NCBI GenBank assembly: GCA_009840735.1
Contig: VXNF01000014.1
Coordinates: 21,288 to 85,287, forward strand
Length of the DNA stretch: 64,000 bases
From: Acidimicrobiia bacterium
GTDB taxonomy: Bacteria; Actinomycetota; Acidimicrobiia; Acidimicrobiales; CATQHL01
Direction: 5' to 3'
Shown: positions 1-64,000 of the stretch, piece by piece
Layout of the letters: every line of letters begins with the position of its first letter
Numbering within the stretch: position 1 is the first letter of the stretch
Made by a program: the position numbers and the translations under genes
Notes under the pieces: generated by a model
Databases searched by the model: none
What the model was told of the DNA's origin: nothing
What the model saw: only the letters and a program-made list of their open reading frames with translations

Positions 1-1
1 C

Positions 2-148
2 TTCCAGGGTCGACGGATCGTCCTGCGGTTCTGGCACGACGAGCCCCCACCGGAGCAGCGCGACGTGGTCGACATCGGGCCCGGGGAGTCCACGGTGAAG
101 CGATGGGATGAGTTCCGGGCGCTGCGCACCGGCGCCGGCGCCCCGTGA
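2..148 (+). CDS. 3' end of a CDS truncated by the window edge; possibly the C-terminus of a DUF58-family protein
   Basis: Open frame from base 2 (FQGRRIVLRFWHDEPPPEQRDVV...) to TGA 146-148, overlapping the GTG start of the next gene. The DUF58 guess rests only on the usual DUF58-TgpA order. Confidence 0.4.
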   Translation, partial: FQGRRIVLRFWHDEPPPEQRDVVDIGPGESTVKRWDEFRALRTGAGAP

Positions 149-2457
149 GCGCACCGGCCACCCCGGAGCGGGGCACGCTGGCAGCGGAGCTGCTGGCGAC
201 GACGGTCACGCTGGCTGCCCTCGCGGGAGGTGTCCGCCTCTTCGACGGCCACTCTTTCCTGGCCCCTGTGCTGGGCACGGCGCTCTTGACGCACCTGCTC
301 GTCGCCTTAGTGCGTCGAGCCGGCCGGGGCGTGGCGCTCGGCGCGCTCGTCTCGGCGCTGGGCGCGGCCGGACTGCAGCTGTGGGTTCACTACCCACACA
401 CGACGGCCTACGGGCTGCCCCGGCGGGCGACCGCCGAAGCGCTCGCCTCTGACCTCGGCGGCATCGGGGGGCTGCTGGCGACCTCGGCGGTGCCGCTGCG
501 TGAGGACACCGGCCTCCTCGTGGCCGCCGCGGCGGTCGCTTGGCTGCTCTCCCTGCTGAGCGACTGGGGGGCTTTCCGGGTCGGGGCGCGGAGTGAGGCA
601 TTGGCCCCGGCGGCAATCCTGGTCGGGTCAGTGGCCGCTTTCGGCACCCACCGGGGCGCCATCAGCTACCCGACCGCCGTCGCGGCCTGCACCGTCGCCT
701 TCGCCTTGGCCCACGCCGCGGCACGGTCCGCGGCGGCGCCGGCGGTACACACCGCGGGGCAACGCCGGGGGTTCCTGCCGCGGGGGCTGGCCGCCGGGGC
801 CACCGCGGTCGCTGCCGGCGCGCTGATCACCACCGCCCTGCTGCCGACGATCAGCGACGGCCCGCTGAGGGCGCTGCTGGATCCCTCGGTGAGCCCGACC
901 GACAGTGGCCGAAAGGTCGTCCTCAGCCCCCTCGTGGCAGTCCCGGGCCGGCTCCTGCAGAACCCCGATCTGGAGCTCTTCACCGTCCGGAGCACCGGGC
1001 GGGCCTACTGGCGGCTGACCGCCCTCGGAGACTTCAACGGGGTGGTCTGGTCGCTGGACGAGAGCACTGCTGGCGCAGGCAAGTCACTGCCCGCTGCCGC
1101 CGCCACCACCGGGCCGGTGAGCAGGACCGCCCAGAGCTACCAGATCGGCGCGCTGGCCGCGGTCTGGCTCCCGGCGGCCTACCAACCGGTGGCTTTCGAG
1201 CCGCTGGGTTCGCCCTTCGAGGCCGGTTTCGAACCGAACTCCTCCACGCTTCTGGTGGGCTCGGGGCACAGCGACTCCGACGGGCTGGCCTACACGGTCC
1301 AGTCGGATGTGCCGCGCTTCGACCGGACCTTCCTGGCCGCGCTGCGCAACGACCCCGCGGCGGTGCCGCCGGGTTCGGTGGACCTGCCGGCGGACCTGAG
1401 CCCGTCGCTGGCCACCGCCGCCGCCGCGGTGACCGCGGAGAGCGACGGGCCGTACGAGCAGGCGCTGGCCCTGCAGAGCTGGTTGCGCGACAGCTTCGAG
1501 TACGACCTCGAGGCGGCGCCGGGCCATTCGGTCGCCCGGCTCGAGTCGTTCCTGTTCGAGGAGCGCCGGGGCTACTGCGAGCAGTTCGCAGCCGCCTTCG
1601 CCACCCTCGCTCGGACTCTCGGCCTGCCGGCGCGGGTGGCGGTCGGCTTCACCCCGGGGGTGGCCCTCGAGACCGACGCGGCCGGCCGAACGCTCTACAG
1701 CGTGCGCGGCCAGCACGCCCACGCCTGGCCGGAGGTCTACATGAGCGGCGCTGGCTGGGTGGCCTTCGAGCCCACCCCCGGGCGCGGCGCCCCCGGAGCG
1801 GAGCTGTACACGTTCTTGGCCGAACAGCAGGATTCACCGCTGGCGTCGCAGGCACCCACGGTGCCCGAACCTCCCGCGGGGCCCGGACCGAGCATCGAGG
1901 GGCCGCCGCCGGCGGCACCGCCGGTTCCCACTGCCGGGGAGGCTCCCGCCGATAACGGCGGCATTAACGCGGCCCGCGCCGGGCGCCTCGCCGGCCTGGC
2001 CCTCGCCGCTGCCGCCGCTGCCGCCGCTGCCGCCGCCCTGTACGCGGTCGCCACCGCCGCCCTCGGCGCCCTGCAGCGCCGACGCCGACGCCGCTGGGCC
2101 GCGGGCGACGCGGGCCGCGGCGCGGTCGTGGCCTGGGAGGAAGCCATTGAGCTGTTGCGCCCGCGCCGCATCAGGCCGCAACGCTCCGAGACGCCCCTCG
2201 AGGTGGCCGCACGGGCCGCCCGCTTGCTCGGCTCGGCACCGGAGCCGTGGCAGCGACTCGCTTTCTGCGTCTCGGCGGCGGCGTTCGCCGGCGGCCCCAT
2301 GCCAGCCGAGCTCCGACAGCAAGCCGCCGCCGCCGCCAACGAGATCGCCGCCGACCTGCAAGAGTCCCGCACGACCGCAGATCGCCTGCGCGGCGCCGTC
2401 GACCCGCGACCCTGGAGATTGCTGCTGCGCTCTCTGCGCCGTCAGTCGCTCCGCTGA
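145..2457 (+). CDS. TgpA-like transglutaminase-domain membrane protein (DUF3488/transglutaminase)
   Basis: 770 aa; N-terminal TM helices, transglutaminase core RRGYCEQFAAAFATLARTLGLPARVAVGF...HAHAWPEVYM, C-terminal TM. Confidence 0.88.
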   Translation: MSAPATPERGTLAAELLATTVTLAALAGGVRLFDGHSFLAPVLGTALLTHLLVALVRRAGRGVALGALVSALGAAGLQLWVHYPHTTAYGLPRRATAEALASDLGGIGGLLATSAVPLREDTGLLVAAAAVAWLLSLLSDWGAFRVGARSEALAPAAILVGSVAAFGTHRGAISYPTAVAACTVAFALAHAAARSAAAPAVHTAGQRRGFLPRGLAAGATAVAAGALITTALLPTISDGPLRALLDPSVSPTDSGRKVVLSPLVAVPGRLLQNPDLELFTVRSTGRAYWRLTALGDFNGVVWSLDESTAGAGKSLPAAAATTGPVSRTAQSYQIGALAAVWLPAAYQPVAFEPLGSPFEAGFEPNSSTLLVGSGHSDSDGLAYTVQSDVPRFDRTFLAALRNDPAAVPPGSVDLPADLSPSLATAAAAVTAESDGPYEQALALQSWLRDSFEYDLEAAPGHSVARLESFLFEERRGYCEQFAAAFATLARTLGLPARVAVGFTPGVALETDAAGRTLYSVRGQHAHAWPEVYMSGAGWVAFEPTPGRGAPGAELYTFLAEQQDSPLASQAPTVPEPPAGPGPSIEGPPPAAPPVPTAGEAPADNGGINAARAGRLAGLALAAAAAAAAAAALYAVATAALGALQRRRRRRWAAGDAGRGAVVAWEEAIELLRPRRIRPQRSETPLEVAARAARLLGSAPEPWQRLAFCVSAAAFAGGPMPAELRQQAAAAANEIAADLQESRTTADRLRGAVDPRPWRLLLRSLRRQSLR

Positions 2458-2825
2458 TCGCGGTTGAACCGGTCGCGCATCCGCTGGCCGGGCGTCCCGC
2501 TGTCGTCGCGCCAAGCGCCGCTCAGGGGATTGCGCGAGATCTGCTGCAACCCGGCCTTGCCGACGAGGCGCGCATTGCGCTCGAAGAACATCGCCGAGGC
2601 CAGCATGATCAAGAAGCCCACGAACGAGAGCCAGAACGACGTGGACAGGGTGAAGACCATGAAGACGATTCCGGCGATGAACCCTAGGACCGAGCGCCGC
2701 AAGTTCCGGAAGCCGTGGCGAAACACCGTGGTGGAGCGAACCTCTTCGGCCAACTCCGGGTCTGTCTCATAGAGGTTCGCCTCGATCTCGCTGAGAATCC
2801 GTTGCTCGTCCTCCGACAGCGGCAC
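2442..2825 (-). CDS. DUF3040-family small membrane protein
   Basis: N-terminus (V/M)PLSEDEQRILSEIEANLYETDPELAEEV typical of DUF3040, then two TM segments; GTG start inferred inside the longer ORF. Confidence 0.75.
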   Translation of the reverse strand: MPLSEDEQRILSEIEANLYETDPELAEEVRSTTVFRHGFRNLRRSVLGFIAGIVFMVFTLSTSFWLSFVGFLIMLASAMFFERNARLVGKAGLQQISRNPLSGAWRDDSGTPGQRMRDRFNRDQRSD

Positions 2826-3060
2826 GTGCCTTGCTCCCTTCACGTTCGACGGCGTTCCGGTCAGCCGATCCCCGACCGGCCGACACCGCAAGTCTCGCAC
2901 ACGCGACGCCCCGCCACAACGCCACCTCGCCCATCCAGCGGACTCGAACCCCCGCCGCCGCCGCGGCGACAGCGGCGCGGCGTCCTAGCATGGGCGAGGT
3001 GAGCGGCCCCGAGCGCCCGGCGGCTTTGACGCTGGGCGTGCAGCGGCAGGCAGGATTCGG

Positions 3061-3372
3061 GTGAGCGGCCCCGAGGGCCCGGCTACGGCACGCTCGGCGC
3101 TGCCGGGACGCCGGGCGCGAGCACTGGCGACCCTGGCGATCCTGTTGGCGGGGGCTTGCGGCGGGCTCATCGGCTACGCCCTCGTGGACGTGAGCTGTTC
3201 GGGGGACTGCGGCTGGCAACTCGGCCTCGGCACCCTCGTGGGCGCCGTGGCGAGCGCCGCCGGCGTGGCCGTGGTCACATCGCTCACGCTGCGCGCCATG
3301 CACGAGTGGCGCACGGCCCCGCGGGCAGCCGCGTCGCCGAGAACCCGACGGGGACCGGCGCGGCGCACCTGA
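3061..3372 (+). CDS. Hypothetical small membrane protein
   Basis: 103 aa ORF with two hydrophobic segments upstream of the response regulator. Confidence 0.4.
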   Translation: MSGPEGPATARSALPGRRARALATLAILLAGACGGLIGYALVDVSCSGDCGWQLGLGTLVGAVASAAGVAVVTSLTLRAMHEWRTAPRAAASPRTRRGPARRT

Positions 3373-3402
3373 GCACGACAGCGGGGCGCGAATTGCGGCA
3401 GC

Positions 3403-4092
3403 ATGGTGACCATGGCGACGCGCATCCTGACCGTCGAGGACGACGAGAGAATCCGCACCTCCCTGCGGCTGGCCCTCGAGGACGAAGGCTGGGAAGTGGA
3501 GGAATCCTCCAACGGGGAGGCCGCCCTGAACACCTTCCGGCGCCACCCCGCCGACGTGGTCCTGATCGACATCATGCTGCCGGGGGTGGACGGGTTCGAG
3601 GTCTGCCGCTCTCTACGGCGGATCAGCAACGTTCCCATCGTCATGGTGACCGCCCGAGAGGACACCCACGACATCGTCGCCGGGCTCGAGGCCGGCGCCG
3701 ACGACTACCTCACCAAGCCGTTCGCGCCCAAGGAGCTGTCGGCGCGCATCCGGGCCTTGCTGCGCCGCGCCCGCAGCGCCGAGGGGGCGCCGACGAACTT
3801 CATCTTCAGCGACCTTGAGGTCAACGCCGAGGAGGGCACCGTGCGCCGCGGCGGCCAGGAGATCGGCCTCACCAAGACCGAGCTCCGACTGCTCGTGGAG
3901 TTGGCCTCCACCCCTGGGCGCACCCTCAGCCGGGAGGTGCTGCTGGAACGGATCTGGGGCTACGACTACTTCGGCGACAGCCGTCTCGTGGACGTACACA
4001 TCCGCCGCCTGCGGACCAAGATCGAGACCGACCCCGCCCAGCCCCGCCGAGTCGTGACCGTGCGCGGCGAGGGCTACAAGCTGCAGCCGTAG
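3403..4092 (+). CDS. mtrA: OmpR-family response regulator (MtrA-like)
   Basis: REC domain ILTVEDDERIR...DVVLIDIMLPGVDG...GADDYLTKPF plus winged-helix output domain LTKTELRLLVELASTPGRTLSREVLLERIWGYDY. Confidence 0.85.
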   Translation: MVTMATRILTVEDDERIRTSLRLALEDEGWEVEESSNGEAALNTFRRHPADVVLIDIMLPGVDGFEVCRSLRRISNVPIVMVTAREDTHDIVAGLEAGADDYLTKPFAPKELSARIRALLRRARSAEGAPTNFIFSDLEVNAEEGTVRRGGQEIGLTKTELRLLVELASTPGRTLSREVLLERIWGYDYFGDSRLVDVHIRRLRTKIETDPAQPRRVVTVRGEGYKLQP

Positions 4093-4097
4093 GTGCT

Positions 4098-5477
4098 GTG
4101 GCCGCACGCGTGTCGCTCCGGCTGCGCGTCAGCCTCGTTTTCGGTCTCGGCGCCCTCGTGCTCTCCGCAGGTCTGTCTCTCATCACCTACGAGCTGACTC
4201 GGGACAATCTGCTGAACCGCCGAGAAGAGACGTCCCTGGCCCGCGTGGCGTTCAACGCCACCCAGGTGAGCCGGCTCATCGACGCCGAGTCGACCGAGCA
4301 GCAGCTGCGTGACCTGCTGCAGAGCCTCTACACGCCGCTCGGCGCCCGCCCGGTCATCCGCTTCGGGGACCTCTGGCTCTCCGCCAACCCGGTGGAGTTC
4401 AGCGAGCCGCAGATCGACCCGCTCCTCAAGGCCACGGTGGCGGGGGGCCGCGCCGCGCAGATGCGCTACGTGGTGGGCGAGACCCCGTTCGCCGTCATCG
4501 GTATCCCCTACTTCGACATCGACGCCGCCTACTACGAGGCCGTGCCGTTGGACGACATCGCCGACACGCTCAGCTCGCTGCTGATCGCGCTCCTCACCGG
4601 CAGCGCCGTCACGGTGCTCGTCGGCATCGGTATCGGCATCTGGGCATCCCAGCGCGCCGTGCAACCGCTCACCGACATCGGCGAGGCGGCCGAAGCCATC
4701 GCCGCCGGCGACTTGAACACGCGCCTCGAAGGCGCCGACCCCGACCTCGAGCGGCTGTCGCGCTCGTTCAACCAGATGGCCAGCGCCTTGCAGGACCGCA
4801 TCGAGCGAGACGCCCGATTCGCATCGAACGTCAGCCACGAGCTGCGCTCGCCGCTCATGACCCTGACCGCCTCGTTGGAGGTGCTGCGCAAGCGCGAGTC
4901 CGAGCTGCCGGTGCGCTCCCAGATGGCGCTCAACCTGCTCAGCGCCGACCTGGATCATTTCAAGCAGCTCGTCGCCGACCTGCTGGAGATCTCCCGCTAC
5001 GACGTCGGCGCCGCCGCTTTGGAGCTCGAAGAGTTCGAGATCATCGAGTTCGTCCAGCAGGCGGCGCGCGTCTCGGGCCACTCGCCGCGCCTCACGCGGG
5101 ATCCCGGCACCGAGGGACTCGTGCTGCGCGCCGACCGGCGGCGCCTGGCGCAGGTCATGGCGAACCTGTTGGAGAACGCCGACAACCACGCCGGCGGCGC
5201 CACCGGCATCCATGTGGGGCGCTCGGACTCCGTGGTGGAGATCTCGGTGATCGACGCCGGTCCGGGCGTCGCGCCCGAGGACCGCGCCGTCATCTTCGAC
5301 CGCTTCTCCCGCGGCAGCCGCTACACCTCCGGCGGGCGTTTCAGCGGCACGGGCCTGGGACTGGCGCTCGTGGCTGAGCACGTCCGCCTGCACGGCGGCT
5401 CGGTGCGCGTGACCGATCCGGCCGGCGGCGCTGCCGGCGCCTGCTTCACCGTGACGCTGCCGGTGGCGGAGCTGTGA
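4098..5477 (+). CDS. mtrB: HAMP sensor histidine kinase (MtrB-like)
   Basis: Two TM, HAMP, H-box ASNVSHELRSPLMTLTA, N/G boxes NLLENADNHAGG, GTGLGLALVAEHVRLHGG; follows the response regulator. Confidence 0.85.
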   Translation: MAARVSLRLRVSLVFGLGALVLSAGLSLITYELTRDNLLNRREETSLARVAFNATQVSRLIDAESTEQQLRDLLQSLYTPLGARPVIRFGDLWLSANPVEFSEPQIDPLLKATVAGGRAAQMRYVVGETPFAVIGIPYFDIDAAYYEAVPLDDIADTLSSLLIALLTGSAVTVLVGIGIGIWASQRAVQPLTDIGEAAEAIAAGDLNTRLEGADPDLERLSRSFNQMASALQDRIERDARFASNVSHELRSPLMTLTASLEVLRKRESELPVRSQMALNLLSADLDHFKQLVADLLEISRYDVGAAALELEEFEIIEFVQQAARVSGHSPRLTRDPGTEGLVLRADRRRLAQVMANLLENADNHAGGATGIHVGRSDSVVEISVIDAGPGVAPEDRAVIFDRFSRGSRYTSGGRFSGTGLGLALVAEHVRLHGGSVRVTDPAGGAAGACFTVTLPVAEL

Positions 5478-6103
5478 TGGCTGCACGGGCGCGCCGCCTG
5501 CTTGCCCGGGCCTCCCGCCTGGGCTTGGCGATCCTCGGGACGGCCGTCGCCGCGGCGGCCTGCGGCGTGCCCCAAGATCCGGCGCCGCGCGTCTTGGAGG
5601 CGTCCGCCCTCCCGGAGGAACTGGCGATCCCCTCCACGACGACCACCTCCACTGAGGCCCCCGTGCCGCGCCAGAGCGTCAACCTCTACTTCGTGGACGG
5701 AGAGGCGCTGAGCGAGCCCATCCAGCGGGAGCTAGCCACCCCCGCCGGCCTCCTGGCCTCCCTCGAGGCCCTGATCGAGGGCCCCACCGAAGAGGAGGCC
5801 GGCGACGGTCTCACGTCGGTCATCCCCGCCGAGACGGTGATCCTCGGCAGTGATCTCAGCAACGGCGTGCTGCAGGTGAACCTGGCCGAGGGGACCCTCG
5901 AGCAGATCGAGGGGGCGCTGCAGAGCCTGGCGATCGCCCAGTTGGTCTTCACCGCCACCGAGCTTCCCGGCGTCGAATGGCTCTGGGTGCTGATCGAGGG
6001 CGAGCCGCGAGCCCTGCCCACCGACGAGGGCGACGTGGAGGCGCCGGTGGGCCGAGTCCACTACGCCTCCCTCGGGCCGCCGGGCTCGGTCTGGCGACCC
6101 TAG
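5474..6103 (+). CDS. GerMN-domain lipoprotein (LpqB-like position)
   Basis: Lipobox VAAAACG; GerMN-like VNLYFVDGEALSEPIQREL...LLASLEALIEGPTEEEAG; start overlaps the end of the kinase gene. Confidence 0.7.
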   Translation: MMAARARRLLARASRLGLAILGTAVAAAACGVPQDPAPRVLEASALPEELAIPSTTTTSTEAPVPRQSVNLYFVDGEALSEPIQRELATPAGLLASLEALIEGPTEEEAGDGLTSVIPAETVILGSDLSNGVLQVNLAEGTLEQIEGALQSLAIAQLVFTATELPGVEWLWVLIEGEPRALPTDEGDVEAPVGRVHYASLGPPGSVWRP

Positions 6104-7131
6104 GACCGGCAGGCCTCCGCCACCGCCCAGAGGCTGTCGGGGATCGGCTTGAGCGCCGCGGTGGCCTCGCCGAGGGGGACCAGCGCGATCTGCCCGGCGT
6201 CGACCGCCACCATCTGGCCGAACTCTCCCGCGTGCGCGGCCTCCACCGCCGCCACCCCATAGGCGCTGCACAGGACGCGGTCGAAGGCGATCGGCGTGCC
6301 GCCGCGCTGGATGTGGCCCAGCACGGTGATCCGAGTCTCGAGGCCGGTGCGCCGCTCGATCTCGGTAGCCACGATGGCGCCGATGCCGCCGAGGCGGACG
6401 TGTCCGAACTCGTCGAGGCTCGGCTCGGGCACTGCGAGGGTCCCGGCGACCGGGCGGGCACCTTCGGCCACCACGACCACCGAGGAGCGGGCACCGGTCT
6501 GGTGCAGGGCGCGCAGCTCCGCCGCCACCGCGGCGATGTCGAAGAGCCGCTCGGGCACCAGGATGGCGGCGGCGCCGCCGGCGATCCCCGCCCACAGCGC
6601 CACGTGGCCGGCGTGGCGGCCCATGACCTCCACGACCATGACCCGGTTGTGCGACTCGGCGGTGGTGTGCAGCCGGTCGATGGCGTCGGTGGCGGTCTGC
6701 ACCGCGGTCTCGAAGCCGAAGGTCACCTGAGTGCCGCCGACGTCGTTGTCGATGGTCTTGGGCACCCCCACGAGTGCCACCCCGAGGTCGCGGTGCAGCT
6801 TGTGCGCCACGCTCAGCGTTCCCTCCCCGCCCACGACGATCAGCGCCTCCACGCCGCGGCGGGCCAGCACCTCGACCACCTGCGACGGGCCGCCGTCTGA
6901 CATGTAGGGCTGGAGGCGCGAGGTTCCCAGGATGGTGCCGCCGCGGGACAGGATCCGAGCGGCGCGCTCGGGGGTGACGAGGGTCGCCTCGTCCTCGGTC
7001 ACGCCTCGCCAGCCGTCCCGGAAACCCAGGACTTCGTCGCCCCAGCGTCGGGCGCCGTGCAGCACCACGGCCCGGATCACGGCGTTGAGCCCCGGGCAGT
7101 CGCCGCCGCCGGTCAGGATGCCGAGGCGCAT
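6100..7131 (-). CDS. pfkA: 6-phosphofructokinase
   Basis: MRLGILTGGGDCPGLNAVIRAVV..., GGEGTLSVAHKL, VPKTIDNDVGGTQVTFGFETAVQTATDAIDRL. Confidence 0.9.
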   Translation of the reverse strand: MRLGILTGGGDCPGLNAVIRAVVLHGARRWGDEVLGFRDGWRGVTEDEATLVTPERAARILSRGGTILGTSRLQPYMSDGGPSQVVEVLARRGVEALIVVGGEGTLSVAHKLHRDLGVALVGVPKTIDNDVGGTQVTFGFETAVQTATDAIDRLHTTAESHNRVMVVEVMGRHAGHVALWAGIAGGAAAILVPERLFDIAAVAAELRALHQTGARSSVVVVAEGARPVAGTLAVPEPSLDEFGHVRLGGIGAIVATEIERRTGLETRITVLGHIQRGGTPIAFDRVLCSAYGVAAVEAAHAGEFGQMVAVDAGQIALVPLGEATAALKPIPDSLWAVAEACRS

Positions 7132-7138
7132 CGCCAGC

Positions 7139-8314
7139 TCAGCCCAGGTCGGGGAGGGCCTTGCGCAGGTTGCGGACTGCCTGGCCGATGCGCTGTTCGT
7201 TCTCGATAAGGGCGAAGCGAACATGGCCCTCGCCGCCGGGCCCGAACCCTCCGCCCGGTGAGGTGGCCACGCCCGCTTCAGTGACGAGATAGGAGGCGAA
7301 CTGCACCGAGTCCATGTGGCGGTAAGCCGCCGGGATCGGTGCCCAGACGAACATCGTGGCCTGGGGCGGATCCACCGGCCAGCCGATCCGCGCCAGACCT
7401 TCGCAGAGGCTGTCGCGGCGACTCTGGTAGGTCTCGTTCACCAGCTTGGGGTAGTCGGCCGCCTCGTTGAGTGTCACGGTGGCGGCGATCTGGATGGGCT
7501 GGAAGGTGCCGTAGTCCAGGTAGGACTTGAGCTTGGCCAGCGCAGCCACCACTTCGGCGTTGCCCGCCATGAACGCCACTCGCCAGCCGGCCATCGAGAA
7601 GGACTTGGTCAGGGAGTAGAACTCCACCGCCACGTCGAGCGCCCCGGACGCCTGCAGGATGGACGGCGGCCGGTAACCGTCGAAGGCCACGTCGGCGTAG
7701 GCGAAGTCGTGGACGACGAGCACCTCGTGGGCGCGGGCGAAGTCCACGACGCGCTGCATGAAGTCCAGGTCCACGCACGCGGTGGTCGGATTGTGGGGGA
7801 ACGACAGGAGAATGACCCGCGGCTTGGGCCACGAGTACTCCCAGCGCTGGCGGAGCACCTCGTCGAGGTCGTCGCCGGTGGCGAGGGGAATGTGGCGGAT
7901 CTCAGCGCCTGCGAACAGCGGCGCGTAGAGGTGGATGGGATACGACGGCGCCGGCACCAGCACCGCGTCGCCCGGCTGCAGCAGCACCCACATGAGGTGC
8001 GAGAGTCCCTCTTTGGCACCGATGGTGTTGATGACCTGGGTCTCGGGGTCGAGCTCGACGCCGAACCGTCGCAGGTAGAGGTCCGACACGGCGCTGCGGA
8101 GCTTGGGAATCCCGCGGCTGAGCGAGTAGCGGTGGTTGCGCGGGTTGCGCACCGCCTCGGCCAGTTTCTCCACGGCGATGTCCGGCGACGGGATGTCCGG
8201 GTTGCCGAAGCCGAGGTCGATGATGTCCTCGCCGCGGCGACGGCCCTCCACCTTGAGGCGGTCGATCACCGAGAACACGTACGGTGGGAGGTTGGTGATG
8301 CGGCGGAACTCCAT
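7139..8314 (-). CDS. PLP-dependent class I/II aminotransferase (AlaC-like)
   Basis: IIDLGFGNPDIPSP..., SFPHNPTTACVDLDFMQRVVDFARAHEVLVVHDFAYADVAFDGY, SLTKSFSMAGWRVAF. Confidence 0.88.
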   Translation of the reverse strand: MEFRRITNLPPYVFSVIDRLKVEGRRRGEDIIDLGFGNPDIPSPDIAVEKLAEAVRNPRNHRYSLSRGIPKLRSAVSDLYLRRFGVELDPETQVINTIGAKEGLSHLMWVLLQPGDAVLVPAPSYPIHLYAPLFAGAEIRHIPLATGDDLDEVLRQRWEYSWPKPRVILLSFPHNPTTACVDLDFMQRVVDFARAHEVLVVHDFAYADVAFDGYRPPSILQASGALDVAVEFYSLTKSFSMAGWRVAFMAGNAEVVAALAKLKSYLDYGTFQPIQIAATVTLNEAADYPKLVNETYQSRRDSLCEGLARIGWPVDPPQATMFVWAPIPAAYRHMDSVQFASYLVTEAGVATSPGGGFGPGGEGHVRFALIENEQRIGQAVRNLRKALPDLG

Positions 8315-8325
8315 CGGCGCCGAGG

Positions 8326-9372
8326 CTAGCGAGCGAGCGCGTCAGCCCCGTGGCGGAGCGGGCCGCCTCGTGGCGCCTCATCCACGGAGGCGCCGTCCAG
8401 TCCGCCGAAGCCCGCGCCAGCTAGGTCGTCCAGCGCCAGGCGAGCCGCCCCGATGACCCCCGCCCGGTCGCCGTGGCGGGCAGGGCGCACGGCCACCGGC
8501 GGCCGCCGCTCCTGATCGATGTAGATCTCGGCCAGCTCGTCTCGCACCGGCGCGAGGAACACCTCGCCCAGCTCCGACAGGCCCCCGCCCAGCACGACCA
8601 CTTGCGGGTCGATCAGCAGGATCAGGTTGTTGAGGCCCAGCGCGACCCACCGCGAGCACTCGCGCAGCAGCCGCCGCGCCACCGGGTCGCCGGCGGTCGC
8701 CAGCTCGCCCACGTGCCTGCCCCGCAGGTCGCCGACCCGGCCGGCCACCCGCTCCCGCAGCGCCGGCGCCCGTCCGGCTTCGGCTGCGGCGCGGGCCGCC
8801 CGGCCGAGGGCGTCGCCTGACGCCACCTGTTCCCAGCAGCCGCGGCGACCGCAGAGGCACTCGGGGCCGTCGGGCGCCACGACCATGTGCCCGGCCTCGC
8901 CGGCCAGTCCGTGGGCGCCGCGGCGGATCGCTCCGTCGAGCAGGGTCGCAGCCCCGATCCCGGTGCCGAAGGTACACAGCAGCCCGTCGCTGAACCCGTC
9001 CGCGGCGCCGCCCTCCATCTCGCCGCGCAACGCGGCCGTGGCGTCGTTGTCCACCGTCACGGGGCGCGCCAGGCGCTCGGCCAGCTCGGCCCGCAGCGGG
9101 AAGTCGTCGATGGCAGGGATGTTCGGCGAAGTCGTCACGACCCCCGAGCGGCCCACCAGCCCAGCGCAGCCCACGCCCACGGCGCCGACGGGCACGGACA
9201 GCTCCGACTCGAAGCTCGCCACCATGTCGCAGATCGCCTCGGTGATGCCCGCCATCGTCTCGGGCCGGTCGCTGCGCCGCACGCCGACGCCGGCGGAAGG
9301 ATCGGCGCCGAGGACTTCGGCGCGGATGTTGGTGCCGCCCACGTCGAAGCCGGCAACGGCGCCGGCGCTCAC
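8326..9372 (-). CDS. ROK-family glucokinase-like sugar kinase
   Basis: FDVGGTNIRAEV, FGTGIGAATLLDGAIRRGAHGLAGEAGHM, ROK zinc motif CLCGRRGCWE. Confidence 0.88.
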   Translation of the reverse strand: MSAGAVAGFDVGGTNIRAEVLGADPSAGVGVRRSDRPETMAGITEAICDMVASFESELSVPVGAVGVGCAGLVGRSGVVTTSPNIPAIDDFPLRAELAERLARPVTVDNDATAALRGEMEGGAADGFSDGLLCTFGTGIGAATLLDGAIRRGAHGLAGEAGHMVVAPDGPECLCGRRGCWEQVASGDALGRAARAAAEAGRAPALRERVAGRVGDLRGRHVGELATAGDPVARRLLRECSRWVALGLNNLILLIDPQVVVLGGGLSELGEVFLAPVRDELAEIYIDQERRPPVAVRPARHGDRAGVIGAARLALDDLAGAGFGGLDGASVDEAPRGGPLRHGADALAR

Positions 9373-9403
9373 GGGGACGCTCGCCGGGGCGGGCCGCTGG
9401 GCT

Positions 9404-9877
9404 TCACCCAGCAGGTCGGGCGCGCTCAGCGGCCAGCGCCTCGATGCGCCGTCGCAGCTGATCCAGCGCCGTCAGCATGATGCGGGACTCGGCGCGGCGC
9501 TTCACGAACCCGGGCACTGCCACCGTCAGCTCGGCCGCCAGCGAATAGGTGATGAGCGTCTTGGCGCCGTCCTCGCCCGCCGGCGCCATCTCGTACTCGC
9601 CGTCGAGCTGACGGACCTGATCCCCCTCGGTCAGCCGCCACGCCACCCGCAGCGGGTTGGTACCGTAGAAGTACTTGAGGGTGTAGCTGACGCTGCGGCC
9701 CATGGCCGCGGCGCGGAACGCCACGAGTCCCCCGGCGCCGCTGTCGTCGCGGCGCAAGACCCGGGCCTCCTTGACGTCCGGCGCCCACTGCGGGTATTGC
9801 TCGAAGTCCACGACGACTTCGAAGCAGTCCATAGGTGAAGCGTTCACCAGCGTCTGACGCGTCGAGAAATCAACCAT
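9404..9877 (-). CDS. SRPBCC-family (polyketide cyclase/dehydrase-like) protein
   Basis: FEVVVDFEQYPQWAPDVKEARVLRRDDSG... typical of the fold. Confidence 0.65.
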   Translation of the reverse strand: MVDFSTRQTLVNASPMDCFEVVVDFEQYPQWAPDVKEARVLRRDDSGAGGLVAFRAAAMGRSVSYTLKYFYGTNPLRVAWRLTEGDQVRQLDGEYEMAPAGEDGAKTLITYSLAAELTVAVPGFVKRRAESRIMLTALDQLRRRIEALAAERARPAG

Positions 9878-10361
9878 GCCGCCTCCGCTGCACACCGGGG
9901 GACCGGCCCGCGAACGTGCCGAAGCAGGCACCCCAGAGAGCGATCACGCCCAAGCCGTACACGCAGCCAAGAATACCGAACGCCAGCGGGCCGAAGGGGT
10001 GAAGGGCGGCGCCGGTAAGTCCTGCGGCGCACTGCAGCCCTACGGCGACCCGCAGTTCGCGGCGCAGCGAGCGGGGTGCCCCCGGCATCTGCACGAACGC
10101 CGCCAGCGTCGAGACCTGCTCGAAACGACTGCGGCGCACCGCTGCCACATAGGCCCGCCCGAAGGCCAGACAGCCGGCGCCGAACAGCACCAGTGCCACG
10201 ACCTGCGCGGCCGTGGCGGCACGGGCCGGCCAGGCCGCCCCTGCAGCGACGGCCACGCAGACCACCGCTGTGCCAGCTCGGGAGGCGACTTGCAGCCAAC
10301 GCCAGGGCGGCGCTCCCGGGCTCTCGTCGGCCGCCGCGGCGCTCAGCTCAGCGCGCGGCAC
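9870..10361 (-). CDS. Hypothetical membrane protein
   Basis: 163 aa ORF with several hydrophobic segments between SRPBCC and glycosyltransferase genes. Confidence 0.5.
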   Translation of the reverse strand: MPRAELSAAAADESPGAPPWRWLQVASRAGTAVVCVAVAAGAAWPARAATAAQVVALVLFGAGCLAFGRAYVAAVRRSRFEQVSTLAAFVQMPGAPRSLRRELRVAVGLQCAAGLTGAALHPFGPLAFGILGCVYGLGVIALWGACFGTFAGRSPGVQRRRHG

Positions 10362-11497
10362 AAGTCCCCGGCCAGGCGGTCGTAGCCGAACTGCTCTTCG
10401 GCCCGGCGTCGGGCCGTCGCGCCGAGGCGGCGACGCCGGTCGGGATCCTCAATCCGCGACGCCAGGGCGGCGGCCACCGCAGCGGCATCGCCCGGGTCGG
10501 AGACGACGAGACCGGCGACGCCGTGCTCCACAGCCTCGGCCGCTCCCCCGCTGGCACCGGCGACCTGCGCCACGCCGGCCGCTGCCGCCTCCAAGAAGAC
10601 GATCCCGAACCCCTCCTGCTCGAGCCCGAACCAGCGTCGGCGGCACAGCATGGCGAACAGGTCCGCCGCCCCGTAAAGCTCGGCCAGTTCCGCCTCGGCC
10701 ACCCGCCCGAGCAGGCGCGCCGGCGCGCCGGTGCGGCGCACGAGCCTCGCCAGCCTGTCGCGGTCCCGGCCGTCGCCGGCGATGAGCAGCCGGATCGGTG
10801 ACCTGTGGGCCGCGAGCTGCGCCACCGCCTCGATCAGGCGGTCCATGCCTTTGCGCGGCACGAGACGGCTGACGCTCAGGATCAGGGTCTCTGCCTCGCC
10901 CAGCCCGAGGCGGCGGCGCGCCGCCTGCCGACGCTGCGCCGAAAGGGGCGCGAAGCGGTCCAAGTCGACCCCCGGCGGCACGTAGCTGTCGGTGGCCATG
11001 TCGGGGCAGAGCCGCTTGGCCTCGCCGGCGGCGTACCGGCTGGCGGATATCACGACCTCGGCGCCCGCCAGGGTGCGCCGCAGCACCGGCCCGGCGACCG
11101 GCAGCCGCGCCGGCACCGTCACCTCGGCGCCGTGCAGCACGACCCCGTAAGGAACATCTAGGCGCGGCCCCAGAGCCCCCACCGGCACCGCCGGGTCGAA
11201 GACCACCAACTCGGCACCGACCCGCTCCAGCAGCCCGCGGATCTCGCCGAGCAGCGACGGAGTGGGCAGCAGGAAGCGGGCCTTGCTGCGCACGATCTTG
11301 TACGGCTCGCCGGCGTCGAAGGCCGCCGACGCCGGGTGCGGGCGGGTGAGGACGCAGAACCGGTCAGGCGGCAGGCGCCGCCAGAGCTCCCAGAGATAGT
11401 TCTGGATCCCCCCCAGCTTCGGCGGGTAGTCGTTGGTGACCAGCAGGTGGCGGCGCGGGCTGCACCCGTCGCCGCCCGAGGGCGCAGGCTCAGCCAC
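10343..11497 (-). CDS. Glycosyltransferase family 4 (PimB-like)
   Basis: VTNDYPPKLGGIQNYLWELWRRL..., LSVSRLVPRKGMDRLIEAVAQL, EGFGIVFLEAAAAGVAQVAGASGGAAEAVEHGVAGLVV. Confidence 0.88.
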   Translation of the reverse strand: MAEPAPSGGDGCSPRRHLLVTNDYPPKLGGIQNYLWELWRRLPPDRFCVLTRPHPASAAFDAGEPYKIVRSKARFLLPTPSLLGEIRGLLERVGAELVVFDPAVPVGALGPRLDVPYGVVLHGAEVTVPARLPVAGPVLRRTLAGAEVVISASRYAAGEAKRLCPDMATDSYVPPGVDLDRFAPLSAQRRQAARRRLGLGEAETLILSVSRLVPRKGMDRLIEAVAQLAAHRSPIRLLIAGDGRDRDRLARLVRRTGAPARLLGRVAEAELAELYGAADLFAMLCRRRWFGLEQEGFGIVFLEAAAAGVAQVAGASGGAAEAVEHGVAGLVVSDPGDAAAVAAALASRIEDPDRRRRLGATARRRAEEQFGYDRLAGDLCRALS

Positions 11498-12743
11498 GAG
11501 TCGCTCGCCGGGTCGTCGCTGGGGTCGCCTCCGCGGCGATTCCCAGCCGGCTCGCTACCCAGTCGGCGTGACGGGCCAGCATCTCATCGTCCCCGCGGCG
11601 GTAGCGCTGCACCGTCTCGAGAACCTGCGGATCGCCGCCACAGCCGACGTTGCCCAACACCACGAGTGCGTTGCGCCGCAGGTAGCGGGGGTCGCGCTCG
11701 GGGATGTACCAGCGCCCGTAGCGCTCCATGAGATCCTCGTCGCCGGCAGCCAGCAACGCCAGCACGTCCAGGGTGGGATCCTGCGCGCTGTCGCCGGGGC
11801 GATCCGGGGTATCGCTCTCGGGCCGCCGGTTCGGCGGGCAGACCTCCTGGCAGTCGTCGCAGCCGTAGATCCGGTCACCCAGAGCCTCCCGGAACTCGAC
11901 GGGGAAGTCGCCGGCAGCCTGCAGCAGCCACGCCAGACAGCGGCGGGCATCCACGACTCCCGGCGCAATGATCGCACCGGTCGGACAGCCGTCCAGGCAG
12001 CGACGGCACGGTCCGCAGCCGTCGGGCACCCGTTCTGCGGCGGGTCGCAGCGCCGCGTCGGTGACCACCGAGCCCAGCACGAACCAGCTCCCGGCACCGG
12101 GAAGCAACAGGTTGCTGCTCTTGCCGTAGTAGCCCAGTCCGGCCCGGTGGGCAGCCTCTCGGTCCACGAGGGCGTTGTCGTCGGCCACGACCACCGCCCG
12201 GTAGCCGGCTGCGCGCAGAACCTCCGACACCGCCCCGAGGGCGCTGCGCAACTCGCCGTAGACGTCGCCGGTCGCATACCGGGCGACCCGCGCCCGCGGC
12301 CGACCCCCCTCTGGCTGCGCCGCTGCGGTCTCGGCCTCGCCTACCCCGGCGGCGCTTCGTTCGGCTAGTCGTGGAGGGGGTGCGCCGACGCGGGCGTAGC
12401 GCATGGCGCCCACCACGAGAGACGACGCGCCGGGCAGGATCCGGGAGGGGTCGGTGGAGCGGTCGGGGTTCCGGTACGTGAACTGCATGCCGCCAGCCAG
12501 CCCGTCGGCTCGGCGCTCGCGCAGATCACGGCGCGTGCCCGCGAAGACCTCGACGGCCGCTACGCCGACCGCGGTCAGCCCGGCCCGCCGGCCCGCCTCC
12601 AGGGTCTCTGCCCGGAGCCCCGCGTGCGGGTCGCTCTCCCCCGACCCGTCGCGGCCGGCGTCGTCGCCAACAGCCTCCGGCACCCCGCTCTGGGCTATCT
12701 CACGTCCTTGAGCGCGCCGCTCGCCGGTTCCGCCCGATGGCAC
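11490..12743 (-). CDS. queG: Epoxyqueuosine reductase
   Basis: Two 4Fe-4S motifs CGPCRRCLDGCPTGAI and CDDCQEVCPPNRR; MRYAR...RYATGDVY. True start probably internal to the ORF. Confidence 0.83.
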   Translation of the reverse strand: MPSGGTGERRAQGREIAQSGVPEAVGDDAGRDGSGESDPHAGLRAETLEAGRRAGLTAVGVAAVEVFAGTRRDLRERRADGLAGGMQFTYRNPDRSTDPSRILPGASSLVVGAMRYARVGAPPPRLAERSAAGVGEAETAAAQPEGGRPRARVARYATGDVYGELRSALGAVSEVLRAAGYRAVVVADDNALVDREAAHRAGLGYYGKSSNLLLPGAGSWFVLGSVVTDAALRPAAERVPDGCGPCRRCLDGCPTGAIIAPGVVDARRCLAWLLQAAGDFPVEFREALGDRIYGCDDCQEVCPPNRRPESDTPDRPGDSAQDPTLDVLALLAAGDEDLMERYGRWYIPERDPRYLRRNALVVLGNVGCGGDPQVLETVQRYRRGDDEMLARHADWVASRLGIAAEATPATTRRATRG

Positions 12744-12889
12744 GCTCCGAGCGTACGGCCCACAGTCGTACCCGCCGAGACACCCGCGCCCAAGAGCCGC
12801 CCGCGAGCCGCCACAGGTGCCCTAAGGCCTCACCACCGCATGCTTCTCGACGGCGACGGCGACGCCCGTCGCATCAGGCCGCAAGTGTC

Positions 12890-13255
12890 CTACAGCCGCA
12901 CCACGGCGCGCCGTAGAGTGCAGCTGACCGGGTCGACCGCGTAGCCGCAGGACTCCAGCGCGGTGAGCCCCAGCAACGGCTCGACATCGTCGGGGCCGAG
13001 CACGACCCCGCAGCCCGTCCGCTCGCCCATGAACTCGACCTCGGCGACGGTCATCTCGGCCCGATACTCGCTCCCATCTGCCAGCAGGAACGTCCTCGTG
13101 CCGCGCGGCTTCAATCCGATGGCCTCGAGGTGCCGACGCGGCACGATCGAGTCGGTCGCGCCGGTACCGACCACGAACTCGCCCTGCCAGCACCGGTCCG
13201 GCGCCGCCGGGTTTCGGATAGTCACGTCCACTCTGGTCTCACCCATGCTGTCCAC
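12890..13255 (-). CDS. Clan AA (retropepsin-like) aspartyl protease homologue with degenerate catalytic motif
   Basis: EFVVGTGATDSIVPRRHLEAIGLKPRGTRTFLLADG...EPLLGLTALESCGYAVDP; family motif D-T-G-A reads G-T-G-A. Confidence 0.65.
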   Translation of the reverse strand: MDSMGETRVDVTIRNPAAPDRCWQGEFVVGTGATDSIVPRRHLEAIGLKPRGTRTFLLADGSEYRAEMTVAEVEFMGERTGCGVVLGPDDVEPLLGLTALESCGYAVDPVSCTLRRAVVRL

Positions 13256-13297
13256 CTCCTGGGCGTCTCGCCTCGCCGACTTCGGCTCGTCCTCGTG

Positions 13298-13327
13298 ACA
13301 CTACAGCCACCATAAGCGACCCGTCAA
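13298..13327 (-). promoter_or_regulatory. Putative sigma-70-type promoter for the aspartyl-protease homologue
   Basis: On the minus strand TTGACG - 18 nt - TAGTGT in an unusually AT-rich intergenic stretch, about 40 nt upstream of the ATG at 13255. Confidence 0.4.
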
Positions 13328-13460
13328 CTATCCACAATACTTGAAATAATGTGCATACCGAGAATCTCGCCCCGCCAGGTCGGCGACTCGTGCCCCCCCG
13401 ATGCCGAGCCCAGCGCCACGAACGCCTACGGCAGTTGCCGCGGTCAGACCAAGACGGGCA

Positions 13461-14537
13461 TCATTCGGCGAGCGAGAGCAGGCGGTCGGCGTACCACTCG
13501 AGGGGGCGGCGGTGAATCCACGCATCAATCGGCGCTTCCCAGGCACGGATCTCCGCCACCCTTTCGCGCCAGCGCCGAGGAATGCCGCTGATGCCAAATC
13601 GCGCTCCGAGCGCCGCGCCCGCCGGAGCAGCGGTGCTGTCCGTGTCGCCGCCAGCGTTGACTATGGCCGTCAACCCGTCCTCGAAGCTCTCCGGGTGGCA
13701 CGCGGACCAGAGCACCGCGCCGAGCGTCTTGGGGGCGAACCCGATCCCGCCGCTGTCCAACTCCAGATCCTCGATCCGAGCGCCCCAGGCGAGAGCGACT
13801 TCAACGACGTCCCGAACCGCGGCGGGTGGAGTGTCAGGATGATCAGTGGGCACCTGCCGCCCGCGGGAGGCGCGGATTGCGGCCGTGGCTCGCTCAACCA
13901 GATCGCGGGAGGTGATTCGCTCATCACGCAGGCATGCGGCGATAGCGAAGTCCGCCAGCAGGGTAGACCACACGCAGCGCCAGTCCCAGTGTGTGACGAT
14001 CGCGGAGACCACGCTGTTGCGCGCAAGAGCGGCATCGTCTCGCATCCAGCGCAGGGCCACAGGCCCACAACGCATGACCGAGCCGTTGCCAGCGCTGCTT
14101 CGGCCCGACTCCTCCCACACAAGGCGAGCCGCGTCGGCCGCCGAGTCTCCTTGCGGCGGCCGGACCTTGCCGGTAGCCGGCTGGCCGGAGCGGACGTAGT
14201 TCCTCAGCTCGCGGCGCGGGTACGCGCCACCGTACCGCTCCAGCACCCGACGCGTCAGGCCGCCCATGCCGGCACCGTTCAACTCGCCCCACGCCCAGAA
14301 GCGGTAGGCCAAATCAGCAAGATCGAGGTCCTCGCCCGCTATGCAGGCTTCTGCTAGCAGGATCGCCTGTGCGAGATCGTCGTCGTCGGGGAATCCCCCT
14401 CGCGCGGTGATCTCGCACACGCCGTGGGGATTCTGAGCTGCGATCCAGGCTCGGCTCTTACCTTCCCAGGGGATTCCGAGGAGGTTCCCCACTCCAACAC
14501 CCACCATCAATCCTGTTGCTCGCTCACTCAATTCCAT
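13461..14537 (-). CDS. ADP-ribosylglycohydrolase (DraG) family protein
   Basis: RATGLMVGVGVGNLLGIPWEG..., FPDDDDLAQAILLAEA, GSVMRCGPVAL, NAGGDTDSTAAPAGAALGARFG. Confidence 0.8.
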   Translation of the reverse strand: MELSERATGLMVGVGVGNLLGIPWEGKSRAWIAAQNPHGVCEITARGGFPDDDDLAQAILLAEACIAGEDLDLADLAYRFWAWGELNGAGMGGLTRRVLERYGGAYPRRELRNYVRSGQPATGKVRPPQGDSAADAARLVWEESGRSSAGNGSVMRCGPVALRWMRDDAALARNSVVSAIVTHWDWRCVWSTLLADFAIAACLRDERITSRDLVERATAAIRASRGRQVPTDHPDTPPAAVRDVVEVALAWGARIEDLELDSGGIGFAPKTLGAVLWSACHPESFEDGLTAIVNAGGDTDSTAAPAGAALGARFGISGIPRRWRERVAEIRAWEAPIDAWIHRRPLEWYADRLLSLAE

Positions 14538-14583
14538 CCGTCCCGCTCCTTTACATAGTTGACGGTCAGACTTCGGGGCTCGG

Positions 14584-15666
14584 TTAGTCGCTGGGGGCGG
14601 TGGCGGCTTGGGCCTGCGATGCTTGCACCCAGCGGGCCAGGGCGGCTGCGGCGGTGCCGCTGTCGAGGGCGGCGGCGGCGAGGCGCAGGCCTTCGGGCAG
14701 GTCGGCAGCCATGTCGCCCACCACGAGGCCGGCGGCGGCGTTCAGGCACACGATCTCCCGCCAGGGCACCGACTCGCCCGCCAACAGCGCCTGCGTCGCC
14801 GCCACGCCTGTGGCCACGTCCTCACCGGCCAAGTCGGCCAACTCGACGGTGGCCAGGCCCAACTCCGCCGGCGTGACGGTGTAACGCTCGATGCGACCCT
14901 CGCGCAGCTCGATCACCCTCGTCGGCCCGACCGTGGACAGCTCGTCGAGACGGGGATAGCCGTGGACCACCATGGCTCGCTGCGTGCCGGTGACGGCCAG
15001 CACCTCCGCCATCCGCTCGGCCATGGCCGGGTCGTTCACGCCGATCACCTGACGGCGCACGCCGGCAGGGTTCGCCATCGGCCCCAGGTAGTTGAAGGCC
15101 GTGGGCACCCCCAGGCTGCGCCGCGTGGGGCCGGCGTGGCGCAGCGCCGGGTGGAACAGCGGCGCCAAGCAGAAGGCGATGCCCGCCTCACGCAGGCACG
15201 CCGCCACCCCGGCCGGACCCAGATCCACCACCACGCCGAGCGCTTCGAGCAGATCCGCCGATCCGCAGGAGGACGAAACGGCTCGGTTCCCGTGCTTGCA
15301 GACTCGGGCGCCGGCACCGGCGGCCACCAGAGCCGCCATCGTTGAGATGTTCAGCGACCCGCTGCCGTCGCCTCCGGTGCCGCAGGTGTCGATAAGCCCC
15401 ATGGCTTCGGCGTCCACCCCGACGTCGAGGGCAGCGGCCCGCAGGCCATCGAGGAGTCCCGCCAGCTCCGCCGCCGTCTCGCCCTTGGTCCGCAGCCCGA
15501 TCAGCAGGCCGGCCATCTGGGCCTCCGAGGCGGCGCCGGTCAGCATGGCGTCCGCCGCGGCGCGTGCCTGGCGGCCCGACAGGTGCTCGCCGGCGGCGAG
15601 CGTCCGGAACAGCTCGGCGAAGTCCACCGGGCTGTCGGGCTTCAGGGCGTCTGGATTCGGAGCCAT
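14584..15666 (-). CDS. trpD: Anthranilate phosphoribosyltransferase
   Basis: DTCGTGGDGSGSLNISTMAALVAAGAGARVCKHGNRAVSSSCGSADLLEALG. Confidence 0.92.
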   Translation of the reverse strand: MAPNPDALKPDSPVDFAELFRTLAAGEHLSGRQARAAADAMLTGAASEAQMAGLLIGLRTKGETAAELAGLLDGLRAAALDVGVDAEAMGLIDTCGTGGDGSGSLNISTMAALVAAGAGARVCKHGNRAVSSSCGSADLLEALGVVVDLGPAGVAACLREAGIAFCLAPLFHPALRHAGPTRRSLGVPTAFNYLGPMANPAGVRRQVIGVNDPAMAERMAEVLAVTGTQRAMVVHGYPRLDELSTVGPTRVIELREGRIERYTVTPAELGLATVELADLAGEDVATGVAATQALLAGESVPWREIVCLNAAAGLVVGDMAADLPEGLRLAAAALDSGTAAAALARWVQASQAQAATAPSD

Positions 15667-15680
15667 GCAGTTCTCATAGC

Positions 15681-17153
15681 ATGCCAAGCGTGGATGGCCG
15701 CGCCGCATCGAATTCGGCGGGAATCCTCGTGATCGACGTCGGCAGCACGAGCGTGCGCACCGCCGTCGTGGACCCCTCCGGGCGGCTCCGGCACACCCGC
15801 CGGGCACCGACCCCGCGGCGCTCGCCCGGGCCGGGACTCCTGGAGTTCGATCCGGTCGCTCTGGCTGAGGCCGCCCTCGGGGCCGCGGCGGCGACGCTGC
15901 AGGAGTCCGGCGAAGTCGAAGCCGTCGGCATCGCCAACCAGCGCGCCTCGACAGTCGTGTGGGACCGCGCCACCGGCGAGCCGGTCGGACCGGGGCTCGG
16001 CTGGCAGGACCTACGCACGGCGCTGGACTGTCTTGCGCTGCAGGGCGACGGACTGCGCCTGGCGCCCAACCAGCCCGCCACCAAGGCGGCCCATCTGATC
16101 TCCACCGCTAGCGCCGCGCCCGAGACGCTTTGCGTCGGCACACTGGACTCCTGGCTGGTCTGGCAGCTCACCGGCGGCGCCGAGCACCTCACTGACGCCA
16201 CGAACGCGGCGATCAGCGGGCTCACCCACCTGGACCGCGTGGAGTGGGACCACGCCACAGCCGAGCGGCTCGGCATCCCCATCGCGGGCCTGCCGCAGAT
16301 CCGCAACAGCAGCGGCGTGCTGGGCGAGGCCACCGCGCTGGCAGGCGCGCCGCCGATCACCGGTCTGGCCGGCGACCAGCAAGCGGCGCTTGTGGGCGCG
16401 GGCTGCGTCCGGCGCGGCGACGTGAAGATCACCTTCGGCACCGGTGGCACACTGGACGCCTGCCTGGGGCCCGGCGACCCGCCCGCGGACATCCGGGGGC
16501 CCAGCGGCACCTTCCCCATCGTGGCCTGGCAGCAGCGGGGTGAGGTGACCTGGGGCATCGAGGCGCTGATGCTCAGTGCCGGCAGCTGCGTTCGATGGCT
16601 GTGCGAGCTCGGCCTGATCGAGCGTCCCAGCGACTCCGAGGCTCGCGCCGCCGCCTGCCCGGACAGCGGAGAGGCGAGCTTCGTACCCGCCCAGATGGGG
16701 CTCGGCGCCCCGGACTGGGACTTCGGCGCACGCAGCGCCTTCGCCGGGATGACCACCGTCACCGGCGCCGCGCAACTCGTTCGTGCCGTGCTGGAAGGCG
16801 TGGCGCTCCGCGGGGCGGACCTGCTCGAAGCCGCCCGAGCCGACAGCGGCCTGGAGCTGGCGGCGCCGGTAATCGACGGGGGCATGAGCGCCAACGCCGT
16901 CTTCGCCCAAGCGCTGGCGGACGCCGCCGGCTGCGCCATCGCCCTGGCGCCGGAGATCGAGTGCACCGCCCTCGGCGCCGGCTACTTGGCGGGGGTGGGA
17001 ATCGGCCTCTGGGACGGCTGGGACGAGGTGGCCTCGCTGCGTTCGCCGCGTGGGACCGTCGAGCCCCGCCGACCGGCTGACCGGGCCCGCTGGCGGGAGA
17101 CCAAGCGGCAAGCCGCAGGCTGGCACCCCGACCTCAGCGCAGTCTCTTTCTGA
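15681..17153 (+). CDS. FGGY-family carbohydrate kinase (glycerol kinase-like)
   Basis: ILVIDVGSTSVRTAVVD, GIANQRASTVVWDRATGEPVGPGLGWQDLRT, ITGLAGDQQAALVGAGC. Confidence 0.85.
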   Translation: MPSVDGRAASNSAGILVIDVGSTSVRTAVVDPSGRLRHTRRAPTPRRSPGPGLLEFDPVALAEAALGAAAATLQESGEVEAVGIANQRASTVVWDRATGEPVGPGLGWQDLRTALDCLALQGDGLRLAPNQPATKAAHLISTASAAPETLCVGTLDSWLVWQLTGGAEHLTDATNAAISGLTHLDRVEWDHATAERLGIPIAGLPQIRNSSGVLGEATALAGAPPITGLAGDQQAALVGAGCVRRGDVKITFGTGGTLDACLGPGDPPADIRGPSGTFPIVAWQQRGEVTWGIEALMLSAGSCVRWLCELGLIERPSDSEARAAACPDSGEASFVPAQMGLGAPDWDFGARSAFAGMTTVTGAAQLVRAVLEGVALRGADLLEAARADSGLELAAPVIDGGMSANAVFAQALADAAGCAIALAPEIECTALGAGYLAGVGIGLWDGWDEVASLRSPRGTVEPRRPADRARWRETKRQAAGWHPDLSAVSF

Positions 17154-17289
17154 CCGGCCGGCGCCGGCGCGCCAGACGACACACCGGCGCCCGCGCCCGT
17201 TCTGAGCCTCGGCGTGCCGAGAGCCGCCGGGGCGGCGCTGCGCTGGCGGGCGTGGCGGGTGGGCGCTGCGCTGGCAGACTGTGAGCGAC

Positions 17290-17655
<366 letters not shown>

Positions 17656-17656
17656 G

Positions 17657-18142
17657 TCACCGCCGCCGGGATGGGCGCGGCGCCGCGGCCAACCGGCCGG
17701 CCCGCAGGAACTCCTCTCGGCGAACCGGGTCGGCCAGATCGAATCGTCGCCACGACCACCACAGCGCGGCGGCGCCGATCAGCTCCAGCGCCAAGAGCAG
17801 CCAGACCGGCCGCAGGCTCGCGCCGGACGCCTCACCGCCGCCGAGGGGCCACCAGAACGTCGCGGTGCGCAGCCAGGCGCCGTCGAGGATGAGATGGCAG
17901 AGGATGCCGATCGGCACGCCCAGCCAGCGCCGCTGAGCCAGACGCCGGCCCCAACCCGCCAGCATGACGGCGGTCATGACCCCGATCGGGAACAGCAGCG
18001 CACCCATGACCCACAGATCGTCCACGGCGAGCGCCAGTGAGGGTGCCACGGCACCGGCCAACACGAACCGGTAGTCCAGTCCGCGGCTGGCGAAGACGGC
18101 CGCCACCGCTGGCACCGCCAGCCCGGCGAACCAGAGCAGCAC
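17657..18142 (-). CDS. Hypothetical integral membrane protein
   Basis: Hydrophobic VLLWFAGLAVPAVAAVFASRG...GVPIGILCHLILDGAW; GTG start inferred. Confidence 0.55.
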   Translation of the reverse strand: MLLWFAGLAVPAVAAVFASRGLDYRFVLAGAVAPSLALAVDDLWVMGALLFPIGVMTAVMLAGWGRRLAQRRWLGVPIGILCHLILDGAWLRTATFWWPLGGGEASGASLRPVWLLLALELIGAAALWWSWRRFDLADPVRREEFLRAGRLAAAPRPSRRR

Positions 18143-18146
18143 CGCT

Positions 18147-18890
18147 TCAGATGACGAGGATGCGCCCGCAAGAGGGGCAGGTGGCGCTGGCCTTGTCGTC
18201 TTCTCCGGGCGGCGCCTCGCCGATCTCGGGGAGCCTGCGCAGCCGGTCCACGTCCATGAGGGGCAGCGTGAGTTGGCACCCCAGGCAGCTCGTCGCCTCG
18301 AGCCGAGCCACGGCCACGCCGCCAAACTGCGGGCGGAGCCGCTCATAGCGCGCCAGCAGGTCCGCAGCGATGTCCTGGGCCACCGCGGCCCGCTCACCGC
18401 GCACGCGCTCGCACTCCCCGTCGATCCCCGCCGCCGCCACCGCGAGGCGCTCGGTGGTCGCGGCGATCGAGCCGGCGAGCCCGCTGCTGCGCTCCTCTAG
18501 GGCCGCTAGGTCTCCGCCGGCGGTCTCGAGTTCCTCCATCACCTCGAGGAGTTTGTCCTCCACCACGCGCTGGCGTCGCCCGAGCGCGGCGACCTCCTCC
18601 TCTAGGCTCTGCAGCTCCCGGATGCCGGTCACCTCCCCGGAGTACAGGAGGGTTCGCTCCCGGTCGCGCTTGGCCACGACCGAGGTGAGGTCGTCGTCGT
18701 AGCGTCGCTGGAGTCGGTTCAGCTCGCCTTGGCGCGCCCGAGCTTCCTCGATGCGACCGTCGAGGTCCGCCGCCTGGCGCTCGAGTTCGAGCAACTCCGC
18801 CCGCTCGGGCAGCTGTGCATGGCGATGCTCGAGTTGCGCGACGCGGGTGTCGTGCGACTGAAGCTCGAGGAGGCGTTCCAGAGGGTTCAC
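18147..18890 (-). CDS. Coiled-coil C4 zinc-ribbon protein (zf-RING_7-like)
   Basis: Long coiled coil then CLGCQLTLPLMDVDRLRRLPEIGE...CPSCGRILVI. Confidence 0.78.
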   Translation of the reverse strand: MNPLERLLELQSHDTRVAQLEHRHAQLPERAELLELERQAADLDGRIEEARARQGELNRLQRRYDDDLTSVVAKRDRERTLLYSGEVTGIRELQSLEEEVAALGRRQRVVEDKLLEVMEELETAGGDLAALEERSSGLAGSIAATTERLAVAAAGIDGECERVRGERAAVAQDIAADLLARYERLRPQFGGVAVARLEATSCLGCQLTLPLMDVDRLRRLPEIGEAPPGEDDKASATCPSCGRILVI

Positions 18891-19033
18891 GTCTCGGCGC
18901 TCGGTTCTCGGCTCTGCTCTCCCATTGCCGCTTCTGACCCTAAACGACGCTGGCCTGCCCGCCAAGATCCCCAAGATCCTCAGCGGGCCGCTGGGTCGCT
19001 CCCCCGGACGGACTCCAACTCGCCGGCCCCGAG

Positions 19034-19075
19034 AAAGGCGACGCCCCGCCGAAGGGGGGACATCGGCGGGGCGTC
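19034..19075 (-). terminator. Putative intrinsic terminator
   Basis: Perfect 13-bp GC-rich inverted repeat gacgccccgccga (19040-19052)/tcggcggggcgtc (19063-19075); minus-strand continuation GCCTTTCTC. The T-run is weak. Confidence 0.45.
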
Positions 19076-19467
19076 CGATCACCGCCGCGGCAGGGGGGAT
19101 GCCCGGGGTGAGATTCCTTGCCGCTGCAGCGGCAGACTGCGCCCCGCAGGCTAACGGAGCCGCGCCCCGCTACCGCTGCCTGCGGTGTGACATCGGCCAC
19201 AGCTGCCCCTCAGCAGGCACCGCGGAGACCTCTGCGACGCCCCGATTCGCCGGATCAGCCCCGGCGGGTGTACACTGCAGCAAGCGACTCAGGTCGTCCT
19301 TCGGAGGGGATGGCGGGTCTGGAGAGAATCTCGCTGATCCCGGCTGCTCCAACAGTCCCAGACCCGCACCCTCCACCCTCCTGCCATTCTGCGAGGGCGA
19401 TCCCCTTTGGGTTCGATTCGGCTCGGTGCGGACGAGGCTGTGAAGGCGACCCGCTGCAGGGGCGATG

Positions 19468-19544
19468 TGGGCACTGGCGGACTCGAACCGCCGACCTCTT
19501 CCTTGTAAGGGAAGCGCTCTGAACCGACTGAGCTAAGCGCCCAG
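19468..19544 (-). tRNA. tRNA-Val (anticodon TAC)
   Basis: Cloverleaf readable on minus strand: GGGCGCT acceptor, CTTCC-CTTACAA-GGAAG anticodon arm, GGTTCGAGTCC T-arm, AGTGCCC. Confidence 0.9.
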
Positions 19545-19552
19545 CCGCGAGG

Positions 19553-20398
19553 CTAGCGATCCAACGCCGCCCGCAGCTCCGTCAGCAAGGTCTCCCCGGC
19601 CGCCGCCAGAACCGTGCGGAGTGCGCCGGGGTCGGTGGTGGTGAGGTCCCTTCCGGCTGCATCCTCGATCCGGGCACCGGCCTCGCGGCACACCAACATG
19701 GCACCCAGATAGTCCCACGGACAGTGCGCAGCGAAGTCCACGAATCCGTCGAGGCGACCGTCGGCCACCGCGCAGAGATCCAGTGCTGAGGCGCCCAGCG
19801 CCCGGAACTGGCGCCAACCGAGGTGCCGAGGCGGGCAGCCGGAGAGCCCGACGACTGCTTCGGAGAGCTCGCTCGCCGCCGACGGCCGAATCGGCGACCC
19901 GTCTCGGTAGGCCCCACCGCCGCGGACCGCCGTGTAGCTCTCGCCGGACACGAGGTTTCTGACCAACGCAGCCAGGGCGCCGCGCTCGTCCACCGCGCAC
20001 AGGCTCGTGGCATACCACCCGAGGCCCTGCGCTGCGTTGGTGGAGCCGTCGAGCGGGTCGACCACCACGATGATCGGTCGATCCTTCCGGTGCAGGCCGG
20101 ACTCTTCGCTGCATACCCCGAGACCGGCGTCAAGCAGCGCCGTCACGGCTGCCCCGTCGGCCACGATGTCGCTGCGGTGCTGGCCGGGACGAGTTCCCGC
20201 GGGGCCCCAGTCCTCCAGCTCGCTCAGCGCGCCCGCAACAGCTCCGGCGGTCTCATCGAACAGCGACAACAGGTCTTCCGGCTCGATGGCAGCGAGGCTA
20301 GGGCGCTGCGGGCTGCGCGGCGCGCATTCCGCGGCGAGCACCGACCGGTAGGGTTGGGCGCCCAACGCTCGCTGCCCGAACGCCGAGGAGCCGTCCAT
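19553..20398 (-). CDS. Inositol monophosphatase family protein
   Basis: ICSEESGLHRKDRPIIVVVDPLDGSTNAAQGLGWYATSL and HCPWDYLGAMLVCREAGARIED. Exact start uncertain. Confidence 0.83.
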   Translation of the reverse strand: MDGSSAFGQRALGAQPYRSVLAAECAPRSPQRPSLAAIEPEDLLSLFDETAGAVAGALSELEDWGPAGTRPGQHRSDIVADGAAVTALLDAGLGVCSEESGLHRKDRPIIVVVDPLDGSTNAAQGLGWYATSLCAVDERGALAALVRNLVSGESYTAVRGGGAYRDGSPIRPSAASELSEAVVGLSGCPPRHLGWRQFRALGASALDLCAVADGRLDGFVDFAAHCPWDYLGAMLVCREAGARIEDAAGRDLTTTDPGALRTVLAAAGETLLTELRAALDR

Positions 20399-20961
20399 TG
20401 TCCATCGTCGACTTCCCCGGGTTCGTCACTGATCTGAAGTACCACGCTGCCGAGGGCGGCTTCCACTATCACGAGGACCACCACTGCATCGACGTCACGA
20501 CCGGCCGCCAATGGTGGGAAATCCAGCTGCACCCGGACTACGACTGCGACGGACCCCTCGAGCTGCACATCGTGGCCGATCTGGATCCCCGGACCCAGAT
20601 CGCCTTCGAGGACGAGGTGAACAAGCTGCACGAGGACGCCGACTGGCCCGAGGAAGGCTTCGACCTACTGCTTCGCTTCCACTGGCGACTGCCGCCGCTG
20701 CCCAACAGCCCCAACCTGTTGGAGTTGGCGACCGAACTCTCCGCGCTCGGCGGCACCGCCTTGCCGCTCCACGTCTGGGCAGCGGACACCATCGCCATGG
20801 TCACCGACGACGTAGCCCGGACGGTGCACGTGGAGTCGGAGCGGGCGATCCCGCTGGCGCACCTGCTGGGCGAGCACGAATTCCTCGACGAGACGTTCGG
20901 CCTCATCGGCGCCGTCACCCGCTACCTCCACGACCGCGCACCCGCCTGGCTCGGCGAGTGA
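20398..20961 (+). CDS. Conserved hypothetical protein
   Basis: 187 aa ORF, TTG start with GAGGAG about 7 nt upstream; compositionally coding (HYHEDHHCIDVTTGRQWWEIQLHPDYD). Confidence 0.55.
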   Translation: MSIVDFPGFVTDLKYHAAEGGFHYHEDHHCIDVTTGRQWWEIQLHPDYDCDGPLELHIVADLDPRTQIAFEDEVNKLHEDADWPEEGFDLLLRFHWRLPPLPNSPNLLELATELSALGGTALPLHVWAADTIAMVTDDVARTVHVESERAIPLAHLLGEHEFLDETFGLIGAVTRYLHDRAPAWLGE

Positions 20962-20998
20962 ACCCCCCAAGCCGCCGAGGCGACTGCGCCGAGGGCGG

Positions 20999-21071
20999 TG
21001 GGCTCGGTGGGGATCGAACCCACGACCGAACGATTATGAGTCGTCTGCTCTGACCACTGAGCTACGAGCCC
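20999..21071 (-). tRNA. tRNA with CAT anticodon (Met, or Ile2 if lysidine-modified)
   Basis: GGGCTCG acceptor, GACGA-CTCATAA-TCGTT anticodon arm, GGTTCGATCC T-arm, CGAGCCC. Identity between Met and Ile2 not resolved by eye. Confidence 0.88.
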
Positions 21072-21150
21072 GAAGACAACCTAGGAGACTGCCGCCGAAG
21101 CCGCACCGACCGAGGGAGGCGACACCGCGGGGACGCCGCGGGCGGCCAAG

Positions 21151-21223
21151 CTCCGGGGGTGGGGCTCGAACCCACGACAAACGGCTTAACAGGCCGGCGC
21201 TCTGCCAACTGAGCTACCCCGGA
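21151..21223 (-). tRNA. tRNA-Asn (anticodon GTT)
   Basis: TCCGGGG acceptor, CTGTTAA anticodon loop, GGTTCGAGCCC T-arm, CCCCGGA. Confidence 0.9.
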
Positions 21224-21244
21224 TCGCGCTCCCACGATATCAAC

Positions 21245-22168
21245 TCAGGATTCCCCTATGAGTTCTCGGACCTCGGCGCCGAGGCCGCTGCGGCGCAGTC
21301 GAGACAGCGTGCGCGCCTCGATCTGGCGGAGACGCTCCTTGGTGACACCGAACTGGCCGCTCAGCTCGGCCAGGGTCCGGACGCGCCCGTCGGCCAGCCC
21401 GAAACGCAGGCGCAGCAGCCGCCGCACCCGCTCATCGTCCACCGCGGCCAGCGCCTCCTCGGCGGCCTCGCGCACCGCGGCGCTGCGCAGCCTCTCAATC
21501 ACCACGTCGTCGGGGCCGGCCTCCTCGCCGTCTGCGAGCATCTCCCCCAGCGACGTGTCCTCGCCGAACGGCGCCGACAGCGAGACGGGTGAGGCGCGCA
21601 GCTCGCGCACCCGCGCCACCTGGTCCTCGGGGATCCCGCAGCGGCGTGACAGTTCGGCCAGCGTCGGCACCCGGCGATGCTCCTTCTCGAAGTCCTGCTC
21701 GGCCCGCGTGATCTGGGTCGCCGCGGCCGACAGGTGCGAGGGCAGGCGCACGACCCCTCGCTGATTCTTGATGGCTGCGAGCATGGCGCTGCGAATCCAC
21801 GATCCCGCGTAGGTCGAGAACCGCCAACCCTTCTCCGGGAGGTACCTCGTCGCCGCGGCCATGAGCCCCACGTTTCCCTCTTGGACGAGGTCGGCGAACG
21901 AGACTCCTCGCCCTTGGTAGCCCTTGGCCAGATACACGACGAGACCCAGGTTCGCTTCGGTCAGCCGGCGCCGCGCCGCTTCGCCTTCCCGGAGGAGGCG
22001 GCGGAGGTCAGCGCGCCCCCCTTCGCCCTCTAGGCCGTCGTCGTCCTCCAGCGTCGCCTGGGCTGCCAGCCCCGCCTGCACCTGCCGGCCTAGCTCGCAT
22101 TCCTCCTCGGCGCTCAGCGCAGCCACCCGGCCGATGCCGCTGAGGTAGGCGGTGAGCCCGTCGCTCAT
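21245..22168 (-). CDS. RNA polymerase sigma-70 family factor (group 1/2-like)
   Basis: LTEANLGLVVYLAKGYQGRGVSFADLVQEGNVGLMAAATRYLPEKGWRFSTYAGSWIRSAMLAAI (region 2) and RTLAELSGQFGVTKERLRQIEARTLSRLR (region 4). Confidence 0.92.
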   Translation of the reverse strand: MSDGLTAYLSGIGRVAALSAEEECELGRQVQAGLAAQATLEDDDGLEGEGGRADLRRLLREGEAARRRLTEANLGLVVYLAKGYQGRGVSFADLVQEGNVGLMAAATRYLPEKGWRFSTYAGSWIRSAMLAAIKNQRGVVRLPSHLSAAATQITRAEQDFEKEHRRVPTLAELSRRCGIPEDQVARVRELRASPVSLSAPFGEDTSLGEMLADGEEAGPDDVVIERLRSAAVREAAEEALAAVDDERVRRLLRLRFGLADGRVRTLAELSGQFGVTKERLRQIEARTLSRLRRSGLGAEVRELIGES

Positions 22169-23991
22169 CGCCGCAGTTCCTCGCTGCCAGACCGGTCCTC
22201 CGCCAGCATGGCTGCCAGCCGCTCGGCCACCTCCGGCGCCCAGTTCCCGGTGCGCAACTCGTCGCGGGCGAGTTGCGTGTCGCGCAGCCGGAGGCCCAGA
22301 TCGGCGTCACCGGATTGGCGAGCCGCCCGGCGGAGCTCGGCTATCCGGCGCGTCGCCGCGTCGTGGACGAACCGGCCGATCACCGCACGCGGGTTCGCCG
22401 GCGGTTCACGCACCGCCAGGTGCGCCACCGCGGCGTCCACCTCGTCGCCGGCGCGATCCACGAGCGCCCGCAGGGAGGCCGCGCCGAGCAGCGCCACGAA
22501 GATCCACTGGTGTGCCTCGGACTCGAAGAGCTCGGCGCTCACCCAGTCGGGCAGCGCCTGCGGGTCCTTGGCGCGCAGCAGCAGAATCTGCTCGGCGATG
22601 CTGGGATCGCCGGCCTCGGCGCCAGCGGCGGCTGTGGCCCCCTCGCCGCCGGGACCAGCCGTCTGCCCGCGGCGGGCACGCCGAGAGGTGCGGTGGCGTT
22701 CAACGGTCGGCCGCAAGAGGTCCGGATCCAGCGAGCACCGACCGGCGACATAGTCCAGATACTGATTGCGCACGACTTCGTCGGGGTGTTCATCGAGCGC
22801 CTCGAGGGCCTGCTCGGCAAAGCGCACCCGCCCCGAGGCGGTCGCCTCGGAGACCCCTTCCAGCGCCCGATCGATTCGGTACTCGAAGAACACCGTGGGC
22901 TCAGCCAGCGTCTGGCGCAACAGGTCGGGGTCCCGGCGCGCCAGGTCGTCTGGATCAGCGCCGTCGGGAAGCTCGGCCACGAACACGTCGAGCTCGTGCT
23001 TGCCCTCCCATTGGTAGATGCGGTCGGCGGCCGCCGAGCCAGCGGCGTCGGCGTCGAATGCCAAGACGATCCGCTTGGTGAACCGGCTTAGTGTCTGCAC
23101 ATGGTTCTCAGTGAGAGCTGTGCCGCATGTGGCGACCGCGTGGCGAAGCCCGGCGGCGTGGAGTCCGATCACGTCGGTGTAGCCCTCGCAGACGACCACC
23201 TCGCCCGCCCCGTCGCGGGCACTCACGATGGCGTCCTTGGCCCAGTTCAGCCCGTAGAGCAGCCGGCTCTTGGCGTACAGGGCTGATTCCGCCGTGTTCT
23301 TGTACTTCGGTCCGGCCGGGCCGTCGGCGTCGGGCAGGATCCGCCCGCCGAAGCCCACCGGGTCGCCGCGCACGTCGAAGACCGGGAACAGCACCCGGCT
23401 GCGGAAATGGTCCGTGAGGCGGCCCCATTCGTTCTGGCGCGCCAAGCCCGCCTCGATCAGCACCTCGGCGGGGGCTTTCGAACGCAGGGCGCGGCTCAGG
23501 GCGTCCCAGCCGGCGGGCGCCCAGCCCAGCCTGAAGGCTCGCACCTCGTCGCCTGTCAGACCGCGGGAGCGCAGGTAGCGCCGCGCCGCCCCGGCGTCTG
23601 CGTGCTCCAGCAAACGCTCGTGGTACCACTCCACCGCCGCCGCCACCGCTTCGATCAACTTCTTGCGCCGCCCGCTCTGGGCCGCCTCCCCCTTGTTGTC
23701 GTAGCGCAGCGTGATGTCGGCGCGGGCGGCGAGGAGCTCCACAGTGGGAGTGAAGTCCAAGCCCTCGGTCTGGCGCACGAAGGTGATGGCGTCGCCCGAG
23801 GCGCGGCATCCGAAGCAGTAGTACAGCCCTTCCTCGGCGTTGACGGAAAACGACGGCGTCTTCTCGGCGTGGAAGGGGCAGAGACCCTGCCAGCGCCGAC
23901 CCGCCTTGCGCAGCGCCACCGTGTTGCTGATGAGGCCGACGATGTCGGTCGCCTCGCGGACTCGGGCCACGTCCTCGGCCAGGATGCCCAC
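22165..23991 (-). CDS. dnaG: DNA primase
   Basis: Zinc motif CPFHAEKTPSFSVNAEEGLYYCFGC, Toprim VVCEGYTDVIGLHAAG..VLAFDADAAG. Start inferred at VGILAEDVARV. Confidence 0.92.
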   Translation of the reverse strand: MGILAEDVARVREATDIVGLISNTVALRKAGRRWQGLCPFHAEKTPSFSVNAEEGLYYCFGCRASGDAITFVRQTEGLDFTPTVELLAARADITLRYDNKGEAAQSGRRKKLIEAVAAAVEWYHERLLEHADAGAARRYLRSRGLTGDEVRAFRLGWAPAGWDALSRALRSKAPAEVLIEAGLARQNEWGRLTDHFRSRVLFPVFDVRGDPVGFGGRILPDADGPAGPKYKNTAESALYAKSRLLYGLNWAKDAIVSARDGAGEVVVCEGYTDVIGLHAAGLRHAVATCGTALTENHVQTLSRFTKRIVLAFDADAAGSAAADRIYQWEGKHELDVFVAELPDGADPDDLARRDPDLLRQTLAEPTVFFEYRIDRALEGVSEATASGRVRFAEQALEALDEHPDEVVRNQYLDYVAGRCSLDPDLLRPTVERHRTSRRARRGQTAGPGGEGATAAAGAEAGDPSIAEQILLLRAKDPQALPDWVSAELFESEAHQWIFVALLGAASLRALVDRAGDEVDAAVAHLAVREPPANPRAVIGRFVHDAATRRIAELRRAARQSGDADLGLRLRDTQLARDELRTGNWAPEVAERLAAMLAEDRSGSEELRR

Positions 23992-24024
23992 GGTCAGCCT
24001 CCGCCGCCGCCTAGTCCTTCCGCA

Positions 24025-24085
24025 GCGGCGCCCGCCAGGAGGGCGCCCAGCAGGCGGGCGCCCGCCAGGAGGGCGCTCAGCTGGA
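24025..24085. repeat. Short tandem imperfect repeat (period 30 bp, 2 copies)
   Basis: gcgcccgccaggagggcgc(c/t)cagc occurs with cccgccagga at 24031 and again at 24061, upstream of the dnaG start. Confidence 0.6.
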
Positions 24086-24184
24086 GGGCCTCCGACTGGC
24101 GGCATGTGGTCATGGCGGCAAGCTACCAGGGCTCATTTTCCCCGTCGCCGGGGCCGGCGCGCCGCTGGGGCCTCGGCGGGCGGC

Positions 24185-25546
24185 TCAGTGGGCCAGCCGC
24201 TCGTGCAGGTAGCCCGCCAGGTCGGCGATCGCCAGACGGTCCTGGGCCATGGAGTCCCGCTCGCGCACGGTCACGGCGTCGTCCTCGAGCGTGTCGAAGT
24301 CCACCGTCACGCAGTACGGGGTGCCCAGTTCGTCCTGGCGACGGTAGCGACGGCCGATGGACTGCGTGACGTCGAAGTCCACCATCCAGTGGGGCGTCAG
24401 CCTCCCCAGAACCTCCCGCGCCGCCGCGATGAGGTGTTCCTTTTTGGACAGCGGCAGCACCGCCACCTGATAGGGGGCCAGACGGGGATGCAGGCGCAGC
24501 ACCGTGCGGCGCTCGCCTCGCACCTCCTCGGTGTCGTAGGCGGCCAGCAGGAAGGCCATGAGGGCCCGGGTCGCCCCCGCGGCGGGCTCGATCACGTGGG
24601 GGACGTAGCGCTCGCCCGAGGCGGGGTCGGAGAACTCCAGCGTCTGGCCGGAGTGCTCGGCGTGGCGGCGCAGGTCGTAGTCGGTCCGGTTCGCCACCCC
24701 CTCCAGCTCCCCCCAGCCCCACGGGTAGCGGAACTCCACATCGGAGGTGGCGTCGGAGTAGTGGCTGCGCTCGTCGGGGCCGTGGGGGCGCAGGCGCAGC
24801 AGGCGCCGAGGGATTCCGAGGTCGACGTACCAACCCAGCCGCTCGGCGCACCAGTACTCGTACCAGCGGGGCGCCTCGTCGGGCGGCACGAAGAACTCCA
24901 GCTCCATCTGCTCGAATTCCCGCGTGCGGAAGATGAAGTTGCCGGGCGTGATCTCGTTGCGGAACGACTTGCCGATCTGGGCGATGCCGAATGGGGGCCG
25001 CAGCCGACAGGCGCGCTGCACGTTGGCGAAGTTCATGAAGGCGCCCTGGGCGGTCTCGGGCCGCAGGTAGACCTCGGCGCCGGTCTCGACGACGGGACCT
25101 GCGTGGGTGCGGAACATGAGGTTGAACTGGCGCGGCTCGCTCAAGGTTCCCGACTTGTTGCAATCCGGGCAGCGCTGCGGGTCGTCGAGCTGATCCTCCC
25201 TGTGCCGGCGGCCGCAGTCGCGGCACTCCACGAGAGGGTCGGCGAAGCTGTCGAGGTGGCCCGAGGCCGCCCAGACGGCCGGGGGCGACAGGATGGCAGC
25301 GTCGATCCCCACCACGTCGGGGCGCATCTGCACGACCGAGCGCCACCAGGCCTCCTTCACGTTGCGCAGCATCAGGGCGCCGACCGGTCCGTAGTCGTAG
25401 GTCGACCGGAACCCTCCGTAGATCTCAGCGGACTGGAAGACAAAACCCCGCCGCTTGCAGAGGTTCACCACCGCCTCGAGGCGCTCGCCGTCCTGCTTGG
25501 AAGGGACCTCGGCGGCCGGTGGCTCCGAGGGGCCGGTCTCAACCAC
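24185..25546 (-). CDS. glyS: Glycine--tRNA ligase
   Basis: GFVFQSAEIYGGFRSTYDYGPVGALMLRNVKEAWW; RPETAQGAFMNFANVQ; SFRNEITPGNFIFRTREFEQMELEFF. Confidence 0.95.
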   Translation of the reverse strand: MVETGPSEPPAAEVPSKQDGERLEAVVNLCKRRGFVFQSAEIYGGFRSTYDYGPVGALMLRNVKEAWWRSVVQMRPDVVGIDAAILSPPAVWAASGHLDSFADPLVECRDCGRRHREDQLDDPQRCPDCNKSGTLSEPRQFNLMFRTHAGPVVETGAEVYLRPETAQGAFMNFANVQRACRLRPPFGIAQIGKSFRNEITPGNFIFRTREFEQMELEFFVPPDEAPRWYEYWCAERLGWYVDLGIPRRLLRLRPHGPDERSHYSDATSDVEFRYPWGWGELEGVANRTDYDLRRHAEHSGQTLEFSDPASGERYVPHVIEPAAGATRALMAFLLAAYDTEEVRGERRTVLRLHPRLAPYQVAVLPLSKKEHLIAAAREVLGRLTPHWMVDFDVTQSIGRRYRRQDELGTPYCVTVDFDTLEDDAVTVRERDSMAQDRLAIADLAGYLHERLAH

Positions 25547-25581
25547 GACCGCAGGCTACCGGTGGGCGTGGCGTGTCTCGA

Positions 25582-26358
25582 TCATCGGCTGCGGTCCGGC
25601 GACGCGGCCACGGCGTCGAGGAGCGCCGGCGCCCGCAGCCGCCGCTCGGTGTGCTGCTCCAGCACCGCCACGCCGAGCCGCTCGACGGCGGCGGTGGCCG
25701 CTGAGGCGGGCCGCGCCAGCGCCTCGGCCAGCCCGCCACTGAGGATCCCCCGCAGGACGGCTACGGTCTCGCCGTCCACCGCCACGGCGGCCTTGGGCCG
25801 GCACGGCAGGCAGGTGAGGCCGCCACCGGCGATGTCGAGCGCCACGAGCCCAGTGGCCGCCCCGCAGTGGACGCAGCCGCCGACGTCGGGGGCGATGCCC
25901 TCGAGCTCCGCCAGGCGCCACAGGAACGCGCCCACGCTGAGCGCCGAGGGGTGCGTCACTAGCGAACGCAGACCGCGGAGGAGCCGGTCGTACAGTTCGG
26001 GTGCCGGCGTGCGCTCCAAGGTCAGCCGGTCGACCGCCTCCAGCATCGCCATGGCCCGACCGAAGGATGCCAGGTCCGCCCGGAGGGCCGCGAACTGCTC
26101 GGTCCCCTCGCTGCTGTCGGCGCCGGTGATGGTGTCGAGATCGCCCCGCCCTCGCCACAGCGAAACGTCCACATGGCTGCCGGGCTCTAGGCGCGAACCG
26201 AATCGGCTGCGCGTGCGGCGGACGCCCTTGGCCACCCCCCGGATCTTGCCGTGGTGCTGCCCCAGCAGGACGACGATGCGGTCGGCCTCGCCGAGGCGGT
26301 AGGTCCGCAGCACCACCGCCCGGTCGCGGTAGGGACCCGTCCAGTCGGGCGCGCTCAC
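25582..26358 (-). CDS. recO: DNA repair protein RecO
   Basis: YRDRAVVLRTYRLGEADRIVVLLGQHHGKIRGVAKGVRRTRSRFGSRLEPGSHVDV; CVHCG...CLPC zinc motif. Confidence 0.92.
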   Translation of the reverse strand: MSAPDWTGPYRDRAVVLRTYRLGEADRIVVLLGQHHGKIRGVAKGVRRTRSRFGSRLEPGSHVDVSLWRGRGDLDTITGADSSEGTEQFAALRADLASFGRAMAMLEAVDRLTLERTPAPELYDRLLRGLRSLVTHPSALSVGAFLWRLAELEGIAPDVGGCVHCGAATGLVALDIAGGGLTCLPCRPKAAVAVDGETVAVLRGILSGGLAEALARPASAATAAVERLGVAVLEQHTERRLRAPALLDAVAASPDRSR

Positions 26359-27074
26359 TGGTCAAGACCGCCGAAGCGGCGCTCGCGCCGCCGGTACTCA
26401 GCCACCGCCTCGAAGAGGTGCTCCCGGCTGAAGTCGGGCCACAGCACGTCCAAGAACACCATCTCGCTGTAGGCCACTTGCCATAGCAGGAAGTTGGAGA
26501 GACGATACTCGCCAGAGGTGCGGATCAGCACGTCGGGGTCGGGCATGTCGGGGGTGGCTAGGTTGGCGCGGATCGTCGCCTCGCTGATGTCGCCGGGCGG
26601 CGCCCCCGAGGCCACGATCTTGCGCACCGCCTCGGTCAACTCGGCCCGACCGCCGTAGTTGAAGGCCACCGTGAGCGTGAGCCGCCTGTTCGCCGCGGTC
26701 AGTTCCGACGCCGTGTCCATCTCGGCGAGGAGGCGACGAGGCAAACGGCGGTCGCGCCCGCCGATGAAGCGCAGGCGCACGCCCCGCTGGTGCATCTCGT
26801 GGCGTCGCGCCGCCAAGTTCAATCGGTTGAAGTCCAGCAGGAAGCGCACCTCCTCGCGGGGCCGGCGCCAGTTCTCCGTGGAGAAGGCGTAGACGGTCAA
26901 CCACTGCACGCCGATCTCCAGCGCCCCATCGACGGCGCCGAACAGAGCGTCCAGCCCAGCCTCATGGCCCGCGGTGCGCGGCAAGCCGCGTTGGGCCGCC
27001 CAGCGCCCGTTCCCGTCCATGACACAGGCAACATGGGCGGGCACGGCGGAGAGATCGACAGCGGAATGACTCAT
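26355..27074 (-). CDS. uppS: Isoprenyl (polyprenyl diphosphate) transferase
   Basis: HVACVMDGNGRWAAQRGLPRTAGHEAG...LTVYAFSTENWRRP...DVLIRTSGEYRLSNFLLWQVAYSEMVFLDVLWPDF. Confidence 0.93.
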   Translation of the reverse strand: MSHSAVDLSAVPAHVACVMDGNGRWAAQRGLPRTAGHEAGLDALFGAVDGALEIGVQWLTVYAFSTENWRRPREEVRFLLDFNRLNLAARRHEMHQRGVRLRFIGGRDRRLPRRLLAEMDTASELTAANRRLTLTVAFNYGGRAELTEAVRKIVASGAPPGDISEATIRANLATPDMPDPDVLIRTSGEYRLSNFLLWQVAYSEMVFLDVLWPDFSREHLFEAVAEYRRRERRFGGLDQ

Positions 27075-27285
27075 GGGGCACCTGTCGGCAAGTCGGCACT
27101 GCGCCGGTCCTGAGGCCATTTGTAGCAGTCGTGACGCGGCTTCAGCGGCCATACGGCGCCGAGAGGCCGCCACACGGCCTCCCTGCCGCCGGCGCCGCGA
27201 CAGCAAGCGCCGCGGCGCCGCAACCCCGTTACCGCCACCGCCGCGACCGCCCGGCGGCGCTGGGCAGCGTTGCTACCCTGCGGGG

Positions 27286-29217
27286 GTGAGCCTCGCCGAG
27301 CGGAGCCTCGCCCTGCTGGCCGCGACCATCGAGGCGCTCGGGCCCGCAGGCGAGCAACGCGCCGGCCAAGAGCAGATGTGCGCCGCCACAGCAGAGGCCT
27401 TCGCGGGTGGCCGGCACCTGGCGGTCGCGGCGGGCACAGGCACGGGGAAGTCGCTGGCCTACCTCGTTCCCGCCGTCCTGAGCGGCCAGCGAGTGGTCGT
27501 GGCCACCGCCACGAAGGCGCTGCAGGACCAGCTGGCCACCAAGGAGTTGCCGTTTTTGGCCGGGTTGGCTGCGACGCGGCGACTTCGACCCGGCGGGCGG
27601 CCATTCCGCTGGGCGGTGCTGAAGGGGCGATCCAACTACATCTGCCGCCAACGCGTGGCTGAGGCCTCCCGGACCGGACTGCAACTCGAGCTCGCCGCCT
27701 CCGGCGAGTCGGACGGCCCCCATGACGGCGCCGGCGGGCCGAGCGCGACCGCCGGTGCCGAGGACTTCGCCCGGCTGCTCGCCTGGGCCGACCGAGCCGC
27801 CACCGGCGACCGGGCCGACGTGGATTGGGAGCTCCCTCCGGGGCTGTGGGAACGCCTGAGCGTGAGCGCTGCGCAGTGCCCCGGTCGGACCCGCTGTCCG
27901 GCGGGCGGCGCCTGCTTCGCCGAGGCCGCACGAGAGCGCGCCGACCGCGCCGACATCGTCGTCGTCAACACGCACCTGCTCGTGCTGGCCCTGCTCGGCA
28001 CGCCCCTGCTGCCGCCGCATGACCTCGTGGTGATCGACGAGGCGCACCAGTTCGAGGACACCGTCACCGCCGTCGCCGGCGTGAGCCTCGGCGAGCGCGG
28101 CCTGCGCAACGCGGGCCAAGAGGTCAACGCCGTGGTCGCTCAGTCGGGGGCACCGCTGGCGAACTCCGGCCGGCGCATCGCCGAGATCCTGCGCGAGCAC
28201 CACGGCAAGCGCCTGCCATCCGACGGCCCGCACGAGTTGGTCGAGGCCCTCACGCTGGCGAGCGCCCGCCTCGAGGCGGCCGGCGCCGCCCTGCGCGCCG
28301 CGCAGCCCGACGGCGACGACGCCGAAGCGCAGCGGCTGCGAGCGCTCGGCGAGGTGTCGGCGCTGCGCGAGAGCGTCGCCGAGCTGCTGGGGAGGCCCGA
28401 GGGGACGGTGGCGTTCGTGGCGGGCACCTCCAGTGCGCCCGAGTTGCGCCTCGCCCCGCTGGAGGCCGGCGGGCTCCTGCGTGAGCCCCTCTTCGAGGCT
28501 CGGACCGTCGTCATGACTTCGGCCACCCTGGGGGCGGCAACGCCGGCCGCACTCGGCTTGGAGGTCGACGACTACCGGTACCTGGACGTGGGCAGCCCGT
28601 TCGACTACCGCTCGGCCGGACTCCTCTACTGCGCCGTCGACCTGCCGCCTCGCAACTCCCCCGCTTTCCCGCCCAGGGCGATCGACGAGCTCGAATCTTT
28701 GATCAACGCCGCCAAGGGCCGCACCCTGGCGCTGTTCACGAGCCACCGCATGCTGGAGGAGGCCGCCGGGGCACTCCGAAGCCGTCTGCGCTGGCCGCTG
28801 CTGCGCCAGGGGGACTATCCGCCGGCGCGGCTGCTCGAGCGCTTCGCAACCGACGACGCCACCTGCCTGTTCGCCACCATCGGCTTCTGGCAGGGCGTGG
28901 ACGTGCCCGGCCCGGCGTTGACGCTGGTCACCTTGGACCGCCTCCCCTTTCCCCGCCCTGACGACCCGCTGTTGGCGGCTCGGCGGGAGCACATCGGCGA
29001 CGACGCCTTCCGGCTGGTGGATCTCCGGCGCGCCGGCATCCTCCTGGCGCAGGGGACGGGTCGCCTGATCCGTTCAGCAGCCGACCGCGGAGTCGTGGCC
29101 GTGCTGGATCCCCGGCTGGCGACCGCTCGCTACCGGACCGCACTGCTCGAGGAAGTGCCGCCGCTGCGCCGCACCACCGACCGGGCAGTCGTGCTGGACT
29201 TCTTGGCGTCGCTCTGA
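27286..29217 (+). CDS. DinG/YoaA-like ATP-dependent DNA helicase
   Basis: Walker A AAGTGTGKSLAYLVP, DEAH LVVIDEAHQFED, Fe-S Cys cluster region, QGTGRLIRSAADRGVVAVLDPR. Confidence 0.87.
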   Translation: MSLAERSLALLAATIEALGPAGEQRAGQEQMCAATAEAFAGGRHLAVAAGTGTGKSLAYLVPAVLSGQRVVVATATKALQDQLATKELPFLAGLAATRRLRPGGRPFRWAVLKGRSNYICRQRVAEASRTGLQLELAASGESDGPHDGAGGPSATAGAEDFARLLAWADRAATGDRADVDWELPPGLWERLSVSAAQCPGRTRCPAGGACFAEAARERADRADIVVVNTHLLVLALLGTPLLPPHDLVVIDEAHQFEDTVTAVAGVSLGERGLRNAGQEVNAVVAQSGAPLANSGRRIAEILREHHGKRLPSDGPHELVEALTLASARLEAAGAALRAAQPDGDDAEAQRLRALGEVSALRESVAELLGRPEGTVAFVAGTSSAPELRLAPLEAGGLLREPLFEARTVVMTSATLGAATPAALGLEVDDYRYLDVGSPFDYRSAGLLYCAVDLPPRNSPAFPPRAIDELESLINAAKGRTLALFTSHRMLEEAAGALRSRLRWPLLRQGDYPPARLLERFATDDATCLFATIGFWQGVDVPGPALTLVTLDRLPFPRPDDPLLAARREHIGDDAFRLVDLRRAGILLAQGTGRLIRSAADRGVVAVLDPRLATARYRTALLEEVPPLRRTTDRAVVLDFLASL

Positions 29218-29246
29218 GCGTCCCGGCCCGCCCAGAGCGCGCTGCG

Positions 29247-30140
29247 TTAGCCGCAGTAGCGCTCCACGGCGTCCGGCCGGTCCTGCCAGCGGGGATCCAC
29301 CGAGACGTGCAGCTCCAGGTAGGCGCCCGGCGGGAGCTGGCGGCGCACCTCGGTTCCGACCCGCTTCAGCACCGAACCGCGGTGGCCGACGACGATGCGC
29401 CGCTGCGAGGCCCGCTCCACGAGGATCTCACAGCGGATGCGCGGCCAGTCCCACTCGGTGATCCGCGTAGCGATGGCGTAGGGCAGTTCGTCGCGCACGA
29501 CCGCCAACAGCTGCTCCCGCACCAACTCCGCCACCGCCACCTCCTCGGGGAGCGAGCTCACCATGCCCTCGGGGTAGTACGGCGGACCCGCCGGCATCCT
29601 TCCCAGCAGGTGCTCCACGAACCCCTCGACGCCCTCGCCGGTGCGCGCCGACAGCGGGAAGTAAGCCTCGGCAGGAACCTCCGAGAGCCGTGCGAGCTGC
29701 TCGAGGATCCGCTGTGGGGCAGCAGCGTCGGTCTTGTTGACGACAACGACGCCGTCGGCGGGCAGCCTGGCGGCGACGAACCGGTCGCCGGGGCCGAACG
29801 TGGCCGTGGCGTCCACGACCAGACAAACCACATCCACGTCCTCGAGGGCGTCGTTGGCCGTGGCGTTCAACCGCGACCCTAGGGCCGTGCGCGGCTTGCC
29901 GATGCCGGGCGTGTCCACGAAGACGACCTGCACGCCGCTGCGGTGCAGGACTCCGTGGACGGCGCGCCGCGTGGTCTGCGGTTTGTCACTGACGATAGAC
30001 ACCTTCGTGCCGCAGAGCCGGTTCAGCAGGGTCGACTTGCCGACGTTGGGCCGCCCGACGAGCGTCACGAACCCCGACCGGAAGCTCACCTGCCCAACCG
30101 GCGAGGCCGGCGACACCGCGGGGCCGGACGGCGGCGGCAC
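29247..30140 (-). CDS. era: GTPase Era
   Basis: GFVTLVGRPNVGKSTLLNRLCGTKVSIVSDKPQTTRRAVHGV, NKTD, KH-domain region RIVVGHRGSVLKRVGTEVRRQL. Confidence 0.94.
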   Translation of the reverse strand: MPPPSGPAVSPASPVGQVSFRSGFVTLVGRPNVGKSTLLNRLCGTKVSIVSDKPQTTRRAVHGVLHRSGVQVVFVDTPGIGKPRTALGSRLNATANDALEDVDVVCLVVDATATFGPGDRFVAARLPADGVVVVNKTDAAAPQRILEQLARLSEVPAEAYFPLSARTGEGVEGFVEHLLGRMPAGPPYYPEGMVSSLPEEVAVAELVREQLLAVVRDELPYAIATRITEWDWPRIRCEILVERASQRRIVVGHRGSVLKRVGTEVRRQLPPGAYLELHVSVDPRWQDRPDAVERYCG

Positions 30141-30231
30141 GCGACAACCGAGGCAGGGGGTCGGGGGGCCGATTTGCGACGCCTTGGGTCCGCGCCGAAG
30201 GAACAGGCAGCACCCCGGCGCCCGATTGGGC

Positions 30232-31485
30232 TCACTCCGAAGCCCCGCCGTCGATGTCGGTCACCAGAACGCGGGCGATGCGCCGACGCTGCACCCGCTC
30301 CACCAGGAAGCGATGGCCGTCCACCTCCAGGCTCTCCCCCTCGTCGGGGACCCGCCCCAGCATGGTGAAGATCAGCCCCCCCACGGTGTTCCAGCGACCT
30401 GAGGGCAACTCCGCCGCCAGCGCTTCGGAGAGTTCGCTCAGAGGGACCCGTCCGCTCACCCGGAAGCCGCCGTCCTCCAGCTTCTCCACGAGCGCCTGCT
30501 CGACGTCGAACTCGTCGGTGATCTCCCCCACCATCTCCTCGAGCAGGTCCTCCAGCGTGACGAGTCCCGCGGTGCCGCCGAACTCGTCGATCAGGATCAC
30601 CAGATGCGAGCGCCCGGCTTGCATCTCCGCCAGCAGCTCGGCGGTCCGCTTGGTGTCGGGGACGAAGCCGATCTGGCGCATCACCTCGCCCACGGGCCGG
30701 TCCTCGCCGTCGCCGCGCACCGCCGCGATGAGATCCCGCACGTGCGCGAAGCCCACGATGTCGTCTATCCCCTCCCCATAGACGGGGATACGGGTGAGGC
30801 CGTTGAACAGGGCCACCTCCAGGGACGCCGAGACGCTGACGGTGCCGGCGATGGCGACCATGTCCGGGCGCGGCACCATGACCTCGCGGGCGATGGTGTC
30901 GCCGAAGGAGATCACCGACTCGATGAGGCGGTGCTCCTGGGCTTCGATGCTCGCATCAGCGGCGGCGAGCTCCGCCACGGCCAGCAGCTCCTCCTCGGAG
31001 ACCGCCTCGGGTTCGCGCCGGGGGCTCGGCCCGAACCGCCCCGCTCGCTGGGGAAACCCCATGAGCAGCCGCAGCGGCGTGTAGAGCAGGAGGATCCGCA
31101 GGAAGGGCGCCACAGAGCGCGCCACCCGCTCGGGCCGGCGAATGGCGAGAGACTTCGAGCCGACGCCGATAGCCAGATAGAGCACGACGAGTTCCACGGC
31201 GAACGCCACGCCCAGCGCGCCGGCACCCCAGCGCCGCTGCACCAAGAAGTCCACCAGCGTGGCGATCCCGAGGAGGCTGGCCAGCACCAGGCCGAGCACC
31301 AGGGCGAGCACCTGACGGCGCCGCTCGAGCAGCCAGGCCAGCGCGCTGGACTCGGCGGCCTCCTCTTCGATCAGCACCCTCGCCTGGCTGCGGCGCAGCC
31401 GAATCAGGCTCGTCTCCGCCGCCGACAGCACGACCGCGCAGAGGCTCAGCACCGCCACGCCAGCGATCGCCAGCGCCTCTGTCAC
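30232..31485 (-). CDS. CNNM/CBS-domain hemolysin family (CorC/HlyC-type) membrane protein
   Basis: N-terminal DUF21 region, VMVPRPDMVAIAG, HLVILIDEFGGTAGLVTLEDLLEEMVGEITDEFD, C-terminal CorC_HlyC. Confidence 0.9.
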   Translation of the reverse strand: MTEALAIAGVAVLSLCAVVLSAAETSLIRLRRSQARVLIEEEAAESSALAWLLERRRQVLALVLGLVLASLLGIATLVDFLVQRRWGAGALGVAFAVELVVLYLAIGVGSKSLAIRRPERVARSVAPFLRILLLYTPLRLLMGFPQRAGRFGPSPRREPEAVSEEELLAVAELAAADASIEAQEHRLIESVISFGDTIAREVMVPRPDMVAIAGTVSVSASLEVALFNGLTRIPVYGEGIDDIVGFAHVRDLIAAVRGDGEDRPVGEVMRQIGFVPDTKRTAELLAEMQAGRSHLVILIDEFGGTAGLVTLEDLLEEMVGEITDEFDVEQALVEKLEDGGFRVSGRVPLSELSEALAAELPSGRWNTVGGLIFTMLGRVPDEGESLEVDGHRFLVERVQRRRIARVLVTDIDGGASE

Positions 31486-31488
31486 CGT

Positions 31489-32100
31489 TCAGCCCGCCCG
31501 CCAGGCAGCGGCGCCCGGCTTGCCAGGGTGGGTGCTGGCCGGTCGGTGGAGCCGGGCGAGCAGGGCGCGGGTTCGCCGCTTCATCCGGAGGGACTCCAGC
31601 GGGCCTGCGTGGTCGTGCCCCAGCAGGTGCAGCACGCCGTGTACGACGAGCAGCGCCAGCTCGTCCTCGAGCGAGTGGCCTGCCTCGCCCGCTTGGCGAG
31701 CCGCCACCAGCGGGCAGACGACGACGTCGCCCATGAGCAGCGGAGGGTCCCCGGCGGGCGCGGCGCGGCGCGCCCGCCGGGAGTTCGCCTCCACCGGGAA
31801 GGCCAGGACGTCGGTCGGGTGATCGCTGTCGAGCCAGTCGGCTGCCAACTCGGCGATCTCGGTCTCCCCCACGAACGCCAGACCCAACTCGGCGGGGCGT
31901 CGGACCCCTTCGCGCTCAGCCGCCGCCGCGGCCAGGAGACCCCAGCGCCCCAAGTCGAGCGGCACCGCCGCCGCGCCGCGGCGCCGGTCGGTCGCCTCCA
32001 CCGCGACGCACCCCTGCGCCACCCGCCGGCGATCCGCTCCGTCGGGCCGGTCCGGCGGTCGGTGTGGGTCCGGACGGTCCGCAGATTCGTCCTCGCTCAC
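31489..32100 (-). CDS. ybeY: rRNA maturation endoribonuclease YbeY
   Basis: HPTDVLAFP...; zinc motif HGVLHLLGHDH. Confidence 0.93.
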   Translation of the reverse strand: MSEDESADRPDPHRPPDRPDGADRRRVAQGCVAVEATDRRRGAAAVPLDLGRWGLLAAAAAEREGVRRPAELGLAFVGETEIAELAADWLDSDHPTDVLAFPVEANSRRARRAAPAGDPPLLMGDVVVCPLVAARQAGEAGHSLEDELALLVVHGVLHLLGHDHAGPLESLRMKRRTRALLARLHRPASTHPGKPGAAAWRAG

Positions 32101-33095
32101 CCCGACCGGTCCCGCGGAGGCCCGTCGCCCGCCTCGCTGCTGGCCTTGTCGTAGGCGTTGACGATGTCGGTCACGATGGGATGGCGGACGACGTCCCGGC
32201 TGCTCAGATAGACGAAACGGACGCCGTCGATGTCCCCCAGCAGCGTCTCGAGGCCGTCGAGGCCGCTGCGACCCCCGGCAACGTCAACCTGGGTCACGTC
32301 GCCGGTGATCACCGCCCGCGACCCGAACCCGATGCGGGTGAGGAACATCTTCATCTGCTCGGGGGTGGTGTTCTGAGCCTCGTCGAGGATGATGAAGCTC
32401 CGGTTCAGCGTCCGCCCGCGCATGAACGCCAGCGGCGCCACCTCCACGATCTCCTGCTCGAGCAGCCGCTGCACGCCCTGGTGGTCCAGCATGTCGTGCA
32501 GCGCGTCGTACAGCGGGCGCAGGTACGGATCCACCTTGGCGGCCACGTCGCCAGGCAGGAAGCCGAGACGTTCGCCGGCCTCGACGGCCGGGCGGGTGAG
32601 CACGATCCGCTCCACCTCCCGCGCCTGCAGCGCGGCGAGCGCCGCAGCGACGGCCAGCCAGCTCTTGCCGGTCCCCGCCGGGCCGATCGCGAACGTGGCT
32701 GTCGCTGAGCGGATGGCGTCCACGTACGCCTTCTGGCCCCGCGAGCGGGGGCGCACCGCCGGGCCGCGGGCGCCGCGGAGCACCTCGTCGCTCAGCACTT
32801 CGCTGGGGCTCTCATCGGCGGCTACCAGGTCGATGACGTGAACTAGCGAGCGCGAGTCCAGCGGGTGGCCCTGGCGGACGAGCGTGATCAGCTCTTCGAG
32901 GACCCGCGCCACGCTCGGCGCGTCCGGGCCGGTGACGGTCACCTCGTTGCCCCGCACGTGGATGCCGCTGTGGGGGAAGGCCGCCTCCAGCAGCCGCAGG
33001 TGGCGGTCGGCGGGCCCGAGGAGGTTGGGCAGCAGGTGATTGCCGGGGACCGTGACCCGAGCCCGGCTGGCGGGCTGCTCAGCCACCGAGGACAA
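32097..33095 (-). CDS. PhoH family ATPase
   Basis: TFAIGPAGTGKSWLAVAAALAAL...SFIILDEAQNTTPEQMKMFLTRIGFGSRAVITGDVTQVD. Confidence 0.93.
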   Translation of the reverse strand: MSSVAEQPASRARVTVPGNHLLPNLLGPADRHLRLLEAAFPHSGIHVRGNEVTVTGPDAPSVARVLEELITLVRQGHPLDSRSLVHVIDLVAADESPSEVLSDEVLRGARGPAVRPRSRGQKAYVDAIRSATATFAIGPAGTGKSWLAVAAALAALQAREVERIVLTRPAVEAGERLGFLPGDVAAKVDPYLRPLYDALHDMLDHQGVQRLLEQEIVEVAPLAFMRGRTLNRSFIILDEAQNTTPEQMKMFLTRIGFGSRAVITGDVTQVDVAGGRSGLDGLETLLGDIDGVRFVYLSSRDVVRHPIVTDIVNAYDKASSEAGDGPPRDRSG

Positions 33096-33177
33096 CGCGG
33101 GTCGCCAGCGTGGGCCTGCTTACGGTCCGCAGCGGGCGTCGCTCAGCGCGTCGCCCATCTCGAGGTCCGACAAACGA

Positions 33178-33459
33178 CTAGCTCTCCGGTACCGAGTCTT
33201 CCTCGTCCGCATCGGAGGCCCGCGCCGGAACCGGATCGGGGTAGAGGTGCTTCAGGGTGCCCGGCTCGACCCGGGACTCCTCGATGAATGCGTCGACGTC
33301 GCTCGCCTTGAAGCGGAAGACGCGCCCGAAGCGATACGCCGGGAGCTGCCCGATGTCCACGAACCGGTAGATCGTGCGGGTCGTGAGACCGAGACGTCTC
33401 GCCGTGTCTTCGGTACTGAGCCAATCAATGTCCGATTCCGCCATGTCCGTGAACCTCAC
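33178..33459 (-). CDS. Helix-turn-helix DNA-binding protein (excisionase/BldC-like)
   Basis: LSTEDTARRLGLTTRTIYRFVDIGQLPAYRFGRVFRFKASDVDAFIEE. Confidence 0.78.
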   Translation of the reverse strand: MRFTDMAESDIDWLSTEDTARRLGLTTRTIYRFVDIGQLPAYRFGRVFRFKASDVDAFIEESRVEPGTLKHLYPDPVPARASDADEEDSVPES

Positions 33460-33624
33460 AGCCTCGCGTCGTTTCGCCCCCGCTGGTGCATCGGTGTTGC
33501 ACCACAGAGACTTAGGGGTTGTCGCACCTTGTTACAGGCTGTTGACCAACTTGGCAAAACAAGGCGATGCACACGATGCTAGCCGATGTCCTGACGCCAC
33601 GGGCACCCGCCCGCAGCGGCCTGC

Positions 33625-34629
33625 TCAACCCGCTGCTCCGACGCTGTCCGGCGCCGCCACGTCCAGCAGGATCTTGCCGAAGTTGGCGTTGGATTGCATG
33701 TGGGCGTGCGCTTCGGCTACCTGCTCGATGCGGTAGCGCCGGTCGATCACCGCCCGGAGCCGCCCCGCCTCGAACAGCGGCAGAACCTCGGCGGCGAAAC
33801 GTCGGCTGAGGGCGATCTTCTCCTCCAGCGGGCGCGACCGCAGCACGGTTCCCACAAGGCGGGCGCGCTTGACCATGAGCCGTCCCAGCGGGAGCGTGGC
33901 CTCGCCGCCGCCGAGCAGCCCCACCTGCACGATCGAGCCGCGTTCTGCCAGAGCCGCAAGGTTGCGAGCCAGGTAGTCGCCGCCTACGACGTCCAGAACG
34001 ACATCGGCGCCGCGCCCGGCGGTCAGGTCGCGGGTCGCCTCGACGAAGTCCTCGCTCCGGTAGTCCACCGCCAAGTCGGCGCCCAGCTCGCGACATCCCG
34101 CCAGCTTCGCGGCTGAGGCGGTCACCGCCACCGTCGCCCCCAGCGCCTTGGCGAGCTGGATCGCGGCGGTCCCCACGCCCGAGCCGCCGCCGTGGACCAG
34201 CGCGGTGCGGCCCGAGGTCAGCCCGCCTTGGCAGACCAGCGCATCCCAGGCTGTGATCCACGCCTCGGGGATGGCTGCGGCGTCGCTCAGCGCCACGCTC
34301 GCAGGGGGGCGAAGTGCCATCCGCTCGTGGACGACGAGCTGCTCGGCGTAGGCGCCGCCGTCGGTGAGGCCCATGACCTCCTCGCCCGCAGCGATGCGCC
34401 GGACTCGCTCGCCGACCGCGCGGACCCGCCCGGCGAACTCCAGCCCCAGAATCTCCACGGCGGCCTCGGTGCCCGGATAGCGGCCCGTTCGCTGCAGCAG
34501 GTCGGCTCGGTTGAGTGCCGTCGCCACGACGTCCACGAGCAGCTCGTCGGGCCCCGGCGCAGGCGGCTCGACCTCTCCGAGCCGCAGCACCTCGGGACCG
34601 CCGTAGCCGGACAGAACGACGGCGCGCAC
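33625..34629 (-). CDS. NAD(P)H-quinone oxidoreductase, MDR family
   Basis: MRAVVLSGYGGPEVLRLGEVEPPAPGPDELLVDV...; HGGGSGVGTAAIQLAKALGATV. Confidence 0.9.
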   Translation of the reverse strand: MRAVVLSGYGGPEVLRLGEVEPPAPGPDELLVDVVATALNRADLLQRTGRYPGTEAAVEILGLEFAGRVRAVGERVRRIAAGEEVMGLTDGGAYAEQLVVHERMALRPPASVALSDAAAIPEAWITAWDALVCQGGLTSGRTALVHGGGSGVGTAAIQLAKALGATVAVTASAAKLAGCRELGADLAVDYRSEDFVEATRDLTAGRGADVVLDVVGGDYLARNLAALAERGSIVQVGLLGGGEATLPLGRLMVKRARLVGTVLRSRPLEEKIALSRRFAAEVLPLFEAGRLRAVIDRRYRIEQVAEAHAHMQSNANFGKILLDVAAPDSVGAAG

Positions 34630-35469
34630 TTAGGCGAGCCTACCGCTGCCGGGGGCCTCGGAGCCTTCGGGGCGCGCCTGGGGGTCACCGGAGGCGCGGA
34701 GCGCGTCGCGAATCATGCGCAGGGCGATCATCACGAGCAGCCCGGCGAACAGCGCCGAGGAGAGCCCCGACGGAATCGCTCCCGCCAGCATCCCGCCGCC
34801 GAAGGCTGCCAGCATGCCCATCGCCCCGACCACTGCGGCGCCCCGCAGGTCCACGTTCTCGTTGCGCAGGTTGCGCAGCGTCCCCACGACGGCCGTCGGG
34901 AGCACCACCAGCAGGGAGGTTCCTTTCGCCGTGACGTCGCCCACGTCGAAGAGCAGCACCAGCGCCGGGACCACTATCACCCCTCCCCCGACCCCCATCA
35001 GACCAGCCACGAGGCCCACCAGCACGCCGCATCCCACGAGACCGAACGCGGCGCCCACCGTCAGGGCCATGGCGCCGACGCCGCCGGTCTCCCCGGCCAG
35101 CATGCGCCCGGCGGTGACCGCCAGCAGCACGACGAAGGCCACCTGCAGGCTCCGCAGGCGCACCCGGTGCAGCAGGTCCACACCGGCGAGGACGCCGAGA
35201 CCCGATCCGGCGAAGATCAGCGATGCGGCGACGACGTCCACCGCCTGCTGCAGCGCGTAGGCGACGAGTCCGGCGGCGGCGAACAGGGCCGACGCGGCGA
35301 GTGAGGTGCCGTGCGCCACCCGCTGGCCATAGCCCCCCAGCAGCATCAGACCGGGGGCGATGAAGATTCCCCCGCCCACGCCGAACAGCCCGGCGATGAA
35401 CCCGGCGGCCACGCCGACGCCGCGGAGCAGCCACCGCGGGCGGGCTCGCTCGCCGGCGGCCGCCGTCAC
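34630..35469 (-). CDS. TauE/SafE-family permease
   Basis: GFIAGLFGVGGGIFIAPGLML...VGLVAGLMGVGGGVIVVPALVLL; ATGA overlap with the preceding FDH subunit gene. Confidence 0.88.
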   Translation of the reverse strand: MTAAAGERARPRWLLRGVGVAAGFIAGLFGVGGGIFIAPGLMLLGGYGQRVAHGTSLAASALFAAAGLVAYALQQAVDVVAASLIFAGSGLGVLAGVDLLHRVRLRSLQVAFVVLLAVTAGRMLAGETGGVGAMALTVGAAFGLVGCGVLVGLVAGLMGVGGGVIVVPALVLLFDVGDVTAKGTSLLVVLPTAVVGTLRNLRNENVDLRGAAVVGAMGMLAAFGGGMLAGAIPSGLSSALFAGLLVMIALRMIRDALRASGDPQARPEGSEAPGSGRLA

Positions 35470-36383
35470 GCCGGCGGTCTGGCGTCGGCCGCCAGATCCG
35501 TCTCCTTCGGCCGCTGCTGTCGCGGCCCGCCCGCGTACTCGAATCCGAAGCGGCCCTTGATGCAGAGATGGCCTTCGGTCACCTCGTGGTCCTCCGGCGA
35601 GGTGACCCGAAAGATCACCTCGTCCTGGGTGTGCAGCTCGAGGTTGCAGCCGACGCCGCAGTAGGGGCAGACCGTGGTGGTCACCGACTGGGCCTCGGGG
35701 TCAAACCGGCCCGAGGCCCGCAAGTCGAACTCCCGGGTGAAGATGAGCGCGCCCGTGGGGCAGACTCCGATGCAGTTGCCGCAGTACACGCACGCCGAGT
35801 CCGGCAGCGCCACGTCGTACTCGGTGGAGATCCGGGCGTCGAACCCCCGTCCCGCCACGGCGATGGCGAAGGTGTGCTGCGCCTCGGTGCCGCAGGCGTC
35901 AACGCACTTGTAGCAGAGCACGCAGCGGTCGTAGTCCCGGACGTACAGCTCGTCGTGGCGCCGCACCGGCTCGGACAGCCGAGCCCGCTGGGGTCCGTGA
36001 CGTTCAGGGTCGACGCCGTACTCCTCGAGCCAGCGCAGAATGTCCGCCTCGGCGCGGGACAGGTCCACCGAGGAGGCGAGCAGCTCCAGGACCATCCGGC
36101 GAGACGCCTGCACCCGTTCGCCGCCGGTGCGGATCTCCATGCCCTCGGCCACCCGGCGGGAGCAGGCGGGAACCAAGGTGCGCGAGCCCTCGAGTTCCAC
36201 GACGCAGACCCGGCAGGCGTTGACCGGGGTGATCGTCGGCGCCCAGCAGATCGTCGGCACCTCGACGCCTGCGCCGCGGCAGACCTCCAGGATGGTGCTG
36301 CCCTCGGCCGCCGACCGCTCGACGCCGTCGAGGCGCACCGCCACCTTGCGGCGCGGGATCGCCACGGGCACCGGGCTGCTCAC
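35466..36383 (-). CDS. Formate dehydrogenase alpha, N-terminal half (2Fe-2S, 4Fe-4S and Mo/4Fe-4S domains)
   Basis: NuoG-like CWAPTITPVNACRVCVVELEG, CVLCYKCVDACGTEAQ, CVYCGNCIGVCPTGAL, CPYCGVGCNLELHTQDEVIFRVTSPEDHEVTEGHLCIKGRFGFEY, then stop. GTG start overlaps the upstream gene by 4 bp. Confidence 0.85.
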   Translation of the reverse strand: MSSPVPVAIPRRKVAVRLDGVERSAAEGSTILEVCRGAGVEVPTICWAPTITPVNACRVCVVELEGSRTLVPACSRRVAEGMEIRTGGERVQASRRMVLELLASSVDLSRAEADILRWLEEYGVDPERHGPQRARLSEPVRRHDELYVRDYDRCVLCYKCVDACGTEAQHTFAIAVAGRGFDARISTEYDVALPDSACVYCGNCIGVCPTGALIFTREFDLRASGRFDPEAQSVTTTVCPYCGVGCNLELHTQDEVIFRVTSPEDHEVTEGHLCIKGRFGFEYAGGPRQQRPKETDLAADARPPA

Positions 36384-38149
36384 GGCGAGGCGCCTGCGAC
36401 GCTGCTGCGGCCATCGGCGGCCCCTGCGGCGCCGCCGATGAGGCCCAAGCGCAGAGCCGAGCCGACCGCCGAAGCCGCCGTGTGGCCCAGCCCGCAGATG
36501 GAGGCGTCGCCCATGACTGCGGCGAGGTCCTTCAGCAGGTCGCCGTCGCCAGCCAGCGCCGAGCCCGAGCGCAGGCGCGCGATCGTCTCGTTCTGGCGCA
36601 CGGTGCCCACCCGGCACGGCACGCACTGCCCGCAGGACTCGTCGCGGAAGAAGGCGGTGATCCGCTCCACGATGTCGCCCATGTCTGTCGCCGCGCCGAA
36701 CACGGTCACCGCGCCGGAGCCCAGCGTGAGGCCCGCCGCCCCGACACCCTCGAAGGTCAGCGCCACCTCGCCTGCATCCTGGGGCACGAAGCTGCCGGCG
36801 GCGCCGCCGAGCAGCACGGCGCCGGCGTCCCGCGGCGACCCGGCCAGCTCCAACAAGTCACTGAGGCGGGTCCCGAACGGCACCTCGTAGACGCCGGGGA
36901 GGGCCACGTCGCCGGCCACGGAGAACAGCTTGGTGCCGGGGCTATCCGCGGTGCCCACAGCGGAGAAGGCACCCGCGCCCTCGGTCAGGATCACCGGCAC
37001 GTTGTGGAGCGTCTCGACGTTGTTGACCACGGTGGGCCGGCCGAACAGCCCTGCCTCGGTCGGGAACGGCGGCTTGGAGCGGGGCTCGCCGCGGTAGCCC
37101 TCCAGCGAATTGAACAGCGCCGTCTCCTCGCCGCAGATGTAGGCGCCGGCACCCCGCCGAACCTCGATGTCGAAGGCCAGGCCGCTGCTGGCCACGTCGA
37201 CGCCCAACAGCCCGTGCCGGCGGGCCTGCTCGACGGCGGCGATGACGCGCTGCTCGGCGGTCGGGTACTCCCCCCTGATGTAGACGTAGCCCTGCGTGGC
37301 ACCGACGGTAACCCCGGCGATCGTCATGGACTCGACGAGGGCGAAGGGGTCGCCTTCCAGCAGCACCCGGTCCTTGAAGGTTCCCGGCTCGGACTCGTCC
37401 GCGTTGCACACCACGTAGCGGTCCCGGCGCGCCGAGGAGGCCACGGCCCGCCACTTCACCCCGGTCGGGAAGGCGGCGCCGCCCCGGCCCCGCAGCCCCG
37501 AGTCGGCGATCTCGCGCAGCACCGACTCGGGCCCCATCGCCAGCGCTGCCCGCAGCGCCCGGTAACCGCCGTGCGCCCGGTACTCCTCGAGACTCGCGGG
37601 GTCTGCGGTGCCGATCCGCCCGGTCAGCCAGGCGGGCCCCACAGCGACCACACGAGCCGGCGCCGCCTCGGTTCCCGCGGCGGTCCAGCGCGCCGCGTCG
37701 GCGCCGGCGCGCTGCACGAACGCCGCCGGCGCCCGGTCGCACTGTCCGAGGCACGGGCTCGTGTGAACGCCGACCGACTCGCCGCTCTGCCAGCCGTCGT
37801 GCCCGTCGGGTTCGCGGTAGTCGGGATGGAGGCGGCAGACGATGTCGTCACAGACGTGAACGACGGTGCGCGGACCTTCGGTGGTCCGCAGCAGCGCATA
37901 GAACGTGGCGACTCCGAAGGCCTCGGCGCGGGGCACGTCGAGGCGGGCGCACAGCTCCGCCAGCGCCTCCGGGCTAATCCAGCCGACCCGGTCCTGCAGG
38001 GCGTGCAGCGCCGGCAGCAGCAGGTGGCGGCGGTCCGGCCCGCGCCGGATCACCCGAGCCTCAACGGCCTGCACCCGGCGACCAACAACCGCCTCCAGCG
38101 CCTCCGCTTCCGCCGGCGTCGGAGCGGCGGCCGGCGGTCGAGACTCCAT
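36380..38149 (-). CDS. NAD-dependent formate dehydrogenase diaphorase subunit (NuoE-NuoF fusion type)
   Basis: NuoE-like N-terminus (RVGWISPEALAELCARL...GVATFYALLRT) fused to NuoF: GLRGRGGAAFPTGVKW, YVVCNADESEPGTFKDR, GAYICGEETALFNSLEGYRGEPRSKPPFP, ESCGQCVPCRVGT. Confidence 0.9.
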   Translation of the reverse strand: MESRPPAAAPTPAEAEALEAVVGRRVQAVEARVIRRGPDRRHLLLPALHALQDRVGWISPEALAELCARLDVPRAEAFGVATFYALLRTTEGPRTVVHVCDDIVCRLHPDYREPDGHDGWQSGESVGVHTSPCLGQCDRAPAAFVQRAGADAARWTAAGTEAAPARVVAVGPAWLTGRIGTADPASLEEYRAHGGYRALRAALAMGPESVLREIADSGLRGRGGAAFPTGVKWRAVASSARRDRYVVCNADESEPGTFKDRVLLEGDPFALVESMTIAGVTVGATQGYVYIRGEYPTAEQRVIAAVEQARRHGLLGVDVASSGLAFDIEVRRGAGAYICGEETALFNSLEGYRGEPRSKPPFPTEAGLFGRPTVVNNVETLHNVPVILTEGAGAFSAVGTADSPGTKLFSVAGDVALPGVYEVPFGTRLSDLLELAGSPRDAGAVLLGGAAGSFVPQDAGEVALTFEGVGAAGLTLGSGAVTVFGAATDMGDIVERITAFFRDESCGQCVPCRVGTVRQNETIARLRSGSALAGDGDLLKDLAAVMGDASICGLGHTAASAVGSALRLGLIGGAAGAADGRSSVAGASP

Positions 38150-38292
38150 CCTGCCAGCCTAGGAGCGCGCCTCAGCGTCGCAGAGTCAGCCCGTCACACC
38201 CGCACCGGACCGCGCTCAGGCGGCCGAACGGCCACGCAGCAGCTCGGCTAGGCGCGGCGGGCTCAAGTTGGTATGCGTGATGGCCACCCCAG

Positions 38293-39462
38293 CTACCCGA
38301 CCTGCGTCGGCCAGTGGCGCTTGTAGCGCGTCACGAGCCAGCGGTTGAACTGCGCCAGGGTCTCCTCCTGCCAGGAGTACCGCCCGCGCGGCGCGAACAC
38401 CGAGTTCAGGCCCTGCTGCACCATGCGGTCGGCATAGACGTCCTGCACATTGAAGTTGTCGACGCCCTGTTCGGCCTGCTCGAACAGGTACTCGAACATC
38501 GGGTCCGCTAGCGCCGAGGCCTCGAAGCAGTAGCCGATGTGGATGGTGATCTCTCCGGGCCCGTCGGGGCTGATGATGAAGTAGGCGACCTCATCGGGCA
38601 CGATCGCCAAGGACAGCGTCGGCGGGATCAGCACGAACGACCCGCGGCGGCGCTGCGCCTCGGTGAGGTTGGCGAAGACAGGCAGCAGACACTTCTTCGT
38701 CGGATTGAAGGAGCCGTCGATGTCGGTGAAGTGCTGGATGCGCCCGATGGCGCCGTCGTCGGGATCCCACGGCAGATAGTCGTTCAGGTGGCTGGGGGCG
38801 AAGGTCTGGAGCGGGCCGTGCAGCCGGCTGGCGTGGTAGGGGTCGTTGAAGTTCTCCATCATGACCTTCCAGTTCCACGGCAGGTCCGGCAGGGTCTTGC
38901 CCTCGCGGGTCACCGTGTTCGGCAGGCCGAAGTTCTCCAGGATGTCGTCGATCTTCGCCAGGGTGGGTCCCAGCGGCTGCGCCTCGGAGTCGAAGTTGCA
39001 GAACACGAACCCCTGCCACAGTTCGGTGCGCAGCCGCGGCAGGCCATGGTCGGCCCGCTCGAAGCCGACGGCGCGCTCCATCGCCGGCGCGCCCAGCAAC
39101 GCCCCGTCGAGCCCGTACGCCCAGTGGTGGTAGGGGCAAGTGAAGCGGCGCGTGTTGCCCGAACCTTCGGCCAGCACCATGCCGCGGTGCTGGCAGACCG
39201 CGGAGATGACCCCGATCTCACCGTCGCTGTCGCGCAGCAGGATCAGCGGCTCCCCCGCGAGCGTGATGCAGCGGAAATCCCCGGGCTCGGGAACCTGATC
39301 GGCTCGCCCCACGCAGAGCCACTCGCGTTGGAAGAGTGCCCGCCGCTCAAACTCGTAGAACTCCCCGGACGTGTATATGACCGGCGGCAGCAGGCACGAC
39401 TCGTTCACCGAACCCACCGACGAGGCGAAGGACTCGCGCAGTTCATCGCTCAGGACAGTCAT
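38293..39462 (-). CDS. Rieske 2Fe-2S ring-hydroxylating-type oxygenase, alpha subunit
   Basis: Rieske CQHRGMVLAEGSGNTRRFTCPYHHWAYGLDG; mononuclear iron motif ENFNDPYHASRLH. Confidence 0.9.
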   Translation of the reverse strand: MTVLSDELRESFASSVGSVNESCLLPPVIYTSGEFYEFERRALFQREWLCVGRADQVPEPGDFRCITLAGEPLILLRDSDGEIGVISAVCQHRGMVLAEGSGNTRRFTCPYHHWAYGLDGALLGAPAMERAVGFERADHGLPRLRTELWQGFVFCNFDSEAQPLGPTLAKIDDILENFGLPNTVTREGKTLPDLPWNWKVMMENFNDPYHASRLHGPLQTFAPSHLNDYLPWDPDDGAIGRIQHFTDIDGSFNPTKKCLLPVFANLTEAQRRRGSFVLIPPTLSLAIVPDEVAYFIISPDGPGEITIHIGYCFEASALADPMFEYLFEQAEQGVDNFNVQDVYADRMVQQGLNSVFAPRGRYSWQEETLAQFNRWLVTRYKRHWPTQVG

Positions 39463-39783
39463 CTCGTGCCTCCCTTCGGGCGATGCGACCCGGCGCCTGG
39501 GGCACTGCCGCCCCCTGGATTTCCGCGCAGGCTCACGAGCGCGCAGGCAAAACATATTCTCGCCGCCGGTGGCCCGCACCGTCAGCCGCCCCGCCCGCGC
39601 CCGACAGAGAACACCCGCCCCCGCCGCTAGGGCTAACGTGGTCCGGCGCGGCGGAACGTGGCCGCGGCGGAAGAGGCCCGAACAAGCAGTCCCGCCAGAT
39701 TCCGCTACCCTTTGGCCAGCGGGAGACGTCCTGACCGAGACCGCCGCAGCGAGCGACGAGAGATCGGACAGTTAGGAGCAAAG

Positions 39784-40125
39784 ATGATGGAAGTGACTTC
39801 CGAGCGGCGAGGCTCGACGGTGATCATCAGCACCGCCGGCCGGGTCGACGGATCGAATGCCAGCGATTTCCAGGACGCCCTAGAGGCCAACATCGGCGCC
39901 GAGGACAGCGCCGTCATCCTGAACCTCGCCGAGTTGGACTACATCAGCAGCGCCGGGCTGCGCATCATCCTGCTAAGCGCCAAGAACCTCCGCCAGCGCG
40001 AGGTGGGGTTCTCCATCTGCTCGCTGTCCTCGTCAGTACACGAGCTCTTCATCATCAGCGGCTTCGACCAGATCATCGCCATCCACAGTTCGCCCGAGAC
40101 CGCTCTGGCCGCCCAGGAGAGCTGA
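39784..40125 (+). CDS. STAS-domain anti-sigma factor antagonist
   Basis: VTSERRGSTVIISTAGRVDGSNASDFQDAL...ILNLAELDYISSAGLRIILLSAKNLRQ. Confidence 0.88.
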   Translation: MMEVTSERRGSTVIISTAGRVDGSNASDFQDALEANIGAEDSAVILNLAELDYISSAGLRIILLSAKNLRQREVGFSICSLSSSVHELFIISGFDQIIAIHSSPETALAAQES

Positions 40126-40195
40126 GGGGCCAACGCCCGGCGCCCGCCCAGCAGGGACCGGCCCCGAGCCGCCCCGCCGGGGAGATCGGAGAGCG

Positions 40196-41365
40196 ATGGC
40201 TGAAGCGACATACAAGATCCTCGTCGTGGACGACGAGGTCGACCTCGAGCCGCTCATGCTGCAGCGGATGCGGCGCGACATCCGCTCGGGCCGCTACTGC
40301 TTCGTCTTCGCTCACAACGGCGTCGAGGCCCTCGAGAAGCTGAGCGAGGACGAGGGCATCGACATGGTGCTCTCGGACATCAACATGCCGCAGATGGACG
40401 GGCTCACCCTCCTCGAGCAGATCCCCACCGTCGACCCCAACATCAAGTCGGTGATCGTCTCGGCCTACGGGGACATGAAGAACATCCGCACGGCCATGAA
40501 CCGCGGGGCCTTCGACTTCGTCACCAAGCCTCTGGACTTCGCCGACCTGCGCATCACCATCGAGCGCACGCTGGCGCACCTCACCGAGTGGCGCGCCGCC
40601 TTGGCGTCGCGCGACCAGCTGGTGTCGCTGCAAAGGGAACTCGACGTCGCCAGCAAGATGCAGAAGTCGATCCTCCCCACGCGGTTCCCGAGCAAGGGCG
40701 ACTACGAAGTCTTCGCCCACATGGAACCGGCCCGAAACGTCGGGGGCGACTTCTACGACGTGGTCAACCTCGAGAACGACCGCATCGGACTGTGCATCGC
40801 CGACGTGTCCGACAAGGGGGTGCCCGCGGCGCTGTTCATGATGTCCAGCCGCACCCTGCTGAAGGGCGCCTCCATCGGCTGCGAGAACCCCGGCGACGTG
40901 CTGCGGGAAGTCAACGACCTGCTGCGCGAGACGAACGACTCCGAGATGTTCGTCACCCTGCTGTACGGGATCTTCGACCCCGCCACGGGGGACTTCACCT
41001 ACGCCAACGGCGGGCACAACGAGCCGCTGCTGGTGCGGCCCGACGGAACCTCGTCGTTGCTGCCTCGCACCGGCGGGATCATCCTCGGGGTGGTGCCGGG
41101 CGTCGAGTTCGCCCACAACACCGTCAACATCGGCCCCGGCGAGACCCTGTTCCTCTACACCGACGGGGTCAGCGAGGCCATGAACGTCGAGGCGGAGGAG
41201 TTCGGCATGGACCGGCTCGCGGCGATCTTCGCCGAGAACCCGCCGCGCGACGCGGAAGCCACGACGATGGGCGTCTTCAAGGCGGTTCACGCCTTCGCCG
41301 GCGAGACCCCCCAGTCCGACGACATCACCTGCCTGACGCTGCACCGAAAAGAGCCGGGGAGTTGA
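40196..41365 (+). CDS. Response regulator receiver fused to PP2C-type (SpoIIE/RsbU) phosphatase
   Basis: REC KILVVDDEVDLEPLML...MVLSDINMPQMDGLTLL...GAFDFVTKPLDF; PP2C YEVFAHMEPARNVGGDFYDVV...LCIADVSDKGVPAALFM...TDGVSEAMN. Confidence 0.9.
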   Translation: MAEATYKILVVDDEVDLEPLMLQRMRRDIRSGRYCFVFAHNGVEALEKLSEDEGIDMVLSDINMPQMDGLTLLEQIPTVDPNIKSVIVSAYGDMKNIRTAMNRGAFDFVTKPLDFADLRITIERTLAHLTEWRAALASRDQLVSLQRELDVASKMQKSILPTRFPSKGDYEVFAHMEPARNVGGDFYDVVNLENDRIGLCIADVSDKGVPAALFMMSSRTLLKGASIGCENPGDVLREVNDLLRETNDSEMFVTLLYGIFDPATGDFTYANGGHNEPLLVRPDGTSSLLPRTGGIILGVVPGVEFAHNTVNIGPGETLFLYTDGVSEAMNVEAEEFGMDRLAAIFAENPPRDAEATTMGVFKAVHAFAGETPQSDDITCLTLHRKEPGS

Positions 41366-41787
41366 GCGCGCAATTCCGGCTGGAGGTCGGCGCCACCCAG
41401 AACGAGTCCGTCGATGACGCCCTCCGGCGAATCGAAGCTTCACTGGATGAGTTCAGCAGCCTCGAGCACTGCCCCGCCGACCTCGCCTTCAAGCTGCACC
41501 TCATCATCGAGGAGCTGGCGCTGAACGCCATGACCTACGGCGGCGCGGAGAGCGTGCAGATCACGATAACGGCCGAGGCCGAGGCGGTCACCGTGGAGAT
41601 CTCCGACGACGGCGACGCCTTCGACCCGCTGAACGACGCCCCCGAACCCGACCTCGACGCGGCCCTCGAGGACCGGGCTGTCGGCGGGCTGGGGATCCAT
41701 CTGGTTCGCACGCTGACCGACGACCTGAGCTACCGCTGGGATGGGGAGCGGAACTACCTAACGCTGGTCACGCGGCAGGCGGAATGA
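41362..41787 (+). CDS. RsbW-like HATPase_c_2 serine kinase/anti-sigma factor
   Basis: LHLIIEELALNAMTYGGAESVQITI...VTVEISDDGDAFDPLNDAPEPDLDAALEDRAVGGLGIHLVRTLTDDLSYRWDGERNYLTL; TTG start overlaps upstream TGA. Confidence 0.82.
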   Translation: MSAQFRLEVGATQNESVDDALRRIEASLDEFSSLEHCPADLAFKLHLIIEELALNAMTYGGAESVQITITAEAEAVTVEISDDGDAFDPLNDAPEPDLDAALEDRAVGGLGIHLVRTLTDDLSYRWDGERNYLTLVTRQAE

Positions 41788-43037
41788 TCGGACCGCTGCG
41801 GCGGAGGCTCCCCTGGGCTCTGGGGGTTCTTGCCCTGATGCCGGCGGTGGCGGCGGCCTGCACCGCGACCAACGGAGCGGATCAGCCCCGCATTGGCGGC
41901 GCCACGCGCCCGGCGCCCCCCGAGGCAGCCTCCGACAGCGCGTCCTCCGGGGCCACCGCCGAGGGAGTCTTCGACGACTCGGTCCTCTTCGGCCAGTCGG
42001 CCGCCTTCAGCGGCCCGGCCCAGGAACTCGGCCTGAACATGCGCCTCGGCATCGAAGCCGCCTTCGCCGAAGCCAACCGCAGCGGCGGGGTCCACGGTCG
42101 CCGGCTGGAGCTGGCGTTCCGGGACGACGCCTACGAGCCGGAGGCGGCGGTCACCAACACCCAGCAGCTCATCGACGCCGACGGGGTGTTCGCCCTGATC
42201 GGCGAGGTCGGCACCCCGACCTCGCGTTCGGCCACCCCGGTCGCCGCCGCCTCCGGCGTGCCGTTCATCGCCCCGTTCACAGGCGCGGAGTTCCTGCGGG
42301 ACGACGACTGGCGCAACATCATCAACCTGCGCTCCTCGTACTACCAGGAGACCGAGGAGATCGTCGCCCGGCTGATAGCCGATCAGCGCGCCGACCGCAT
42401 CGCGGTCATGTTCCAAGACGACTCCTTCGGCCGCGCCGGATACCGCGGGGTGCTGCGGGCCCTCGACCGGCGCGGCATGGAACCGGTCGCCATCGGGCTG
42501 TACCCCCGCAACACCGCCGCGGTGCGCACCGCCCTGTTGGACCTCCAGCAGGGCGAACCCGACGCCGTCGTGCTCGTGGGCGCCTACGAGCCCGTCGCCG
42601 CCTTGATCGCCTGGGCGCGCTACCTGGGCGAAGATTGGACGTTCGTCACGATCTCCTTCGTGGGCGCCAACGCCCTAGCCGAAGAGTTGGGGCCCTTCGG
42701 CGACGGCGTGTACGTGACCCAGGTGGTGCCCTTCCCCGACGACGACTCGCTGCCGGTGGTGGCTTCGTACCTCGACGCCCTAGCGGCGCATGACCCCGGC
42801 GCTGCGCCCGGGTTCGTCTCCCTTGAGGGCTACCTGGCTGGCCGCATGGCGATCGTGGGACTGCAGCGCTGTGGTCGCGACCTGAGCCGGTCCTGCTTCC
42901 TCGACGAGATCCTGCGGGGCGAGCCGGTGGAAATCGACGGCTTCGAGCTCCGCTTCGGCAACGACAATCAGGGCTCCGACGCGGTGTTCCTCACCGTGAT
43001 CCGCGGCGGTCGCTACGTCTCGGCCGGCTCGATGTGA
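41784..43037 (+). CDS. LivK-type periplasmic ligand-binding lipoprotein (Peripla_BP_6)
   Basis: Lipobox AVAAAC; SVLFGQSAAFSGPAQELGLNMRLGIEAAFAEANRSGGVHGRRLELAFRDDAYEPEAAVTNTQQLI; ATGA overlap with upstream gene. Confidence 0.87.
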   Translation: MIGPLRRRLPWALGVLALMPAVAAACTATNGADQPRIGGATRPAPPEAASDSASSGATAEGVFDDSVLFGQSAAFSGPAQELGLNMRLGIEAAFAEANRSGGVHGRRLELAFRDDAYEPEAAVTNTQQLIDADGVFALIGEVGTPTSRSATPVAAASGVPFIAPFTGAEFLRDDDWRNIINLRSSYYQETEEIVARLIADQRADRIAVMFQDDSFGRAGYRGVLRALDRRGMEPVAIGLYPRNTAAVRTALLDLQQGEPDAVVLVGAYEPVAALIAWARYLGEDWTFVTISFVGANALAEELGPFGDGVYVTQVVPFPDDDSLPVVASYLDALAAHDPGAAPGFVSLEGYLAGRMAIVGLQRCGRDLSRSCFLDEILRGEPVEIDGFELRFGNDNQGSDAVFLTVIRGGRYVSAGSM

Positions 43038-43101
43038 GGGCGGCCCGCGGCGTGAGCGCTGTACGAGGCGGCTCGGCCCCCGCCCGCCGGGAGGTCTCGG
43101 C

Positions 43102-45300
43102 GTGCTGAGAGACCGTCTGCGGGCCCTCGCTGAGTACGCCCTGCGCATCTCGACGCAGATGTACGTCGCCATCGGCGTCCTCGTCTCGCTGACCGTCGCC
43201 GCCATCGTCGTGAGCTGGCTGTCGTTCAACAGCATCGAAGGCACCCAGGACCGCGTCAACACCGAGAGCCTGCCGCGGATCGTCAGCGCCTTCCGGATCA
43301 CCGAGTTGAGCAGCCAGCTCGTGGCCGCAGCCCCGCGCCTGACGGTGGCGGCCACGCCGGCGGAGCTGAACGCGGTTTCCGCGGAGATCGTGGCGACCCA
43401 GGAGGACTTCCGCGGGGAGCTGCAGCGACTGGAGCAGCAGGACATCGACGCCGGGTTGTTCGTGGCGATCCGCTCGAACTCCCGGCAGCTCGAGTCCAAC
43501 ATCGCCCAGATCGAAGTCGAGATGCCGACGTCGTTCGCGCTCGACGTCGAGATCGAGGCCCTGCGCGTGCAACTGGCCGAGATCAGTCGGAAGCTCGACC
43601 AGATCCTGCTGCCGGCGCTGGACGAGCAGCTCTTCTACCTGATGACCGGCTACCGGCAGATCGGCGAGCCCCCGGTGCCCCGCGAGCGGCACTTCACCGA
43701 GGCGGAGATCATCCGGTACCGGCACCTGCTGGCCCTGCAGGCCGACACCGCAATCGCCACCCAGCTTCTGTCCAGCGCCTTCGGCGTATCCAACGCGGCG
43801 CTGCTCGAACCCCTGCAGGAGAGTTTCGAATCGGTCACCGACCGCATCGAGATCAGCGCCGGCGCCATCGGTCTGATCGCCCAGCGCGCCTACCTGGTGT
43901 CGGTGCTGGCCGACCTGCTCGAGTTGGGCGCCGGCGACGAGAGCGGCTTCTCCCTCGTCAGCCAGCAGCTCGCGCTCGCCGAGCGCCAGCGCGGGCTGCT
44001 CACCCAGAACCGCGAGCAGGCAGCCGAGTTGGCGGCTGGGGTGCAGGAGTTGATCAGCACCGCCCAAGCCGACGCCGACGAGGCCACCGCGGCGTCCACC
44101 GACGCCATCGGCACCTCGCGCATCCTGCTGCTGGTCATCGCCGGCATCAGCGTGGTCGTGGGCCTGTCGATCATCCTGGGGTTCGTCAGTCGCGTGCTGC
44201 TGCGCCGACTCAACCAGCTCTCGAACCGCATGCGCCGCATGGCCGACGGGGACCTAGAGGAGGAGGTCGTCATCAGCGGCCGCGACGAGGTCTCCGAGAT
44301 GGCCCACGCCTTGGAGGTCTTCCGCCGCCACGCCTTGGAGGTGCAGCGCCTCAACTTGGTCGAGAAGCTGGCCGAAGAGCTAGGCGACAAGAACAGCGAG
44401 CTCGAGCAGGTCCTCGACGAGCTGCACAAGGCCCAGGACCAGATCGTGATGCGGGAGAAGCTGGCCGCGCTGGGCGAGGTGACCGCCGGTGTGGCGCATG
44501 AGATCCGCAATCCCCTCAACTTCGTCAAGAACTTCTCCGAGGTTTCCGCCGAGCTGGTCGAAGAGCTAGAGGAGGTGCTGGAGGAGGCCGAGGGCACCTT
44601 GAGCGACGAGCAGCGGGGGCTCATCTCCGACATCGCCGCCGACCTCACCGAGAACCTCGAGCGCATCGGCTCACACGGTGCCCGCGCCAACACCATCGTG
44701 CATGACATGCTGATGATGAGCCGCGAGACCGGCGAGTGGCGGCTGGCCGACCTCAACTCACTCATCGAGGAGCACGCCAAGCTGGCCTTCCACAGCGCCC
44801 GCGCCGTCGACCCAGACTTCCAGCTGAACCTGGAGTTCGACCTGGATCCCGAGGTGGGCGAGCTGGAGGTGCTGCCGCAGGACCTCGGCCGGGTGTTCAT
44901 AAACATGGTGGGAAACAGCTGCCACGCAACCGACGAGAAACGCAAGCGGCTCGTGGAGGCGGGCGAGGCGTCCTCCTACATGCCCACGGTCCGCACCACT
45001 AGCGCCAGGACCGCCGACGGCGTCGAGATCCGCATCCACGACAACGGCGACGGCATCCCCCCCGAAGTGGTGGACAAGATCTTCAACCCGTTCTTCACCA
45101 CCAAGCCGACCGATCAGGGAACGGGGCTGGGCCTAGCCATCACCAACGACATCGTCCGCGAGCACGGGGGAACCATCGGCGTGGACACCGCGCCGGGCGA
45201 GTTCACCGAGATGACCATCTCGCTGCCGGCGACGCGGGCCGAGGTGCCGGCGGAGGCTACAGCGGCAGATCCGGACGGGGACGCACCCGGCGAGGAGTGA
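43102..45300 (+). CDS. Sensor histidine kinase with long helical periplasmic domain and HAMP (TorS-like architecture)
   Basis: TM near residue 25, about 320-residue helical extracytoplasmic region, second TM, HAMP, H-box GVAHEIRNPLNFVKNF, NSCHATDEK, GTGLGLAITNDIVREHGG. Confidence 0.85.
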   Translation: MLRDRLRALAEYALRISTQMYVAIGVLVSLTVAAIVVSWLSFNSIEGTQDRVNTESLPRIVSAFRITELSSQLVAAAPRLTVAATPAELNAVSAEIVATQEDFRGELQRLEQQDIDAGLFVAIRSNSRQLESNIAQIEVEMPTSFALDVEIEALRVQLAEISRKLDQILLPALDEQLFYLMTGYRQIGEPPVPRERHFTEAEIIRYRHLLALQADTAIATQLLSSAFGVSNAALLEPLQESFESVTDRIEISAGAIGLIAQRAYLVSVLADLLELGAGDESGFSLVSQQLALAERQRGLLTQNREQAAELAAGVQELISTAQADADEATAASTDAIGTSRILLLVIAGISVVVGLSIILGFVSRVLLRRLNQLSNRMRRMADGDLEEEVVISGRDEVSEMAHALEVFRRHALEVQRLNLVEKLAEELGDKNSELEQVLDELHKAQDQIVMREKLAALGEVTAGVAHEIRNPLNFVKNFSEVSAELVEELEEVLEEAEGTLSDEQRGLISDIAADLTENLERIGSHGARANTIVHDMLMMSRETGEWRLADLNSLIEEHAKLAFHSARAVDPDFQLNLEFDLDPEVGELEVLPQDLGRVFINMVGNSCHATDEKRKRLVEAGEASSYMPTVRTTSARTADGVEIRIHDNGDGIPPEVVDKIFNPFFTTKPTDQGTGLGLAITNDIVREHGGTIGVDTAPGEFTEMTISLPATRAEVPAEATAADPDGDAPGEE

Positions 45301-45333
45301 GGACCCCTTCGACGGCGGACCGTCAGCCGGCCG

Positions 45334-47223
45334 TCAGCCGGCGAGAGGCTCGATGCGAACCGCGGTGGCCTTGAAGCCGGCGGTCCCCGAGAGCGGATCC
45401 CAGTCGTCGGGCACCAGCAGGTTCGTGTCCACCTGATCGGGGAAGTGGAAGGTCAGGAACGCCAAGCCCTCGACAAGGCCGGGGTCGATGTGGACGGGCG
45501 CCTCCACCGCGCCGCGCCGGGACACCACCCGCACTGTCTCACCCTCGGCGACTCCTAAGCGGCCGGCGTCGACGGCGCACAGGTCCAGCTCCTCCCGGCG
45601 CCGCAGCGGCGACTCGAAGGATCCCGACTGGACCCCGGTGTTGAACGAGTCCAGGCGCCGCCCAGTCGTCAGACGGATGGGGTAGTCCTCGTCGAGGTCG
45701 TCCAGCGGTGCTTCCCACTCCACCGGCACGAACGGCACCCGCGGCCCCTCGAGGGGGTCGGCCCAGAGCCGCCCGTGCAGGAACTGCGACCCCGGGTGGT
45801 CCTCATCGGGGCACGGCCAGCGAATGCCGCCCAGCTCCTCGAGGCGCCGGTAGCTCATCCCGGCGTGGTAGCTCGACAGCGACCGCAGCTCGTCCCAGAC
45901 CGTCTCGGCGTCAGCCTCGCCCCAGTCGTGACCGAGCTCCCGTGCGAGGGCGAAGGTGATCGCCAGGTCGTCGCGCGCCTCTCCGGGCGGCGCCACCGCG
46001 GCCCGCACGAGCTGCACGCGCCGTTCGCTGGAGGTCACGGTGCCGGTCGTCTCGGCGAAGCTGGCCGCCGCCGGCAGCACCACGTCGGCCAGCTGCGCCG
46101 TGGCGGTCAGGAAGATGTCCTGCACCACGAGGAACTCCAGGTCGGCCAGCATGCGACGGGCGTGCGCCACGTCGGCCTCAGAGTCGGCGGGGTTCTCGCC
46201 GACCACGTACAGCGAGCGCAGCCGCCCGTCCGCCATGGCCTCGAACATCTGCGAGAGGTGCCAGCCGGGCGCCGGGGGCACCGGCGCTCCCCAGGCCGCC
46301 TCGAAGCGCCGCCGCCCTGCTTCGTCGGCCAGGTCGCAAAAGCCCGGCAGGCGGTTCGGCAGCGCGCCCATGTCGCCGCCGCCCTGCACGTTGTTCTGGC
46401 CCCGCAGCGGTGCCAGGCCCGAGCCGTAGCGACCCACATGCCCGCACAGCAGCGCCAGATTGATGAGCGCGAACACGTTGTCGGCGGCGTTGTGGTGCTC
46501 GGTGATGCCCAGGGTCCAGCAGAGCTGGGCGCGCTCGGCGGTGGCGTACAGGCGGGCCAGCTCCACGATCGCCTCGGCGGGTAGGCCCGTGATGGCCGCC
46601 GCCCGCTCGGGGGTGTAAGGCGCCACGGTGGCGGCGTAGTCCTCGAAGCCGGTGGTGGCGTGGTCGATGAAGTACGTGTTGTGCAGCCCGGCGGCGATGA
46701 TCTCAGAGGCCATGGCGTTGGCCAGGGCGATGTCGGCGCCCACATCCACGCCCAGCCACAGGTCGGCGAAGCTGGCCGAGGCGCTGCGCCGGGGGTCCAC
46801 CACCACGAGCTTGGCCCCGTTGCGCCGGCCAGCCAGCATGCGGTGGAACATGATCGGATGTGCGTTGCGGGCGTTGGATCCCCACAACAGGATCAGGTCG
46901 GTGTTCTCCAGCTCCTCATAGGAGCTCGTGCCGCCTCCGACTCCGAAGACCGTCGTCAGACCGACGACGCTGGGGGCGTGTCAAGTGCGGTTGCAGCTGT
47001 CGATGTTGTTCGAGCCGATGACGGTGCGGGCGAAGCGCTGCAGGGCGTAGTTCAGCTCGTTGGTGGCCTTGGAGCAGCTGAAGGCACCGAAGCTCGACGG
47101 CCCGTGGCTGCTGACAGACCGCCGCAGGCCCGCCGCGGCGGCCCCGAGAGCCTCGGGCCAGCTCGCGGGCACCAACTCGCCGCCGGGGCTGCGGATCAAG
47201 GGCTCGGTGAGGCGTTGTGGCAT
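45334..47223 (-). CDS. Selenocysteine-containing formate dehydrogenase alpha, C-terminal catalytic half (in-frame TGA at 46981-46983 read as Sec)
   Basis: Two supplied ORFs (46981..47298 and 45334..46887) lie in one frame; joined they read SSFGAFSCSKATNELNYALQRFARTVIGSNNIDSCNRT-U-HAPSVVGLTTVFGVGGGTSSYEELENTDLILLWGSNARNAHPIMFHRM. ATG at 47223 preceded by GAGGAGGA. Confidence 0.88.
46951..46983 (-). promoter_or_regulatory. Bacterial SECIS element with the Sec UGA
   Basis: UGACACGCCCCCAGCGUCGUCGGUCUGACGACG: 7-bp stem C-GUCGUC/GACGAC-G with apical loop GGUCU; counting from U of UGA, U17, G23 and U24 fall where the E. coli fdhF SECIS has its SelB-critical bases. Confidence 0.85.
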
Positions 47224-47393
47224 CGATTCCTCCTCGAAGGGCAGCCACCACCGGCGCGAGTCTCCTCGACTGTCGGTGGCGCGGGCACCAGCTAGCACAG
47301 CCTACGTCAACCCGTTCGCACCGGCGGGCGGCGGCTGGCCTCCAGAGAGTCTCGAGCGTCAACCGGCCGCCGCGCCTTCTGGGCCGGTTCGGC

Positions 47394-50300
47394 TCAGCGG
47401 AAGTCTCGGGAGGTTGCGGCCCCGCCGACCGGTAGGGCCTCGATCCTCTCCGCCACGATGTTGAGCGCCCCCTCTGCGTGCTCTAGGCGCCCTCGCACGA
47501 GGAGGGCGGGCGCGGTGGCCGCCAGCCGTCGGTGGTGCTGCCAGCAGCCCGGTGAGACCACCACGTTCATCAGTCCGGTCTCGTCTTCGAGGCTCACGAA
47601 AACGACGCCGCCAGCGGTGGCGGGGCGCTGGCGGTGGGTCACCACTCCCCCGACGATCACCTTCTCCCCGTCGCCGCGCCCGGCTAGGTCTGCCGCCGTG
47701 ACCGCGCCGAGGGCGGCTAGCCGGCCCCTCACGAAGCGGGTGGGGTGGCCGTCGGGCGCCACCCCGGTGGCCCAGAGGTCGGCTCGGGACACTTCGGCGG
47801 GCGACATGGCCGGCAGCGGTGGCGCCCGCTCGCCCACGACGATGCCGTTCAGCCCGCCGGCGTCGGCGCGGCCCAGCGCCCCGGCGGTCCACAGCGCGGC
47901 GCGCCTGTCGCGCTCGAAGCATCCGAAAGCCCCCGCGGAGGCGAGAGCCTCCAGCGTCGCGATCCTCAGCGACGGCACCCGCCGGCGCAGGTCCTCCATC
48001 GAGCGGTAGGGCCGGCCAGCGTCGATCTCGGCGGCCAGCCGCTCGCCGACGCCCCTCACGCCGCTGAGCCCTAGCCGCACCGCCCAGCCTCCGGCGGATT
48101 CCTCGGCCCGCTCGAGGCCTGCGGTCGCCGCCGAGGCGTTGAGGTCGGGGGTGCGCACTGCCACGCCGTGGCGGCGGGCGTCACCCACCAGGGTATGAGG
48201 CGACCAGAAGCCCATCGGCTGGGCCCGCAGCAAGGCGGCGCAGAACGCCGCCGGGTAGTGGTGCTTGATCCACGCTGAGGCGTAGACGAGGTACGAGAAC
48301 GACACGGCGTGGCTCTCGGGGAAGCCGTAGTTGGCGAAGGCGTCCAGCTTCGCCCAGATCTGCTCGCCGGTCCCTTCCTCGATGCCGTTGGCCGCCATGC
48401 CCGCGAAGAACCGCTCCTTGAGCTGCGCGAGGCGCTGGTGGCTGCGTTTGGCACCGACCGCTTGGCGGAGCCGGTCAGCTTCGGCGGCGCTGAAGCCGGC
48501 CGCGTCGATGGCGATCTGCATGAGCTGTTCCTGGAAGAGCGGCACGCCGAGGGTCTTGGCGAGCGCCCGCTCCAGCAGTGGGTGGGGGTAGGTGACCTCC
48601 TCGGTGCCGTTGCGGCGGCGGATGTAGGGGTGAACCGAACCGCCCTGGATGGGGCCGGGCCGGATGAGGGCCACCTCCACGACGAGGTCGTAGAAGCAGC
48701 GGGGCCGCAGGCGGGGCAGGGTGGCCATCTGGGCGCGCGACTCCACCTGGAACACCCCCACCGTGTCGGCCGCGCAGAGCATCTCATAGACCGCAGGCTC
48801 CTGGGGCAGGGCGGCCAGGTCGATCCGGTCGCCGTCGGACTCAGCCACGAGGTCGATGGCGTGCCGCAGCGCCGACAGCATCCCCAGCCCCAGCAGGTCG
48901 AACTTCACCAAGCCCGCCGAAGCGCAGTCGTCCTTGTCCCATTGCAGGACGCTGCGACCCTCCAGGCGCGCCCACTCCACGGGGCACACCTCGAGCACGG
49001 GCCGGTCGCAGATGACCATGCCGCCGGAGTGGACGCCCAGGTGGCGCGGGAACCCCTCGAGTTCGCCGGCCAACTCCAGGACCTCGGGCGGGACGGGGCT
49101 GGCGGGGTCGGCCGCCTCGCTGGCGACGCCGCCGCGGTCATCCACGAGCTTGGACAGCGAGTCGTCCTGTCCCAGCGCCAGCGCCGCGTCGCGCACCGCC
49201 GAGCGGGAGCGGTAACAGACGACGTTGGCCACTTGGGCGCAGTGGTGCCGCCCGTAGCGCCGGTAGACGTACTGGATGACCTCCTCGCGGCGCCCGCTCT
49301 CAATGTCCACGTCGATGTCGGGGGGGCCGTCGCGCGCCGGGGACAGGAAACGCTCGAACAGCAGGTCCAGCGAGACGGCGTCCACGTTGGTTATGCCGAG
49401 GGCGTAACACACCGCCGAGTTGGCGGCCGAGCCGCGCCCCTGACAGAGGATCCCGGACCGGCGGCAGAACTCCACGATGTCCCACACCACCAAGAAGTAG
49501 CCGCAGAACCCTAGCGACTCGATGATTCCGAGCTCCCGGTCGAGCTGCGCCCAAGCGCCGGCGACCCGCTCGACGCCGCGTAGCCCGTAGCGGCCGGCGC
49601 CGCCGTCGGCGACCAGGCGGCGCAGGTAGCCTGCCTCGTCGAGGCCGTCCGGGCAGGGGTAGGGCGGCAGGGCAGGGGCCACGAGCCGCAGATCGAAGGC
49701 GCACTGCCGTCCCAGATCGGCGGCCCGCTCGACGACCCCCGGCCAGCGGGCGAAGCGGGCCGCCTGCTCGGCGCCCGAACGCAAGTGACGCCCCGCCGGC
49801 GGCAGCCAGCCGTCGATCTCCTCGAGGCTGCGGCGCGCCCGCAGCGCCGCCAACGCGGCCGCCAGCCGCTGACGGTCCACCGAGTGGTGGTGCGCGTTGC
49901 CGGTGGCGATCAGGGACGTGCCGGTCGCGGCGGCCAAATGGGCGAGGGCCTCGTTGCGCACCGAGTCCTCCGGCAGCCCGTGGTCCCATAGCTCCACGGC
50001 CACGTTGGCCGCGCCGAAGTCAGCGATGAGCCGCTCCAGCGCGCCGCGGGCCGTGGGCAGGCCCCCTTCCACCAAGGCTCGCGGCACCGCCCCCTTGCGG
50101 CAGCCGGTGAGGATCAGCCAGCGGTCGCCGGTGCCCGCACCTCCGAGGGCCACGAGGCGTTCGTAGTCGAACCGGGGCGCTCCCTTGGCCCCTGCCAGCT
50201 GGCCCTCCCCGATGGCCCGCGCCAGCAGCGCGTAGCCGCGGGGGTCGCGGGCCAGCACCAGCAGGTGGACACCGGCGGGGTCCGGCACCCCGGCGCGCTC

Positions 50301-50756
50301 GGGATTCTTCCGGCGGCGCGGCGCGGCGGCGGCCCGCGGGGAAGGCCCTTGCGGCGCCAGGGTGAGCTCGGCGCCGAAGACCGTGGGAAGCCCCAGCGCC
50401 CCGGCCGCCTCCGCGAAGCGCACCACGCCGTAGAGGCCGTTGTGATCGCACACAGCCAGCGCTTCGAGCCCCAGCCGGACCGCCTCGGCGGCCAGCTCCT
50501 CGGGATGGGAGGCCCCGTCCAGGAACGAGAAGTTGGAATGGCAGTGCAGTTCCGCGTAGCGGACCGGCGCCCGCCGGCGCACGAGACCGGCGGGCGGCCG
50601 ATACGCCCGGCGCTGGCGCGACCGCGCCGGGCTGTCGTTCCCGTCGCCTGCCCAGATGTCGACGGGACCGCCCGCCCCTGTGCGGTCCGCGGCGGGGCGG
50701 TCCGACAGCAGGCCCTCGATGTCTCTCCACGGCACATTGGGGTTGTTCCAACCCAT
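47394..50756 (-). CDS. dnaE2: Error-prone DNA polymerase III alpha (DnaE2)
   Basis: PHP domain YAELHCHSNFSFLDGASHPEELAAEA; CQGRGSAANSAVCYALGIT; PDIDVDIESGRREEVIQYVYRRYGR; located next to imuA/imuB. Confidence 0.93.
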   Translation of the reverse strand: MGWNNPNVPWRDIEGLLSDRPAADRTGAGGPVDIWAGDGNDSPARSRQRRAYRPPAGLVRRRAPVRYAELHCHSNFSFLDGASHPEELAAEAVRLGLEALAVCDHNGLYGVVRFAEAAGALGLPTVFGAELTLAPQGPSPRAAAAPRRRKNPERAGVPDPAGVHLLVLARDPRGYALLARAIGEGQLAGAKGAPRFDYERLVALGGAGTGDRWLILTGCRKGAVPRALVEGGLPTARGALERLIADFGAANVAVELWDHGLPEDSVRNEALAHLAAATGTSLIATGNAHHHSVDRQRLAAALAALRARRSLEEIDGWLPPAGRHLRSGAEQAARFARWPGVVERAADLGRQCAFDLRLVAPALPPYPCPDGLDEAGYLRRLVADGGAGRYGLRGVERVAGAWAQLDRELGIIESLGFCGYFLVVWDIVEFCRRSGILCQGRGSAANSAVCYALGITNVDAVSLDLLFERFLSPARDGPPDIDVDIESGRREEVIQYVYRRYGRHHCAQVANVVCYRSRSAVRDAALALGQDDSLSKLVDDRGGVASEAADPASPVPPEVLELAGELEGFPRHLGVHSGGMVICDRPVLEVCPVEWARLEGRSVLQWDKDDCASAGLVKFDLLGLGMLSALRHAIDLVAESDGDRIDLAALPQEPAVYEMLCAADTVGVFQVESRAQMATLPRLRPRCFYDLVVEVALIRPGPIQGGSVHPYIRRRNGTEEVTYPHPLLERALAKTLGVPLFQEQLMQIAIDAAGFSAAEADRLRQAVGAKRSHQRLAQLKERFFAGMAANGIEEGTGEQIWAKLDAFANYGFPESHAVSFSYLVYASAWIKHHYPAAFCAALLRAQPMGFWSPHTLVGDARRHGVAVRTPDLNASAATAGLERAEESAGGWAVRLGLSGVRGVGERLAAEIDAGRPYRSMEDLRRRVPSLRIATLEALASAGAFGCFERDRRAALWTAGALGRADAGGLNGIVVGERAPPLPAMSPAEVSRADLWATGVAPDGHPTRFVRGRLAALGAVTAADLAGRGDGEKVIVGGVVTHRQRPATAGGVVFVSLEDETGLMNVVVSPGCWQHHRRLAATAPALLVRGRLEHAEGALNIVAERIEALPVGGAATSRDFR

Positions 50757-50770
50757 CCATTCACTTTATA

Positions 50771-50784
50771 CGAATAGATGTTCG
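50771..50784 (-). promoter_or_regulatory. LexA/SOS box upstream of dnaE2
   Basis: cgaatagatgttcg, close to the Gram-positive/actinobacterial CGAAC-N4-GTTCG palindrome, 15-28 nt upstream of the dnaE2 ORF start. Confidence 0.7.
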
Positions 50785-50825
50785 TATACAGGTCGTCAGA
50801 ACGAGAAATTGCGCCCCGCCCCGAG

Positions 50826-52211
50826 TCAGTCCCAGAGGGCGGTCACCTGCCAGCGCCCGCCTTCGAGCACCGCCAGACACCCCAGGCCGTCGCCGGTGAG
50901 CAACTGGAAACGGGCCCGCCGGCGGCCCCCCCGGCGGTCCCACCAGCGCTCCTCGGTGGGCCACGGCCCGGCCCAGGCCACCACCTCCGAGGGCTTGCCG
51001 CCGACTGTCAGGCGGGCCGGCGGCGCCGAGACAGAGCCCCGCCCGTCGACCCCCACGACGGCCCCGGAGGCGTCCTGCACCTCGGCGGGCCACGGCACCG
51101 GCAACAGGCGCGCCGGCGACGGGGCCGGCAGACGTCCGGGCCAAGGACGCTCGTCGCCGGCGAGCCGGCGGTCGCGCACATCGACGGTGGCGGCCGGCAC
51201 CAGCCTGATCTGCCCATCAACCTGGCGGCCGCCGCCGGCGGCGGGGACCCGCACCGCCTCGGCGCCCCAGCGCCCGCAGAGCCGGGCCGCCGCCCGGGCG
51301 GCGCGCTCGTCCGCCTCGGCCTCGCCGCCCCAGAACCCCAGCTGGCGCCCCCGGACCGGCGCCACCTCCTCCGCGCTGAGTCGCAGCCGGGTGATCCCGC
51401 CGCTGACCCGGGCGCCGTCGAACTGCCAGCGCACCCGGTCGGCGATGTCGGCAGCCGACAGCCCTCCCTCGTGGCGCCAGAGCCGCACGAGGCTCTCGCC
51501 CTCGACGGTCTCGACCTCGACGGCGACCCGCAGGCACGACATCCCGGCATCTTCGAGGCACCGGTGCAACTGCTCGGCCAGAGCGCGGGCACAGAAGGCC
51601 AGCCGGTCCAAGCGGTCGGCGGGCGGCTCGATCTCTGCGCTGACCGACCAGTCGGCGGGAGGTTCCCGCAGCGCCAGGGGCCGCCTGTCAGCCCCGGCGG
51701 CGAGGCACCGGGCACGGATTCCCTCGGTGCCGAAGCGCCCCAGCACGTCGGCCTCCGGCAGCGCCGCCAAGGCGCCGAGAGTGCGGACACCCAGACGGAC
51801 GAGCACATCGATGAGTTGGGGACACCCCAGAAGCCGCACCGGCAGGGGTGCCAGGAACGCCGCAGAGCCGCCCGGCGCAACGATGCACACCCCATCCGCC
51901 AACTCCGCCGCCAGCGCCGCGGTGAAGGGGCCATCGGCGATGCCGACCCGCACCCTCCCACGCCCTCCGAGAGCCTGCGACATGCGCTCGACGACCAGAT
52001 CGGCCAGGACCCCGTCGCCGCCGAAGTAGCGGGACGGCCCCCGCGAGGCGAAGGCGCAGGTCGCAGGCGCCGACACCTCCACCAGCGGGGTGATGGACTC
52101 GAGGGCCGCCACAGCCGCCTCGAAGGCGTCGCCGTCCAAGGGGCCGACCCCTCGAGGATCGTCCCCGGCCCGAGCGCAGCGAGCCACCAGCGCGCGAACC
52201 GGAGCGGTCAC
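50826..52211 (-). CDS. imuB: ImuB, Y-family polymerase-like protein (N-terminally short)
   Basis: ARGPSRYFGGDGVLADLV, VRVGIADGPFTAALAAELA, LPVRLLGCPQLIDVLVRLGVRTLGALAALPEADVLGRFG, putative clamp motif QLGFWG; GTGA overlap with imuA stop. Confidence 0.8.
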   Translation of the reverse strand: MTAPVRALVARCARAGDDPRGVGPLDGDAFEAAVAALESITPLVEVSAPATCAFASRGPSRYFGGDGVLADLVVERMSQALGGRGRVRVGIADGPFTAALAAELADGVCIVAPGGSAAFLAPLPVRLLGCPQLIDVLVRLGVRTLGALAALPEADVLGRFGTEGIRARCLAAGADRRPLALREPPADWSVSAEIEPPADRLDRLAFCARALAEQLHRCLEDAGMSCLRVAVEVETVEGESLVRLWRHEGGLSAADIADRVRWQFDGARVSGGITRLRLSAEEVAPVRGRQLGFWGGEAEADERAARAAARLCGRWGAEAVRVPAAGGGRQVDGQIRLVPAATVDVRDRRLAGDERPWPGRLPAPSPARLLPVPWPAEVQDASGAVVGVDGRGSVSAPPARLTVGGKPSEVVAWAGPWPTEERWWDRRGGRRRARFQLLTGDGLGCLAVLEGGRWQVTALWD

Positions 52212-52990
52212 GCCACGACCGCCGCGGCCTCGCCACCCGCCGCGGCGGCAGGCGCGGCGGCGGCCGGGCCGGCCGCAGCAGGCCCCGCGGAGACTGGCGC
52301 GCCGTCGGGGCCGGGCAGCAGCAGATCCAGCGAGCGGGGCCTGCCAGCCGCGCCGCGCCCGGTGGCCCGCACCGACACTCGGCGGGAGCGCAGCAGGCCC
52401 CAGCCGTCCCCCAGACCGCTCCAGCGGGACGAGACGACCTCCAGGCAAACGTCCACCCCACCGAGGGTGCCGCCGCCAAGAGCGCCGCCGCCGAGGGCGA
52501 TCAGCACCGATCCCCGCTCCCGCAGCTTGGCCGCCAACCGGCGACGGTCCGCCGCCCCGAGCCGGACCTCCCGACCCACCAGCACGACGTCCACCGCACC
52601 CAGAAGCGCCTCAGCGGCCTCGACGGCGGCGCGAGGCTCAGGGGCGGCCACCAGCAAGAGCCTTTCGAGCGCCAGCCCGGCCTCGGCAGCGGCAGCGAGA
52701 CCGAGACCCCCCTCCCCCACCACCGCGACCCACGAGCCGGCCGCCGACGGGCCCGAGGCGACCGCCAAGGCCAGCGAGGTGGCGCCGTCCCCGCCGGTGG
52801 CGATCACCCAGCCTCTCCGCAGAGCGCCGCCGGGGAACAGGCCCGCCAGCGGGGCCAGTAACGGCAGGGTCCGCTCATGGGCGCCGGTGAGAGGAGCGAC
52901 CCGCTCCCCCAACAGCCGCAGACGGTCCCGCCCGCTCCCGGGCCCCCCACCGGCGGCCACGCTCCCCAAGGCGTTCCCCAGACCAGACAT
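52208..52990 (-). CDS. imuA: ImuA'-like RecA-related protein
   Basis: RGWVIATGGDGATSLALAVASGPSAAGSWVAVVGEGGLGLAAAAEAGLALERLLLVAAPEP; position upstream of imuB. Start MSGLGNAL inferred. Confidence 0.75.
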   Translation of the reverse strand: MSGLGNALGSVAAGGGPGSGRDRLRLLGERVAPLTGAHERTLPLLAPLAGLFPGGALRRGWVIATGGDGATSLALAVASGPSAAGSWVAVVGEGGLGLAAAAEAGLALERLLLVAAPEPRAAVEAAEALLGAVDVVLVGREVRLGAADRRRLAAKLRERGSVLIALGGGALGGGTLGGVDVCLEVVSSRWSGLGDGWGLLRSRRVSVRATGRGAAGRPRSLDLLLPGPDGAPVSAGPAAAGPAAAAPAAAAGGEAAAVVA

Positions 52991-53001
52991 CCAACCAGTA
53001 T

Positions 53002-53015
53002 CGAACATCTGTTCG
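53002..53015 (-). promoter_or_regulatory. LexA/SOS box upstream of imuA
   Basis: cgaacatctgttcg: perfect CGAAC-N4-GTTCG palindrome just upstream of the imuA start. Confidence 0.8.
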
Positions 53016-53101
53016 TATTTGGCAAATCGGCGACCGGCAGTTCAGCAATTCGCGATGCCTCAGCGCCGAATTCCGCTCCGCGCCTGCCGTGCCGTTCGCT
53101 C

Positions 53102-54181
53102 TCAGCCCCTCCAGTCGAGCGCCGAGGGGTCGATCGCCACCTCGGCGCCGGCCGCGGCCGACTCGTAGACGGCGTCGGTGATCACCTGTGTCAGCAGTGC
53201 CTGCTCGCCGGTGACCGGAGCGTCACGCCCATCTCGGATGGCGTCGACGGTCTGCGCGATGAGTGCTTGCACCGAGGGTGGGAACGAGACGTCGCTGACC
53301 GTCTCCGGCGGCAGCAACTCGATGATCTCGCCCTCCCGCTCACCGCGGATCGAGGGGGGATCCAACACGGCTTGGGCGTTCGCCCCGATGGCGTCCAGGC
53401 TGTAGTCCCATGACGGCAAGCCATCCGCGAGGGAGGGGATGTTGTCCACCCAGCTCCCTTGGAGCGTCATCCAGAAGCCGTCCTCGAATCGCAGATGCGC
53501 CGCTAGCAGGTCGTCCACGTTGTAGCGGCCGGCGCTAGCGGCGTCCGGGGCCGTCGGCCCGCGTTTGGTGGGAAACACTTGTGCCGCGCTGGCCGAGGCG
53601 GAGATCGGCCTGGGGAATCCCGCGAACCACAGCGCCAAGTCGAGGAAGTGTACTGCCGTGGCGGCCAGCGCCCCGCCCCCGGACAGCTCCTTACGGTAGT
53701 GCTCGCCCCACCAGGGAATCTGCGACGACTTCGCCCAGGCGTGGGTGTACAGCGGGCGACCCAGAATCCCCGCGTCGATGTGGCGCTTGATGATCTGCGC
53801 GTTGGGCGTGAAGCGCATGTTGAACCCGACGCCGAGCATGCGATCGGCTGCGGCGGCGGCTCGCAGCATCTCCCGCCCTTCGCCGGCGTCGAGCGCCAGC
53901 GGCTTCTCGCACAGCACATGGGCGCCAGCGGCGAAAGCGTCGACAGTCATCCGCAAATGGTGAATCGGCATCGTGCACACCGTCACGAGGTCGAGATCGT
54001 GCTTCTCGAGCAGGTCGCGATAGTCCGCGTAGCCCTTGGCGCTCTGAGTGGCTGATCTCACCTCGTCGAGGCGAGAGGCGTCGGTGTCGCAGACGGCGAC
54101 GACCTCCACATCCTCCAGCGCCTGCAAACACTCCACATGAAGGCTGCCCTGAAACCCGCAGCCGATCACTCCGACCTTCAT
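53102..54181 (-). CDS. Gfo/Idh/MocA family oxidoreductase
   Basis: MKVGVIGCGFQGSLHVECLQALEDVEVVAVCDTD...HVLCEKPLALDAGEGREML. Confidence 0.92.
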   Translation of the reverse strand: MKVGVIGCGFQGSLHVECLQALEDVEVVAVCDTDASRLDEVRSATQSAKGYADYRDLLEKHDLDLVTVCTMPIHHLRMTVDAFAAGAHVLCEKPLALDAGEGREMLRAAAAADRMLGVGFNMRFTPNAQIIKRHIDAGILGRPLYTHAWAKSSQIPWWGEHYRKELSGGGALAATAVHFLDLALWFAGFPRPISASASAAQVFPTKRGPTAPDAASAGRYNVDDLLAAHLRFEDGFWMTLQGSWVDNIPSLADGLPSWDYSLDAIGANAQAVLDPPSIRGEREGEIIELLPPETVSDVSFPPSVQALIAQTVDAIRDGRDAPVTGEQALLTQVITDAVYESAAAGAEVAIDPSALDWRG

Positions 54182-54197
54182 GCCACGGCCTCCTCGT

Positions 54198-57101
54198 TCA
54201 ATCCCGCTGAGGGAGAACCGGTTCTTGGCCGGGCGTCGCCGTGGGGCCGCGGTGCTGTCCGAAGTCGTCCGTCCGGAAGACTTTCATGACCTCATCGCCC
54301 AGGTGGTTGATGACCTTGACAGCGATCCGGCCAGAGGAGGGGCGCTCGAACGGCCGCGACGTGTCGCTGTGCAGGCTCTGCCAGGCCTCCGCGTCGATCT
54401 CCGCCCGCAGCGTCGTCTTGAGTGCCTTGTACGGGTAGTTGGCACCGAGGAAGTAGGCGTGGCGGACGAAGAAGCTCTCACCGTCGTAGTCGGTGTCGAT
54501 GAACCAGCAGGCGATGCCGTCGGGGCCGTCGCTGCGCACCTCACCAGTGCCGGGGTGGAACACGTCGACGCCGTTCACGCGGACCTTGATCTGGCCAGCA
54601 GCGGCACCGTCGTCGCCCGAAGCGTCGAGGATGTCGATGTCGGGTTCGCCGAAAATGACGAAGAGGTTCCCCTTGCCGGTGTTCTTGAGTTCGCCGGCCA
54701 TGTGCAGATCGGCGTTCATGCGCGCCTTGAGCACCGGGATGCGACCGAGCCTGTCGAACTCTGTGGCCTGCGCCTCGTAGTTGAATGCGCAGGCAATGAG
54801 CACATCGAAACCGGCGTCGGCGGCCTCTCGGGCTGCCTCCACGAGATCAGGACGGGCGACCGTGCCGAACTCGGGTCCGATGAATATTCCGGCGCGCTTC
54901 TCGCCATCGCCGCCGCCAGCCTCCGATCCGCTCTCGGCGTAGCGCCCCTCGGCGCAGATCATGGAGCCGGGCCACGGCGTCAGTGAGGAGAACTCGATAC
55001 GATCCTCCTTGTGTGCCTGCTGAACGCCGGCGGTGCGCAACTGTTCGAGGATCATCGCCCCGAAGTCCCCCGCCGCACCGTCGGTGCCCTCCGTGGTGCC
55101 AGCCGGATCGATCAGCTCGTCGTCCTCGTCCACACCGAGCACGCGGTGCGGCGAGATGCTCTCCACCGTGAACGGCCCGGCGACCCGGACAGTGCGAGAG
55201 TCTTCGTAGGGCTTATCGTAAAGAAGCTCGAAGTCGGCCTTGGCAGCGATAGAGGCGTCGATCTCCTGCTGCCGGGCGTGGCGCTGCCCCGACCACCGCT
55301 GATGCAGTTCTCGGGCCTCGCTGGGCCAGCGCTCATCGTCGGCGCGCGGGATCTCCCAGTCTTCCCACGACTCATCCAGCGCAGAGTTGAGTTGTTCTCG
55401 CAAGGACTCCAGCGCTGGCTGGAACCGATCCCAGATCACATCGATCTCAGAATTGTTCGCGATTGCCCCGAGCGTGACGTGCGGAACTCGTTGGTACACA
55501 AAGCCTTGACGGATATCGCGATACGACATTCCAGCCACAGGTTCGACACGTCTGACTTCCGCCTCTTTCTCCTTGCCTTCATCGCTGTCCGAAAGCAAGT
55601 AGTAGGGATATCTCGCGCCCATCACCCGAGTTCGCGCCAGTGTCAACGCGACTCGTGAAGTATCGATGGTGATCCAGCGCCGTCCCCAACGCTCGGCGGC
55701 GTTGGGGGTGGTGCCGGAGCCGCACGTCGGGTCGAGCACGAGGTCGCCCGGGTCGGTGCTCAGCAGGATGCAGCGCTCCACCACTTTGGTGTTCGTCTGC
55801 ACGACGAACACCTTGGGGTCGGTGAAGTTGCCCGTCCCGGTGTCGTCCCAGAAGTTGGTTCGGACCTTGTAGGGGAAGTCGTCCGCGAACCTGCGGTACT
55901 GAATGCTGTTGCGGGCGACGTGGATCCGCCCAGCATGCGCTAGTCGGTTCATGCCGGCCGGATAGGACGCCTTCCAGTGCGAGTTCGCGCCGGAGTCGTA
56001 CACCTTCCCCTCGAACTCGAAGGGCTGCGGCTCCGACGCGGCGCCCTGCGACTTGAGGTCGCCGGGTTTGTAGATCCGCGCCCCGTCGGGCAGAGGCACC
56101 TCGCCCCGCTCCTTCTGCTTGGTCATCCCGCGGAAGCTTCCGTCGGGGAAGTGGAGCCACCTGTATCCCTGACGGTCGTGCGCCTCCTCCCAGAGCGGCC
56201 GGTACTTGAGTTGAGGCTTCGATCTGGCGTACCAAACGATGTAGTCGCCCTTGCGGGGCAACTCTGCTGCCTGCGTGAAGCCGCTGGTCGTCACGAAGGA
56301 GATGAGGCTCACAAAGTTGTCGGATCCGAAGACTTCGTCGAGCAGGCTGCGAACGACATGAACGTTCTCGTCGCTGATCTGCAGAAAGACCGAGCCGGAC
56401 TCGTCGAGCAGCGTTCGGGCAACGAGGCAGCGGTCGCGGAGGTATGAGAGATAGGAATGAATCCCGTCCCGCCAAGTGTCGCGGAAGGCCTTGACCTGCT
56501 CCGGTTCTCGCGTGATCTCACCCAATCGATCTCCGGTAGCCGTGCGCCCGGTCGTCGACCACTGGAAGTTTGAGTTGAATTTGATGCCGTAGGGCGGATC
56601 GATGTAGATGCACTGCACTTTGCCGCGCAGCCCCTCGCGCTCGGCCAGTGAGGCCATGACCAGCAGACTGTCCCCGAGGATCATCCGGTTCGCCCAGTTG
56701 GCGTCGTGCTCGTAGAAATCGGTGCGCTCGACACCCTCCGGCAGGCCGTTGAAGTCCGAGAACAGATCGGGCTGGAACCCGCCCGCAGCCGCAGCCTCCT
56801 CTTCCCTGCTGCGACCGCTGCGCCTCATCAGGTCGTCGATCAGCGCCTTTGGATGGACCTTCTCTTGGATGTACAGGGGCGGCGCCTGGACCACGAGGTC
56901 GTGCTGGTCCTGTTCGTCCTTGCCCCGCCAGACGAGCTGCGGGTCGAGATCGCGGTTGCGGCGCGCGTACGCCACCTCGATCGAGTGCCGATCCGCTTCG
57001 GCCATCACGGAGCGGTCCTCAGCGGTCGGGATGTTGGTCCGCTTCACTGAGCTGTGGGTGATCGCCTCGACCTGCTTCGGCCCGGTGCTCCTAGCTGGCA
57101 T
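54198..57101 (-). CDS. Type III-like (beta-class) DNA methyltransferase, Mod subunit
   Basis: Motif IV IYIDPPYGIKFNSNFQW precedes motif I DLVLDPTCGSGTTPNAAERWGRRWITID. ATG one base after the hepT stop. Confidence 0.9.
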   Translation of the reverse strand: MPARSTGPKQVEAITHSSVKRTNIPTAEDRSVMAEADRHSIEVAYARRNRDLDPQLVWRGKDEQDQHDLVVQAPPLYIQEKVHPKALIDDLMRRSGRSREEEAAAAGGFQPDLFSDFNGLPEGVERTDFYEHDANWANRMILGDSLLVMASLAEREGLRGKVQCIYIDPPYGIKFNSNFQWSTTGRTATGDRLGEITREPEQVKAFRDTWRDGIHSYLSYLRDRCLVARTLLDESGSVFLQISDENVHVVRSLLDEVFGSDNFVSLISFVTTSGFTQAAELPRKGDYIVWYARSKPQLKYRPLWEEAHDRQGYRWLHFPDGSFRGMTKQKERGEVPLPDGARIYKPGDLKSQGAASEPQPFEFEGKVYDSGANSHWKASYPAGMNRLAHAGRIHVARNSIQYRRFADDFPYKVRTNFWDDTGTGNFTDPKVFVVQTNTKVVERCILLSTDPGDLVLDPTCGSGTTPNAAERWGRRWITIDTSRVALTLARTRVMGARYPYYLLSDSDEGKEKEAEVRRVEPVAGMSYRDIRQGFVYQRVPHVTLGAIANNSEIDVIWDRFQPALESLREQLNSALDESWEDWEIPRADDERWPSEARELHQRWSGQRHARQQEIDASIAAKADFELLYDKPYEDSRTVRVAGPFTVESISPHRVLGVDEDDELIDPAGTTEGTDGAAGDFGAMILEQLRTAGVQQAHKEDRIEFSSLTPWPGSMICAEGRYAESGSEAGGGDGEKRAGIFIGPEFGTVARPDLVEAAREAADAGFDVLIACAFNYEAQATEFDRLGRIPVLKARMNADLHMAGELKNTGKGNLFVIFGEPDIDILDASGDDGAAAGQIKVRVNGVDVFHPGTGEVRSDGPDGIACWFIDTDYDGESFFVRHAYFLGANYPYKALKTTLRAEIDAEAWQSLHSDTSRPFERPSSGRIAVKVINHLGDEVMKVFRTDDFGQHRGPTATPGQEPVLPQRD

Positions 57102-57102
57102 C

Positions 57103-57459
57103 TTACGACCCCGCGTCGCCCGCCTCGCCAATCAACTCGCGCAGCTGCGGTAGAAGTTCGGGGATTCCTTCGCAGATAACTTCCCAGAGGGTGTTGTCAT
57201 CGATCCTGAGGTATCCGTGTACTAGCCGGTTGCGCATCCCGGTGATCTCACGCCACGGAATCTCCGGGTGCGCGTTCCGGATGGATTCTGCGACACTGTT
57301 CGCGGCCTCGCCGAGGATAGCGAGGTTCCACAGCACGGCGTCATTGATGGCGTCGGTGGCGAAGAACGTGTCGTGATCCAGCCCCGCCGTGTACTCCTCG
57401 ACCTTCGTGCAGCACTCGATCATGTCGCGGACGTAGAGGTCCCAGCGGCGCTCAGACAT
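57103..57459 (-). CDS. hepT: HepT-like HEPN-domain RNase toxin (DUF86)
   Basis: DMIECCTKVEEYTAGLDHDTFFATDAINDAVLWNLAILGEAANSVAES...PWREITGMRNRLVHGYLRID with RX4HXY (RNRLVHGY). Confidence 0.88.
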   Translation of the reverse strand: MSERRWDLYVRDMIECCTKVEEYTAGLDHDTFFATDAINDAVLWNLAILGEAANSVAESIRNAHPEIPWREITGMRNRLVHGYLRIDDNTLWEVICEGIPELLPQLRELIGEAGDAGS

Positions 57460-60400
57460 GGATAGCCTCGGCCTCGACGTTCGGACGGATCTCAGGTCGT
57501 AGGCTCGGTTCGACGACGAGGTCCACGGGGCGACCGAGCAGTTCTTCCAAGTAAGCCTCTAGGTCGAAGGGGCGAGTCCAGCCGGGACGCTCGTCAAGTC
57601 GTACGAGGACGTCGATGTCGCTGTCGGGCTTGGCCTCGTCGCGAACCGTCGATCCGAAAAGCGCGATGTCGACGACGCCGAAGCGATCTGCCATCGTCGC
57701 TTTGTGCTCGCGCAGCAGGGCCAGGACGTTCTCGGCGCTCAGCGGCGCACCGGCACCGGACGTCTCGTGTCTCCCGTCGAGGGCCGCTTCGATCAGCGCC
57801 GCAAAGTTCGCCTGCATCGTGTGCCGGTCGGTGAACTCGGCGAACGACCAGCGTCCGTGCCCGCCGAGGTTATTCACCCCTGGCACCCAGTACGTCTCCA
57901 TCGTGGCCTTCTTCTCCTTGGCGTCTTCGCCGCGGTAGCCCTTGACCTCCACGACGAGATGCAACGGATCGGCAGTGCCGCGCCCGTCGTCCACTAGAAC
58001 CACGAAGTCGGGCACGTAGCGATGCGGCTCGGAGCCGATCCGATACGGCACCTCTAGTCCGAGGCCCTGATTCTTGACGTAGGCGAGCACCCGCGGATGC
58101 GACTCTGCCACCCGGCAGAAGTCGCCCTCCCACTCGCTGTCGCACACGGCCCAGTTGACGTGGCTGCGGCCTGGATGGGTCTGCCATAGATTCTGTTTCG
58201 AGGTCGCGAACCGCACCTGGCGTGTGGAACCGGCAGGGTTGTAGGGGTCGAGCACGGCCTTGACGGGCATCTCGCCGGCGAACCGGCGAGTAATCCCCGC
58301 CGTGATCCGCTCGCAGGCAATATCGGCCAGGCTCTGGTACATCAGCTGCGCCGGATAGGTCCCACCCTCGCAGATCAGATGCCCGTCGAGCCAGCGGCGC
58401 GTGATCCGCTTGAGCTGACCGAACAGATGGAGTTTCGGCTCCTCGGCGGGGTCACGCCACTTCGTCTCAAGCAGACGACCGGTGAGACGGTAGGCGATCG
58501 TCGAGCGCCGCAGATCGCCGAGATGGTGGACGTCAAGGTCGATTCCGGCGCCGATGATCCCCTCGTTGCGGGTGACCGTCGGTCCGATGTGCTCGGGAGT
58601 GAGGACGAACGTCGAGTCATCGGTGAAGGTGGCGTCGAGCCGTTCGTCTGGAAGCTCCACCCGGTAGCCCGCGACGCGCGGGAATCGGATCTCAAGATGG
58701 TCGCGCTCCGGCGAAACGGCGTGGACCTGCACGATCCTGCGGGGCGACTTCGGTGGCGCCACAGCCGGTTTCGCCGTGAAGTCGAACGGGATGCCGAGCA
58801 CGTCCGCGTACTCGACCTCGAAGAGGTCGTCGTCATTCAGGTCGTAGGACTGGCGGCGCAGGGCGCGTCCGATCACCTGCTCGCAGAGCAGCTGCGTGCC
58901 GAACGCACGCACCCCCAGAACATGGGTCACAGTGTTGGCGTCCCAGCCTTCGCTCAGCATCGCGACCGAGACGACGCAGCGAATCGACTCGCCTAGCTGG
59001 CCGGGCTTGCCGACGGTGTTCATGACCTCGCGCAGCAGGTCCGCGTCGCTGATCTGCTCGGCCGCGGCGCGGTCACCGGTGCGCTGCACCTGCTCTCTGC
59101 GGAAGCGCTCGATCTCGGGCGCGGCCGCGGCCCGGAAGGTCTGGTCGAGACCCTCGCCGGACTCGAGCTGTTGACTGTCGATCAGCAAGGTGCGGGGACG
59201 GGCGTACCGCTCGCCGTTCTCGTCGAAGTTTCGGAACAGCTCCAGTCTCCCCTGCTGAAAGGTCTTCGTGCCGTCCTGTCGCTCCTGATGAAACCCGGAG
59301 ATGTAGTCATAGACCAGCTTGGAGGTGGCGGTGTTGTTGCACACGACGATGAAACAGGGTGGCACGCCGACGTTCGCCTGCTCCCAGAGCTCGAACGTCT
59401 CGGCGTAATGTCCGTAGACCGCGTCGAGCGCGGTCTGCAGCTCGACTGGGATGCTGAGCGGGTCGAGCACTCCGGCCTGCCGCCGACCCTGGCGCGGCAT
59501 CTTCGTCCCGATGTGACCCCAGAGGTTGCGGAATACGGGTCCTTCGACACCGGATACGTTGTCGGCCACCGGCACGCGGGGGAGCTTCACGATCCCGCAC
59601 TCGATGGCGTCCATGAGGGAGAAGTCGCTCATCGTCCACGGGAAGAGCGTGCCCTCGGCGTAGCCGGAGCCGCGCAGGAAGAAGGGCGTTGCCGACAAGT
59701 CGATCACCCGTCGCAGATCCAGCTTGCGGCCCACCGCTTCGAGGCCGCCGATCCAGAGTCGAGCCGCCTCGCGGTTCCGCTTGGCCTCCTCCTGGTCGTC
59801 GCCCTTCAGTTCGTCCTCGGCGCTCTCGCCCGGCTTCTGCCGGTAGCAGTGGTGGGCCTCATCGTTGAAGGCGAGGATCGACCGCATGCCCAACAGCTCG
59901 GGAATCACCCTCCGCAGCATCTGCCCTTCGGTCTCGATCGACTCGACTTCGGGGCCTCTGCCTTGGAGCAGCGAGCGTCCGACCTTCTTCAGATCTAGGG
60001 TCTCGCGCCGCTTGAAGGCGTGGTAGTTGGTGATGACGATCCGCGCCCGCTCGACGTCTGCGAGCATGTCGCGGGGCACAAGTTCGCGGCTCTGGTAGTA
60101 GCTGTCGGGATCGTTCGGCTGCAAGACGCGCAGCCGGTCGCGGATGGTGAGCCCGGGCGTGACGACCAGGAATCCCTTCGTGAAGTTGCGGCTGGCCGGC
60201 TTCCTGACGGCGTTGACCGTCTGCCAGGCGATCAACATCGCCATGACCGTCGTCTTGCCCGCACCGGTCGCCAGCTTGAGTGCCAGCCGCGCCAGCCCCG
60301 GGTTCGCCTCCTCGTTGGCGGCGCGCAGGTGATCGAGAATGACTCGTGTCCCGCGGCCGCCGCGGCGAGGCGCCACTTCTGTCAGCCAGATGACTGTCTC

Positions 60401-60847
60401 GACTGCCTCCAGTTGACAGAAGAACGGGCGGATGTCACTGAAGTTGTGGTGGCGCCAGTGCTTCAGCAGCCGGCCAGTCTCTGGAGTCACAGCCCAATCC
60501 GGCTCTGGAAGTTGCCGCCATCGGTCGACGTGTTTACGCAACGCGTTGATAGTGGAGGTCGGGTCGTATTGCTGGTTCCCGCCGGAGAGCCCCTCCCCTT
60601 CGTCCAGCGCCAACGCTGGCTGCGCGGCACCGTGCTGCGCTCTGGGTTTGGGCACGGCTGTGATGTAGGCAGCCGGGCGGCGTTCGGCGAGCACCCGACC
60701 TGTGGGTTGGCGGGCGTCGTCGAGTTCCCAATGGCGCGCCGGGTACTCGTACGGCGAGTTGAGGATGGGAGACTCGAAGAATCGGTCCATCAGTGACAGC
60801 TCGATCTTGCCGCGGCTACTCCGCGGTCGGGGTGGCCGATGCGCCAC
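57452..60847 (-). CDS. Type III-like restriction helicase/nuclease (Res; BPTD_3080-like) with a fused C-terminal MntA-type nucleotidyltransferase
   Basis: Walker A LALKLATGAGKTTVMAMLIAW, NDEAHHCY, IDLSATPFF, QVIGRALRR, PD-(D/E)XK-like YVPDFVVLVDDG..LHLVVEVKGYRGEDAKEKK, then LSAENVLALLREHKATMADRFGVVDIALFGSTVRDEAKPDSDIDVLVRLDE...VDLVVEPSLRPEIRPNVEAEAIHV. Confidence 0.88.
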   Translation of the reverse strand: MAHRPPRPRSSRGKIELSLMDRFFESPILNSPYEYPARHWELDDARQPTGRVLAERRPAAYITAVPKPRAQHGAAQPALALDEGEGLSGGNQQYDPTSTINALRKHVDRWRQLPEPDWAVTPETGRLLKHWRHHNFSDIRPFFCQLEAVETVIWLTEVAPRRGGRGTRVILDHLRAANEEANPGLARLALKLATGAGKTTVMAMLIAWQTVNAVRKPASRNFTKGFLVVTPGLTIRDRLRVLQPNDPDSYYQSRELVPRDMLADVERARIVITNYHAFKRRETLDLKKVGRSLLQGRGPEVESIETEGQMLRRVIPELLGMRSILAFNDEAHHCYRQKPGESAEDELKGDDQEEAKRNREAARLWIGGLEAVGRKLDLRRVIDLSATPFFLRGSGYAEGTLFPWTMSDFSLMDAIECGIVKLPRVPVADNVSGVEGPVFRNLWGHIGTKMPRQGRRQAGVLDPLSIPVELQTALDAVYGHYAETFELWEQANVGVPPCFIVVCNNTATSKLVYDYISGFHQERQDGTKTFQQGRLELFRNFDENGERYARPRTLLIDSQQLESGEGLDQTFRAAAAPEIERFRREQVQRTGDRAAAEQISDADLLREVMNTVGKPGQLGESIRCVVSVAMLSEGWDANTVTHVLGVRAFGTQLLCEQVIGRALRRQSYDLNDDDLFEVEYADVLGIPFDFTAKPAVAPPKSPRRIVQVHAVSPERDHLEIRFPRVAGYRVELPDERLDATFTDDSTFVLTPEHIGPTVTRNEGIIGAGIDLDVHHLGDLRRSTIAYRLTGRLLETKWRDPAEEPKLHLFGQLKRITRRWLDGHLICEGGTYPAQLMYQSLADIACERITAGITRRFAGEMPVKAVLDPYNPAGSTRQVRFATSKQNLWQTHPGRSHVNWAVCDSEWEGDFCRVAESHPRVLAYVKNQGLGLEVPYRIGSEPHRYVPDFVVLVDDGRGTADPLHLVVEVKGYRGEDAKEKKATMETYWVPGVNNLGGHGRWSFAEFTDRHTMQANFAALIEAALDGRHETSGAGAPLSAENVLALLREHKATMADRFGVVDIALFGSTVRDEAKPDSDIDVLVRLDERPGWTRPFDLEAYLEELLGRPVDLVVEPSLRPEIRPNVEAEAIHV

Positions 60848-60853
60848 GCGATT

Positions 60854-62530
60854 CTAGCCTTCCTCCTCCGCTGGCAATGACTCGGCGTCCGGTTCGGTCG
60901 GCTGCGTGAGGCCGAGGCGTTGGGCTAGGCCGATTCGTTGGAGTTTGCCGGTGGGGCCTTTGGGCAGGTCGTCGCAGAAGACGACGCGGCGGGGGATCTT
61001 GAAGGCGGCGAGCGAACGCCCGACGTGCTGGCGGAGCTCGGCCTCGGTGGCGGCGGTGCCCGGGACCAACACCACCGCCGCGGCCACATCCTCACCTAGC
61101 TTCTCGTGCGGCACGGCGAAGGTCACGGCCTGCGCGACGGCCTCGTGGCGCAGCAGCACCTCGTCCACTTCCAGCGGGGAGACTTTCTCGCCGCCGCGAT
61201 TGATCTGCTCCTTCAGGCGACCGGTGAGGTACAGGTAGCCGTCGCCGTCGACGTGGCCCTCGTCGCCGGTGCGGAACCAGCCGCCCGTGAAGGCCGCCTC
61301 GTCCGCGGCGGGATTGGCCTCGTAGCCGTCGATCACCGTGGGGCCCTTGATGCACACCTCGCCGCGGGTGCCGGGCGGCTGCGGGCGGCCCGCCTCGTCG
61401 AGGATCGCCAACTCGATGCCTGTGGGCAGGCCCACCGACTGGGTCTTGGCCTCGCCCGGTGGCAGCGGGTTGGCACACATCTGATGGGTGGCCTCGGTCA
61501 TGCCGTAGGCCTCGATGACGGGAACGCCGAACAGCCCTTGAAGTTCGATCAACACCGGCGCCGGCATAGACGCCGAGGATGAGCGCACGAAGCGCAACCC
61601 GGCTGAGCGGGCCTCTTCGGCGTGGCGCGCTGACCGGGCCAGCGCCATCTGGTGCATCGTCGGAACGGCGGTGTAGTACGTGGGCCTGAAGCACCTGAGT
61701 TGGCCGAAGAATCCGAAAGCGTCGAACCCGTCTGTGGCGACGACCGAGCCGCCGACCGACAACGGCGCTAGGAGCCCTGCCAGCAGTCCGTGGATGTGGA
61801 ACAGCGGCATGACGTTGAGCGACCGGTCGGCGGCGGTGAGCCGCAGCGAGTCGGCGATGGCCGCGGCGGAACATCCCAGGTTGCGCTGGCGCAGCGGCAC
61901 GATCTTGGGACGGGAGGTGGTGCCCGAGGTGTGCAGCACGAGCGCCACGTCGTCGGGACCGGGATCGGCAATCCCCCCAGAGATGTCCGCGCCGTGGCTG
62001 CTGTCCGTCGCTGGCTGCGGGTCCCGGATCGAGTCCGGGATCAGGGTCCGGGACATGCCTTCGTCAGCACGCCGGTGATCGGGGACCAGGTCGAGGGCGT
62101 CGAGCGACCCTTGCATCCGGAGACCCAGGACATGGTCCCCAGCCGCCTCACGCGCGGCCTCGCCACCGCTGTCATCGGTGATGAGAACCCGTGCCCTCAG
62201 ATCCTTGAGGTAGAACCTCAGCTCATCGCTGCGATACCGGGGATTCAGGGGCGCGGCGCAACCCGTGACCGCCGCAGCCAGGAACGCCACCGCCATGGCG
62301 GGGCCGTTCGGCAACACGATGGCGATCCGATCTCCCACCCCGACGCCGAGGCCGCGCATCCGCTCCCGCAGCCGGGTCACGGTGGCCCGCAATTCGTCGT
62401 GGGTAAGGACCCGACCGTCTTCGGCCAACAGCGCGGGATCGCCAGCGGCGCCCACCCCGAGCAAGCTCCAGACGGTGTCAGCCACTTGCGGCGGCCTGGA
62501 GGCGGCGGTTGAGGAGCTTGGCCAGGGCAT
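60854..62530 (-). CDS. AMP-dependent acyl-CoA synthetase/ligase
   Basis: DDVALVLHTSGTTSRPKIVPL, VIEAYGMTEATHQMCANPLPPG, GWFRTGDEGHVDGDGYLYLTGRLKEQINRGGEKVSPLEVDEVL. Confidence 0.92.
   Translation of the reverse strand: MPWPSSSTAASRPPQVADTVWSLLGVGAAGDPALLAEDGRVLTHDELRATVTRLRERMRGLGVGVGDRIAIVLPNGPAMAVAFLAAAVTGCAAPLNPRYRSDELRFYLKDLRARVLITDDSGGEAAREAAGDHVLGLRMQGSLDALDLVPDHRRADEGMSRTLIPDSIRDPQPATDSSHGADISGGIADPGPDDVALVLHTSGTTSRPKIVPLRQRNLGCSAAAIADSLRLTAADRSLNVMPLFHIHGLLAGLLAPLSVGGSVVATDGFDAFGFFGQLRCFRPTYYTAVPTMHQMALARSARHAEEARSAGLRFVRSSSASMPAPVLIELQGLFGVPVIEAYGMTEATHQMCANPLPPGEAKTQSVGLPTGIELAILDEAGRPQPPGTRGEVCIKGPTVIDGYEANPAADEAAFTGGWFRTGDEGHVDGDGYLYLTGRLKEQINRGGEKVSPLEVDEVLLRHEAVAQAVTFAVPHEKLGEDVAAAVVLVPGTAATEAELRQHVGRSLAAFKIPRRVVFCDDLPKGPTGKLQRIGLAQRLGLTQPTEPDAESLPAEEEG
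62021..62054. repeat. REP-like palindromic element inside the acyl-CoA synthetase ORF
   Basis: gtcccggatcgagtccgggatcagggtccgggac: TCCCGGA(22-28)/TCCGGGA(34-40) inverted repeat followed by a related half-site; encodes the insert-like peptide SRTLIPDSIRDPQ. Confidence 0.55.
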
Positions 62531-63467
62531 AGACCGTGGAGATCGTGGGGGTGCGAACCTCGGTCAACTCACCGAGTTCCACGAACACGCCGACCAGTGG
62601 GTCGACCTCGAGGGGGTGGCCGGCCTCGGCGTCCTGCAGCATGGAGGTCTTGTGCTCCCCCACCTTCTCGGCGCCGGCGATTCGCTGCTCGACAGTGACT
62701 CGGAGCCGGACTCCGAGCCGCCGGGCGATCTCGGCCGCCTCATTCATCATCGCAGCGGCCAACTCACGGGTGTCCTCGTTGCGGCAGATTTGCGCCAGCG
62801 TGGCGCCGGTGAGGGCGCTGATGGGATTGAACGCCAGGTTGCCCCACGCCTTCACCCAGACGTGTGACCGGATGTCGGTCAGAACCCGCGAGGTGAAGCC
62901 CGCCGCACCGAGCCTGGCCGCTACCGCCGCGGCTCGCTCGGAACGGCTGCCGTCAAGCTCTCCCACCGGGAAGCGGTCCCCCTCGACGTGGCGGATGACG
63001 CCCGGTCCGACCTTCTCCGCCGCCGGGTAGGCGATGCAGCCGACGATGCGCGCCGCCGGCACGGCAGCGGCCAGCACTCCGCCGGGGTCGAGTGTCCGCA
63101 GTCGCCGGCCGTCGTAGGGGCCGCCGTGACGTTCGAAGTACCACCAGCCGATGCCGTTCTGCACCGGCACCACGACCGTGTCGGCCCCATAGAGATGACC
63201 CAGACGGTCCGCCACCGCAGGGATCTGATGCGCCTTGAGCGCCAGAATCACGACGTCGTGCGGGCCGAGCGCGGCGAAGTCGTTTGATGCGAGGAGATCG
63301 TTGGCCACCAGTTCTCCGCCGTCGGCCTCCACGAGTCGCAGGCCGTGGTGACGGATCGCGGCGAGGTGCTCACCGCGGGCGACCACACTCACCGGCACGC
63401 CCGCCGCTGCCAGACGCACCGCCATCAGACCGCCGATCGCTCCGGCGCCCACAACGCACACCCGCAC
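62478..63467 (-). CDS. 2-dehydropantoate 2-reductase family protein
   Basis: VRVCVVGAGAIGGLMAVRLAAAGVPVSVVARGEHLAAI...VVPVQNGIGWW...KAWGNLAFNPISALTGATL. Confidence 0.88.
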   Translation of the reverse strand: MRVCVVGAGAIGGLMAVRLAAAGVPVSVVARGEHLAAIRHHGLRLVEADGGELVANDLLASNDFAALGPHDVVILALKAHQIPAVADRLGHLYGADTVVVPVQNGIGWWYFERHGGPYDGRRLRTLDPGGVLAAAVPAARIVGCIAYPAAEKVGPGVIRHVEGDRFPVGELDGSRSERAAAVAARLGAAGFTSRVLTDIRSHVWVKAWGNLAFNPISALTGATLAQICRNEDTRELAAAMMNEAAEIARRLGVRLRVTVEQRIAGAEKVGEHKTSMLQDAEAGHPLEVDPLVGVFVELGELTEVRTPTISTVYALAKLLNRRLQAAASG

Positions 63468-63559
63468 CGGGCCAGTCTGCCACCAGTAGACGCCGTTCAG
63501 CGTCGCCAAAACGACTGAACCCGTCCGGCGGCGAGCGCGGGACGGGTTCGGGCGACAAT

Positions 63560-63675
63560 TCCGGCGGCGACCTACTCTCCCAGGACGTCTCCGTCCAAGT
63601 ACCATCGGCGCTGGTGGGCTTAACTGCCGTGTTCGGGATGGGAACGGGTGTGGCCCCACCGCTATGACCACCGGA
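63560..63675 (-). rRNA. rrf: 5S ribosomal RNA
   Basis: Minus strand reads ...GGTGGGGCCACACCCGTTCCCATCCCGAACACGGCAGTTAAGCCCACCAGCGCCGATGGTACTTGGACGGAGACGTCCTGGGAGAGTAGGTCGCCGCC. Confidence 0.95.
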
Positions 63676-63739
63676 GATCTGTCAACCGAGGCACTCCTCG
63701 AGAACTCCATAACGAACACGAACCGCTTCCGCAGAGGTT

Positions 63740-64000
<261 letters not shown>

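Follow-up and report, generated by a model that had tools for sequence, protein, structure and literature searches.

A type III-like restriction subunit fused to an MntA-type domain, a probable AMPylating antitoxin for an embedded HepT toxin

The 64,000-nucleotide stretch of an Acidimicrobiia bacterium genome analyzed here (contig VXNF01000014.1; the window) encodes a restriction helicase-nuclease (Res) that ends in an MntA-type nucleotidyltransferase (MNT) domain, and it is probable that this restriction subunit doubles as the AMPylating antitoxin of a type VII toxin-antitoxin (TA) module embedded in its own operon. Restriction-modification (R-M) systems and TA modules are frequent neighbors; whether and how such neighbors are coupled has so far been mostly guesswork. 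The covalent fusion of an antidote to Res, which recurs across lineages and involves two antitoxins of unrelated type, makes such coupling experimentally testable with a few plasmids. The features of the locus are collected in Table 1.

Table 1. Features of the res-mnt/hepT/mod locus (positions in the window)
Feature	Residues	Position	Strand	Basis or remark
res-mnt fusion ORF	1131 aa counted from GTG 60847	57452..60847	(-)	ATG 60790 likelier start
BPTD_3080-family restriction helicase-nuclease	24-1018	57794..60778	(-)	NCBIfam NF046055
Walker A ATGAGKT	193-199	60251..60271	(-)	
DEAH box	329-332	59852..59863	(-)	
Helicase motif VI QVIGRALRR	657-665	58853..58879	(-)	
PD-(D/E)XK-like nuclease core	D947, E967, K969	57941..58009	(-)	alignment of 27 homologues
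Variable linker, Res to MNT	1011-1034	57746..57817	(-)	dN/dS ~0.50 over 1011-1045
MNT (MntA-type) domain	1035-1131, 97 aa	57455..57745	(-)	PF01909, PDC-S09
GSX10DXD motif	1065-1079	57611..57655	(-)	
Third acidic residue (VDLVV)	D1109	57521..57523	(-)	
Overlap of res-mnt end with hepT start, ATGTCTGA	8 nt	57452..57459	(-)	
hepT, HEPN RNase toxin (predicted)	118 aa	57103..57459	(-)	PF01934, E 5.3e-27
RX4HXY motif in HepT	R76NRLVHGY83	57211..57234	(-)	intact
mod, type III-like N6/N4 DNA methyltransferase		54198..57101	(-)	PADLOC MTase_III, 1290 bits; PF01555

The reading frame is uninterrupted, with no internal stops over its full length, as originally predicted. The GTG at its head is simply the first possible start; homologues begin at RFFxxPILNSP, so the ATG at residue 20 is the likelier initiation codon, giving a protein of about 1112 aa in which a BPTD_3080-family helicase-nuclease is followed by a linker of about 24 aa and the 97-aa MNT domain. 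The profile search that had been proposed for the Res part matched residues 24-1018 to NF046055 (restr_BPTD_3080) with 1306 bits, against a curated cut-off of 800. The helicase motifs noticed at the outset (GAGKT, DEAH, SATPFF, and QVIGRALRR) are all present and vary little or not at all across 27 homologues; the suspected PD-(D/E)XK-like segment is likewise borne out by three core residues that are invariant in the same set, and Pfam RE_endonuc scores 19.7 bits, slightly under its gathering score of 23.4. A PF04851 SF2 helicase combined with a PD-(D/E)XK nuclease and accompanied by a Mod methylase is the make-up of a type III R-M system.

The complete MNT signature reported at the C-terminus of Res (GS1065-1066, ten residues, D1077-x-D1079, and a third Asp, D1109) was upheld by a PF01909 match to residues 1045-1129 (E 2.4e-14) that exceeds the gathering score, and the PADLOC PDC-S09 models match the domain with E values from 1e-24 to 9.5e-27. 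Its location was placed correctly, but the original span, 57452-57745, takes in the stop codon. The domain lacks the long C-terminal alpha4 typical of the S. oneidensis type and in this resembles the similarly short L. pneumophila-type MNT (PMC11586414). In a sequence search of the PDB, the stand-alone MNT 1wot was the sole match; neither HepT nor the Res part had one. The AF2 model of full-length Res-MNT (pLDDT 54) is too poor for interpreting how the tethered MNT is placed. On codon comparison between the window and a second species of the genus, the fused MNT core (residues 1056-1131) is under purifying selection, with dN/dS of 0.02 at a dS of 0.29; values for the same species pair are 0.14 for Res, 0.50 for the linker, and 0.28 for HepT.

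The predicted toxin gene, hepT, overlaps the end of res-mnt, and mod begins 1 nt past the hepT stop codon. An AF2 model of HepT (pLDDT 89.5) has a HEPN fold; its nearest PDB structures are HepT/HEPN toxins, headed by the HepT structures 6m6u, 5yep, and 7bxo (probability 1.00, TM 0.66-0.70, with Foldseek E values of only 0.013-0.07). Tyr83, the last residue of the RX4HXY motif, is the predicted AMPylation target. The locus places PF01909 with GSX10DXD beside PF01934 with RX4HXY, the pairing that marks type VII modules. In the type VII modules of S. oneidensis (SO_3165/SO_3166) and L. pneumophila (HEPN-MNT), a GSX10DXD antitoxin likewise lies upstream of an RX4HXY toxin in overlapping genes; there, however, the antitoxin is a free, separate small protein (<150 aa), whereas in the window it is the C-terminal domain of a restriction subunit of about 1100 aa. 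Both window proteins are homologous to the curated NCBIfam equivalogs and fall outside them, MNT scoring 38.9-44.4 bits against MntA (NF047752) and HepT 39.7 bits against HepT (NF047751), each with a cut-off of 60.

Homologous fusions beside hepT, which the original prediction had proposed to look for, were found in the second species of the genus, at a syntenic locus, and, as res-mnt, hepT, and mod, in two genomes outside the genus, one of them an alphaproteobacterial MAG and the other from the same class as that MAG. Catalytic motifs are intact in all four fusions and their hepT partners, and in all four an intact hepT follows directly with the 8-nt overlap, which is conserved in fused and unfused relatives alike. 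Close relatives carry the unfused order res-mntA-hepT-mod, with an ATGA overlap at the res/mntA junction in two loci (L127 and G124) and one in-frame TAA in a third (L060), an arrangement from which, on these sequences, the fusion could arise. Since a single fusion clade is rejected on the Res tree (AU test, p = 3.6e-7), the fusion probably arose at least twice; on the 96-column MNT alignment a single origin is not rejected (p = 0.33). At the sequence level, Res-MNT is confirmed as a genuine fusion of a restriction helicase-nuclease and an MntA-type MNT.

These observations suggest a type III-like BPTD_3080 R-M operon with an MntA-HepT module seated between res and mod, whose antitoxin would now be the C-terminal domain of Res. 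The helicase-nuclease part would cut unmodified DNA, and the tethered MNT would keep the co-translated HepT RNase inactive by oligo-AMPylation of its Tyr83. As part of the restriction subunit the antidote would be inseparable from Res, and mutations that stop Res synthesis would also remove it, addicting the cell to the operon. If Res-MNT were depleted while hepT mRNA was still translated, new unmodified HepT could build up as a second line of defense. We infer HepT toxicity and its AMPylation by MNT from family biochemistry, in which AMPylation of the HepT Tyr by MNT abolishes RNase toxicity (PMC7641770; PMC11586414); an addiction or back-up role we infer from genomic context. Counted in favor of this reading, with that biochemistry, are the domains, intact motifs, purifying selection, adjacency of hepT, the unfused gene order as a route by which the fusion could arise, two likely origins, and a VapB parallel; counted against it are the missed 60-bit MntA and HepT cut-offs, the rarity of the fusion, the unfused relatives, and the poor full-length model.

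The parallel comes from the same Res family. In three MAGs Res carries a VapB toxin-binding tail at its C-terminus, immediately before a VapC-like gene, and a relic of such a tail occurs in a fourth (the VapBC-bearing R-M loci are L087, L124, L129, and L118). There too the antitoxin part sits on the Res C-terminus directly ahead of the toxin gene; the VapB tail is a peptide neutralizer, whereas the MNT would be an AMPylating enzyme. With MNT probably acquired twice and VapB tails in other lineages, the C-terminus of BPTD_3080 Res may be a recurrent carrier of antitoxins through which the restriction complex, by its presence or its state, gates a toxin in a built-in guard or addiction circuit, a generalization that we offer only tentatively and regard as rather doubtful.

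The best-surviving alternative to a restriction subunit with an acquired antitoxin function, to which we give somewhat less than an even chance, is that loss of a stop joined res and mntA across a 4-nt overlap or a single stop codon, and that the near-neutral product works like an unfused addiction module with no added sensing. The junctions of the close unfused relatives fit this, as do the variable linker, where selection is relaxed, the insertion of TA and defense genes in the res-mod gap of many relatives, and the rarity of the fusion (of the MNT matches from about 1,120 sampled genomes, just three belong to frames longer than 1000 aa). It accounts less readily for the recurrence, within one Res family and each time directly before a toxin gene, of Res-MNT fusion (at least twice) and, separately, of VapB-tail fusion, or for retention of the fused state across two species at a syntenic locus.

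The guard model of the original prediction, in which HepT is restrained only as long as Res-MNT stays intact or free and phage-induced degradation or sequestration of Res unleashes the RNase and triggers abortive infection, is possible but weakened, and we consider it unlikely. The fusion ties antidote supply to Res, PrrC masked by EcoprrI offers a precedent (PMC3710099), and the Res-VapB fusions make the same physical link with an antitoxin that acts non-covalently, from which VapC would be released more directly once Res was lost. But neutralization by MntA is a covalent tri-AMPylation for which a reversal enzyme is not known (PMC7641770), so that HepT modified beforehand would remain inactive and activity would be limited to HepT synthesized afterward; DNA mimics or other phage inhibitors of the helicase or nuclease need not affect a tethered MNT; and unfused forms occur, the module persisting at this locus in close relatives. 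The physiological trigger of MntA-HepT modules is not known (PMC7641770); loss or inhibition of Res would be a concrete candidate signal, if the toxin is released in this way.

Still less probable is a vestigial MNT tail, or one repurposed to modify Mod, Res itself, or a phage protein, with HepT controlled by another antitoxin. The genome does hold a second mntA-hepT pair (G000:C25; 47.9% and 55.2% identical), and cross-neutralization by its MntA paralogue is conceivable; G124, moreover, keeps mntA although its hepT is truncated. Against this stand the full set of catalytic residues, the low dN/dS of the MNT core, and the intact hepT behind every fusion. An assembly or frameshift error, or MNT protein made from an internal start, is very improbable: the sequences are MAG data, but the same fusion in four genomes and the selection on MNT exclude a frameshift or missed stop, while the ATG at residue 1052 (in TMADRFG), although L059 has AAGGAGGAG ahead of its equivalent, lacks a Shine-Dalgarno sequence in the window, is not conserved (VAR in the sister species), and would remove helix 1 of the domain, and stand-alone mntA starts map to about residues 1035-1040, where the window has no start codon.

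HEPN RNases as a back-up to R-M have been proposed in print (PMC3710099). PrrC/EcoprrI and the fusions of HEPN domains with R-M helicases or nucleases described there likewise couple a HEPN RNase to R-M as a likely second line of defense; in those systems R-M proteins carry or mask the RNase, whereas in the window Res carries the enzymatic antitoxin and the RNase is a free protein. The new element is the antitoxin-to-Res fusion, for which we found no description in open-access journal papers. Other BPTD_3080 systems share the NF046055 Res and type III-like Mod; the window differs in its extra C-terminal MNT and in the hepT between res and mod. PDC-S09, a PADLOC phage-defense candidate found embedded in other defense operons, is handled as a single gene, whereas its match here is a domain of Res, at a similarly embedded site between res and mod.

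Among plasmids, 40 records contain BPTD_3080 Res, and among the matches listed none reaches through MNT; viral contigs gave five Res relatives with alignments ending by query residue 99, and tblastn found no MNT or HepT at those loci. Recoding of TGA was considered for MNT matches flagged in four genomes and rejected: in the three reconstructed, the stop precedes the gene's own ATG. Long frames (337-613 aa) upstream of other MNT matches were also considered as additional fusions, and proved to be mostly non-coding high-GC sequence before stand-alone MNTs; one of them (L211) is an MNT-HEPN fusion.

The Res-MNT gene of the window, encoding a restriction helicase-nuclease (Res) extended at its C-terminus by an MntA-type nucleotidyltransferase (MNT), is a single unbroken reading frame, as originally predicted, and profile searches recover both the Res and the MNT part (see the table). 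Pfam also identifies a ResIII domain, PADLOC matches the tail to its phage-defence candidate PDC-S09, and the predicted MNT signature (the catalytic motif GSX10DXD plus a third Asp) is indeed intact. The first in-frame start is GTG 60847; homologs begin near RFFxxPILNSP, so ATG 60790 is the likelier start. The HEPN RNase toxin gene hepT (PF01934 at 5e-27 in Pfam; RNRLVHGY) starts 8 nt inside the 3′ end of Res-MNT (overlap ATGTCTGA), and 1 nt separates its stop from the start of mod, a type III-like methyltransferase gene (MTase_III, 1290 bits in PADLOC). The best structural matches of the predicted HepT monomer (pLDDT 89.5) are the solved HepT/HEPN toxins 6m6u, 5yep, and 7bxo (prob 1.00, with TM scores reaching 0.70 and a lowest E of 0.013). 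Both MNT and HepT score below NCBIfam's strict MntA/HepT cut-offs, and the full-length Res-MNT structure prediction was of poor quality.

Features of the Res-MNT operon and of related Res genes
Feature	Location	Strand	Basis
Res-MNT fusion ORF	57452-60847	minus	uninterrupted, 1131 aa
BPTD_3080-family restriction endonuclease	residues 24-1018 of Res-MNT		NCBIfam, 1306 bits
NTP_transf_2	residues 1045-1129 of Res-MNT		Pfam, E 2.4e-14
Res C-termini with putative VapB toxin-binding tail	L087:5813-6360; L124:4487-5037; L118:5813-6010		

The fusion recurs in a second species of the genus (G007), with identical gene order and the same AMP-ligase neighbor ahead; Res-MNT is 91% and hepT 68% identical. 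Within MNT, residues 1056-1131 share 98.7% identity at a dS of 0.29, with dN/dS of 0.02 (Res core, 0.14; linker, 0.50; HepT, 0.28), which indicates that selection maintains the catalytic tail in the fused state. Between the two species (window 54198-60847 compared with loci L005/L190), dS rises from 0.33 over res-MNT to about 0.7 over hepT and the N-terminus of mod, a step suggesting that a recombination boundary lies where MNT meets hepT; further in, mod identity is about 62%, below that of its N-terminus.

When the Res tail plus MNT was scanned over about 85,000 species genomes, three of the best 80 loci matched the whole query, each with hepT and then mod alongside: a true fusion in an alphaproteobacterial MAG (L059), a Bryobacterales locus with res and mntA parted by one in-frame TAA (L060), and an unfused Chloroflexi pair joined by an ATGA overlap (L127). 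One further locus (L093) has mntA and a hepT fragment beyond an extra gene; tblastn found no MNT/HepT beside Res in the rest of these 80, with a weak match 5 kb from Res in L103. MNT-profile sampling of other genomes, most genomes compared being MAGs, added a fourth fusion (L172 in G516), with a linker like that of L059, and an unfused res-mntA (L178 in G837). In G124, from the window's phylum, res and mntA overlap by ATGA; mntA is intact, hepT is a short stub, and a second antitoxin-like ORF and VapBC are inserted before mod (L189/L026). Across about 1,120 sampled genomes, the only MNT frames exceeding 1000 aa were the Res-MNT genes; shorter long frames at other MNT matches were spurious as further fusions, except one MNT-HEPN polypeptide (L211, G817:C58) whose RX4HXY region reads RNLIAHEY. 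Locus L173 (G808:C47) has the order res, mod, and then mntA-hepT on the same strand.

On the Res-core tree, the window/G007 fusion groups with the unfused loci L060, L127, and L178 (support 92/90), and the L059/L172 fusions are placed with L061 and L068, both lacking MNT. A constraint joining all four fusions is rejected on the Res cores (AU p 3.6e-7) but not on the MNT alignment alone (p 0.33), so the fusion likely arose at least twice.

The BPTD_3080-type Res family also bears predicted VapB antitoxin tails. The Res proteins of L087, L124, and L129, all Gemmatimonadota MAGs, end ...LIRAGGSDPEAEFIPRRRPWA, and a PIN/VapC-like gene follows directly with an ATGA overlap. This tail aligns to the C-terminal part of three free VapB antitoxins; two are annotated as VapB, and their VapC partners resemble the VapC-like protein adjoining Res. 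Shuffled sequences did equally well in 0/1000 cases for two VapBs and 4/1000 for the third. The longer VapB-like tail of a Thiodictyon Res (L118) gave 0/1000 for all three, with no VapC directly behind Res, the cognate VapC being gone. The res-mod gap is an insertion hotspot: across L059-L138, many loci carry inserts there, among which Pfam finds Fic/SoFic, PIN, HEPN/MNT, AlbA_2 (Schlafen), TumE, GmrSD, and others; a DUF1016 nuclease, BRO-N, and unknown ORFs also occur, and in other loci res and mod are almost adjacent.

MntA silences the HepT RNase by AMPylating the Tyr of RX4HXY; MntA-HepT affinity is modest, and modification is what counts (PMC7641770). Like the Legionella pneumophila MNT, which acts on a HEPN tetramer (PMC11586414), that of the window is short and lacks the long α4. 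Res-MNT would be made first and HepT second, probably by coupled translation, so that each HepT would meet its antidote on Res. Addiction would be a plain consequence: if Res synthesis stopped, antidote synthesis would stop. The proposed guard role, in which loss or inhibition of Res frees HepT for abortive infection, would depend on HepT made afresh and not yet AMPylated, since AMPylation, once in place, persists; VapB-tail fusions, which would neutralize by binding, would suit that role better. Supply of MNT from an internal ATG (TMADRFG) is improbable, as the site reads VAR in G007 and no Shine-Dalgarno precedes it; free mntA genes begin at about residue 1035-1040 of Res-MNT, a position with no start codon in the window.

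HEPN RNases have been proposed as a PrrC-like second line behind restriction-modification enzymes, and the same survey records fusions of HEPN with helicases, with nucleases, and in occasional cases with MNT (PMC3710099); in the window, by contrast, it is the antitoxin that is fused, and to Res, an arrangement not found in the searchable literature. The window's genome has a second, free mntA-hepT pair (L002, G000:C25:21721-21996; 47.9% and 55.2% identical), and window 47394-53008 (minus strand), judged by sequence alone, resembles an imuA′-imuB-dnaE2 mutasome cassette, with ORFs for a PHP-type DNA polymerase III alpha and for Y-family-like and RecA-like proteins.
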